NCBI GenBank assembly: GCA_000310025.1 | Contig: FN649736.1 | Span: forward strand, 5,175,377-5,239,376 | Length of the DNA: 64,000 nucleotides | Origin: Ectocarpus siliculosus | Taxonomy: Eukaryota > Sar > Phaeophyceae > Ectocarpales > Ectocarpaceae | Reading direction: 5' to 3' | In this document: positions 1-64,000 of the stretch, piece by piece | Layout of the letters: each line of letters opens with the position of its first letter | Position numbering within the stretch: position 1 is the stretch's first letter | Notes under the pieces: generated by a model | Database searches by the model: none | What the model was told of the DNA's origin: nothing | The model's input: only the letters and a program-made list of their open reading frames with translations | Translations under genes and position numbers: made by a program

Positions 1-288
1 TACAATAGCTTGAGAAATGACAGCACATGTTTCGCTCAAGAACATTTTCGTCACCGAACGGTTCTTGTTAGATCGAGAAAATGAAGGAAATACATGGATA
101 AAGTTGTGTTTCAGCCTGTCACCAAACTGGAAGCATCGTCGCCCCGCCTTTCCTGCAGCTGTGCTCGCCGTAATTTCTTTATCCACACCTGTGCCAGCTG
201 CATTTGTTCTTGCTGAGTCGGCGGAGCCGTGAGCCCCATCTGTTGTCCTCCGCCCATCTGCATACCGGGCATGGCTTGTTGTTGGTAG

Positions 289-326
<38 letters not shown>

Positions 327-737
327 TCCGCCAGACGAACTGGTGCAACAAAGAACATTCGAGCACGAAACGAGGCGGCACCAGCGAGTTCTCACCATCA
401 CGATTGTCTCGCACGGACATGGCCCAGCGAAAATGCATATAGACCACGGACAATACAACGGAGGTACTGTACTAAGTGGTGACGACGAGACGAGACAAGA
501 CAAGACATGAGCGCTCCAAGAGTTAATGGTTCCGACCAACCCGACAAGAACGCTGCAAGCCGGAACGCTAATTGAGGTATGCATAGGAGGAGGAGCCCAG
601 CCCCCGTGTATGACATGGTATGGTATGGGACGCGGGTGGTACGCAAACAGCAGTGCAAGGTGTCACAAACTGCACTCGCCAAAGAGTGCAACAACCGCGC
701 ATGACCCCAACAATACGCCTCTTCCTCTGGTTCTCTT

Positions 738-769
<32 letters not shown>

Positions 770-3700
770 TCTCCCCTCCTGTCTCTCTCTCTGCACGTCA
801 ATCTCACCCTCTATCGGTGGCCGGACGGACCGTGAGCGTCTTGTCACCGAGCGTCATTCCATGGAGACCCTCGCAGGCGATGGCGGTCACCCCCGCATTC
901 AGATACTCGCAGAAACCGTAGCCCTTCGACGTGGGCGAGCCAGGGTCCCTGACGAGGTGGAAAGACTTGAGAGGCCCGAACGCACTCAGCAACTCGCGCA
1001 CCTGAGAGTGGGACAGGGGGGGAGGGGGGGGTCCGAGAGATGCTCATGCCGGCCTGGGCAACAGTCGGTACAGCAGCATTACAAGAACATCTGCAAAAAG
1101 AGAAATATTTATTCATACGGGCTGGTTTTCGAGGGGTAGGCATGGGTTGGTCTTGGGGAAGCAACAAAACAGATCTGCATATGTTGCAGTTAGTAGAGGG
1201 CGTGGATAGTTTAGCAGCAGTACCAAGGCGATCTCAATACGACATCTTCAGTACGGCAGAAGACGTATGCCAAATCTACCACGAGATGACGGCAAACGAC
1301 TTGCGTCATTTCGCAACATAACCCACACCTCTGGTATCAACAGCAACCGACGCCCACCAGGCTGCCAAAAAAAGATAGATTTAACACGTCCCTCCTCATG
1401 GAAGGGATAACATTTTGCCGGGTGGATGAATCCCCACAAAAATAAAGTTTGACAAGAACTCAACCACCACGCACCTGGTCTTCCGTGAGGTTGTAAGGGA
1501 GTCCCCCGATGAACACCTTGTTGTCGCTGTCGGGGACAGTGCTGGAGATGATACCCAGGACCGAAAGGTTGAGCTTGGGGATCGGCCCAGACCTGGAGCA
1601 CACAAACAAGCAATATCGACACCAACATGCATAACGCCTTGCTAAGAGCAATGTCGATCGATCGCGCATAACATGAGCAAGAACACCAAATGGCATGTGA
1701 GGGAGACACAAACGAACCCAAAACACCCAACGGAGTTGAAGTGGGACCGGGAGATAAAACACCATGAACTGGGACCGAGAGAGAAGAACCTGACAGCGAC
1801 CACGTCCTACAACGAAACAGGATCATGTCTTGCCTTGCTTCTCTGCATTCGCGTCGTTGTCTTTCACTCTCACAGGGAATTGCATTGCACCGCAGCAAGT
1901 GGGCAGTACAACAACTGTCCTACGAAGCTTCCTTGACTCCACACTCAAGCGCTGGTTTCCCAAGGTCCTCGATCGAAGACGTTCACACCAACCCACTCTG
2001 AGCCGGCTCTGCGCTACCGCTCTTGGAAACACTCCGCATCGTCAACACGCCACGCTAACGGCAAACCTAAGTCACCATAGTAGTAATCCTCAACACTATT
2101 TGTAGTTTTCCTATGACACACAAGTACTATTAAATAGGAGTATTCTAGACAATCGGGCGGTGGTTGAGGCTCATAGCGTCAAGGTGTCAGGGGAAGCTGC
2201 ACCGTGCGTATGCATAGGAGCAGACAGCAAAACTCACGCCGTATGTAAGCAAATGTATAGGAGTAGACAACGAAACTCACGCCGTATGTAAGCAAATGCA
2301 TACAGGAGCCAGAAACAAAAAACTCACGCCGCGGGGACAAGCTGTGGGTTGTAGTCGCTGGGGCGGCGCATCTTGAGCTGCGTCTCCTTGTACACGATCC
2401 CGTCCAGCTCCAGCACAGACGTCGCCAGCTCCATCGTCTTGAGCTCTAGGAAGGCAAACGCCTGGCCGGACCATCGGATTGCGAACGTTTCACTTGAGGC
2501 AACAGGTGACCGGGCAGAGAGTGTCAGGTAGGCAACAAAATATTGAAAACTTCCAAACGCGACCATGAGAACACCACACTACTTTACAGCCTTTAGTGGC
2601 ACCGTCGTGCCAGGGGGACAGCGGCAAGTTAAGTTGATCGATTGCCGAATTTCGCCGGCCTGCAGTAGTAGCAGAATCATCGATACGGAATCTTTGCGCG
2701 TGCTGCTACCGTGTTGGTGTTTCTCCGTTTCATATGATCTGGCTCGACCAATGTCCTCCAACCACCGCCCCCCGCCCCCTTCGAGATCTCTCCCCTCACG
2801 GCACCCCCATCCTCAAAACCCCTTCACATTCAACAAGAGCGCCTCACGTCCAACATCGCCCCGTGCTAATCAATTCCAAAGCCGTCAGATCACCTCAAGA
2901 TGCCTCCCCATTGTCTACCCCCACCTTCTCCTGAGACACGTAGACGGAAGCCACGGCACCCCCATCGATCGGGTACTCGAGGGCGCGGTTGATGACCTCG
3001 TTGAAGAAGCTGGACATTTCCTCCTCCGTCGTCTTGGGGCACCCGCCGATGTACAGCCGCCGGGCGTGCCGGGTCTGCTGGTTGCTTGCCCCCGGTAGCC
3101 GTGCCATCAGCTGCGCCGCCCGTGGAACCATTTGTTGACGGACGCGGTAGTATGGGGCAAAATGGAAGCAAGAGAGGGGGGGGGGAGGGGGCCCTACGGA
3201 GGTCAACGATACGGCGCCAACTCTCCCAAAAGCGCGATGTTGCACGCAAAATAACAGGTGGTAGGAGCCGGGGGATGATTCGACGACATTCTGAAGAACC
3301 GTGAGGGAGACGCGTGTTTCATGGTCAAACGCAACACCACACCTGCTCGGTAGGTACAAATGAGGCGTGCGTTGGAGCTGCACCCGATCTGGCATTCATA
3401 TCCCACTCGAGTCCCGTTAAAAGAGATAGCGGTCTATGAATATCAAAGAGGGAGAAAAAGGTCTCAGCCTAACCAAAACGAATCCTCCGTGCACGAGCTG
3501 TGCCAGTAGCCCGGCCTTTGAAAAAGCGAACCCGATATTGTAGCAGCAATCAACGCTTATGCATGTATGCCGACAGGCGCAACATCGCTGACAAGATCCC
3601 CCCAAACTCGCCGGTTATCTATGTACATCGATTCGATATGCCATCAACGTGCACCGGATACATACACCACGTTAGGGGACGATTGCACAAGCGCTCTAAG

Positions 3701-6476
3701 CTAGAAGTAGAAAGCAATGCTTGCCAGACAGCCGTCAAGCATCTTGATATCATAGCACATGGAATAGGCGAAGGTTGTCCAGCATAGTTCTTACACCTAA
3801 GGAACACTCGAGGGATTCAAACCCGATTATTTTCGAGAAACGCCAGATCTTCTTCTTATTCCCACCACAACTTTGAAGCCGACGAGACAAGTCCACGTAT
3901 AATACTTCCACGTCAGAAGACCATCCTCGCTCTTACTGCTGTAGCGTAAAGCCGCAACCAACAAAATGCACCTCCCTCATCTACACGACCCGAAAACAAA
4001 CATCTACAGTATCAACAACAGCGCGCCTCGCTATATAGGTAGCGCAAGCTCTGCACACCACCACAAAAAAAACACAGAAGCGCAATGCCTCATCGCGACA
4101 CACCTGCGGTGCCGCCGACTGCATTACGCCGCTTCCCCTCGACACCAGCATCTGCTGCGCGCTGGCCTCCAGCAATGCCACCGCCGTTGGGTCGTCCGGC
4201 TTCACGTCGAAGTTGGAGGGCCGTAACGCCCTCCGCTTGCGCCGCCGCTCGATCCGGTCCCGGTCGTTAAGCGCCTCGTTGCGAGGGTTCTCGAACCGCC
4301 CCCCGCCCCCGCCGCCGCCGATCCCTCCTCCTCCGCCGCGCCCTCCGCGCCCGTAGCCACCGCCTCGGTCACGGTCACCGCCGTAGCCCCCGCTACGCCC
4401 GTAGCCGCCTCCGCCGCCCCCTCTGGGAGGGCTGCGGCTGCCGCCCCTACGCCTGTTGTACCCAAAGGGAGAGGAACAAAATCGGGTGGGATCGGATCCG
4501 TACGTGGGCGTGGGATGAAAGGTGTACGAACGTACACACGGGCGTGAGGTCTGCGCACGGCTTTCAGCAAAGGGGTGAGATTTCGAGTCGTTCCTAGACA
4601 CGAATGGGCATCCGAGATGGGCACCGACAAAGCATAGGATGAGACGCGTGCGCAAGGCAGACGGTGGGTAAGCTCCCCTGCCTCGTACTCGCACCGACTC
4701 TGACGCGACCGTCGTGCACGCGTGCTGCTGTAGACCAGGAGACAGCTGCATCACCAAACATACACAGGTGTCGCAATCCAGCTCAATGCGATCAAACTGC
4801 ACCAACAGAAGCACGCCAGCCACCACTGGACACGAACTTCCCGCGCAACAGACATGGATGGCCTCAGGCTCGCTTCGTGCTGCGCATGCTCAACGAGCTC
4901 CGAACGACAAAAACTGTCCGCTTTGCAACTGCCGCAACCTCCAAACTATCCCAAAAAATCAGAACACCGACACCTCCCGTTGCGTGAAGCTCCAGGCATG
5001 GCATGATGGTATCGCAACGAACAACAGTGGAAGAAAGGCCCATCTCTTGACACAACTTCAAAGCGACAGCTACTGCTGTAGACCCTCACCAATGCGCCGT
5101 GAGCACCCAAACATAAACACAGCCCCTCCTTGTGAACACGATCCCTCCTTGTTAACACGGTCCCTCCTTGTATACACGGTCCCTCCTTGTAAACACGGCC
5201 CCTCCTTGTGAACACGGTCCCTACTAGTAAACACGGTCCCTCCTAGTAAACACGGTCCCTCCTAGTAAACACGGTCCCTCCTTGTAAACACGGTCCCTCC
5301 TTGTGAACACGGTCCCTCCTTGAAAACACGGTCCCGCCTTTCATACACGGTCCCTCTTACTGCCCCATGTCTTGCAGTACACCCATCCAAACTCAGAATT
5401 TGTTTCGATCACGCAAATCGGGTGGCACTGCAGGCAACGACCGCTCACACCAATCGATGACTTGGTGCCCAAGACACATGCTAAATGTACCCACCTGCTG
5501 TCTCGGTGGTCTCGTCGAGGGGAAGGCGACCTTCTCCGCCGACTGTCCCTCCCGTCCCTCTCGCGCTGCTCTGGGGGAGGGGGCTGCATGGGCACCGGCG
5601 GCGGGGCCTGCTGCGGCGGCACTGCCGCATACATCGGCTGCGGCGGCTGCTGTGGCAGCAGCGGGGGGTCGGCGAACTGACCCTGTGCCGGGGCCATGGG
5701 GTAGCCGTTCCCGTTGCCTGCGGTAACGCCGCGGCGGTGGAAAAGCGAGGAAAAGAGTCGGACATAGATATCGTAGTAACACACAACGAGGCAGCGGAAA
5801 ACGGTAGAGGGGATGAGCTCGCCATCTTGTTGCATGTTCAAGCAGGGACGATGGCGAGGAGTCGTGATGCAAAAGCAAGGCCGTCGGTGGACATGTCGAC
5901 GAATGGCGTTGTCTCCGCTGCGCGATGGCAGCGTTTTCGTATGCACGATTTTTGAAACGTTGTCCCGCCCGCGCTCTGTTCTAAAATTGTGCATCTACTC
6001 TTTGAAAAACTCGCCCCACACTAGAAGCAAGACAAGAGACAACCAGCCACAATGCGAACCTAACCGCAACACGCACAAGACAAGCCAAGCTCTTGCTAGA
6101 CACAGCAGTAGTCAACACCGCCCCACTACGAACGCTGACGAAGGATAAGGATCCATAAGACGGGATCACAGCACAGCAGTCCCGAAAGGCGGCGGCAGGA
6201 TACAAGGGGACGCCTGGAGGCAACGCTCGCAACAGCCGTGAACAAAAACGTTGTCCGTGAAGATCAAAGCAAGTTTCACGACGGCCGCAGAATGCAAGTC
6301 CGTGTTTCCCGATGCCGTGAAAGCACCCGTGTTTAGCATTAGCAGGTCTCTCGCTCACCGTTGAGCCCACCAGGAGGCAGCGGAGGTGCTTGGGCCACCA
6401 CCGGCTGCTCCCCGCCCTCCTTCGTCATCCATGCCGGCAGGGTCATGCCCCTGCCTCGGCCTCCGCCATGCGCCAT
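1..6476 (-). CDS. U2AF2: U2AF large subunit (U2AF65-like) splicing factor, 3' part missing
   Basis: U2AF65 binds the polypyrimidine tract at 3' splice sites in the nucleus and recruits U2 snRNP. Eight exons are readable, all in phase: 6476-6359, 5717-5495, 4452-4104, 3110-2925, 2461-2328, 1592-1475, 1001-808 and 339-189, giving 491 codons. The start is ATG at 6476 ([11 protein letters not shown]), followed by the motif LPAWMTK. Residues 40-230 are Pro-rich, then RS/RGG-rich (RRRRSPSPRRD, SRSPPRGGGGGG). RRM1 begins near residue 247 (RNP2 RRLYIGG; RNP1-like AFAFLEL). RRM2 begins near residue 358 (NKVFIGGLPYNL; RNP1 KGYGFCEY), preceded by the U2AF-type linker with VPDSDNK. Exon 8 carries a Gln tract and ends at a CAG|GTGTGG donor at 189/188, so the C-terminal UHM/RRM3 lies beyond the left edge. 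The order RS-RRM1-RRM2 and the RRM2 wording match U2AF65 rather than other SR proteins. Confidence 0.93.
286..323 (-). repeat. CAG/CTG trinucleotide tract coding for polyglutamine
   Basis: About 12 CTG triplets on the plus strand encode a Gln run just after RRM2 in exon 8 of the U2AF65-like gene. Such tracts commonly vary in length between strains. Confidence 0.9.
736..792. repeat. TC/GA microsatellite next to a splice donor
   Basis: An imperfect (TC)n run on the plus strand. On the coding strand of the U2AF65-like gene it is a GA-rich stretch starting about 15 nt downstream of the exon 7 donor (807/806). Confidence 0.85.
2207..2336 (-). repeat. Tandem triplication spanning the exon 5 splice donor of U2AF65
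   Basis: Three copies of a roughly 45-55 bp unit contain the plus-strand words GGAG-C/T-AGACA and AACTCACGCCG, with TATGTAAGCAAAT in two of them. The copy at 2320-2331 contains the real exon 5 donor (GGC|GTGAGT on the minus strand). The two intronic copies, at about 2235-2244 and 2275-2284, repeat the same donor sequence. Confidence 0.85.
5116..5358. repeat. 19-bp minisatellite, about 12-13 copies, in an intron
   Basis: Units read AACACGGTCCCTCCTTGTA with scattered substitutions (CCTAGTA in several central copies). The array lies in the intron between exons 2 and 3 of the U2AF65-like gene. Confidence 0.95.
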
Positions 6477-6865
6477 CTCTCCCCGCTCTCCACACGAAAC
6501 CGAGTGTCAGGGCTTCCAAGCCTTCTCCCCCTCCCGAGTGTGCGTTTTGTCCTGCCGAGGGGTTGGTTTTGTGGCTTCGGGTTGTGGTTGACACAACCGA
6601 GCACACTTGCTTGGGGACGGCGCGGGAAGCAATGGTGGGTATGTGCTTAAAAAGGGACAGGATCTCACGGAGCCCCTGAACACAACAGGCAAGTTACAAC
6701 AGGTCTGCTGTCTAGGCTCTGTCTATCATCACACGGCAACAGTCTATCCCTCACCCGACACACAGGTTACTACCACGTTCTACGACCGTAACTACTGCCG
6801 TGTGCAAATGTGCACTCTCTTGCTGGACTGACAGGAGAAGCTAACGTACACTTACACAACAAAAA
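6477..6865. promoter_or_regulatory. Shared upstream region between divergent U2AF65 and nicotinamidase
   Basis: The two start codons (minus strand 6476, plus strand 6866) face away from each other 389 bp apart. This interval must hold both 5' UTRs and any promoters. No convincing TATA box was seen; the role is inferred from position only. Confidence 0.5.
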
Positions 6866-9800
6866 ATGGAAGACTACAACATGCGGAGGCTTTCAAATTT
6901 GTCGGCGGTGCTGGAAGCTGAATCGGGCCTCGGAGGGACTGCGCTGTTGATCGTGGACCCTCAGGCGGACTTCCACGAGGGAGGTGCGCTAGCCATACAA
7001 GGCGCAAGCGACGACGCGGAGCGCATCGCGCAACTAGTCACGGATCAGTCCGAGCACATCGACGAGATTGTCGTGACATTGGACTCCCATCATGTGAGCG
7101 GGACGTTGAAGAGGTCTCGATTCTCGATGGTGATCCTCACGGATCAAGATCATTCATTGTGCACGGTTAGCCCAGCGAAAGTTTGCTGTGCGGAACGGAG
7201 CCTCGCTGCTGTCTCTACCTCTAGTTTCATGCGTTTGAAGCCATGCAAATGTCCCTACCTATCAAGGGCCACGATGCTAGAGCCACTTGTTCCCTCGAAA
7301 GATCCCGCGTATGTTCAGTAGTAGTTCATGTGCAGTAGTTGAAGATGCTCAGGCCCACAGCAAGCACCCGCTCTCGCGCGCAATCGAAAAACCTGCGGCT
7401 TTAATAGCCGTGCGAGTAGATACGACTCCACGGCAGCTTTGGGATCATCCAATTGAACCCTTGTCTTGGCTTTCATCTACACTGCTGTTCCGCGCTCCGT
7501 TTTGTTTGTCACAGCGTATGGATATCGCCCATCCGATGTTCTGGACGGACGGTAGGGGCGGCGGGTCATACCCGGCTCCCTTCACCTTGATCAAGTCGGA
7601 AGACATCCAAAATGGGACATGGTTGCCCGTTGAGGAGGAGCACAAGGCGAGCCCAAAAATGTATTTTCGTAGAATTTGGCAAATTGATCCGTACGCCGTA
7701 CATAATACCCAGAGAGTACGGGTTAGCGCGAGAATACCAGCGTGGCTCCTATTTTACAACATTATTGTAGAGTGCAGGCGTTACAAAGATGGTCCCGGTC
7801 ATTTTGTTGCATTTTTTGATGAGAATTCCGTGATTGACGTTCATGCACCAAATGTTCCTCCGACATCAGCTCGTCAGTTCTCGACAACTGAGGTGCATAG
7901 TGTGTGTGTTCTTCCCCTCTATTCTGGCACCGGTTTACAGACCTTTCGGCGTATATACCTGACGTATCAGTCGGGGTCGCACAAGAGGAAGATCACACAT
8001 GTAAAGTAAATAGTCTCTATAATAAGTGCTTAGCACAAATTCCCCCGCTGATGTTTCATCAGATTGAACGCGTGTCCGCGTGAAGCAACACCTGCTGTTG
8101 TTGTACTTGACAGGAACACTGCATCGAGTACACGAGGAAGCTTGAGGAGGGGGGAAAGTTCACGCTGTGTGTCTGGCCCGAGCACTGTCTGGTGAGTATG
8201 TATGACTACAGAACGACAGCGGAAAGAGGTTGCGTGCCTTACTTCCGCATGTTTCGACATTGGATGATAACGATATACACGCATCTCAAGTAGACTGGGA
8301 GTCTGCGGTGCGCACGCTCGTGCCTCGTTGCCTGTTATTTCTCCCCCAAGACTTGGGGGCCATTTTGAGACCCCCGGGACGGGTTGTATTCCGGAGTTTT
8401 CGACACTATCAAGACGTTCCTTGTTGCGATCTTTGAAACACTCATCGGCGGGGACCCTCCGAGCATGAAAGAAAAAGGAGCGGTCGTATTACATTGACCG
8501 TCTTGTTCTTCTTTCGGTTCTCCTTCCACCACCGTCCCATTCGAACTCAGATTGGAACTCCAGGACATGCCGTCAATCCTGTTATAAACAAAGGTGAGAG
8601 AGATCATCTCCGTACGTGCGTTCTGTAGCATGCTGGGCCGCTTTTGTTGCTGTTTCGAGTGTGGATAATGTGGCACATGAAGAGGACGCAACCATGTTTG
8701 CCGGCTCTTTCAAGCTTAATACTGCTGTGTCCCAGCCAACCGATCAGAACCCACTTCTTGCGAACGCAACGTTTGTATGACATGTGCGGCGAGTAGAACA
8801 CCATGTAGGTGATACCTCCGCTGAAGTCACCGCTTCAAGACGATACGCTTGGTATGGGAGTCCCCATTCTGAAGCCGAGGTTCAAAGCGTATGTTCTAGA
8901 AGAAACGACTTACTGAACTGGTCTTCTCCCACGGCCGGCTTCTGACATGACGGTGGAATCAAATCGGCCTGTGGTTTCAAACCGGGTTGCGCCTCCGGAC
9001 GGAATGACACCGAACAAACGAACCCGTGGCACCAATACAGCAATCCAGGAGTGGGCTGTGGCCAAAAAGAGGAGCGTGACGTACGTTCACAAGGGACAGC
9101 ACCCGCTCACTGAGCACTACAGGTGTAGTGCTACTTAGGGTTAGGGATCTGATCGTTCGTCCAGGGTTTTGTCCCTGCACTAGGTTTAGAAACGCTCAAA
9201 GCTTCTGGTAACAACGTTTCTCTTCCTGGCGTTGGGCTGCCAAGTATTCAGTACACCGCAGCAGTTCTGTCGGATTCAACATACGCTTATAGACTATTGC
9301 ACGGGATAACTACTGTTCAAGTTGCGCCAGAAACACGAAAGTAGGTTGAATAAGATACCATGCCTATAACATGCCACACCTGGTTTGTAGCGTCCCGAAG
9401 CCCTAACATTTCTACCCGTGGCATGAATTCTTGCGCACCGCTCGGTAGGCTCTGCCTACTCCACCCCGTCTCTCTCTCTCATTCAGTTTCTGGCATAACG
9501 GCGACCATCAATAGCCGAGGTCCCACACCACCCGACCTCTTTTCCACTTTCTATGCTGTTCCTTTGTCTTCCCGTACGGTATAACCACCACCAGTTGCTT
9601 CGCCGCGGAGGTGCCCGTGGCAGGCGATGAAGCGAACGAAAAGGGTCGGATCCTGCTCGCCAAGCTGTGCGCACGAGACGTCGTGGTGGTCTGCGGACAA
9701 GCGTCTTCCCACTGCGTGAACTTTTCCGCCCGAGACTTGGCGGCGGCGTGGAAGCGAACGACCGCGGGGGGTCTGAACGAGGACGTTGCTCGGCGTCGGA

Positions 9801-10269
9801 TGGGAAGCCTGGTACTACTCAAGGACGGCATGTCGCCCGTCACTGGATTCGAGGTAGGCGGACCCTCTCCTTGCCTGACGACGTTGCCGCGTTGTTGCCG
9901 TCGTTCTTCGTTGATAGTATCGTAAGGTAACGTCTGTCCTTGGCGGTCAACATAGTACACTTGCTGGTGTCACTGCTGTCTGTGAAGATTCCACGCGCTT
10001 CCTTCTTTGGTGAAAACTTGGTTATTACTCTTAGTGTTACCGAACACGTGAATGATTGACGGTATCTGCCAAACGGCGGGGCGCCTGCAGCCCTGAAATA
10101 TCTCACTCCATAACCCCGTACTACTGTGCGGTTACCGTTTCAAGCTCATCCCGCCCTCTCTGGTGTTGCTCGACGTCGTTTTCAGAGTGAGGCTTCGAAG
10201 TTCTTGGACGACATGGCCGGGATGGGAATCAGTGTGCGCTCGTGTGCCGAAGTTTCCTTGAGTCCGTGA
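6866..10269 (+). CDS. PNC1: Nicotinamidase (isochorismatase-like hydrolase, PNC1 family)
   Basis: It hydrolyses nicotinamide to nicotinic acid plus ammonia in NAD salvage. Seven in-phase exons (6866-7093, 7515-7646, 8114-8191, 8551-8593, 9041-9122, 9595-9853, 10186-10269) give 301 residues. The family triad is present: Asp31 in VDPQADF, Lys178 in YVHKG and Cys228 in SSHCV, the thiol nucleophile. DSHH at the exon 1 end and the following D-I-A-H supply likely metal ligands. Other signatures are HPMFW, PAPFTLI, WPEHCLIGTPGHAV (spliced across exons 3 and 4) and TEHYS. Intron 2 has a GC donor (AAG|GCGAGC at 7646/7647), and its joining restores the family sequence. The gene sits head-to-head with U2AF65 and tail-to-tail with the armadillo gene. 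The start is the first ATG, after an A-rich leader. A weakly related isochorismatase is unlikely given the HCLIGTPGH block. Confidence 0.93.
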
Positions 10270-10956
10270 TTGCGGAACGCGACCGCGGTGGGCTTATAAA
10301 ATCAACGCCTGATACGGGACGCACTGGTTACCAAAATTGATGGTAGCTGCTGTTGGGCGTCTGTGTTCTCAGGGATGATTCTGTGGCAGAATTTCGTTTA
10401 TTTTAGAGTGGGGTATCGAGGTAGCCTATCCACACACAATAACACAACACCCAGTGGTAATTTTTTAGGGGTCAACATGAGTCCAAAACGTTAAAATACT
10501 CTCTGATCAAAGGAATAGGGCGACGAAAGATATCACATACCCCACACAGTAGCACAACCAGTGATTAATGTTTTTGAACCAAAGTATCATCACCGGGTGT
10601 ATGTTTTCTTGTGTCATGTATACGGTACTAAGCAGAAAGGGGGTGTTTTGTCCAGGAAGATGTGGTGTCTTGTTAAAGGAGGTCCGGCAGCTAAAGTCAA
10701 CGTTACAATATACTTTACGTACCTGCTACATGACAAAGGACCGCAGATCGACACAGCTGTGTTCTGGGTGGAGCCTGTTGCAATCCTTGCTTGATGCTCG
10801 GTCTTCTATTCGTGGAGGATTGATTTGCCTCGTACGAGGTACCCGCAGGCGTAACAACCACGGTAGCCTGTCACCGTACACACACTCGGAAGGAACCAGA
10901 CCGGCATGTTGAGAACCCCCCCCCCCGCGCGATTTTGTTCACCTATGCTTTACACC
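10270..10956. other. Convergent intergenic region
   Basis: About 690 bp lie between the nicotinamidase stop and the stop of the armadillo-like gene. It presumably holds both 3' UTRs. Short open frames here have no coding look. Nothing else was seen. Confidence 0.6.
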
Positions 10957-13900
10957 TTACGCCTGCTGCAGTTTTCCTGGCGACAACGGCAGGCCTTTCT
11001 CGTCAAAGCAGCTTTGCTTGCCCGCCTTCCTTTCACCCGATACGCCCACCCTGTGACGCAAAACCTCGACACTGTTCCGGTACGGCTCGGTCCCCTTCGC
11101 ACCACCCTTGGCCGCAGGCGACGTGACAAGTTCGGCTAAGGTCGAACCGTCCGGTACTTGGCTGAACCCCCGCCCGGCCCCCCCGCCGATTAGTGGTAGA
11201 CGCGGGTGCAGGATAACGGGGTTGTGGTCCTGAAAAGTTGGATCAAGGAGGTACCCTCGGGACGCAAACCTTCCAACCACACCCACGCCACCCGCTTCGG
11301 TTGAATTGGGGATACGAACCCCCTTGCTCCGAGTTCGACCGGGGCTAGCACTCAAGCTGTTCGTCACCGACCAGTGTGCGGCCGGTCGTGCAAACGTGAC
11401 GAATTCTTTCCCTCCAGGAGCACATTTGGTTCCGAAACTCAAGGCAGTTTTTACCGGCTCCTGTCTATCCACCCCATGTCGGCATCCACGGTCAGCCTTA
11501 TCTCTCTCGGGACCCGGTCGGCATTCCGATCCGGGGGGAAAGCCCGTTGGTCGGGTGCTCGCGATGAGCGGGCTCTGTACGATATCAACAGGGGCGGGCG
11601 ATCTCCCTCTCAACTTTCTATTGCTAGACTGGGATCGTCGAGACGCTTCGATCGAGCGCCCTCTCTTCCCGGCCTCAGGCATCCCGCCGGGCCTCTCGAC
11701 AGTTGCTAGGGCCTGTAGTGATCCCCCCCCCTCCTCCTTGCCTTGGCCGACTCCTTTCTTCCTCGTTCCACCCAGACTGTAGTGTTCTTTTCTGTGGATG
11801 AGCTCGTCCCGGAAGCTTGCTTCCCTCGCACTCAGCAAAGCCAGCGGTGTCGCCGTGACAACACCGGGAGACTCAGCAATCGACTCCGCCTCAGCAATCG
11901 ACTCCTCCTCAGCAATCGACTCCGCCCCAGGCTCCGCTTCAGCAATCGAACCGCGACTACTGTTGTGTACTTGCGCGCCAGCGTTGTCGCTACCAAGGTG
12001 TACAACTGGTGTTTGTTTCTTGGCGGTACCGTAAGCTTCGCTTTCGCCGCCACGCTTCCCGCGGTCGTCGTTTCGAACTACAAAGGCGGCGTGCGGTGTG
12101 TTTCCAGCGATGTCACCGTGCTCACCGGTAAATCCTAACCCTTTACAGCTGGTCACCCCACACCCCGAGTACGTTCCGGGTTTCCCTGAAACCGCCTTAT
12201 CTGCAGGAGTGGTCGACGTTGACAAACTATGTGATGTCTTCCCAATGCGTGCATGTCCACCTCCGGATTCCACGGCTGCGGCGGGATTCGTGAGAGAAAG
12301 ATGATTGCCTTCGGCCTCTACGCGTTTTTGACCCGTTTCGAGCCTTGCTTCTGTGGCTTCGGCGGTGTCTTTGGGGGCCAAGAACCGTGCTTTTTGGTGT
12401 TGACCTGCCATTGCCGATTCTTCCGGTCCGGGTGGAGATGCGGGGATCCTGGGTGAGCCGCACTTGTTAGCGCGGGCCCCAACAAGGTAGGCAACCTCTG
12501 TCGCTAAATCTGAGATCAGTCGAGACTCGGCGCTGCGGGGCTTGAGGAAGCTTGGCATTGAATTAACCGGCATGCGTTCCCGGGCATCCACCTTTCCACC
12601 TGCACCGTCCCCTCTTGGTTTCATCGCCGGCGCAGTTTGTGCTCCTTTTCTTGCCGAGGCCGATGAGGTTGGGCGAGAATCCCGGCCGCTCGTCGTTTCC
12701 GGTCGGAAGCCCGGGTAAGCGTTGTTCGCGATTCGATTCAACGAACGAAGCACCGGAGGTTCCGCAATAAGAGAGGCGTAGACTCCGTCCGGGAATGACC
12801 CAGCACCGTGGAGTATTCTCAGGACCTTTGGCAATTGTTTGTATTGAATTATGGACGGATTGTGGAGATCGTGCTCAATTCGACACGAAGAGAGGAACAG
12901 GTTGATGTCTGTCACTGTCAACAATGGGACTTGTGCTCAGTGAACGAACAGTAAGCGGTACGACGATTCGCCCTACTCGGTGCTGTTTCGCTCGAAGCCG
13001 GGACAGTAGCGTGCCATCAGAACACACACAAGAACATACCATCTCGTCAAAATGGTTTACGTGGAGTACTCGGAGTGTCTCACGTACTTAGGTTTCAAGG
13101 AATCACACTTCAAAGACACAACAAGCCACCCGTCTAAGTCAGGCTAAATGTAACGTAGGCGGGATATCAGAGACGAAACAGTGAATGAATACGCGCGGCT
13201 ATTCGAATAAAACAAGAAACATACCTGCTTGAGCAGCGGCATCGGCGAGTTAACGTCGTTGGCAACACTGCACGCAAGATGTATACCTCCCGCATCTGCT
13301 ACCATGGGAACCGATCTGACTGTGTCCGTGCAGATCGCGCCGAGAGCATACGCTGCGTTATGTCTTGCCAACTCGATGTGCACCCTGGTCGCTCCGAACA
13401 GCCTGCGGTGCTCAGCAGGGGTGGCCAGCATCCCGAGCAGCACCGTCAGAGTTTGGTACCGAGGGTGTAGTATGAATTCGTTCGCGGCGCCAGTTTTACG
13501 GTCGTACGTGCCAGCCATGCGACCGATGAGGACGCAAATTTCGCTTCGGCAACGCAGCGTTGCCAGTCTAGCCGCCGGACAGCCCGATACGTCGAGAGCC
13601 AGCCTCTCGAGGCAGCGCTTGAGAGTGCCACTGCTCTGGACGACCGCGCGACCAGAGGGCACCCGCGCGATGTTCGCGACTAGACGGAAGTAGTCGAAAG
13701 GAAGAGAGCAAAGCTTCCGTGTTGATGCATCTGCCATCTCTCCTTCGCGAACACCGTACCCGCTGCATGGGGGCTGGGGAGCAGAGTGCCCATCGCTGCA
13801 ACCCCCGAAGCCCTTCCGCCCCACACGATCTCCTCTTCGTCGTGGTTTGTTTTCCCCTCCCTCGCTGGCCACGCTAGATTCTCTTGTTTCTGTCGCCGTT

Positions 13901-16900
13901 GTCTGTGCCTGTTCACCACCAGGGTTTATCGTAGATTTCGGAGGTTCTGGGCTTGCTGGTAGCAGCCTCCCTTCCCCGTGATTCGAACGAGCCGACCTAC
14001 TCGGCGAAAAGCTTCCGCCTCGCCGGGCCTCCTCTCGCTCGGAATGGGCAGCCACCGGCAGGACGGCTGGGGCCCTCGGGCCAAGGCGAATTACTGCTTT
14101 CATGACGTCATGGGTGTCGAGGAGCATCTTTCGCCAAACGCAGGCAGAAACAAATACAGCCGTTGTGTGTAGAAGACAAAAACGCCGAAAGGAGGGAGGG
14201 AGGGATGTGATATCGGCGGTCAATCGGAGACATACGGTAAGGCAAATGGGCATATATCGTTGTTTGCTATTTTCTGCAGGGACTGGAACCAGGAGTCACC
14301 AAGGATGTGCTATCGGTGCGTCGTCTCCCGATGTGACACGCATGCGTTTTTCAACAGCTCGACTCTTGCGACGCCCACTGCAAAATTTCCACGCACCTGT
14401 ACCGTCGTGTTGGCGTCCGAAAGCTTGGCCAGCGCGCGGCAGGCATGGGCGATGATCTCCAGACTTTCGGCCACCATCAGCGTCGAGCACAACGACCCTC
14501 CCACGGTAGTGACCAAACGCTCCATGAGAGGCTGACAGAGCTGAAGGCTCAAAGACTCGTCTTCTGGCTCGTCAAACCTGCGGGTCCGATGGTCGTGGAA
14601 ACAAAGAGCGACGAAGCCCTTTTTGCGTTGTGATATCGATGTCGTGCAAACTCAGTATTTCACTTTCCGGAATGATTCCTCCCGATGGAACTCACTACCG
14701 TTCGTGGATCGGGGGAGAATTTTTGGTACCTCATAGCTCATGTGTATGGTACGTGTTTAGACTGGAATAGTACGAGCGCTTTTCGGGTTGGCGACGGTTA
14801 GCCACAAACCACAAGCAACACCGTACATGCGCTCCCCACCACAAAAAACTAACTCTTTCTTCGGATTCATGCTTCTGCGCGCTCCAGCAAGCAGTTGCCC
14901 TGCAATCAATGTCGACATGAAAGCACCATTTATCCGTGCCGACCTTGTGAACGGATCTCGCTCCCCGGCAGGCACAGGGCAAACGCCTGCGACAAGAATC
15001 GCCGCAGAGCTCACGGTGCGCTCCAGGTGTCGATACATGTGTCCCTCATCTCCAGCCCAAGCCGCCCGCGACGGCATCTGCGCCAAGCAAGCGACCTCAT
15101 TGATGGCTGTCGTCGAAAGCAGGCTGTCCGCTACGCGCCGTAGAGGTCCATGGTCCACGATAACACTACTGCTGTCTTGGGCATCCTCCGCCTGTCCACG
15201 GCCGACGTCCACCGTAACATTCTCCCGTTGACCATCTCCTAAAGGCGGGGCTCCCGTCGCACCACTCGTCGCCAGAAACGCCAAGGCGCGGCAAGCGAGC
15301 TGGATGCTTCGGAACATGAGCGGGTAGTCCACCCCGGGGGCTAGCGTCCCCACGGTGAGGTCAATGTAGGCAATCTGGATCGAGTAACAGAGGTAGCGCA
15401 GCGTAGGGCCTGTCATGATGGCCGGGTGCGGACCGGCGAGCACCGCGAGGCCGTGCAAGGCCACCGCCCCGAGGCAAGCGTGCCGCTGCTTCAGCCTGAA
15501 GTAGTGGGGGCCACTCGAGCGGCCGTCGGGCTTCCTCCTGGTTCTACCTGTCCCGCCCCCGCCCGACAGGGAGACGCTCTCGTCATCATCAGTGCCGTAT
15601 TCTTCTCCGTCGTCTTCTCGCACGAGAAACCGCATCACCGCCTCCAGGGAACCCATGCGCACCAGCCCGCGGACCGCGTTCAGAGGCGCTGGCGGGGGCG
15701 CGTCAAGGATGCCCACGAGGTCGTCGTACAGCTTGCCCTCGAAGTCGAGAGGGTGCGGCTTCGGGGGGCCCGAGCGACCGACACCGCCGGCTTTTGGAAG
15801 CGACAGTCCCGGGGGCGCGGTGGCCGATGGCGTCGCGCCTTCGCCGGTGGAGCCGGGCGCGGACCCCGGGGCCCCCTGCCGGGCGATAGCTACGGCGCAA
15901 GCGAGCCCGCGCAAGAATACCGGGCTGTTTTGGGCCTGGGCGCCGGATATGAGGGGCCGTAGCATCGCCATTCCGTCTGTTGCCTCGATACCATCTCGAC
16001 CTTTGGCAACGGGTATCACCGGCAAGGGTAAGGTTCGGTTGGCCGAATCGCGTAGGCAGATATCACAGAGGCGGAAGGACATGGAATACCATGACAGGAA
16101 CGTGGTACGGGGTTTTGTGTCGGAATGGTTATTGTGGGATGTTGCTTACCGTGGTCATCCTGGTAGCAAGCAAGGGTGCCCTGAACACACTTTTCGAACA
16201 AGGTAAATACGTTCAATGGCAGGATGGCTTCTTTTGAGCTTGGGATCACCTTCTTGGCGAGAGCAGAGCTGCAAGAAAAGCGCCAGGGACATGTCTGGGG
16301 CTATCTCCTCTTGGCTCTGCACGCCCTGAACCAGAAGCTCAAGCGCCCTTCCGGCGTACGCTAACATCTCTTGCAGCACGCTGTGGTAGCATACGGTGGT
16401 TGCCAGCTGGACAACACAGCGAGAGTAGCACCAAAACGTTGGGTTCTATGTAAGCTTTCTCCATACAACCACGAAGAGGAACAAGGCAAACCACTGGGAC
16501 TTCTTGCGCAGCGCTTGGGCGCTTGATGTTGCTGAACCCAGGCGTAGCAAGGGTGTGTATCACAATGTTCCAAGATTTCCCATGCTAGTTGTCGCCATCA
16601 GATACCATGGAATGTTTCTTGCCACGACATACAACCGCCCTGCACTTGTAGGCCCCATGTATCAGATGTCGAGGCTTTACTAGTAACTAAAGCATGAAAC
16701 GGCAGAATGGAACAGGTTCGCGCAGTCATCGATACCTTGCCCAGTATAACGACTCCGGCAAGGTACAGTTGGACGTCTGTCTCCCCTAGCAGACCAGTCA
16801 GAATAGCCACAAGATTCGGGAGTCCCAGCTGCTCTCTTACGGTTTCCTCCACCTGGTGGAAACATGGCAAGCGCAGCGATGAACGAGTCTTGCCACACAG

Positions 16901-19900
16901 AGTTGGGGGGAAATCTGTCAACCCTGTTTTCGCGGATCGAGAGGAGAGTAGAAGGACCACGAAGGCGCCACCTGCGTTCTGTGCCTAACCGACCGTTACA
17001 CACTTTTGTACAAGAAACATGGCACGTGATAAGGGCAACCTCGGGTGTTGCCGACGGGTAGAGGGGCGGGTTTCATGGGAGAATGGCCGCTCTCTTACAG
17101 GCTCAGACTTGTGTCAGTATCTCAATGGACTGATTTGGCGTCGTGAGAGAAGAAAAAACTCTGTAGCTTTCAGGGAGAAATGAAGCATGAATTCTAGCGC
17201 CCCATGATTTCATGGATACAAGTACACGACGGTAGGCTTACGCTGGCAAAGATTGAACCTCGCGCTACCTTGTTGCCATCTGGTAGCCTGATCTCCGACT
17301 CTAGCCCCCCTATGCTGCTACCGTCCGCTACCAGTGCAGCAATAAGGGCCGAGTTTCCTTGCCCTCGGCTGGGATTTGCAGATCTCAGCTTGCAGAACCT
17401 CATGGCGCTAAAAGCCATGGAGTCGACAGCGTCGAGTGCCTGCGTGGTTGAATCGCGGAGGCGCAGCCATTCAGCGATTCTACCGTCGATCCACAATTCT
17501 GTACAAAGCAACATTATCACGAGATAGGTTTCACAATGGCGTTGGTGTAGCGCAGTTGAAACGATAAGGGTACATGGTGGGACGGAGCTGTCAGGGACGT
17601 TGACGCCTTTTTTCCTGGTTGTCTTCATCGGGAATGTGTACGTAGAGTATCAGTTCAGTTCGCGGGTCATGCTTTAACGAGGACCCCAATATGCTAGAAC
17701 GACAGGGGTGAAGAGATTTCGATCCGATCTGGTAGATAAAGGCTTTGAGTCATATATATCTAACACGTTGATCAGGCTACGACGCTGGTGCTGGCAAAGT
17801 ACGCACTGCATCGCTTGCCTTGTCTCACCTCCAACAACCTGTCAATGGAAGTCTCCCGCAGCTTAGGCAGCAAGCGAGAGAGATATTCTGCGACGCCGGC
17901 GTTGAGAAGCTCGTATATCAGTAATGGTTCGCGGGCCAGCTCTCGGAGAATGCGACAAGCGAGCCGCTGAGACCTATTGCGTAAGCACTCGGTCAAGTCA
18001 TGTTGGGAGAGAAAATGAGTCGCCGGAGATGCTCCGGGTGCTTCTGCGTTCATATCGAGTCCCCACCGTGACATTTTTCTAAGCCGGCGGGGTATCATCG
18101 GTGAGACGAGGTGCTGCCGTCGCAGGAGGCTTACAAAAATACGATGCTTGCACTAAACAGCCGCGCGAAGGAAGAGACTGCTTCAAAATATTTTAGAAGG
18201 GATACTGGTGCAGGGAAACGGAAACAATGGGGGGAAATGTGTTGTCGGGGCAGTATCAATGGCCCTCTGCTTGTCATTGTACATACGGAGTAGCAACACC
18301 AGGTGGGGTATTGTAGACAAAAGTACAACCTACTCCGGCCCTTACCAAGTGGTATTCCACATGTGTCCGTGACGCTGACCATTGACGGCGAGACCAACCC
18401 GAAAACATTTCTGGCCGTCACGCAATATATTCGAGCAAGGTTGTATTCGCTCATGCCCCTGTAAGGTTTCATACCTGTCTCCGGCTTTAAAATGAACGCT
18501 CAGAGCCAGGAGGCCGCCGCCCCCGACCACCTTAACTCTGTTCATGCGGCAGAATCTCGGGCACGTGTCGGTGTCGATGAGGGCCAGTATGATGCATAGG
18601 TACGCATGGAGTAAACTTGGGGGGAGAGATCCGTGCTTCTCGTCGGCGTTGATTCGTCGCCATCGCGTACGAAGCTCCGCGCCCTGGCCATTGTGACACA
18701 AGCAAGCGTTGTTGCAACAATGTACGCCGCAGAATCTCCAAGCGATTGGTATGCGAATTGGGTTTAGCTTGGTCTGCCACCAATAACGCTGTTGTTCAGT
18801 ATAGACATCCAAAAATATCAGCAAGGATTATCGCCACAAACTACACACCGTACCTGCATGAGGAGAGTCATACGTTTGTGCGTGGCAATGGCGCCCGGGA
18901 GCTCCCGATACTGTGCTATCCATCTGGGGAAGGTGTACCTGCGTTGACGGTAGATCGGAAACGGTGAACAGTCGCATAATGCCACCGACGAAAAGCTGCA
19001 GAATGCAGAGGTTTGCAAGACGGAGCAACTTGATACCATGTTTCACAAGCCGAACCCGATCATGCAGCCTTCGTTGGGCCAGAATTGCAGGGGGCCTACC
19101 ATGCGGCAAGGCGGCGCAACATGCGATGGTTGGTTCAGCGTATTGATATCCAATTAGTCATTCTGCTGTTTCTTCTATGAAATTTTCTATATATGATTCC
19201 CCTTTCTCCACTCCGCACAAGGAACAATTCCCTCTCCTTCCTCAGCAAATACTGTGGAATGTGAGGTCGCCCGTTTTTTCAGCCGATAAGACACAAGGAA
19301 CACGACTAGCCTCACCGAAACACGATCACGCGTACAGCCGTATCCATTCTGTATATCATGAGGCGAAGGACGCGTGCAACAACGTTCAGCTGGGTCATCG
19401 ACTCCGCCATTGCCGGGGCAAGAATACCCAACAGGATGTCCAATTTGAAAACGCGTGCATTAAGGACGCCCTTGATCATTCCGGGCAATCCGTCGTTGAC
19501 GACAGCCTCCAAGTTTCGTTGGAGCCACCTGCGCAAGGCCAGCAGACCGATTGGTTGACTGAGACTCGTTTTCTATGTTTTTTTTTGTTTGGGAATGGGT
19601 CCTTTTGCCGTTTCCCTTAAAATATCTGGAGTTCTCTTACCTTTAAAAACCCACGCGATCATGACCCTGCTCCCTGTCCAAGTGGGACATATGGGCACCT
19701 ACCTGAGGGCAGAAGGGTAGATCTCCACCAGCTTACGCAGCATCCCCGCCGAGAGCAGTCGCCGTCGTCGATCTTCGGACGCGTAGCATTCTTCCAACAG
19801 CGTCTGACAGCTGACCTCTAGTTGATCCATTGTCCAGTTCCTTGAATCGAAATCCTCCACCGCGTTCCTGATATCAGGGTCGTCGATGAGATCGAGCCCG

Positions 19901-22043
19901 TCGCAAGATACGTCTTCACTTTCTCCTGAGTCCCGTCCGCTGGCGGCTGCGGCTGTAGCCGAATCTCTTTGTGCTTGGCTGGGAGCGGCTGTGCTTTCGT
20001 CACTATCCTCGGACCAACCGCTTGAGACTGATACAGCATCCTCTTCTTCTTCAGCAACCGCATCTGAAGTTGGAGCACCTACACTTGGTCGGCCGGCGAG
20101 AAAACATGAGGCAAAATGAAGCCACTGGATCAAGGCTTTAGCTTCGAGATATGTGCTCGAACGGACTTAGCGTGTTTTCACAATGTTTACGGCGGCACAT
20201 ACACGTTTCTAGACTCCAGTCAAGTCGAACGCAGATTGCAAGGGGGAAAATACTGAAGAAAATAACGAGTACTCTTGCAATGGCGCTATTACTACAACTG
20301 CTACAAGTACGGGTTAAGGATTTTAGTATGAATTCTGTTTGGGGGTACTCAGCACTCAGCACTCGATACTGATCTACGGAGATCTAAGAAGGGGGTTCGT
20401 GTATCATTGGTGATATGTATCGGTAGATATGTATCGGTAGAGGGGCGATCTTCCTTCTGCTGTGCATGGGCTAGCATGCCTGGCGCACTCGTCAATGATA
20501 CCATGGTCCTGAGTCAACCTCCTCTTCTCTGCGCTTCTGACATCAAGCTGCCCGCCTCCAAACAAACTCCTCAAATGGACTACATTTAGGATCTCTAACA
20601 AAGGCCGGGCAGTCTCTGAACATGTCAACGGCAGAGGGAAATTGTATCGCCATGAGGGGTGTTCCAGCCCTTCGCAAGTGGCCCCGAACATGTTTCTACC
20701 CCCTGCACCTCCAAGATCTCCCATGGTAGGAGCGTGGACTACGGGATTACTGGAAAGGAGGCGCATCTTGTCCTGGCCCATGGTGGCAACGTGATCTGCG
20801 ATGGGATTGTTCTGTCCCGCGAGGCTCTTCTCGTTGATACCCATGGCATTCATTTTGGCCGCATATTCCACAACCGTCCGTCCTTGTCGGCCCACTCGTT
20901 CCCCCGTGTCCCCAAGAGCAGTTTCCCAGGGCTCCGGTGGGCCACCCTGTCAGGGAAGCAGTAGAAAAACCAATGGATTTAAATCCTCATGCAAGACTAC
21001 TGGCTGCTGTGAGTTAACGGGTGCATGTGCATGTGCATGCAACCGGTAGTGTGGTTTCTGCGAATGAACCGCCGGTGTGGACCTGCCCAAGCAAGTAGAT
21101 GGAAAGATTGGCTCACCAGGTGGTATGATTGTACATGTTGGTTCGCCCGAAGCGACTCTCTCGCCTCTCGAGCCTGGGCACGGGCAACTGCATCGTCCAG
21201 AGTGTCGTTCATGATATTCTCAGGTGGTCGCCGACAAGACAGCTACGACCGAGGAACATGACGTAGCGTAGGTATCAGTCAGTGCACAATCAAGTGAGTT
21301 ACGACCTTGTGTGTGTACCAAGCGACGTTGTGGATGCTATGCGACCTCGTGATGGTGCTTAGCGCAAGAGCACACAAGAAATTGCTTTGCGCAAACTGGG
21401 ACGTCTCGATGCGGCGAAACGTCTTCCCGAACCGGTACAGACTACGCCGCACCGCATCATCAACAGCAATCCCGCCGCCACCGATGGACGTTGCTACGGC
21501 GAGCCTTACGACACCGCGAGCAGCGCGGCGTGGCTCACGTGACAAAAATTAGACAGTTCTTCAGGGTATGGTGGCCTGCTAGCAGGATTCCTCATGTACT
21601 CTTTAAGAACACAGGAGAAGCTGGACGCTGAACAAAACCAAACCTCTTCGCGGCAAGTGCTATGGAACAATTTGAACGACAAGAAAAAGTCCGGCCGCAT
21701 GATTCGCCGAATCTACAACAAGACCAGGTGACCCTCCTTAGCAGCCACGGTGGCACTGGAAGTGACGCACCCTTCAGCTGCACCCTTGAAATCCGTCCAC
21801 TCACGTCACCGGCGGCGTGTACGTGCCGTCCCGATCCACTCGACCAAACACCTGTTGAATGGTTTTGCACAAGCAAGAGACCGCGCTTCGCATATCAACG
21901 GCTGCTCGATTTGATTTGATACTCGTGAGCAGGGAGGAGATGGCCCAGTCTTCCAGAACCAGGTGCTGCGAATGGGTTGACAACGCAAACGCAGACATGA
22001 AGAGCTGGGTGAGAGACCCGCAGCCGTCAGTGTTCAAGCATAC
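10957..22043 (-). CDS. Very large armadillo/HEAT-like repeat protein, function unknown (5' end unresolved)
   Basis: Not recognised. A series of minus-strand exons carries alpha-helical, Leu/Ala-rich repeats typical of ARM/HEAT solenoids. Firm exons: 22043-21852, 21533-21306, 21218-21117, 19528-19316, 19095-18939, 17973-17829, 16852-16736, 16406-16211, 14577-14397, 14127-13225. Less certain ends: 20946-about 20590, about 20092-19703, about 18640-18475, about 17510-17269, 16000-about 14830, 13143-13084 and the last exon, about 12915-10957. The total is near 2300 residues. The exon near 20.0 kb is acidic/Ser-rich (EEEEDAVSVSSGWSEDSDES). The last exon (about 650 aa) starts with a helical segment and becomes disordered, with a degenerate SIAEAE/SIAEEE repeat. 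The 5' exon was not found, and the joins at about 14.8 kb and 12.9 kb do not close in phase, so an exon is missing or the final exon could belong to another gene. It may be a scaffold; no function is claimed. Confidence 0.6.
11870..11952 (-). repeat. Short coding repeat (SIAEAE-like) in the armadillo gene
   Basis: The plus-strand word TCAGCAATCGA recurs four times, encoding a run of Ser-Ile-Ala-Glu units in the disordered C-terminal exon. Confidence 0.85.
20414..20443. repeat. Small direct repeat in an intron
   Basis: GATATGTATCGGTA occurs twice back to back within an intron of the armadillo-like gene. Confidence 0.8.
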
Positions 22044-22870
22044 CTTCCGAGACAGGCAGCAAGAGGCAGAAATCGGCCCGTCGAATGGACACGTATCGGG
22101 CCGCAAATACATACCAAGGTGCATTACGTGGCTGTGTGCAGAAGTTGTGGTAGCTTTGCTTAGGTTCCCTCGGCTTGAGGTTATTCACCAAGGAAGAAGA
22201 GGTGCAAAAGTCTTGTGTTGGTGCAAGTCGTGGCACAAGAAATTCATGGGCGATAACTACTGTATGTAACTTCTTCGCATCCAGCGCCGTGGTCTGGTTG
22301 TGGACCTACAAGTTTGATCGCGGACACTTAAAACCATAAGCATACTTACAGACCCCCTTCAAAAGGCTTCTGCATGGCTCCCCTCGGCGATGAAACGGTG
22401 AAGGGCACGCATTTCCCCTCCCGTAACTGTGAGCAGGTTGGTCTTCTCCGGAGGCGGAGAGCTTGACAAGGAAAAAACAGCGGATCTAATGGAAACGCTG
22501 CTAGAACCAAGCCGCATGCGGGGTAACGACCCGAATGCGTTGCAAAATCCCTGCCGTCCGACAGTATTCATCACCGACACGGTGTGTGTGTACTTGAAAA
22601 AAGAGCATACTCGTAAAACAGGCTATGCTAAAAGGCATAGTTGTGCCGTGCTGCTGGTGAAAACGTTGTTGTTCTCCGTATGATGGCACGTATTCCATCG
22701 CATCCGCTACACATGTACCACCTCGTATATTGCACGAGCGCTAGTTTTATGGACGGTAGAGGTTGGGGCGAATTTCTGTGCATCGCTTTAGTTTTCCCTG
22801 TGACTATGATATGCTGACATGTTCGGGAACGATGAAGAATTTTACGTGGGGCCTACTTCTCAACTGACAG

Positions 22871-25196
22871 GCTAAGATACGAGGGCGAGTTGAGCATCCC
22901 CACTGGGAGCCTCCGCGATATTTCCTGCGCCCAAGAGAAAAGGCGAAAGAGATAGGTAAGATGGTCGATATAGAGCACCTTACGAATTCGGCTCGGCAAT
23001 ATGTACTATGCAAAAGGCTTGTTCACTCCCCCCAATCTGTGTTCTGGAAACCCTGGTTTGCGTGGTGCGCTACTACATCCTTCCCAACACCACAATGGAC
23101 ATATCCCTCTCGCAACACGATGGATGGATGTTGTTTTACCCTTCTAGGCGCGTATTCGAGAGGTGCAGGGTGTGGCTTCGGCACAAGCACCGCCCTGCTT
23201 GCGTCCTAAGCTGTTCTGTCCGCGACGTAGGTGTCCCTCCTACCATTTTTTCGTGAATCAACCAACAACACTCGGTGCTGTGCAGCAGCCGTTCGTTGCC
23301 GTTGTTATCAAAGTTCAAGCTTTTTCGTGATTTTCTTGCTTTGCCCCGATCTTTACGTGGCTGTCGCTGCTCTCAGGCCCAGACGTACAGTACGCAGACC
23401 GGAACGACATGCAGAGAATTTTCTCCGCGGTGGTGAAGAATAGCCTGTTTTCTTGGGGAGAGTACGAGGAGCGGGGTGTCGGGGGTGCCACAACTTGCAG
23501 ACGCGTGAGTTTTTGATCATGGTGCCCTTGTTCGCTCTTGGGGACTGACAATTTTTCTTTTTTGGTGGCCTTCCCCGAGCCTGGCGTGCTCGGTATCGTC
23601 AGCTGTTCGCCACGCAAAGCGTGCGCTTTTCGGCCCATTCCGTCCATAGACTATACTTCCATGAAACGTGTGGGTCAATTGTTTTGCTTGCTATAACACA
23701 CTTGTACGGTATCACACGCGCCCAATCTCTCAGGAAAACCCCAATAAATGGATGGGCGACCGACCTTTCCATCCAGGGTTCAGGTACAGAGATAACGGTT
23801 GGGAGAGCATGGCAGGGGTCAAGTTTCCTCCGGAGCTACTGAACGAGGGTGAATACAAATCGGCACTAGGGTTCTCTCGAGACCGCCATCTAAGCAAGGA
23901 GGTGAACAGCAGCGAGGGCTCTAATATGGGTGCTGATGAATATGGCTCTATCTGTCAATGCTATAAATATCCGCACGTGTGAAAGTTGGTACTTTTTTTG
24001 GTCGTGACGTGTTGCACAACACAGACGGGTTTCGTGTCAAGCACAGGGAGCCGGTGGCGAATCACCAAAACAGGAAGATATGCTGGAAGGTTAAAGATGT
24101 AGTGCGGCGCGAGCGCCTACTTTCTCTTCCGATTCCATCGTGCCTACTTCAAAGCATGCCTGTGGCTGTTGCAACCAGCGTTATTTTTTTCTCGAAGGAG
24201 ATTCGTTCGTTCACTTTTGCCCTGTCGATGCTGTACTCAGCATCTGCGGCCGCCCTCTTTTTCTCGCTCGTCGCCAACAGCTACCGCAGCACGGGCGGTT
24301 TCGGCTGGTGGTTAAGAACGGAGAGTATTCCTGTCCTGACGGGGATGTCCGGAGAAGTCTTCGTTTTGAGGAGGTATCTATGCAATGATGGAATCTAGAT
24401 CATTGAACACGGTGCTCTGTGTTCCACTGCACATTGCATATGTAGACTACCCCAGCATTGAGGAAAAATTCGCAGCACGGGAATCGAAGAATCGGGCCTA
24501 CACCCCGACGAAACGAACACCCGCGGGTACGTTCTTGGGGACGGTTCCATAGAGTCAACTGCAAGCTGTAAGAAAGCTCGGACACTGCGGATGCTGTGCG
24601 AGTAGTTCCAATGACTGGCCCTGGTTCCTTCGTTGCCATCCCCATCAATTCCCCGTTCACAGGAACCTCCGGAGCCCTATCCTGACGGGAAGATGTACTT
24701 CGCGAGCCAGAGGTCCATGCCTGTTGTTCCGGCGACCGGGAAGCACCTTTGGGAAGCAGCTACGAGCAACCAACCCCGAGATCGCGACTCTGTGCTACGC
24801 AAGTCGCGTTCTCTCGGGGCCCTCGACGGCCGGTCGGTCGCAGGACGAACACCGGCGGTGGGGAACTCCAAGGCTGGGGCCGGCAGCGGAGGGGATAGGT
24901 CACAAGCGAAGGGTGGGAGCGGGTCTGCTGTTGACGGGCCGCTTGCGGGGTCCAAGTCGTCAACGGCCGTGCGTTTTCATGGTCAGGCAGGAGGGTCGGA
25001 CGCTTGGGCCGAGCAGGGGGGGGGGGCAGGAGATGTTCGAGGGGAAGCGGCTGCTACGATTGCTACTCCTCCTGTGATCCAGGCAGGAACGGCCTGTGAT
25101 GCGAAAGTGGTCGGGAATATGCGCCGAGGTTCCGAAATGGCCACCTGGGCGGTAACCGGCACGAGTGAGAAGTCGGCTAGAGACTACCTGTGGTGA
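22871..25196 (+). CDS. Unknown protein, five exons identified (N-terminus unresolved)
   Basis: Not recognised. Exons 22871-22955, 23377-23504, 23734-23901, 24155-24373 and 24663-25196 join in phase with good donors and acceptors, giving about 377 residues. The first part is rich in aromatic and charged residues (VEHPHWEPPRYFLRP, DRNDMQRIF, NPNKWMGDRPFHPGF). The fourth exon has a small Cys cluster (HACGCCNQ, HFCPVD). The last exon is Gly/Ser/Ala-rich, probably disordered, and ends in YLW. No signal peptide or transmembrane segment is visible. The 5' exon was not found; an open frame ending at a possible donor at 22581 could be it, but this is weak. The gene is divergent from the armadillo gene. 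The WxPPRYF-type motifs recall structural or axonemal proteins, but that is only an impression. Confidence 0.6.
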
Positions 25197-25982
25197 TTGG
25201 TCGTCACAGGCAAGTCGCAAAAAGAAGACGAAGCTAAAAAAGCGGAACCTCTGGACCTGAGCAGGAACGCTCGGACACCTGCCGCTTGGGTCGAACGGGC
25301 ATAGTACCTTAGATGGATAGACCTGCGGTAATAATCAGTTCGTTAAGCAACGACGGGTTTCGAGAACGAGGGGTTGCATTCTCGTCGTATTGCGCCCGCT
25401 CTCCACGAGGTCAACACGCTGTGCTTTTTCGGCACGGCATTGCATTTGCGAATCAGCGAGTCTGTGGGCAACGTGGCTGTTGCTTACATCCTTCGTCGCC
25501 AATGCCAACTGCTTGTTTCGAAAACAGCAGTCATTGGTCGTGCCCTCGGAGAGCGCAACATGAAAGTTTCATCGGGACGGGGAAATGTTTCGTAGTCCAT
25601 TGCATTCCTGTCCAGAAAGAGAACCGCAACGACGCCGAGAATGCGCACAAAAAAGCAGGCCGAGGAAGTGGTGCCCAGTATTCTACGCAAGAGACTTCCT
25701 CTTCCAAAGGTGTCGGGCATACGCGTACGGCCATCAGGGCGTCCGCTGATGCATATGACCGGCGAACACCATGAGCCCACACAACACCCAGCACAGAAGG
25801 CCGGTGCCTAAAAGTGGCGGTGCTTGAGGGCTAGACCGGCTACGTTGCATGCCCTAGAGGTAGCAGTTGGGCAATTTATTGGATGATTCATGTTACAACC
25901 GTGACCACAAGCGGAGTTTGTGTGACGTACCGGATGAATTGGTCTATTTTTGTCTCTCTGTGGCGGCAGTGGAGTACATTTA
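25197..25982. other. Intergenic stretch before the putative element
   Basis: It follows the stop codon of the unknown plus-strand gene and probably includes its 3' UTR. Open frames at 25313-25774 (+) and 25484-25780 (-) overlap each other, lack splice context and look non-coding. Confidence 0.5.
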
Positions 25983-26012
25983 CAGTGCTGCACGGCTGAA
26001 AAAAAAAAAAAG
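25982..26012. repeat. Left terminal inverted repeat
   Basis: ACAGTGCTGCACGGCTG plus an A tract, matching 30320-30346 in reverse complement. Confidence 0.7.
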
Positions 26013-27089
26013 ATGGCGGCGGAACAAAGAATATCGGCTTATACAGAAGAGCAGCGCGACCGGCGTACATCCACCCAACGCTAAAGGTTTACAGCAGTAG
26101 ACTATTCCAATAGCTATCTAGGGAACCAAGATTTGCCGAATTCCGTCCACTGTAGGCTGAAAACTTGTCGGCGCAACCCGCAGCCCGTGCCCGAAAAAAA
26201 CGTGCCGATCGTATCTACGCGGCGCAACCACGCTGCTGTGCACCCGCCAAAGAGACCAAGCACGAGAACGCGCCCACCACAGCATCAATCGCTACAAAAA
26301 TTTGATGGAAGATGGACTGAGCGCCAGAGAATAGATTGCATAAAAATTCAACTTAGTTAGTGCAGATGATCGAGAGGTAGGCACGAATGAAGTTGAAAAC
26401 TTGCGTTCGCATACAGGCACCGTGCTTATGCCCTGCCACAGTGCCGGCAACACCGAGCATTCATAATATTAGCTGCTGATCTTGTGGTTGTATAGCACTT
26501 GGAATTGTGCTGCAATACGAACTACAGGTGGAGTACTCTTCAATGGCGTCAGCTAGGTTTGAACTGAAATTGCTGTTGGTGGTGCCCCCCTGTTATTGCA
26601 CCGCACACGCTTGCTTGTGCCTGTTGGAGTCGGGACCTGAGACCTAGCAGCACAACTCTCCTGATTCCTGATGAAAAAAATGCAAGAAGGGTCGAGCGAC
26701 TACTGTAACACGGCACCTACGGTAACAGTGAGTTTGGCTACTGATAACGTTGTGCTACGTGGTGTCGCATGCAGGCACGGTCGGCATATATATGAACACA
26801 TTGATGTACTTGTCTCGATGTACATGAGTACGCCCTGAGCATTGGGTGTGGCGAGAACGCCGGAAATACTTACACACGAGCACCGCACACAAGATCGGGA
26901 CCCCCCGGGTTGCCCAAAACCTATCAACATCATGCCCGAAGGATACAAAAACTAACTTATTTACAGTCAGTACAATACCGGCCCAACGCACACAGCACCC
27001 CAATAATAGGTTTCCGGCAGTTTGCCGGAAAAACGCGAAGAACAAAATACCATGCCAATAAACAACGGACACCCGGCTTGGCCGAAGAA

Positions 27090-27209
27090 CCCCCCCCCCC
27101 CCCCCCCCCNNNNNNNNNNNNNNNNNNNNNNNNNNNNNNNNNNNNNNNNNNNNNNNNNNNNNNNNNNNNNNNNNNNNNNNNNNNNNNNNNNNNNNNNNNN
27201 NNNNNNNNN
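27090..27209. other. Assembly gap preceded by poly-C
   Basis: Twenty C bases (27090-27109) run into exactly 100 N (27110-27209), the usual size for a gap of unknown length. The C run is probably a sequencing artefact at a contig end. Confidence 0.9.
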
Positions 27210-27436
27210 CTCGTGGATGGATGCATCCAACGGAAGTGAAGCACGGGCGGACCTGTTCAACCACCAACAAGGACGCGCAAAATATGTCATTGAAACATGG
27301 AGTTAGAATAAATCAGACCACACGATCTTTCGGTACGACGTGGAGATCTGACGTGCAATAATGCCGGGCACGACATCCCCAACCCCAATCCCAAGGAACG
27401 ATATATGATGTACCTACCTGAAGAAGTAGCCAGATC

Positions 27437-29963
27437 TCAGTTCCAGGCGTCGGTTACGAGATCCACAACCCCATCATCTGTGTCTCCATAACTCCAGTTG
27501 GAGTCGACGCTCTTCTCGCTCACCCCGTCAGGTTCCCCATCGCTGGAGCCAGATTCGCTCGAATCCAACTTGATCAAATCGTCGAGTGCTCCGACCGAAC
27601 CGTCGCCGTTATCGTCCGACTCGGGGTCCTCCAACTCTTCATCGGCGTAGCGATGCTTCTCGCGTGTCCCGGGGGTGTTCTTCAGGGCAGGGTCACTCTC
27701 CACGTCGGCTCGAACAATTCTACCAGCTGCCCGCACGACGGACATCCTTGCGTCTGCGTCCTCCATGTCCTTCTCGACTTCCTTCAGAATCGACTCGAGA
27801 GACCTACCCTTATCCGCTAGCTGGTTGGATGGTGGCTGTGCGGGTGCTTTACGTCGAGCACGCAGCATAAACTCAACGAGATGCTTGTCCCCAAGGGTGT
27901 TTGGGAAGAGGAAGAGTTCCCGCTCGCGTGCATCTCCTTGCGCTCCGTCGGCTCGGACCAATCGTGATTTGCTGTCGGGGTCTGCGTCCGTCCCGGTAAA
28001 CAAGTCCAGGACGATGCTTCGTGCGTACTTCCCCGTTATCTCCTCCATGCCAACCTTCGCTCGTTCAGCAGTTAGCCAACCGGCGACGTCCTGCCAGCAA
28101 AGGATATCACCTCGACCGAGGACGTCATCCACCATCCTCCGCACCGTGCTCAAAGGCTCTAGAAGCGTCGGCGCCTCGTCCCCCGATCCACATAGCTTGT
28201 TCGCTGCTTGCTCTGGCGGTTTGTCGTCTATCTTCATGCCGTTCAAGCGGCTCTGGTGGCAACGGCCGCACCACCAGTCACCATCACTCACCATCGCATT
28301 ACCCTCCGCGACATGATCTCCTGCAGCATCCATGGGATACCACCTTACGCGGCTCTTGTCCGATTTCCGGTACTTGCATTTACTGCATTGGCGAAGCTCT
28401 GCCTTCCTTTCTTTCTCGGCGAAATAAGCTAGGAAGCAGTCTGGGCGTTGGCAGAGGCAGTCCTTGCTGGGACTAAAGTCTCGCACCATAGCTAGAGGCA
28501 GGGTTTTCTCTCCTTGTCTCAACGCGGCTACGAAGGTTACAGCTCGCCCTAGCCGGTCCGCGCGGAGGTGCGTGAAACCTTCGTCGTCCGGCAATCTGTG
28601 GCATGCCGAACATAGTATCTCGTCGGCCGAGTGGACTACACTCCCGGGGCATGTGCTACACTCGGTGCGAGGGTAGTGTGTAACCCAACCGCATTCCTGA
28701 CGGCCGCACGCCTTTTTTCGCTTCTTGCCTGTTGGTTGTCCTACAGGTAGCACCGCCGGGGCAGAAAGTCTCCTACCCGCATTCCGCTTGCCTGGCAGAT
28801 GACCGGCTTGTCTTGGGTTCCCGCCGTGGCTCCTACGCCGAGTATCAACGGGGTTATTCCCCCCGGCCTCTGATTGTCGCCGTTCATCTTCGGCAATCGC
28901 GCGATCTCTACGAGCCGTGGCCTCCCTCCTGGCCTCGCTCTGCTGCTTGTAGTAATCCTCCTCCTCGAGCTTGCTCTCGAGGTTGGGTAGGCACCCACCC
29001 GTGACACTAGCAGAGGGCCTCCTCTTCCTCCTCCGTTTCCTGCCCGACCGGGTCTTTCCTCCCGTCCGACGGACACGTGCACGGGAATCTCCCGCGTCGC
29101 GCTTTGTCGCGGCGATGGCGGTGCGCGCCTCGTTGGTTAGGTAACCCTCTCCCCTGCTCCCGCTCCGTCTCCGTTCACTTGTGGCGTCTCCTTCTGTGTC
29201 GTCGACCACTGGCTGACGCGGGGTTAGCGCGCCTTCCGTGAGCTGGCGAAGGGTTAGTATCGGCTGTATACCCCCGCTTCCGGGTGTAGAAGGGCTCCCA
29301 TACTGGTTCCGAGGCAACGCCGGTGGCGTACCCGGTAGAGCTGTGGGGCTCTTCACCCCACAAGCCGGTTGGCCCACCCTACGTGGACGGGAATTCATCT
29401 GGCAGCAGCTCGACCTATGCCGGCCGTTTTTCCATGCATTCAAAACCTGACCAGAGTTACGACAACAACATGTCACTTTTGCACGTACAGCTATAAGCCA
29501 GGCGCACGCCTATTCGTGGGGTGGGATTTTCGGTGCCTCTTGACAGCCATGCATAAGGTCTGATCCTCTTTACGGGCGCGCGTATGCACCTGAGAACGCA
29601 ACGGACAGAAACCTGTTCAAATACGTAGTTATTCTCTAGAGTGTCTGCAGCTAAGCGCCCCGAGTCATGTTCGGCTCGTATATTGGCAAAGCACCGAGCG
29701 TAATAATTGAACTCGAAGAAATCGTACTTGCCCTCTTGAAGCCCAATCTGTCTGCAATTTGTAGTGATAGGCTGACCCTGAGCTGGCATTATTGTGTTGA
29801 GCATTTCCATCGTATCTTGGGGTGGGAATGGTGTATCCAAAGATGTACCTACAAGAGGGCTGCGGACCCACGGCATAGACTCTTCTGAAATTTGAATTTT
29901 GAACACACCATGCTTATCCCCTGCCACACTAAATCGCCTCAAACCTTTTGCATTATGTGACAA
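27437..29963 (-). CDS. Cys-rich unknown protein inside the putative element
   Basis: Not recognised. The minus-strand frame 29476-27437 is open for 679 codons without an intron, unlike all neighbours. A second open frame, 29963-29457, can be spliced in front of it (donor GAACAG|GTTTCT at 29613/29612, acceptor GGTCAG|GTTTTG at 29447/29446), phase 0 on both sides, giving about 786 residues. This join is provisional. The middle has several Cys/His clusters suggesting zinc binding: CGRQECG, ECSTCPG, CSACH, CLCQRPDC, CSKCKYRK and WWCGRCHQ. The N-terminal part is basic (RSGRKRRRKRR) and the C-terminus acidic (ELEDPESDDNGDG). Placement between inverted repeats suggests an element-encoded DNA-binding or transposition protein, but no catalytic DDE or rolling-circle motif was identified. 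Confidence 0.6.
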
Positions 29964-30319
29964 TACAACCTAGGTATAAGGCGGTAGCATAGTTAGGCTG
30001 CAATACAACCACCTCGCGCAGAGGTCGGGTCGCATGTGAAGCTCGCTCCCTGATTTTGGAGCTGCTGCATGGTGGTGCACTCTAGCTAAAGTCCAACTTT
30101 TTCACCCTACCGTTCACAACTGTACGTATAAAACATACCCTGGTGTACCCTGACATCTTATTTACATACATCTCTTGAAATCTGGACAGTTTATGTTCTC
30201 GTTCGCCCTCTAGAGCCGATGCTAGGTGTGGAGGTCTGGTGCCGAGCGAGCCGCCTGATCAGAGGGGTTTCCACAAGGGGCTGCGTTCCCGTTGGAAGCA
30301 TTATTCGGCGTACTTACTT

Positions 30320-30346
30320 CTTTTTTTTTCAGCCGTGCAGCACTGT
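30320..30346. repeat. Right terminal inverted repeat
   Basis: A T tract followed by CAGCCGTGCAGCACTGT, the reverse complement of the left repeat. It ends about 280 bp upstream of the acetyl-CoA synthetase start codon. Confidence 0.7.
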
Positions 30347-30626
30347 TTATTAGTCTCCACCACGACCATCACCATCCAGTAGATAGTGGGCGAGTGGGTC
30401 ACCGGCGTTTAGATACGACAAGTATAGTGTAGATGAAAGTGTGGGTGCTGGGCTGTTGCATATATCCGTTCCAAGATACTGCTGCATCCAAACAACAGCA
30501 CCGCGGCATGTTGCATGTTCTGGTGCACCGCGGCATGTGTTCCATGGTACCCATATTTCGGTCCGCGGCGCCCCCATGTGTCCGCAAGGACGATGGTTGA
30601 GACAGGCTGTGCACTTCAATCGATCA

Positions 30627-33600
30627 ATGCGCTTCGCTCGTCTGCTGGTGATCGGACTTCCACTCAGCGCTGGGTTCTCTGTACGACCTCTCGTCTCCAA
30701 GAGGCCGCCGTACCACCCCGCCCCTCTCAGCATGAGCGAACAGCAGCAGGATGCCCCCAAAACGTATCCTCCCCCGAATGCGGTTCCGGATGGCATGAAG
30801 ACCTACGAGGTAACATACCAAAATTGCAACAGCGGTTGGATTGTTGTGTACAGCAGCTCTTGGTCACGTGTCGTTACATGTCTTCGATGCACCTTCAGCA
30901 AGCGTGCCGACTGCTGTTGCAGTGTTCGTCGTTGAGTGGGTCTGATCTTCAGAATTTTGCCCGAAACATGCTTGACATGCAGCAAGTGGCAAATTGACCC
31001 GCACTCTCCGAACGGCTGTGCTATACTGGCTGCTACAATGTACCTGCTGACTACAAGCTATAGTGTGCCATTCCGCGAAGAAACGACATGGAATTGCGCG
31101 TGTTGCTTCCACCCAGTCACTGCACGCCGTCCTCTTTTGCCATGTCGGGGTACGCGAATCTCACGAGCAGGCGATGCACAAGCAGAGTCTCGAGGAGCCG
31201 GACACTTTCTGGGGCGATGCCGCCCGGTCCACGTTGAAGTGGTTCCGCGACTTCGATCGCGTGTCCCAGGGCGGCTTCGACACCGGAGACGTGGCTTGGT
31301 TCACCGGCGGACAGCTGAACGCTTGCTACAATTGCATCGACCAGCACCTGCCGCAGCGGGCCAAGCAGGTGGGCATATGTTGGCAGAGAGAGTAAGTATA
31401 ATGCTGTCGAGCTTGTTGTTCTGGGTTTGTCCGGGCGTGTGTGGTGTCCTTGTTTGCCGACTCAACGGCCGGAGCCGGAGGGGGGCCTGCACTCGAGAAT
31501 ATCCAACGGCACTTGCTCCCTCAGCCCGTTCAGCGCATGGTAGGCGAACCATGTTCGCAGCGACAATATTCCTATGCACCGTTCCGGAGTATTTGTGGGC
31601 CAGAACTCGGTCGAGTGGATGTTTTGTCTCTATAGCAGCACCCGTAGGTGACATGATGTAAGATATCGCACTCCTTGGACCGATTCTCAAAGCTCGATTT
31701 CCCCACAGCAGCAAGAGTGGCAGCGCCGAACACGGCGGCGTTGAATCCGTCCCGTCGAGAGCTTTCCGAAGACCTATCGTTTCGTTTTATGCATCCTCTT
31801 CGTCGTGGACCAATCGAGGGTTAGCTTTGAAAATGGATTCAAGAGGGTGTGGTATCTTACATCATCGTGTCACCCACGGCGTATGGGTGATGCTTGGTAA
31901 CATCGGTCATCGCTCCTCTCTTGAAGCAAAGAGGTTACGGCACCAACAGCAGCATGTACTGCTGTATGATAGCGCTCCGTATTGAACCGGCACCGCTTTT
32001 CTCCCCCCGTATGAACCGGCACTGCGTGACTCCCCCCGTAGAACCAGCACTGCTTGACTCCCCGCCGTTTCATGTTTTCATTCGATACGACGATATGACG
32101 TGATGCTTGCTTGGGGGCCATCAAGGTTGCCATCCTGCACGAAGGCGACGAGCCCGGAGTGGTGACCAAGATCACCTACGAGGACCTGCTGGGGCAGGTC
32201 TGCCGAATGGCCAACGCCATGAAGGAGCTGGGAGTGAAGAAGGGAGACTTCGTGACGCTCTACATGCCCATGGTGCCCGAGGCAGCCGTCGCCATGCTTG
32301 CCTGCGCGCGCCTGGGCGCCCCTCACAGCGTGGTGTTCGCTGGTTTCAGCGCTGAGGCCCTGCGAGACCGCATCGTGGTGAGTGAGGAAGGCCGTCAAGA
32401 TGGATGTGCTTTGGGTTGGGGGGCGCTTCTGGCGAAGAAGGAATAGGCCAGCCTTGCCGTGGCTGCCTGCGTGTCAACGGTTCCCTTGGCTCTTATCCTT
32501 GGCGTTCCGGCTGTTGTTAAGGTCTGTCTGCCGCTGAGAAGGGGGGAGTTATCTCCTGTAGTTTTCGGGCATGCGGTTCGGTAGGCGAAACTTGGTCGGA
32601 TCAGAAAATTCGTCGGACTACCGAGCACCGCCGTCGGGATTGTGCACTACGCCGATTTTGGCATCAAGTTGCGAAGGCTCTACAGCAGTATGGCGGACTG
32701 ACATTAGCTTTGGTGTGTGCGGCTCTCCTGCTTGACTCCTGCTGACTATAGTACGAAGTTACCATCAACCACCCTCTACAATCGCGTACGCCCTTGGCTT
32801 CGCGGCTGCTATTCCACATCAGTGGCCGAGATTCCTGGTCATTGTTGCCGCCGTCGCACATGGTTGATTCAGCACTTTTTCTGCCGGCCCTCGTTTTTTT
32901 ATTTGTTTAGTATTTTGCGCTGGATCGCCCAAAGACGCTCTGTGACACGAGTCTATTAGTGGCCCCAGGCCCTTGCTATTTATACCTCTTGTGCTTGAAG
33001 TTGGCGAGTGCTCGTCCAACACCGACCGTGTTGCTCCCAGACAACGTGTGTTTGTGGTAGAAGTGGCACGCAGCGTTGGACAGCGTCGTATTTCTGTACA
33101 ACTCTCGGATGCAACTTGTCCACACTGCAACTGCAACAGACCGCCACCCTACAACCTTAGTAAGAGGAGGGATGGGTCTATCTGACGATAGCCGAGGGAG
33201 CTTCGTTCTTTGTTGATTTCGCACCCAGTCGTTGTAACTCTGCGGCATCTGCGTGAGCATTGGCGAAGATCCGTCAAGTCACTTGTGCGATCTCTGGCAT
33301 TTTTTTCCGTCGCCATCGCCGTCTGGGCTTTGTTGACGACCTTAAGAGCACCAACAGAATTAACGATATGCCGCAAACGCGTACGATAGTAGTTGAAACC
33401 GCCAAGGTCATTTTTTAGAAAATTGCATACCTCGTACTGCACAGCAGTTACAGAAAGACTAGCCGAGGTATATGTTCATGTACCATGTCGCCTGTTTTCG
33501 TGCTTCGGGACATATTTCGCTGGCGGAAGCGAGTCTCGTCTCACGGTTCCTTCTCAGGGGCACAGTTCCTTCTCAGTGGCACGCAGGGGAGGCGTCGGTA

Positions 33601-36600
33601 CATTTTCCGCGCACGCCCGAGGACCGCCTGCCACCCGTGGCGCGTGTGCTTGACGCCCAAAGTTGAAAAAACTGGCTCTATACCCCGGGGACGTGTTCCG
33701 CGCGAAGAAAGCCTTCGTAAGAAATACATTACAAACTGCTTCTCACAATCAGGAAGGCTTGTGTTTTGATGCCTGCGCAACGCACACAAGTCCCACAGAC
33801 CATGGGCAACACGAAAACACATGAGCGAGTGATCAAACGCAGCGGATCACAGCAGTAGGACCTGCAGCAAAGACGCCGCTAGCGTAAAAACACACACTCC
33901 CGCACACGCGAAAAGTCACGGCGAGGAAATAGCATACACCGCACATGATGCAAGTTCCAGAAAAAATCTGCAGGTTGTACACCAAACCGGCACTACCGAA
34001 CGCCATGACATTGAGATGCAACGATGCAACCGCGATGACATTGGCCATGTCCTCTTACGTCGTCGCCCGCGGGAGGCAAGCCACCTAACTAGCTCTCGAA
34101 GGGGAGCCTTGGTAACCACAGCAGTATTTGTTTGTCTTCCATTGAATCACTACCGCAATAGGACGCCAACAGCAAGTGGGTGTTCACGACGGATGAGGGG
34201 AGGAGGGGGGGCAAGACCCTGCACCTCAAGAGCATCGTCGACAAGGCCGTGGAGGACGCTGACTGCGTGGAAAAGGTCTTGGTCATCACTGCCACAGGGG
34301 CCAAGGTCAGGCAAGAGGGAGGCTGAGAGGGAGAGGGAGACAGCAGCAGTACTCCCCCCCCATGAGATGGCTGATTATCCCCCTCCCTCCATGGCGGTTG
34401 TTTGCCGCCTCTTTTTTTCGAAAGGAGCATATAGGTTCAGGCATTTACTTGGAGACTGTATCGCCAAGTTCCCGTCTTAGAGAAGGAATCAGGCCCTCAC
34501 AAGCCCTGCGAACGTTCTCCCCAATCGCCGATGCCCATCATGCCCGGATGAACTTGGTTTTCGCCGAATTTTTTCCGCGCTGCGGTCAAGCGGGGTTGGT
34601 GCGTGCGTACCATGACCGATCGTGCGACATGGGGGGACAGACAGCTCTCGCTCTAGGTCTACCCCTCCCATAAATGCAGGAACTGGCACGCGGTACATAA
34701 AATCTACGCGCAACGAAATAGTGGCACCACATCCCGCCAAGAGCAGACTTGAGAGGCGCTGCTACCGTTGGTAGTCGTAGTTGAAGAGCAGCGGGGACGA
34801 CCTGACATTGCTTGCTTCCTCATTCTATTGCGGCTGCTGCACGGCCATGTGGAGGCCAGCCCAATGCATTTTGTGGTCTCGACACGGCTGTGTTTGTTGT
34901 GCTGGCGTGTGTCGTTGCTGCTGCTTTTTTTGGGGGGGTATCTGGCAGGTTCCGATGGGGAAGCGCGACGTGCAGATGTCGGAGATGCTCCCGCGCATGA
35001 GGCCCTACTGCCCGTGCGAAACGATGGACTCAGAGGTACGCTGCTTTGGAAACATTCTCGCGACGGGGGGACTTAACTCACACAGGGAAATCGAACGCGT
35101 TCATACGCCCGCCGTGATGGTTCTGAGTCGGGGTTGTTGTTCTACTGTCATACCTATAGTAGAGATCGCCCTCTGTGCTGGTGTTGCAACGCCGCCATTA
35201 TCGTCACCGCCACCCTTTTCTCCTGTGGCAGTGGAGTAAACGGGCTTTGAAAATGGGTCCACAGGGTGGGCGATATCATGTTTCAACCTGCGGTACGCAT
35301 CTTTCGGCCGCCACGACTGACTGCCCTCTGCTGCAGTCGCCGCGGTGTCCATTCCTCCGTCGAGAGCGCTGCCGGCTGGGTGCGTCTCTCGCCCGTTACA
35401 TCGGAACAATGGCATGCCGGGCTCTCAAGTCTGCACCGATTTATGACATGAAAACAACGAGAGATCGCAGCAGCAACAGGAGCAGCAACAGCAACAACAA
35501 CCAACGCCCCCTTACCCCCCGTTCCGTTTGCCGCAACGACAACATCGACAACAACAACAGGACCTCCTCTTCATCCTGTACACCTCCGGCTCCACCGGCC
35601 GCCCGAAGGGGGTGGCCCACACCACCGCCGGCTACCTCCTGTACACGGGGATGACCACCAAGCACGCCTTCGGGCTGGAGGAGGGGGACGTCTTTGCCTG
35701 CGTGGCCGACGTCGGGTGGATCACAGGGCACTCGTACATCGTCTACGGGCCCCTCGTTAACGGGGCGACCTCGCTCATGTTCGAGTCCACGCCAATGTAC
35801 CCCAACCACGGAAGGTGGGGGCGAGATGCCGTTTTTTTGTGTGTTTTTGAAGGGCCGCCAGTTGACCTGGCCAAGGACTAGCGTCTTGTTTGCTTGGAAG
35901 ACATGCTGCTGCTGCTGCTGCTGCTGTTCAGGGGTTCCGTAGAATGTTCGAGAGCTCCGGGGGACCAATGGGATCTGGTCTTGATGCCTATCCATGCGCC
36001 TGGTGCTCTTCTCCCAGTTTGGCTTCATACAGGGATTAACTGGGATAGGGAGCCCCACCATTTATGTAGGGATTAGTATTGGGGACCCCGTCGGGGGTGA
36101 AAGAAGAACTTCTGACGCAAAGGCGAGGACTCGCACATCTCCAACGCTCGATTCAGCCATTGGTCAACGATCCGCACCGACGAACTTTGTTCTTCTCCTG
36201 CTCAGGTACTGGGACGTCGTCCAGCGACACAAGGTGACGCAGTTCTACACCGCACCCACGGCCATCCGAGCGCTCATGAGCTGCGGGCCGGAGATCATCT
36301 CCGACTACGACCTTAGCTCGCTGCGGGTGCTGGGGTCGGTCGGGGAACCCATCAACCCGGAGGCCTGGCGCTGGTACAACGAGCACGTGCGTTGAACGAA
36401 CCCGGGGGCGGGCAAGGGATGGGTGGGGGGAGGGAGGGAGGGAGGGAAGGGTAAGGGGTTGTAAATATGTTGCTTCTTGCGTTCGATTTCCTTCCTATTG
36501 TGGGCTTTGACCCTGTGGGGGTGGAAGAGGAAGAACGATGTTCAAGGTGGGGGCGGAGGCAGGGGAAGAGGAATGTCCCATCTGGGCGCTTGCGTGGGAT

Positions 36601-39600
36601 AGACAGGAGCGGCTCGTACAGGTTCCCTGGCGATGACTTCCAGCTTGCATCGATCGGCCCATGGCGTGCTTCTTTCTTTCTTTCGTAGTTCCTCTCAACT
36701 ATACCGTGTACCCAGCCCGTCACCCGCAACAGACCTCTCTGCGTTCCAGCTGTTCCGTCTCCGACCGGCATCGAATTTTCGTCTGCTGTGATTCCGCTCT
36801 TCGTGCCTCGTTTAGCCATCCACCACCCACGTAACCCCTTCGCGTCCCCACCCCTTCTTCGAAACACCCATCTGCGTACCCCCCCCCCTCGGTCGTGGTC
36901 GTGGTCGTGGTCGTGGTTGGTGTGTTGGGTTTATCATTTGCCTTTTGTTGTTTCGACGTTCAGGTAGGCAAGGGCAAGTGCCACATCGTGGACACCTTCT
37001 GGCAGACGGAGACGGGAGGGCACGTCATGCTCCCCCTGGCCAACGTCACGCCGACCAAGCCGGGCTCTTGCTCCTTCCCCTTCTTCGGAATCGAGGTGAT
37101 CTGGTACAAGTTAGCTTCGATCTGGCTTGAATGTGCTCCTTGGAAAAATGGACCAGGCGAAACAACAAGTAAGCACGCACACACATACACAGACGCAGAC
37201 AGCCGTCCTCCCCGTGTGCTGTTCTCTCTTCACATGCTAACGTGTAACGTGTTTTTCCTATGTGTGGCTCCTAACGTCCGTCTTTCTCGGCGTGCGCGTT
37301 TTTCGTGTCCAGCCGGCCGTGCTCAACGCGCAGACTGGGGAGGAGGTGACGGGCAACGACGTGGAAGGCGTGCTCGCCTTCAAGCGCCCGTGGCCGTCTC
37401 TCGCCCGCACTGTTTACGGGGACCACAAGCGGTACATGGACGTCTACCTCAACCCTTACAAGGTGCGCGTCTTCTTGATGTGTGTGTGTGTTGATGCCTT
37501 TTTTTTTGCGACGTCTATGCTATACCTTTTCGTCCTGACGTGGGTTCAGTTTACATGTCGCGATGCTGATCAAGGTGGGTTTGGTCTAGGTGTGCTTGGT
37601 CTTGAGGTTGTCCGTGGGTTGATGTTCCTTGTCGTGGGGCTGTTGACAAGTACCAACGTGCAGCTGTAGGTGGGTCGGTGTGCTGCTCAAGGGTCTCGGT
37701 TGGTTTGGTTCCGGGACGCCAATGCCCTGGGTTGTGCAAACCGGAAACGAGCGAAGAGGTGACGGTGGTGCGCATGTGGCAGGTTTGGTGCCTCACCCGG
37801 GCGCTAGTGTTTGCACCTATTTAGATGTGCGGGGATGTAACATACGTTCCCAAAGCGCTCGAGGAAAGCCGTACAATTCTCGATGGCCTGCTCTACCACA
37901 AGTCTGTTTGGCAGTAGTTTTGGTGTCCATGTTGAAATATAGCGTCTCGCGCCACAGCTACTTGTAAATGTGGAAGGCTCGTGTTTCTGCTTCAACGTCA
38001 CTCCGCTGTTTAAGATCTCGTGTGGAGCAAATCGAAGACCCATGCACCGTTCCATGCACCGTTCCCCTCCCCCCCCCCTCACCCCCTTTGCCACACCTTC
38101 GTTTGTTGTTTTCGTGTAGGGCTACTACTTCACGGGAGACGGCTGCCACCGAGATTCTGACGGTTTCTACTGGATTACCGGAAGGGTGGACGACGTTCTC
38201 AACGTGTCCGGCCACCGCATCGGCACCGCAGAGGTTTGTAGCCGTAGCACAATTGATAGGTCTTACCATACAGCGGGTGGTATAGTGCAGTGTCAAAGTA
38301 ATGCACGTTCGCCTATCTGCCGCGTACGACACAAGATAAACAACAGGTACCGCCCGCTGGTTCGGCTGCTGCCTTCACGCGATGACGAAGGCTCGGCCGA
38401 TCACGCCTTGCTTTCAAATTATGTAAGCTTCTGCTGCACCTGCGGCAGCTTTTGCCGCTTCTGCTGCTGGCACATAAACAGGCGCCAATGTGGCAGCCAC
38501 CGCACCGGCTCAACAGCCTCTATCTATATTTGGCAGGCAGTGGTACCACGCCCCACACCCCCTGGTTAACATCCCCCCTCCGTGACTCCCGCGACCTGCA
38601 CCTTGTCACCGGGGCTACACAAGAAAGACCCCCCTCGACACACAACAAGTAGACCTGACGTTTTTAGAAGGGTAGCACTCCCGTGTGCTCACTTTTGTTT
38701 CGCAACGTCAACAATGGTGACAATATCGCCAACACCATCACCGCCACCATCAATTTTCGCTGTTTCCCGGATCCAACATGTATCCACCTCTGGCGCACGG
38801 AAATGTAGGTGGAGAGTGCACTGGTGCTGCACCCGGCGGTGTCCGAGGCAGCCGTCGTCGGCTTCCCCGATCCCATCAAGGGGCAGGCTATCTGCTGCTA
38901 CGTGACCTTCGTGTCTGGGTAAGGAGTTCGATAGATGTTGTGATGCTTTGTTTGGCTCAATGATATCACGGCTGGTGTTGCTACGGATGGGCTGCTGGCA
39001 ATGCAATCAGTGTTGGTTTTCGTCTTTATAGTACGTGTGCGGCGTCTTTCTTGCTGTGGGGAGCCCCCGAAGTGTGTGATCGTCGTGGAAGACGTTCGGA
39101 GTCGTCGAAAGCAGAGCGCTGCGACCACAGCAGTCATTTGCTGATCCGTGAAGCAATCCGCCAAGTGCTGGCGAGGGCAACAGTCTCTGTCGTGGAAGGC
39201 GGGCGCTATGTGTTCGACCCTTTGCTCACGCGTCCCTGATGCCTGGCCACCACTCTTTTCTCGCGTGTTTCGACGCCAGTTGAACGCTGACATGTAGTTT
39301 CACGATTACGTGCGGTGTCGCGATGGCATGAAACTTAACGGTGGCGTCGATCGTGGAATTTTGGTTCTGATTTGTTCTGGCAGTTACACCGAGTCCCCGG
39401 AGCTGCTGAAGGAATTGGTCAAGCAGGTGGCTACGCACATCGGCCCGTTCGCACGGCCAGGGATGATCGTTGGGACCCCCGGCCTCCCCAAGACTCGATC
39501 CGGTAGGGAGCTAGCTGGGTATGGCATGGTATGGAATGGCACGCCGGATTGAACACCGTCCGTGGTGTGCATAGTTACGCCTGACGCTACTGTTGGAATT

Positions 39601-40552
39601 CTCTTTGAAAATATGACCGCGATTTCATTTGCTGAAACTCACTTCCTTCGTTTCATTCAGGCAAGATCATGCGGCGGATCCTGCGCAAGATTGCGGAGGG
39701 AGAGGCCGACAAGCTGGGCGACACTAGCACTCTCGCCGACCCTTCGATCGTCGAGGTACGTGTACCGTAGTATCATCAAAGCTCGGTTTCCGTTCCACTT
39801 CGTGCCTTTTAAACAAAAAAATGACAGGACGGTTGATTTGCGAGCGTGTCTCACCGGCGTTGTTGGTTTGAATCTATTGAATCGGGAATACTGGTTTAGA
39901 GTTGTCTTTGCAAAATTCCGTTAGGTATTTGTCAGAGATATCCAAATACAGCTTGTATGCACTACTAGTAAATAGTTTGCATTTTACTTTATGTTTGATC
40001 TTGTGTTTTGGCAAGAAAAATTGACAGTAAAAATCTCACAAGAGGTTGTGGTGACTTTCTCTTGCGCATGTTGGCGATCAATAGTCTTCTGCTCACCCGA
40101 TGCCGTCGGGATTTTGCGGAACAGAGAACGAATACGGCATTTTTACTCTACGGGCCGATGAAAAAACAGTATCGGTGCCGCTCGGTACTACGTACTGTAG
40201 GCCGGATCTTGAAGTAGCGTTGCGGCGGACCCTGAGGCTCAGGCTGTGGCACCCCAAGCGCTTGGATAAAGACCGTTCGTTGATCTGTTTTACGACCTTT
40301 AATGAAACTTGACTTTGTACACGTAGTGCCAGGCAGCCAAAGCCATCAACAACCGTGATGGTACATCCACAACCGCGTGATCGCTCGTCGGCAAAAATTT
40401 AGAATCGGCCAGTTTTTAACGCCTCTGCTCGTTTTCGGTGGCCTGCTTTCGGCATGTTTGGATGGTAACGGTTACCACAACGACGACGACGACGACGACG
40501 ACAGGGGCTGGTGGAGAAGGCCAATGCTCTCCTCGGCAAGATGAAGAGATAA
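30627..40552 (+). CDS. ACS: Acetyl-CoA synthetase (AMP-forming)
   Basis: It activates acetate with ATP and CoA to acetyl-CoA. Fourteen in-phase exons: 30627-30809, 31171-31368, 32126-32377, 34162-34305, 34949-35035, 35561-35814, 36206-36386, 36964-37095, 37313-37462, 38120-38233, 38809-38918, 39384-39502, 39661-39755, 40505-40552; total 688 residues. Family motifs appear in order: DPxxFW-like [34 protein letters not shown], the AMP-binding P-loop [11 protein letters not shown] (near 295), [51 protein letters not shown] and PKTRSGKIMRR, whose Lys (about 643) is the catalytic, acetyl-regulated residue of the family. The first 35 residues are a hydrophobic leader ([17 protein letters not shown]) absent from cytosolic enzymes. 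A second ATG (30732, MSEQQQ) would give a leaderless form. The exon 2 acceptor could be three bases upstream. Confidence 0.96.
31981..32068. repeat. About 29-bp imperfect triplication in an ACS intron
   Basis: Three successive units begin GAACC-G/A-GCAC and end CTCCCC, differing by a few substitutions, within intron 2 of the acetyl-CoA synthetase gene. Confidence 0.75.
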
Positions 40553-43126
40553 TGCGCGCCCTTAATGACACTTGCAACGATAACCACATCCGATGGGGGT
40601 GGTGGGTGCCCTTTGTCCGACAAAGTTGGGTCTGAGGTCACTGGGATGCTACTACCGGTTCGACCTTTGCTGCTCGCTCCTAACAATGATGGAGGGGGGC
40701 CGTGGTGGCTGCATGGCCTGCCAATGCACCACAAGGGCTATCCCCCCTTTTGGGCGTTTTCTCGCTGCAAGGTCGAGGGGAACCCCGTACTTGAGGTCGC
40801 AGATGGCGACACTGTTAGTGTTGGTTCTGTCTAAACAGGGCGGGGGGGGTACTTCCTTGTCGTTGGTTGCAAGTCTGTGGCTTGTAGTCTGTGGGACATT
40901 GTAGGGCGTTATAGTGATGGTTTAGTCTAGTCTTTTCCCGACGCTGTGTTCATTGTAGTGTCTCGACATTCTCGTTCATTCAGGCAAGGGCGTCTAGACC
41001 CCAAGTGATGTTGAGTTTTCATGCGGTATTGCACCCTTATTGGGTACAGTAGTAGTTGTAGCCTTCGACGGTGGAAGGCGACTGACTGCGTCGGTGGGAC
41101 CAACGTTGCTACAGATGCAAGAGGGTATTGAGCAGATGGGCAATTCAAACGCGAAGGAATCAGCAAACCAACTTCGGGGGTGGTGCTGCTTGCACCCTTG
41201 GCTCTTTATTTGGCGCCCGTGGGGAAGGTACATAGACTATGCTACATACAGTGTGCATGCATAGTCCGGTTTGAGGTTATTACTAAAGAGTAGTTTTCTG
41301 CGCCCGGGGAGGTACAAAAAATGCCATGAAGAGAGGCTTAGCCTTCGGTTGGTGCGTACATAGTAGTACATTATAGCGTGGGAACAGTGACAAGGCCTAC
41401 TACCTGTCGTTCTCTTTCATTTCGCCTGTTTATGTCTGCGTCCGGTTTGATGAACTACGCTACTGTAGCGACAGGCAAAATGTTGGTGGATGCCAGGCCA
41501 AGTCGTGCAGAGGCTCCAATAATATCGTTGGGTCGTATGCATGAAGGAGCGGAAAAGCATCTAGCTAGGTATTATCGTTGGGTCGTATGATATGCATGAA
41601 TGAGCGGGAAAAGCATGTAATAGGTGTGAGGAACATAGAACATGGTCGTTGTGTGCTGCATGGTTGATCGGAAGGGATGCATGCATCTCTCTCTCCGTCG
41701 AGATTCACACTCTGCTACTAGTAATAGGTGTACATTGAGTCTTCTAGTGGTGGCACGACCGTGAAAGGAATCAATCGTGGATGATGGTGAGCAGACTACC
41801 CTTTGTCCTTCCTTCGAAGTTTTTTTTATCCTTTGTTTTCTTGTATGCAACGGTACCAGGCAATCAATACAGGACGACCTCCGGCACTCGCTGGTTATTC
41901 CAAATGCATGCAATATGCAAAAACGGCATGTGTGTGTAGTACCATATCCATCTCCACGTTGACAGATGAAGTCTGCATAGTAGGCTGAAATTGTACGCGG
42001 AATTTTAAATGCCCTGGAGGCATAATAGATTTACGCATGCATTTTGTCTCCGCATGTCAATCCTCTTGGTGGCAATAACTTCTATAGTTCGTTCAAGAGG
42101 CAATATTAACGTCGTGAGTGACACACGCAAGCACACACCGTCAATGCGGAAAAGACATGATTGATTGTATGTATGTATGTAGTCACAAAAAACACACCCA
42201 CCCAACCAAGAGGCATGGAAGGTCATAGAACCACTCTCTCCTCTCTCTCAGGAAGAATTTTTTGAAGAACCTCTTCTTTTATGAAGTACTACTGCTGTAG
42301 TAGTGGACAGGTCGACAGCAGTCGACAGAAGAAGAGGTCGTCAAAACTAAGATTTTACCATTTGTGACACATTTTTTAGACCAAATCTTCTTTGTCGTGT
42401 CCTTTGTACTGCGAAGAAGGTAAGATTTTACCCGTCGTTCTGTCGCGGGCGGGTGATGCTCTTCTCTTGCAGTTTGGACGGAAAAGAGAACAACAACGCA
42501 AGACGCAGCGCATTACCGCTGTGTTTGAATGAGTGCGTCTCGTCTGCTTCCTTCCGCGATCATTCCACCGTATGAAAACGTATCTCGAATCCCACATTCA
42601 CAACGCGACCCGGTTGTTCTCTCTTCTTGTATTATGCTAGTAACGTCGCAGTTACATCGATAGAGCTGGCGGCGTAAATGTAGTTTTTTTTTTTTCATGC
42701 ATCCGATCTCTCTCCTTCTCTCTCTCTCCTCCGGTTCCGTTTCCTAACAAATAATGATGCGCTGATGCGCTCTTTTCCTTTTGTTTCAGAAAACACTCGC
42801 TCTCCTTCCGCGCGCCTTCTCTCCCTCGCCCCGCGGCGCCACGGCCTCGCGGCCGATCTCGTCTTCGCCCCGTAAACGGGTAAGGTCTGGTTGTCCGAGA
42901 GGGTGGGGCGCTGTCCCGCTGGCCGAGGCTTGGAGGGCGAAAGCGTGATATCTGTTGGTCCAGGCGTCTTCCTTCTCAGCTCCCTACTGCAGCTCTGCAG
43001 CTGCTGCTGTTGTTGCTGCTGCGGTTTTCGAAGTGTGTGTGTGCGTCTCTGCTCTCCGTACCGAGAGCTGGTGAGGACGATCGTGAAGCGGCAAGGGGGT
43101 GTGCCTGACCACCAACCACCACCACC
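40553..43126. other. Intergenic region between ACS and the low-complexity gene
   Basis: About 2.6 kb hold the ACS 3' UTR, a tandem duplication at 41526-41622, a (TGTA)n run near 42166-42181 and CT-rich sequence at 42705-42732 close to the next gene's 5' end. No supported gene was found; frames here are short and in both strands. Confidence 0.6.
41526..41622. repeat. Imperfect tandem duplication of about 50 bp
   Basis: ATCGTTGGGTCGTATG...GCATGAA-GAGCGG-AAAAGCAT occurs twice in direct orientation with small insertions. Confidence 0.85.
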
Positions 43127-46100
43127 ATGCCGCCCATCCGGGCCGACCACCGGTGTATCCGGAAGAGCGGGTCTGCATCGGTGCCGGAGGTGGAAGAGCG
43201 GGCGAAGCAGCCGAGGCGGACTGCTCCCCTCACCAAGCGTAACAGCCCAAGCCATTCACGCACGCCGAGCCCGAACCAGCAGGCTCCCCCTTCCTCAACC
43301 ATCGCCACCGTCCATGCCGCCACGGCGTACGGTCACGTGGGTGCTCGGCGCAGCCCGTCCTCCAAGGCGGGCGGCAGCACTTCCCGGAGCGTCTTCCCGG
43401 ACAGCAGCGGCGGTGGTAGCAACGCCACATTGAGCGGACCCCGGGAGAAGCGCAGTGCTGACCAGACTCGAAAGGGGTACAACCTACCACATGCGCACTC
43501 CCAGCGCGGGCTCGGCAGCAAGAGCCCGGCGTTTGGGCCCCCGCACAAGGTAGCCGCCACACGCAGCAGCAACAGCAGCAGCGGCGGGGCTGGGGCGGGT
43601 GCCTCCTGGGGCGCTTCCTCTCCCACGCCCGCAGGCGGGAGCGGCAGCAGGGCCAGCTCCTCTCCAACACCAACACCGGCTTCTGTCAGCAGCTCCGCGA
43701 GGGGTCATTCTTCGCCGACTCTTTCAAGAGTCATCGATGCGGCGGCTGCGGCGGCAGCAGCGGACGGCTTGCAGCAGGCAACAGCGGCGACCAGCTCTTC
43801 TTCTGCCGTGTGCGCGTCCGCAGCAGTGATGATGACGCTGGGCTCGGCGTCGACGATGGCGGGCGGATCGGGATCAGCAGCAGGATCTGGATCGGGGGCA
43901 GCAGGGTTGGCGGCGGCGTCTCGACAGCCGTCTCCTTCGAGGGCGGAGGCTCGGGAGATGACTCTGCTGGATCGCGTGTTCTTGGAGCAGCCGCACGAGG
44001 GCCGGGTCGACGTCGAGGGCGACGACCTGCACGTCAGCAACGAGATACAGAGGCACCTCAAGACCCGCGTGCAGTCGCAGCAGTCCCAGCGCATGGAGGC
44101 CACGATCCAGGAATCCTCCACAGCCTCGTCATCGTCCGCAGTAGCTGCAGCAGCAGCAGCAGCGATCTTGCAGCAGCAGCAACAGCAGCAGCAGCAGCAG
44201 CAACCGCTGCCGATTTCCAACGTGCCTGCTGTTGTAGGCAGCAGTGGCGGCGGCGGCGGCGGCTTCCTAGATCACCACGCCCCTGACCACCTCCTTGCGC
44301 CGGCGGGCGTCACTCCGGTGTCCCCGTCCAGTGGCAGCGGTCCCGTTCAGGGCGGACAAATGGATCTCGACGTCGGAGCCGGGCTTTCCCTGGGCCCGAT
44401 GGACTATCTCCTGACCGGATCGGACAAGGGCAACAGCAGCAGCAGCAGGCAGGGAGGCGTTGGAGTCGGCGGAGCGTCGAACCGCGACTCTTCGTCGCCT
44501 TCTCGGGGGGGGCCTCGATCGCGCAGCCCGCCGCCCACCCTTGGCCCCGTGCCCGACATCCAGATGGGCGAGGCCGGGGCGGACGGGAACCTCAGGGAGG
44601 TGGTGAGCGGGTTTGATGCCATGGATCTGGACGATCTTGACAACGTCGACCGGGCGCTGGCTCTGCTGAACGCCAAGAAGCAGTGGATCATCGCCAAGCA
44701 GTACGCGGAGGCGCAGCAAGCGCAGCAGCAGCAGCACCGCAACAACTCTGCGGCCGTCGTGCCGCCGCAGCCCCCACCCCCGCAGTCCTCCTACGGGGGC
44801 TCGAGCCGCACCGGCGGCGGCGGCGGCAGCGGCGGCGGAACCGGAGGGAGCAGCAGCAACAGGACACGCCGCTCGAGCGGCCGGAGTAGCAGCAACAGGC
44901 ACGGGGGAGAGAGTTCGCCGTCTACCGCAGGCGGAAGGTCAGAGGCGTTTGGCGTGTCCGGCGGCGGGGGATCGGTGCGCGGGGGCGGCGGGGGCTTCAT
45001 GTCGTCTCCCGTGTCGTATACTTCCGGTAGAGGGTCGCGCGGGCAGCAGGGGAGGCCGCCGCCGGTGCCCGGGCACTTGTCGGCGTCGACGGCGGCGATG
45101 CGGCGCAGCTCTCCAGGGAGCATCGCGAGCCTCGCGGAGCTGGACAGCTACTTGGAGCACCACCACCGTCGTCTGGTGGAGCAGGTGTGTTGGGTGTGTT
45201 GGTGTGTTTGGGATGTAGAACAACTATTATTATAGAGACAAGTACAGCTGTAGAGAGAGCGACACAAAGCTGTCTACATGCAGGCAAATCAGAACTGATC
45301 GTAGGCGGATTTCGCGACAGGCTACTCCTTCTGCTTGTGCTGTGCTCTATTAGACTGGCATTAGCAGAGAGCTTTTTGAGAAAACTATCGTATTTTGTAG
45401 TACCCTTATTGAAGGCGATCTCCACATTTTTGTACGCTTTGTTTGGAATGGTCGAGTGTGAGCGATCCTTCTGTGCACCTCGCCTTATATTTCTTTTTTT
45501 CCTGTCCATTTGGGAATCATGATGACTGCTTCACGTCGTATTCAGGCCCGCGCCATTCGCACAGCAGTTTTCACTGAGACTGAAACAATTGTATGCATAT
45601 CTCCGCTATGTATTGGCGGTGCCTTCCTTCGTACGGCGTGGGTCTTAACCAAAACCACGTCCAAGCGGGTAGGCTTTGTCGGTATGCTCGGTCTCAGAGA
45701 GTGTCTCGTCGCATCATACTTGTATTACAGGTGTCCTACGAGGTGTTTTTACGAAACGAACGCTTGAACAACGCGTGCGTGTAGTCTGATGCTGCTGCAG
45801 AGATACCACACGGCACCCTTGAAAATGGTTTGGCGCATGGCTGGCTTAGCTGAAAGTTGTATGCATAACACGTTTGATGACTGCGGTGTTGTTTTGCACA
45901 CATCACCAGCAAGAGCATTGCTGCCTTTCCTCGCCCTGGAGTTTGGTCGATTCTGTCCCGTGCTTGGTGCTTTTAGATGTTGTCACAATCGTCCGCAGTC
46001 CGCGTGCTTGGTCTGTCTGGTACAAATCCCTGCTGCGCGTTTGCGTGTTTCACGTGGTAACGCAACTTACCCAAGCTTGGCTAAAAGGTCTTTGTGCTTT

Positions 46101-46645
46101 TGTGGGCAAAGAAACATGTCTCGTACGCCGCTGCTTCCCTTCGTTGTCGTTTTTATCGTTTGTTCGTGTTTGATTCACGGAACACACCGCGGCGTGAACA
46201 ACGCCCCCCCCCCCCCCCCCCCCCCCCCCCNNNNNNNNNNNNNNNNNNNNNNNNNNNNNNNNNNNNNNNNNNNNNNNNNNNNNNNNNNNNNNNNNNNNNN
46301 NNNNNNNNNNNNNNNNNNNNNNNNNNNNNNNNNNNNNNNNNNNNNNNNNNNNNNNNNNNNNNNNNNNNNNNNNNNNNGTGTCATGGCGGAAGACGGAGAA
46401 GCGGAGATCGAGGCCAGCCGGCAGCAGCACCGCCGAAATCCCCGCTCCCACCGGAGCTTCGGGGCCGGCGCCGGCACGCGGAGCCACAACGGCAGCGGCA
46501 GCAGCGGCAGCAGCGTCCCCCGCACCGTGGGGGCCGGCGTGACCACCAAGTGCTTCTTCGACTCCACACTCTCGGCGGACGGCTACAACGACTACAACGC
46601 CGGCGACGACGACGACGACGACGACGACAGCAGCGACTACCGCGG

Positions 46646-46683
<38 letters not shown>

Positions 46684-47396
46684 ATCAACACCGCCAGCAC
46701 CAACGGGTAGTGTCGTCGGAGCGGAGCGGGAGCGGGAGCGGCAACGGCAACGGCAACGGCGACCAGAGGACGTCCTCGTCGCGCGGGTGGGACCCACCGA
46801 ACCAGCGCGGCCCGGGGTACAAGCGGGACCGCGATCGCGTCGAGGCCGACGGGGGCTGGGGCGCGACCCTTCGCGGGTTCCGGGGGGGGAACAACGCCAA
46901 CCGCGGGGGCGGAGGGGGCGACGTGGATGTGGACAGCAGCAGGGGGGGCGGTTCGTCGGCCTTCATGGGGGTTTCGGGAGGTACGAGCCAGACGTCAACG
47001 TCCTCCCCGCCGCCGTCCATCATGTCCTCCGACGACGTGTCGGTTTCGTCGTACGGGCACCCGGTCACCGTCCTCCCGGGGTCCCCGAACAACATTCACT
47101 TCAACGGCAGGCCGCCGCCTTCGCTGGCCAAGATCAGGCTCGAGGCCGTGCGCTCGCCGGCCGTGCGCCGCGGCAGCCGCTCCGGCGCGGGGACGGCGCG
47201 CAGCGGGAGGGGGGGCAGCGGTGGGGGCGGCGGTGGCGGCGGCGGCGGCGGCGGCGGCATGCGCAACGGAGGGCCGATCTTCACGAGTCCCGATGCGTCT
47301 AAGCACGTGCACGAGCTGTGCAGCCCTCGTTCGGCCTTCACGCCGCGGAGTGCTTCCTCGGTGTCGTCTCTGGCATCGTCTCGCGGGAGGCGGTGA
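43127..47396 (+). CDS. Large low-complexity Ser/Gly/Gln-rich protein, function unknown
   Basis: Not recognised. Exon 1 (43127-45184, 686 codons) ends at GAGCAG|GTGTGT. A second coding segment (46380-47396) follows an intron containing an assembly gap, so its acceptor is hidden and the join is inferred; it could instead be a separate gene starting at ATG 46383. Exon 1 is Ser/Gly/Ala-rich with a Gln tract (44169-44201) and two better-composed blocks: residues about 276-330 (TLLDRVFLEQPHEG, IQRHLKTRVQSQQSQ) and about 488-535 (FDAMDLDDLDNVDRALALL, then a helical KKQWIIAKQYAEAQQAQQ). The second segment has an Asp tract, a Gln tract, a 13-Gly run (about 47220-47260) and Ser/Arg-rich ends. The chosen ATG follows an ACC repeat. 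Most of the protein is predicted to be disordered, fitting a regulatory or scaffold role, which the sequence does not establish. Confidence 0.7.
46204..46377. other. Assembly gap preceded by poly-C
   Basis: Twenty-seven C bases run into 147 N (46231-46377). It hides the acceptor of the low-complexity gene's second exon. Confidence 0.9.
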
Positions 47397-50028
47397 CTGG
47401 GGGGGGGGGCTTCCACGAGACGAGTGGTTTCGAGGCAGAGGAAGGACCGCACGCTCTTCTTGTAGACTAGATGGATAGTTCAATCGGCCCGCGTACGCCG
47501 TGGATCGTTCATGTCGAAAGGAGCGTATGTGAAGAAGTATGACGGAGATGAAGAGGGTATGGCGGTAGAATTTGTCTCTGTTTTGTGTCGCGTCGTGTTG
47601 TACGTTTGTAGTAACTTTTCGATGTCAAGAGTAGGAAAAAACAAAAAAACGCTGGAATGAATCTCCTCGTGGGAATAGGAGAGAGCGACATTTGGTGCGG
47701 TTGAAGCTGTGGGCGGCATTTTTTTCGGGCAGCGCTGCTCTCATGTCTCGTCTTGTTCCCCGATCTTGACGATATTGTTTAGTTATTCCTGGAGATGGAG
47801 GTAATGTGTCTTTTACTTCCTGCTTTGAGATATTGCGGAAACAATATGGAGAGGTCTAGAGACCCCCTTTTTTTTTTTTTGTGCCCCGGAGTTTCGGTTC
47901 TGCGGCGAAAATGTACAAGAAATGGGCCGTCACGGTGCTGCTACGATTATCAAGGGTTTGGTAATTTATCTACATTTATGAAGATGGCGATGGTCGCGAT
48001 TTGAGAGCTATTTTTAGCACGTTTGTATCGGCTCGGCTTCTGGGTCAGTGTTTGGTAGGTATTGAGTGTTTTTAAGCCTTGGGACGGGAGAGGGACGGGG
48101 AAATGTACGTTTCAGTCTCCGTGTTGATGGATAGTCGTTGAGTTTACGAGAGAAAGAAGGCATTCCGGGCGGCACCAGTTGCTGGAAGTCGACTTCTCCT
48201 AAAAACCAATCTTGTTTTGTGTTGCAGCTGATGCATCGGGTAGGGTAGTGACACACGCGTGTGCATGTCATGTCATGTCATGTTGCTTTAGGTGACAGCG
48301 ACAGCTGTACGGCAGTTTGGTTGTGTTTTTCGTTATCGTCGCCAGCTGTCTTTGTATTTGTCTCTCTCTGTCTTGTCGTTCTTCTTGTCGCGATCTTTTG
48401 CGTAGGGCTTATCTCGGACGGCATCTTGAGAGTTGTCGGGATTCGTTCCTGCCAAGGAGGTCTGTCTATCTCCTCTGCTCACTTAAAAAAAAATCGAAAA
48501 TTGTGTTGATGTTTCGTGTCTGCTGAGGAGCCCCGGCCGTTGTAGTGGCAAGGGGTAAAATGTTTTCGAAATTTTGGTTGTTGCGTCTTGTGGTGGTGTT
48601 TCATGACGCGGCGCTCTACAGTAGTACCAGTATTACTTCCCTACAGCACGGGGATTGCTATGTAGGCAGTATAAAAGTCCCTCCAGGGTAGTTATTTTTC
48701 ACCAAAGTGGTGAGCACTTGTAGGAGAGTTGGGGTTGGTTGTGGAATATCGTGTGCGGGCGGGATGGGTGAACTGTCGATTTGCTTGTCACTCTCGCTGT
48801 CTGTTGTGTCCACGGCCATCTGGAAGAGCATGAAATGGCTGGTCTTGGTGCAGTGTAATATGCACACGATGTTTCTGGTGTACACGGAGAAAATGCATCC
48901 AACCCATGCCGATATGCGTGAACAACGCCGATATGCATGAAATTGGTTTGGGAACGGCGAGCGAGGTGATCCTGCCTCCTCCACGTTGACGGGCAAGTCT
49001 AACGTCTCGCGATCGCGAGCATCGTGTGACAACACGTTTTTGCAGCCGGCAGCCAGCAACTAGCGTGTGGAGGTCAACGGCAGCCTGCTTCGGCAGCGGT
49101 GTGCAGCAACATCATTCATTCGTGTCTTGAAGGAGATCGTTTCCTTGGACGGTGGAAAACGACCCCCGCGTCATTTTTATATATTGTACCAGTTGTTTTG
49201 GACTTTCCACGACATTACATACAGTACGTTTCAATCCTCCTACAACGCCGAACACCGCCCCCGCTACCGGCTTCTGCCCGAAGCTGGAGGCGGCCCGCTC
49301 GGCCGGGGGAGCGGGCGCGGCCGGCGACGCCGGCGACGCGGCGGCGGCGCCCCCGAAGTACATAAGATTGGTTTCTGCTCTCGAAACGAAAGAACCTACC
49401 TAAACGGAATCTTTTCCGCTGTCCACGGCCTTTCATCGTGACTACACCTCCAAGCTGCCATGACATGTAGGGGAAGTACTGGTGCCGCGAGCTATCTTCC
49501 GCCATCTAGCTAACTCTGTCTCCCAGGGTTCGATGTGAGGTTGCGTCAAGGCTTGCTCTGACCACTCGAAGAAAAGCAGCAGCACCAGACACAAAGAAAC
49601 ACACACTCGCACCGTGCCGAATCATCCGTATCCCGTATTACGGCCAAATGACAGTGGGTTAAACTTTCGTGAAAACGTTACGTGTGGTGAGACCAGGGGG
49701 TGATAATGGGGTCGTCTCTAAAAAAAATTAGGAGTTTAACATAAATAGCTTCTTTGACAAGGCAAACACGCCTAAAAGTTTTCTGGTAGTTGTTTATCGC
49801 ACCTCGCGCTATCACTCTCACACCACCATCATGCAAGTCTTCTTCTCCTTTTCATCTCACGCAACCAGCCGCACTTACTCGACAAACGTACAAAACACAC
49901 AACAACAAAGTCCTCTTTCCGACGCGACGTCACTTGCTTGGGCATTTCCTCGGTGATGGTACCGTGGTCGGTCCTGTACCATTCGTACCATGGTATTTGC
50001 ACCGTTGTTAGAATACCACATTGCCACG
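47397..50028. other. Convergent intergenic region
   Basis: It lies between the stops of the low-complexity gene (+) and GGT (-). A GC-rich island at about 49250-49365 has open frames on both strands (Ala/Gly-rich) but no clear splice partners. The remainder looks like 3' UTR and spacer; no gene is supported. Confidence 0.5.
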
Positions 50029-53000
50029 TTACCACGCTACGGCACACCCGTCAGCCCTTCCATCCGACCCGCACCAAAGGACCTGGGTGCCACCACTCAT
50101 TTTGCGCTGAATAATCTAAGCATCGTTCGGTCGTTTCACGAGGGACGGGCAGAAACATTAAAAACACACAACGAGATGGGAGAGGCTTAGTGTTGGTGTA
50201 GTCAATGCTCACGTATAACAGCTGTGGAGATAAAGCACCCCTCTCACTTCTCCTTACTGTACCAGCCTGGCCAAGAGTCTTACCCCCCGACATCTTGTAT
50301 CATACCTCAAATATTTTGTTGCACCGGATGGTCATGAATATCGTATTTAGTCATTTTTCATTTGACACAAAGGCGTAAAAGAGTTCTGTCGTACTGTTGA
50401 AAGACATATGACGCAGCACGCAAGTTTACGACAAGATCAACGGGTACACATCTTCAACCACAACATATGCGGGGCAATCAATTTCCCATGCATGGCATTT
50501 ATTTGTCTTTATACGCAAAAAAACATCGAACCTTGCCAAGCGTCCACCTCCGCCATGCTACTGCTGTAAGACCTCCACTACGGCGAAAGTTAGACTACCG
50601 GTAAACCCGTCGCGAAGCAAGACCCACATTTGTACCACGCACAAAACTTAGCTCCCAAGGATGTGGGGTATTTCCTACCTGAGCTCGCCCCATCTCGCAT
50701 CGCGCGTGCCCCCGCACCACCTTGATGTCGTGACCCATACGCTGGAGCTCCGACACTACCGCCTCATAGCCCTCTCCGCCCTTGTCAGCCCCCTCTGGGG
50801 TATCACGGCCGGCGGCGGCAGCGGCGGCGTCGGGGTACCAAGGCTCAAGGGCGACGGCCCCGTTGGCCATGCCGTCGCGAATGCAGAAGCGGGGTGCGTC
50901 GATGGCGGCCTGGGGGTCCATCCCCCGCAGGAGAAGGTTGGAGAGAAGCTGCACGTGGCCCTGGGGTTGCATGAATGCGCCCTGTGCGGCAGAGGGTATG
51001 AGAGACGCAAGGACTTTAAGCAGTATTGATTATTAGCGCGATTGCAGAAGCGAAAAGAAGGGCTGAAGAGCAGGAGCAGGTTCGAGAGAAGCTGCACGTG
51101 GCCGTGGGGTTGCATGAACCCCCCCCCCTGCGCCGCAGAGGGTATGGACGATGCACAGACAGCGTACGTAGGATGACAGTGAATTCAGAAGCGAAAGGAA
51201 TCGTTTTGAAAAGCACGTCTTTCATGCACACGACGGCGTAGTTCTTTACACATCAATGCTACGCTCGGTTGGGCGGGTGTAAACATCAAATGGACTGCGT
51301 GCGGAAAGCTTCCACGAATATATCTTCATCGAGGAACTTGGGGTAATACCAGGCACACAGTAGTGAGCCCTGGTGACACCGAGAGTTGCGTGCGGGGTCC
51401 GAACCAAGGCCGACGACCACAACAGGCTTGCGCGGTACGACATCGCAATCACCGGAAATCGCCACGTTTGAAGTGTAGATCACAGATCCCATGTAGCATT
51501 GCTCTTCTTCTGGATTTTTCTCACAATCTATTATTTTCCCCCAGTTCGGTCTACGACCACGGCGGTTACATGTCGTTCTGTGAGGGTTAGGACGGGCTTG
51601 AGCGTAAGACAGCAGCAACAACAACAACATCAACAACAACAACAAAAACAACAACAGCAGCAGCAGCAGCAGCAATAACAGCAGCAACATCAACAACAAC
51701 AACAGCAACAACAACAAACAACGATTATATGTAACACCATGACCTTCAGCGCGAACGCACCATGTTGGTCATCGTTGCGAAAAGCTCTCCCGTGGCCTCT
51801 GACGTCACCATGCAAGGGATGATTGTGTGGTACGGCCGCTTTCCCTGATTCACGATGTACGGTACATCCACGGATCGATTATCTTCTCAGTTGTTGTCTG
51901 ATCGGTAGTTGATTGGCAGAGCGGAGGGGAGACACATGCAAGACACCACCCAAAGATAGATGTAAATTATCGTGTAGATCGCGTACAGCTATTGTCGCAA
52001 GCAACATTCTCGGCTCTTTTGACAAGCTGTGACATGCGTGGGCACGCTCAGAGCACAAGCGGCACACGCCAAAAAAATCTGCGCGACGTGGTGGTTTTGA
52101 AGGTGGCCTGGCAAGGCATAGAAAAAAACAAACGTCCGTCTCTCCAACTCGCTGTCTATCTTTCCTCTCTTCTCTCTTTGCTCTCTTTCAGCGTCTTTGG
52201 CCTTCCGCATCTCTCTGCCCCCTGCACATCTCGAGCTACACCCCAATAACTATCTCCTGATGCTTACTTCGTTAGCCGTTCTCTAACCAACTCCTCACTT
52301 ACCGGTGCCAGAACATTCGGGTGCTCCGGGTCGAGCACAAAGTTAGAACCCCTGCTCTGAAGGGAAAACCCACACCCATCCGGGACAATACCGGAGCCGA
52401 ACCCCATGTAGTTGGAGTTCACAAAAGACACGGCGTTTCCCCGATCGTCGACGACCTGGAAGCTCACTGTGCACGAGCTTTTGGTCGGACTACCCTTCTT
52501 CACGTCGACTGACGCCCTGGAGGGATGATAAGTCGTTGGCGATGCATGCGGCGGCGTCAGAAGCCAGGCCATCATGTGAAAAAAAAATGGTAACCGCAGA
52601 GCACGCACACGTACGAGTATACAGCTGGAGGTAGAACGGCTTGTTCCGGTGAGAAAACTCTCGTGTTTGGCGCTAGGCACGCGGTATGCATATGTGGAAA
52701 CGATGCCTTGAATGGTACCGAGGGTTGTCCGGGTGCTTGTGTGCTTTATTTCACAGTCGATCAAGGTCTTGGGCCTATTAGTCATACGTAGTAATAAACA
52801 AATCACGGGGAACCGCACTCGTGACAAGAGTTTCGTCGCCCAATCCATTTCAATCGACATTGCAACAGCCGCATGTACAAAAACCTTGCAAGCGGGAGCA
52901 ACATCGTGATAGCGGGGAACTTGCTGGTTGCTGCTGTTGTGTCTAGCCGCCTACCTCGTAGGGTCGAAGAGGCGAGCACGCTCCGCGGCGTAAGCCTGCC

Positions 53001-53129
53001 CAAGCAGCTCCTTCACCGGCACTTCCGCCTTGTCCATGTCCGCGCAGTACCACCGCGTGTCCGCAAAGGCAAGACGGAGAACCTCGATCAGTCGATGAAG
53101 GTACGCCGCTTCCCCGCCATCCTTCGCAG

Positions 53130-53160
<31 letters not shown>

Positions 53161-55273
53161 GCCGCTCTTGGCTACCGTCGTCCTCGCTTCTTCGACTACC
53201 CCTAGCTCCTTGAGGATGTTGAGGGCCAGCAGGGCGGCGATGCCCTGGCCGTTCGGCGGGACCTCGTACACGCGTACCCCGGCGAACTCCACGGAGATGG
53301 GCTCCACGAAAGCGGTGGTGTGGGCCTGGGTGGACAATAGGCAATACCGTCGACATACAGCAGCATCTTGTAGGAACACGAGTCATATGCATGCCCTACA
53401 AGTTGTGTAAACGTGGGGCACTACCCGTAGTCGACACAAGCGCAGTTGTACCGGGAGGGGGGGGGAGGTGATGTGTGCCGGTAGCACACCGCGAAAGCGA
53501 GAGTACCGCGAGGTACTGTCCATCTAAAAGCGCGTTTGACAACGAGACTGCGCTGTCCGTAGTAGGCACTGCTTTAAACACCCCTGCCCTACGTGGCCAA
53601 CCCTGCTGCCGATGAAAACACAACAACGGCGTTTGGCGATGGTTTCGTCCCTCTGGCCTCACCTTTAGGTCCTCCATCGTGAGCACGCCGCCCATTTCCT
53701 GGAGCACCTTCACCATGGCTTCCCCGATACGGCCGCCGTAGAACCCCTCCCTCCCGCCTGTCCCTAGCTCACGCAACACGCCCGCCATGTCGGGGTTCCG
53801 AAACACTTCTCCCGCCGCCGGCGTCCTCCCGTTCGGCATGAGTAGGGCTGCCCCTGATAGTGGAAAAATATACACAAAAATAATAGCAAGTGAGAGGGCC
53901 ACATGACTGTCGATAATGGTACCTGGTTTGAGTGAAGTTTCGACGTACATCAAGTTTTCTGATAGGCCCATCGTCTACACCCTCAAACAGCAGCAAATCA
54001 GTTTCTTGACGGGGGTCGAACTCGTGACCTTTCTCTCTTCTCAAGACAAAACGAAAGCACACCTACCTTTGTTGGGCCCCGTCTCCAGCTGGTACGCATT
54101 CAGCCCCCAGTGATGGGCGGTGATGGGCGACACGGGGAAACCCTCCTCGGCAAGCACCGCCGCCGGCTCCATGAGCTCAGAGAGCGTCAACGCGCCGGAG
54201 CCGAACTTCGACACCGAGTCGCACCACCCGGCCGCGGCCCCGGGGACTGTCACCGAGTGGGGGTGGCACGGAGGAATATCTTTCGGACCGCTACCGCCGC
54301 CGCCGGTCGCAGCTGCTGCTGCCGCCGCCGCCGGCGTTGCCTTTGCCAGGTCTTCGAGGCAGCGTTCCAGGGAGAGGGCGGCGGGTGCCTTGCCGGAACC
54401 GTTCACCGCGTGGACTTGTTTGGTGGAGGCTTCGTAGTAGAGCATGAACATGTCGCCCCCAAGGCCGGTAGAGCAGGGCTCCAGCACTGGTCGTTTTCCC
54501 GGGCGAGTATATTGGGGCAGGGGCCGGGGGGAAAACCAGGGCGTGCGGCGTTCTCGATTGGGTATGGAGTACACTCTTTTTTGCTGTCGAAGCTACGACA
54601 GACCATTGCGTCAACTTCCTTCGGGTTGGGTCGGCAGCGCCAAGATAGGCAGGCGTCAGTGTGCCCTTGCTTTCCCGTACAGTAGTGGAGAGTGTGGGCG
54701 TGTGATGTGGTCCAAGCTGAAAAAAATTCCGATACAGGCGGGGCCACTGAAGGCCACACAGCAGTAGTCTAAGTTGAAGCACCGAACTCCTTACCACATA
54801 GGGCAGCAGAAACCGCGACGGCGGCATCGACTGCATTGCCACCCAACCGGAGGATCCTGGCGCCAATATCCGTCGCCTGTACAAGAAAAACCGAGCGAGG
54901 TCAATCTGAAACGAGAGCAGAGAGCATGGATCTGGCGCGTGTCGGCTGGGTCAGGATCTCGGGCGTGTCACAGCAGCCTTCTCGTGAGACACCGCTTACG
55001 GCATGTAGAGTGTGCTCTGCAGGCTGGAAAAAGCGATACACGGCGGTGTGTGCGTTGCAATCCTGGTGGTTGCGCTGTCTGTAGGGGAAGATCACGCGCA
55101 ACGGCTTGCCGCTATGTAGCACAGCACGTTGTTGTCACCACTTCAATGACGCACTGGACGATGCTCATGTTCTCTTTTCATCTCACCAGGGGCTGGGAGG
55201 TAGACACCGCGGCATGGGTACCCAGCACAGGTGACCGTCTGGACTGGAAGTTGAGCGCTTCTTTCCCCGCCAT
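50029..55273 (-). CDS. GGT: Gamma-glutamyltranspeptidase-like Ntn hydrolase
   Basis: The family cleaves gamma-glutamyl bonds (glutathione and conjugates) after self-cleavage into two subunits. Nine in-phase exons: 55273-55187, 54876-54795, 54486-54067, 53853-53663, 53325-52955, 52516-52303, 51844-51761, 50981-50679 and 50106-50029; 609 residues. Signatures in order: FQSRRSPV at the N-terminus, [59 protein letters not shown], then the self-processing site with predicted nucleophile Thr400 ([11 protein letters not shown]), [39 protein letters not shown] and [10 protein letters not shown] near the end. The wording resembles the bacterial YwrD-type branch more than animal GGT. No signal peptide or transmembrane anchor is visible, so it is probably soluble. 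Two Ala tracts in the large subunit come from GCN repeats. It is divergent from PSMB2. Confidence 0.94.
51036..51150 (-). pseudogene. Decayed partial copy of a GGT exon inside the preceding intron
   Basis: On the minus strand, the end of the intron and start of the GGT exon at 50981 (CCCTCTGC...GCAG|...TTCATGCAACCCC...GGCCACGTGCAGCTTCTCTC) is repeated about 140 bp upstream at 51150-51070. It predicts [15 protein letters not shown], then diverges. The copy lacks the segment coding [11 protein letters not shown] but resumes with CGCTTCTGCAATCGCG, matching the real exon. It retains an AG acceptor followed by nine G. Confidence 0.85.
51607..51720. repeat. Imperfect CAA/CAG microsatellite in a GGT intron
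   Basis: A long run of CAA and CAG triplets. It produces a spurious Leu-rich frame on the minus strand. Confidence 0.9.
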
Positions 55274-55946
55274 CGCAGTCTTCGAGAGAGAGAGCAGCAC
55301 AGCCAACGGTGGGCACGTAGGGTTATTATATGCAGAGGGGGAGGGAGGCGTAAGTGAGTGTGACAGCGTTCTCCTGTCCAAGATCCGGAAAGTAAAGATT
55401 AGTCGGCCCGCACGGTACCGTTTGGTACTTCAGCAACCTTATCTTTCAACTCAATCGTGCTGCTCTATGCCAACTAGAAACTAGCTCCGTGTACCCTGCA
55501 CCTGGTCTTTTGCGGTTTCGGTGAACTCTTCATATTTAACTGCTACCTAGACGGCATCCGTATCTGGTCCAGCCGTTCCAGCGTTGTTGGACTGTGAGTG
55601 TAACCTGCTCAGAGACCTGCAGACACAGGGAAATAACACACCACACAATTCCCCCTATGTGCCGCACAACGTTCGCCTCCCATTTCACTATGAACTCCCA
55701 AATGTCCATTTTCTCGCGTGTTCTCTCCCCTGCGCTTGCGTTCGGTACACCTTCAACTCCTCAGAAGCAGCTATCGCAGCTTGTCACCTGGCCATTGTAG
55801 TGAGGAGGAGTACTGCACATCTTTGTCTGGAAGCGGAGGTCAACGAACGGTGGAATAAAAGAGAGCCCGTTCGAAGGACAGAGAGAGGGAAGCAGGATCA
55901 TCGGGATCAGCTCTTGCCTGCAGCAGCCGACTAGGAGCTAGGAGAG
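55274..55946. promoter_or_regulatory. Shared upstream region between divergent GGT and PSMB2
   Basis: Start codons at 55273 (-) and 55947 (+) are 673 bp apart, back to back. The interval must carry both 5' UTRs and promoters. No defined motif was recognised; inferred from position. Confidence 0.45.
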
Positions 55947-58900
55947 ATGGACACCTTGTTGGGGATCGCAGGGGAAGGGTGAGCCACGTCCGAATTGTCC
56001 TTGAGACTGGGAACCAGAGCGCTTGTTTTGCAGCAAGCCTTGCTGAGCGTTGCAAAGTCGGTAACTGATGCGTGCAGACAGAGAGCCCGTTGGATCAACA
56101 CGCCCGGTTCGCGTGGCAACGAAGCTGCTTGTTAGGGGCGACCATCCGCACCTATCCGTATCCACAGCTGGATTCTCGTGGTGCGTTGCGTCGTTATCTC
56201 GCTCTCTAACGGTCCACGATCTGTGACAGTTTTAGACCAACCGATATGGCCCTCGTTCAAAGGATTCTAAAATAGGGGAGGAAGGAGGTACATGTAGAGG
56301 GAGACGGCAATATTGCACTTCTCATCTCTTCGTTGCACTCCAAGCACCTGCAAACGGCGTTGCAGGGCGGAGAGGGCTATACTGTAAGCAGCACTGCTGC
56401 GGTGGACAGAGATGAACTCGTGCACATCGGCATCTCCTATGCATGCGCTATACATGAAATCGCTGCCGCAGCAGCAGCAGCAGTAGTAGTAGCACTCGGA
56501 GGAGACAGAGGTAATGTATGCCAGTGGTCTTGTCTCATTGGGCCACGGCTAAATAAGCCACAGCGAAACGCCCAACACAAGCACACACAGCAGTCAGTTG
56601 GCAGATACGAGGGTTCTCGCTTCGCCCTCAGAGGGACACAGGACGAGACGAGACTACCCCAGTTACAACAGCGTACGAGTTCACTCAGACAACTGACACC
56701 CATAAAAGCCCGAAGCAGGTCAATCCCTCCTTTCATCAACACCTTTACACAACGACCACTTTGGTAGGAAAGGGTAAAAGGTTCGGGAGGCGAGATTTCG
56801 GTGAGGCACCCGAAACATCCTCGAACGAAAACAAGGGATCATGTCAGCATGGTTCCAGGTTGTCTGGGCGTCGGCAGTGTGAGCTTTTCGTCCTAAACGT
56901 TGGGCAACACGGCTGTGGGGGCGGTGGTGTAGTCGGCCTGCGCTCAACAAATGTACCAATACTAGACGATGTCGCTGCAGTCTGGTCTGGAATGAAGCAG
57001 GGCAGCAATGAAGGAAAACCGCGTTCGCAACAATTTTTGGCAACGGTGCATGTACTCAGGAGTGTGGCATATGGAATACACGATCGAGCACCCCTTCACA
57101 ACCGGTCCACATAACCTAGACTCCCGAGCGGCAGTTTTACTCGCGCCCTACCCTCGAATTGCCTCTGGGACAATGTTAATCCCGTCAGTTCCTACTGTTT
57201 CCTGTCCACATCTTAGCTGAATGATGCCTCTATACTTGGTGTACCGTTCCCCCGTGCCACCCTCCCTCACCCACCAACTGCTGCGGTTACGCCAACACAT
57301 TAGCTGCCGGTGTGAACCACGTGTACGGCAACTATTCTCCTATGCATAACTCGGGCAAGCTTCCAACAGACTTTTTTCTCCAGGCCTAACGAAGTTTCCC
57401 TTTGTAACGTTCCTCCCAGGTTTGTGGTACTGGCGGCAGACGCACAAGTGGCGCGGTCTATCCTCCTATACAAGAACAACATGGACAAGATCGCGCACCT
57501 CGCGGACAACAAGGCCCTCGCCTGCGCCGGTCCCCAGTCCGACTGCGTCTCCTTCACCGAGTACATCTCGAAGAACATGGCTCTGTACGAGCTGAACAAC
57601 GACGTCAAGCTCACCACCAAAGCGGCGGCTACCTTCATTCGGGGCGAGGTGTGAAGCTGTATTGTACGCTGCGTTTCTTGTCGGCGTAGATGGGTTATTT
57701 GCACATTACATGTCCACGGTACCCGGCTGAATCTGACGTCTCATAACGATGGCGGTATGGACAGTTGTTGGAACGGTAATTATGATTCAGCTGTCTGGCT
57801 GGATGCACATTGGTGCATTTTATATGATGCATTGCTGTATCGGAGAGCATCGATGATACTCGTCTCTCTGCGTCATGACGCTTCTGGTCGAAGGATGTTC
57901 CTCCCAAAACCCCTCTTTTATGCATGAGAATTTTCAACCTCTGCCATTTTCTATACTAACGAGCTTGCCCGGCATCCACGCGCCGAGGAGTTAATCGAGA
58001 TTACCGTGTTCACCATGGCGTGCTTTTGAGCAGCAGGCGGCTTGCCTAACGTACTCTCTCTCTCTGATTTCCCTGCGTTTGTGTGCCGTATGATACGCAG
58101 CTGGCAAAGGCACTCCGGAAGGGTCCCTTTCAGACTCAGCTCTTGATGGGAGGCGTTGACAAGCGGGAAGCGGGCAAGGACGAGGCGTCGTTGTTCTGGC
58201 TGGACTACCTCGGGACCCTGCAGAAGGTGACTCGCAAGTTGCCTCTCCCCACAGTCACCCTACTGTAGAGGCACACGCCTTATCGTAGCAGCTAGACAAC
58301 GGAGACCTTTCGCTGCCTGCACGTGTAGCAACCGTGTGAAATTGGTTTGTGTCGGCGGCAGTTGTTGCTGACGCTTTTACTTTGTTGGCCCATCGGAAGC
58401 TACGAGCTATCTGTCCCTCAGTCGCCAACAAGCCCTCAACTCAAGCACGACGGAGACGTGAAAATGTTCGTGTGCGTGAGCTGTCGACGAAACCCACCGT
58501 CCCTCCCACCCCCAACTGTTAGTGGACGGGTAGTCAGGACGAATCGGTGCATGAGGGCGGAGGTTTGTATGGCGTCTTGTTTGTACCGCAACAGCTGCCC
58601 TTCATTTTGCGAGGCGTTTTCTCGGTACACCGCCAGAGACGAGAAAAGGCACATGCCAAAGATACATGCCAGGACCGTGTATCTAACGCTGTACCATCAG
58701 TTTATTTTGCGCGACCGGTCTACACTACAGTTCTCACCTTTTGTCGCTGGCTGTTGAGCGCCATGTTAGCGTCGAAACCTATGCCCTTCCATCCCACCCC
58801 CCCATGTTTGTTATTACTGTTGTTGTCCGACCTGTGTCGTGGAGCTCATCGCTGAGCACCCATTCCGCCGTGACGCGTGAGCACCATTCCTTCAAAGCTC

Positions 58901-60133
58901 TTAGCGCCGCAAAGCAACAGGCGTCGACTGACCATTGCCGCGATGGCGGGTCGTCGTGCTGGGCCGTTCGTTTGTTTTTTCCAGGTGCCGTACGGCGCAC
59001 ACGGGTATGGCGCGGCGTTTACGTTGTCGGTGATGGACAGGGAGTACGTCAAGGGTCTCTCGCTCGATGAGGCGTTGGGCATCATCGACAACTGCATCAA
59101 GGAGCTGCACACACGCTTCCTCATTGCGCAAAAGAACTTTGTCATCAAGGTGCGATAATGCGTCGTTCGTTCGTTTTTGTTTGAACATGGTTCTGTTAGA
59201 TACATCCCTCCGAACTCTGATTATTGCAACTTGCAAGGGATTTTTCTCGAACCACAAGAGGTTTATCAATATGGTGGGAACATTTAATCGTAGTCGAGTG
59301 TTGGTCCGTTCGAGATGCATCCCGCAAATGAACATGACCTCGCCAGTGAAACACGCCGCGTTACAACGTTAGCGTTGGATTCGTTTCTCCGTTCCATGTT
59401 TGACGTAGCGTAAAAACCTTGCCGTGTAGGAGCGGATCGCAAACGGAATACACGCTTGGAGTTGCCCGCTCGAGTAGTGTGTTGGTGTTCTCCTCCTATT
59501 ACCTGATCTATTCCTCCACCTTCTTACCCGATTTGGTATTTCCGTTGTTTTTGTTCACCCCGTCTTGGCTATTTTTTTATTTGAGTTTCGTGAGTCATCT
59601 CTCTTTTATGCGCCTTCCATGAAATGGATGACGGGAAATGCAAGACGAGAGCACCTGGTATCACAGCGAGGTGCAACGTTAGTCGGGCGTTTGCAGGAGA
59701 TGGTTGAGACCCCCTGAGATCCCAGACGAATACAGCAGTATCGTATCGTCCCTGCGTTGCGTTCTTCTCTCATGAGTCGACTATTCGAAGCCTGGCGTAG
59801 TCGACCTGCAGAGTGCACACGCGGAATGCAGAAAATTGCCAGCCCTCGGTTGTGATGGAGAACGATCACGATCCGCGCTGTCGGCTGGCTAGCCTCATTC
59901 GTCCAACTCTTGACGTGTGTTTGCTTCATATCTCTTTGCGTGGAGTCGTCTGTACTGTCGTCTGTTTCTTGGTCTTCCGTGTAACACGTTCTTGTATTGC
60001 CCGGTCGACGTCTCTCGGTGGCGAGAAGGTGGTGACGGCTGAGGGTATCAAGGTCGTGCGAGGTCCCCCAACGCCGGATTTGGGAGCGGCAGGGGCAAGC
60101 GCAGAGGCGGCGGCGGTCCCCGTGCAGGGCTGA
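55947..60133 (+). CDS. PSMB2: 20S proteasome subunit beta type 2 (beta-4 position)
   Basis: A structural, non-catalytic beta subunit of the 20S proteasome core in nucleus and cytosol. Five in-phase exons (55947-55978, 57420-57648, 58101-58226, 58985-59149, 60029-60133) give 218 residues. The small first exon encodes MDTLLGIAGE, matching the short family N-terminus with no propeptide or catalytic Thr1. Diagnostic blocks are FVVLAADAQVARSILL, DNKALACAG, FTEYISKNMALYELNN, LTTKAAATF, ALRKGPFQ, LLMGGVD, YLGTLQKVPYGAHGYGAAF, LSLDEAL and CIKELHTRFLI. The final exon adds KVVR followed by a Pro/Ala-rich tail of about 25 residues (APTPDLG-type), making the protein slightly longer than the usual 200 or so. 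Intron 1 is long (1441 bp). Confidence 0.96.
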
Positions 60134-62423
60134 AGATGGCGGAAAGCATCTAAGGGTTGTCATGTGCGTTAGGGGAGTCGGATGGGTGCGAGGTTGAAGC
60201 TTCGGTCGGACGTGTGACGTCATTGACACAAGAACTGCGATAGTCCAATGGCAACCGCTGTTATGGATTTCTAGTCGCAAGCTTTTTTAAAAGAACGTGG
60301 TCGATCTGTTTTTGCTCCCAGGACTCTTTGGAATTGGACACGGTTTGTTTGTTGGCAAACCAGGGAACCCAGAGGGGTGAGATAGCCGACGTGGAAGTAT
60401 GACAAAGAGATACGTAACTGTTTTGTTGCAGTAGCCGTCCGTGATCGGTGCAACGTGCGCTTGTTGGCGCGGGGGAACGTCGCTTGGGCGTACCGACGGC
60501 AGGTACCTGGCTGGTAGCGATGGCACGACGAGGCCGATGTTTTGCACAGAACACATGTGGTGCCGATACGACGAAGGCTTTTGCTGCAGTTACACGTGGT
60601 CAGGTTTAGGGAGTGCTGTCGAAACGAACCAATCCTCTGAACGGTGTCACAAAAGGCTTGCATGTCGTTTGTATCGACGACTGCTGTTGTGGAGACGTCA
60701 GCCAAGCGGTCGATCTACGTCTCTCGCGTACATGCATGGTTTTTTTTTTTAATGATTTCGGTAGCAACGATGGACGCCAAACTGGAGTGGGTGCATCAAG
60801 GCAGCACGCGGGAAAACTCATGATAGGCACAAGACTCCTCGCTCGCGTCTCACTACAACGTCTACCAGTTGACCGTGTCTGTCGTCTTCGAGCTCGAACT
60901 CAATTTACCACCAGAAACTCGTTGAGGTTCCTTGCAAACGCACAGCGGCATGGACTGAAGGGTGTATATCGGTACCGCCGTTGCTACAAAAAACACGTTG
61001 TTTCAACTTCGAATCCAGATATCGTTTGTGCAAGCTGTGAAGAGCTTCTCGATGACTTTCATCGCCACCTTCTCCTTGCACACCCGGCTGCCGTCCGTAG
61101 AGCAAACTCAAAAGGCTGAGCAACTATGGGTCCACTGGCTAGGGGTGTGCCTCTGCAAAGAACGCGCATGATCCTGACGATGTTTTCGGTACAGCCAACG
61201 CGGCTTGAACCGTACAGTATGCGCGCTCTACCCTTGCTCTATCCGAACCGTTTGCTGCTACTTCCAACTCGTGCCTCTCCGGCACAATCATCGCCAAGCA
61301 ATCAAACAGATGAATGCTCGACGAAACAGACAACCAAGCGTGCTGCACAGAGATTGTTGCGTGCATCGTTCGTCGGTCTCGATGTACAGTACTTCAGTTG
61401 TCGTCGTCTTCCTTTTGCGGCAGCTTCTCGCCCTCCCATGTCTTCCACTCCATCCCCTTGGGCGCCTGGCGCTCTTTCTCGTAGTCCGCCTTACCAACCT
61501 ACAGTACAGAGCAGGACCATGGGTATACATCAATGGATAAGATAGCTTCATTGAGACAGGTAACAGCAGTGGCGGGACAAGGTCGCCACGTTTAACGAAC
61601 GAACAGATCCAGCCTTACTCTTCTTGGGCGTACTTTCCTCTGCCGTTCTCCGTTACTACGATTGAAGCCGTCGATGGTGCGATCGTCTTCGTGCGGATCA
61701 ATATTGCATGGTAGTCTTTCTGTGTGTGTATTTATTTTCCCTTAATTCCTATGCTACCTCTGCGCAAATATCCCCACACTTTGTCGAAGTAACAAGCGAT
61801 TTCAATACCTATTGCGGCCCGAAAGTTTGACAACGAGAGCTTCAAATAAAGGTTAAAGTGACAGCGCTTTCAGGTGCGATGACACGACACTTGTCCGTTT
61901 CAAATAGGACCTACAACTCACGTGCGGGCGCAAAAAATTACATGCTTAAGGTCTCTTGCTGAATAACTAGCAACCCGCGGTCGTTTGAGGTGCACCAGCG
62001 TTGACGAAGTCTTGACCAGATGGTGTGTCAGCGGTTAAGAGTTGGGGGTATGGAAAACTGTTGCCTAAAAAACAGAAAAGCCTTCGATTTGAACGTCACT
62101 TTTGCCAATGTGTACTGGCTGAAACGCGCGGGTAACTCTGCCTCCAGTGCTGCGTCTGGGCAAATATTGATAGCGCAATGCAAGCTGATTGTTAGTTAGA
62201 AATTGGCGTTGTGGTCGGGGGATTCATGCCACACTGATGAGCACCCGATTTTTGGGAGCTCCGAAAACTCCAGGCTCGGTGGCTTTTAGTGTAGAGAGCA
62301 CCGACACTATCTACAATCAATCTTTGCTGCTTGTTGCTGTTTGCGTCTTCTGCCGTGCCATGTTTATGTCCGTCAACTACGGCAATAACAAAACATGAGC
62401 TGCACATATATAGAGTCGCGCGG
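60134..62423. other. Convergent intergenic region
   Basis: About 2.3 kb lie between the stops of PSMB2 and SGT1. Several overlapping frames of 90-170 codons exist on both strands, but none has a recognisable sequence or splice context. Nothing else was seen beyond poly-T/A stretches. Confidence 0.55.
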
Positions 62424-63759
62424 TTAGCCATGAGCATCCCGAATCACCTCGTCCCAGTTGGTAGATAGCACGGTCCCTCCAGACGTTTGGAAGGACTTGA
62501 CCATGGCCCTGCGTGTGTCCTCATCCGCCTGCGAAACGCGATGACGCAAATTCGTAATAGCGTCGCGCGAGGTAGGATGCTTTCGAGAATGAAGCACACG
62601 CTTTGGAGACTTGCGTGATTGTACAGGCTGGAGATTATGCCACGCGCTGATAACCGAAAGGGAACCACGACAGGAGGAGCAGCCCACTAAGTAAACACTA
62701 CGAAAAGCCTCGTATCCCACACAAGCACATAGGCCTTTCTCCCAGCTGACGACAAAACAAAACTGGGACAACACAGAAAAATAACAGCCTTACCAACACA
62801 CGGTTCAACACCAACGGCCACTGACTGACTAACCTTGCCGTAGATTGATTTGAAGAGGTCGTTCAAGGCTTGCTCCCCGCCCGGCTTCTCCGCTTCGAGT
62901 TCCTTCTGCACCTCCTTCTCCACCTTCGGACAGCAGCAAAATGACCATTCCGCAAAATAAGAGGCAACACCAAACACGATGCGTTCAGAAAACGGAACCA
63001 CCGTAAAACTCGAAACCACACAAAGGCGACGGACAGGCCATCACTTGGGACTCGCGAAAGGGATGAGCGGGTGCGGTGGGAAAGTAACCTGAAAAAGAGC
63101 GGAGCGCCTCTGCCTTCAAAGCGGGCAGCAAGAAGGCAGCGAAGCTCGACAGCACTCATGACGAACACTCCTGGAGATTGTCCAGAGGCTTGGCGTTGCA
63201 ATAGGACTCGAGTCACAGCGCTCTCAGCTTGGAGGCAACACAAACCAAACAAGCACAAGCAGGCTCACCACATCCCAGTCTTTGGTGCTAGAGTACGGCC
63301 GGGCAACTTTCGTAGGAGGCTGCTCCACGGCAGCTTCTCCACTTGTAGAGCTAGCGTCCGTGGCCGTAGCTGCCGCGGCTGGTCTGGCTGCAGGGATTGC
63401 TGCACCCTCCAGCTCTGGCCAGTCCGCCGGAGACTTCTTCGTCATCGTCACTTCCAGCTGAACTCAACACAGCACGCAGCCCACCATGGGGGGGGGACAT
63501 GCAAACACGGGGGGGTCGGGGGATGGGGCGTGAGAATACAAGAACCGGGCAGTACGAACAGGCTCTCTGTTCCCAAGTATCACCAACAACAAGTACACCA
63601 AATTGAAATGGACAACTGAAACTGTAGAACATGACGGGTCGCATACGCGGCGGCTGCAGAATAAGAATGTAGCGGGGCGGGGAGTTAAGGGATTGGTCAC
63701 ATACCACGTACCCCGTGGGGTGCTTGGCGTACCACGAATGAACGAATGTGTGTGTTGTC
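62424..63759 (-). CDS. SGT1: SGT1-like co-chaperone, C-terminal part (CS end and SGS domain)
   Basis: SGT1 is an HSP90 co-chaperone and SCF ubiquitin ligase adaptor. The readable exons, in phase, are 63759-63705 (less certain), 63457-63269, 62923-62834 and 62528-62424. The second ends the CS domain with LEVTMTKKSPADWPELEG and continues through an Ala-rich linker to YSSTKDWDV. The third gives VEKEVQKELEAEKPGG and ALNDLFKSIYGK. The last gives ADEDTRRAMVKSF, then SGGTVLSTNWDEV, the hallmark of the SGS domain, and a short end RDAHG. The usual conserved stretch after the TNW motif is shortened. The CS core and TPR region lie beyond the right edge. Exon 63759-63705 (frame WYAKHPTGYV) fits in phase but is not a strong family match. 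Confidence 0.88.
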
Positions 63760-64000
63760 CTGCAGGGGTGGGGCATGACTTTGCCCCTTGAGAGGTTACA
63801 GGGGCTCGCCAAACTTTCCGGGAAGGTTGAGTTTTGCTACTTGACGCTGCACCTCTTTTGGTTGTTGCTGCGCATGTAGCAAATCACATACAGCACTTAT
63901 ATATGCAGTGATCGTGGGGGCTGCGGTTTGCGGTGGGTGCAGAGATTCTGCTATGTTTCAAGGTCTAACGCTAAACGTGACGCTAAAAGCGGCGTTTATC
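63760..64000. other. Probable SGT1 intron sequence to window end
   Basis: No further SGT1 exon was recognised in the last 240 bp. The segment upstream of the 63759 acceptor is pyrimidine-rich on the minus strand, consistent with intron. Confidence 0.4.

Follow-up and report, generated by a model that had tools for sequence, protein, structure and literature searches.

The segment at positions 25983-30345 of the window, the 64-kb stretch of Ectocarpus siliculosus DNA analysed here, is probably an inserted class II DNA transposon that either is non-autonomous or has been assembled incompletely, with terminal inverted repeats (TIRs) and TTTA as a 4-bp target duplication. The TIRs are perfect over 25-26 bp, and TTTA was found at both flanks, in this single instance. 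The element is nominally 4.36 kb long, or about 4.4 kb with both flanks (25979-30349). The initial annotation had placed a 4.4-kb element at these outer coordinates, which were confirmed, but the length and the gene content are only nominal because of an assembly gap of 100 N at 27110-27209. This gap directly follows a run of 20 C, and a transposase could be encoded there. The catalytic domain was not found, and therefore no superfamily membership is claimed for this sequence. A second assembly gap in the window (46231-46377, 147 N) also comes after a C run. Since both gaps follow C runs, C tracts seem to be where this assembly breaks.

Ends and target site of the element

The region 25979-30349 begins with TTTA, CAGTGCTGCACGGCTG, and A13, and it ends with C, T9, CAGCCGTGCAGCACTG, and TTTA. 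The left TIR (25983-26007, plus strand) consists of CAGTGCTGCACGGCTG and A9, with the A tract running on to 26011, and it is identical over 25 bp to the right TIR (30321-30345, minus strand). If the A and T of the TTTA flanks are counted, the arms are 26 bp long (25982-26007 and 30321-30346). The left TIR includes the dyad GTGC-T-GCAC. The only longer exact inverted repeats in the whole window were four pairs of GCT microsatellites (29, 29, 28, and 27 bp), and when simple repeats were filtered out the next-best inverted repeat within 20 kb was 17 bp. The best inverted repeat measured 13-18 bp, and never more than 18 bp, in 60 second-order Markov simulations. In five of these 60 simulations a non-simple inverted repeat within 20 kb reached 17 bp or more, and thus a core of 17 bp does not decide the matter by itself. 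The 17-bp TIRs of the initial annotation are present and extend perfectly to 25 bp with the A tracts, but their core is less exceptional by itself. The case for a transposon is carried mainly by the register of the A tracts and by the match between the 4-bp flanks.

The 16-mer of the end had two matches in the window with up to three mismatches allowed; both were exact, and they were the two ends themselves. In the shuffled control, with mismatches allowed, at least two matches were obtained in 29 of 100 shuffles. Therefore, the number of matches proves nothing, while their exactness does. One copy was seen within the 64-kb window, so repetitiveness, a hallmark of transposons, is unproven. Comparison of the element with the rest of the window (blastn, E 1) gave no match. 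The end sequence had no match in viral contigs, with either 21 or 18 bases, and one match in prokaryote genomes, to a single end in a Chloroflexi MAG, where about seven would be expected by chance (arithmetic). The left end and interior had no match in phages. Six papers contain the 12 bases that open the end, none of them with a title related to transposons. A separate literature search for TTTA as a target duplication gave no paper with that phrase among the matches listed.

The boundaries can be cut in two ways, giving either CAGTG ends with a 4-bp TTTA duplication or ACAGTG ends with flanks that share only TT. The former is the better cut. It places the putative duplication copies at 25979-25982 on the left and 30346-30349 on the right. 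By arithmetic, a 4-bp flank match arises by chance about once in 250 per boundary, or about once in 125 for two possible boundaries. The duplication was observed once, and a chance origin is possible. A 3-bp duplication fits neither cut (TTA and TTT with CAGTG ends, TTT and TTA with ACAGTG ends), and the dinucleotide TA is found beside the left end only, the right flank being TT. A DNA transposon with a TTTA duplication, proposed at the outset as possible, is the best reading of these perfect 25-bp ends with TTTA on both sides.

Repeats inside the element were also compared with shuffled sequence. A direct repeat (26418-26440 and 29906-29928, 91%) was checked as a possible sign of nested elements; the extended score of the direct alignment was reached in seven of 200 shuffles, and that of the inverted alignment in 24 of 200. 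Two 9-mers occurred three times each in the two arms, compared with at most 1 in 50 shuffles. They give no evidence of subterminal repeats, since for each 9-mer the TIRs themselves account for all but one of its three positions.

The inner gene and its product

Between the ends, on the minus strand as the initial annotation had noted, is a single-exon gene (27437-29398). Its ORF is uninterrupted for 653 codons from the first ATG at 29398. The codon score was 0.087 in frame, and -0.122 and -0.130 in the other two frames of the same strand. Four other long ORFs of the window scored 0.047-0.151, three of which had been used to train the score. From these scores the ORF is probably a real gene, and with 0.087 inside this range its style fits that of the window. 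The earlier view that its coding style is unlike that of the neighbours was thus not borne out, and the window has other long ORFs of 659 and 708 aa. The window also holds glutamine-rich ORFs and interrupted genes, with fragments of acetyl-CoA synthetase and gamma-glutamyltranspeptidase, and its GC content is mostly 0.50-0.60 per kb, traits in keeping with a brown-algal host close to Ectocarpus. The element sits beside the acetyl-CoA synthetase gene.

A scan of stop-free windows of 150 nt, which would miss short exons, gave no codon score above 0.1 outside the gene. The left interior (26008-27109), read in six frames with X at stops, gave nothing above the Pfam cut-off, and nor did one frame of 27210-27440 or the right interior (29399-30320), read in its three minus-strand frames. 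The right interior probably represents 5' non-coding sequence belonging to the gene; it includes a 170-aa ORF (29457-29969, minus strand) that is not coding-like (codon score -0.065). Within the gene span, weaker windows were found in other frames, four on the plus strand near 27482-27572 and seven on the minus strand.

The protein has 17 cysteines, including those at 231, 236, 247, 250, 263, 266, 314, 316, 321, 338, 341, 377, and 380. Within residues 231-380 they form the pairs C-x4-C-x10-C-x2-C and C-x4-C-x16-C-x2-C, and the product appears zinc-finger-like. The N-terminal part is basic (residues 101-228 carry a net charge of +20), whereas the C-terminal tail is acidic (net -21 across residues 521-653). 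Two single-sequence AlphaFold predictions gave no usable fold (mean pLDDT 41.0 and 39.1). In one of these poor models, residues 1-228 are without structure except for one helix. Residues 398-520 look like a helix-turn-helix plus wing, a likeness judged unreliable.

Pfam matches to the protein were all far below the curated cut-off, the best being GAIN_A (0.022) for the whole ORF and MtrC/MtrF-like (0.026), Slowpoke_C (0.11), and weaker others for its pieces. No match was found in NCBIfam, and the one weak match in PHROG (0.43) was to a family without an assigned function. The best E values against PDB sequences were 0.36 for the ORF, with 21 chains within E 10 and none convincing, and 0.23 for residues 398-520 (four chains). 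In searches that reach only close relatives, three stretches of viral contigs met one of six peptide patterns and 15 stretches of prokaryote genomes were retrieved, none of which was confirmed; tblastn found no relative in phages. These negative results are weak because the libraries hold little or no brown-algal sequence.

As judged by its composition only (paired cysteines, basic stretches, and acidic tail), the protein most likely binds nucleic acid in the nucleus and serves the element as an accessory, rather than being the catalytic enzyme. The anatomy of the element suggests how it may have moved. Either a related element acting in trans or a gene within the gap would provide a DD(E/D) transposase, which would bind the 16-bp end and excise the element. 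The excised element would then be joined to a 4-bp staggered cut made at TTTA. In this scheme the 653-aa protein would be carried along as an accessory that binds nucleic acid and is not catalytic.

A host gene or a new recombinase as improbable alternatives

Two other origins of the region were weighed. An ordinary host gene might be enclosed by a chance inverted repeat, and we regard this as quite improbable. The five of 60 simulations with a non-simple repeat of 17 bp or more favour it, the A tracts are simple sequence, and in codon use the gene resembles other ORFs in the window, but chance would also have to place the A tracts in register and match the 4-bp flanks. It is a little harder still to believe that the element represents an undescribed transposon superfamily with the 653-aa protein as its recombinase. 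The gene of this protein is the sole visible one in the element, and the libraries searched yielded no relative. However, such an absence carries little weight where libraries hold little or no brown-algal sequence, about one third of the protein (residues 1-228) is basic and nearly structureless in a poor model, the last 133 residues are acidic, neither prediction gave a usable fold, and a standard transposase could sit in the gap. Very unlikely, in our judgement, is the fuller form of this proposal, a new superfamily with CAGTGCTGCACGGCTG ends and a TTTA target, mobilised by a cysteine-rich 653-aa recombinase that has a new fold or is too diverged for profiles. The initial annotation had observed no known transposase signature, and the Pfam scans of the gene and the scanned interior frames agree, with nothing above cut-off. 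A non-autonomous element, or one with its transposase in the unsequenced gap, would be expected to show just such a lack. The undescribed superfamily that the annotation had suggested is without support, as each of the two features, the 4-bp AT-rich duplication and the CAGTG end, has counterparts in described superfamilies.

Comparison with known DNA transposons

Several superfamilies were rejected on the ends and flanks of the element. KDZ elements have an 8-bp target duplication, and here the flanks, TACATTTA and TTTATTAG, differ. The same flanks argue against hAT elements, with their duplication of about 8 bp (PMC3706591). PIF/Harbinger elements are described with a 3-bp TNA or ANT duplication (PMC12477816), whereas the 3-bp flanks differ here. 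EnSpm/CACTA elements start with CACTA or CACTG and have a 3-bp duplication (PMC10741241), while this element starts with CAGTG, ends with CACTG, and has differing 3-bp flanks. For piggyBac the duplication is TTAA (PMC7351741), as against TTTA at both flanks.

Membership of the Tc1/mariner type is unlikely. The element would then possibly be related to the Ectocarpus TcMar families, with TA as its true duplication, mutated on the right, and TTTA a coincidence. The C-x4-C-x16-C-x2-C of the 653-aa protein is the spacing of the EsV-1-7 motif except for the last residue, which is H in the motif and C here. Pfam includes an EsV-1-7 model, yet the Pfam scans of the gene and the scanned interior frames found neither this family nor a DDE domain, in an element that includes a sequence gap. 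Among the 17 Tc1/mariner families described from Ectocarpus, an autonomous one is 4.4 kb long and has an N-terminal EsV-1-7 domain in its transposase (PMC12477816). Moreover, the left end starts (TA)CAGTGCTG, as Tc1 does, and with its TA it reads TACAGTGCTG, identical to the opening 10 bases of an inverted-repeat primer for Tc1 given in PMC3680223. This likeness was noticed post hoc, however, and ends after eight bases of the element proper. The TA duplication described for the superfamily (PMC10741241) is also not seen, the element having TA on the left and TT on the right, although its inverted ends match exactly in other respects, as a young insertion would. The preferred reading also has a narrower form, in which the element belongs to the Sola superfamily and its transposase is deleted or lies in the gap; this is possible, though we would not favour it. 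Sola elements are described with 4-bp duplications, TIRs of 11-1124 bp, and lengths of mostly 2-9 kb (PMC10741241), and Sola2 elements of slime moulds with AT-rich 4-bp duplications (PMC3627910); the element shares the 4-bp AT-rich duplication, the short TIR, and the size range. One Sola-1 and one Sola-2 family are listed for Ectocarpus (PMC12477816). On the other hand, TTTA misfits the AWWT of some Sola2 families (PMC3627910), and the Pfam scans of the gene and the scanned interior frames, in an element with a gap, showed no Sola transposase of the DDD type.

The preferred reading, a non-autonomous or incompletely assembled TIR transposon, can be set beside the mobilome of Ectocarpus. A 2025 survey, whose curated library has 574 consensus sequences of transposable elements, describes 51 unclassified DNA-transposon families (DNA/Unknown), along with 15 Harbinger, five EnSpm, and eight KDZ families besides the 17 of Tc1/mariner (PMC12477816). 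If real, the element would add one more unclassified DNA transposon, with a cysteine-rich passenger or accessory gene, to the brown-algal mobilome. It would be of larger importance only if an autonomous relative revealed a new kind of transposase. The survey also describes giant DNA transposons of Ectocarpus that carry only non-transposase genes (PMC12477816). Compared by description, these passenger-gene families are giant, generally above 10 kb, whereas the element is nominally 4.4 kb, and they share with it the TIR-type structure and a gene without homology to transposases (PMC12477816).

Repeats within and outside the element

The putative transposon carries a 23-bp direct repeat (26418-26440 and 29906-29928, 91% identity), the copies of which lie approximately 420-460 bp inward from the respective element ends, and GCTGCAATAC begins 91 bp beyond each copy. 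The score of the extended alignment of this direct repeat was reached by 7 of 200 shuffled sequences. A further perfect inverted repeat of 17 bp (50766-50782 and 56364-56380), with a spacing of 5.6 kb, encloses gamma-glutamyltranspeptidase fragments. Since no match was found when its flanks were compared, this inverted repeat is at chance level. A 19-bp unit is also repeated in tandem (12.8 copies) at 5114-5356.

Assembly gaps

The assembly gap inside the element (27110-27209) is preceded by a run of 20 C, and that outside it (46231-46377) by a run of 27 C. Because a long C run precedes both gaps, C tracts may be places where the assembly loses sequence.

The neighboring acetyl-CoA synthetase gene

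A match to the N-terminus of acetyl-CoA synthetase (ACAS_N, 31051-31392) starts approximately 0.8 kb to the right of the element, and thus the putative insertion is probably located either upstream of this gene or close to where it begins.
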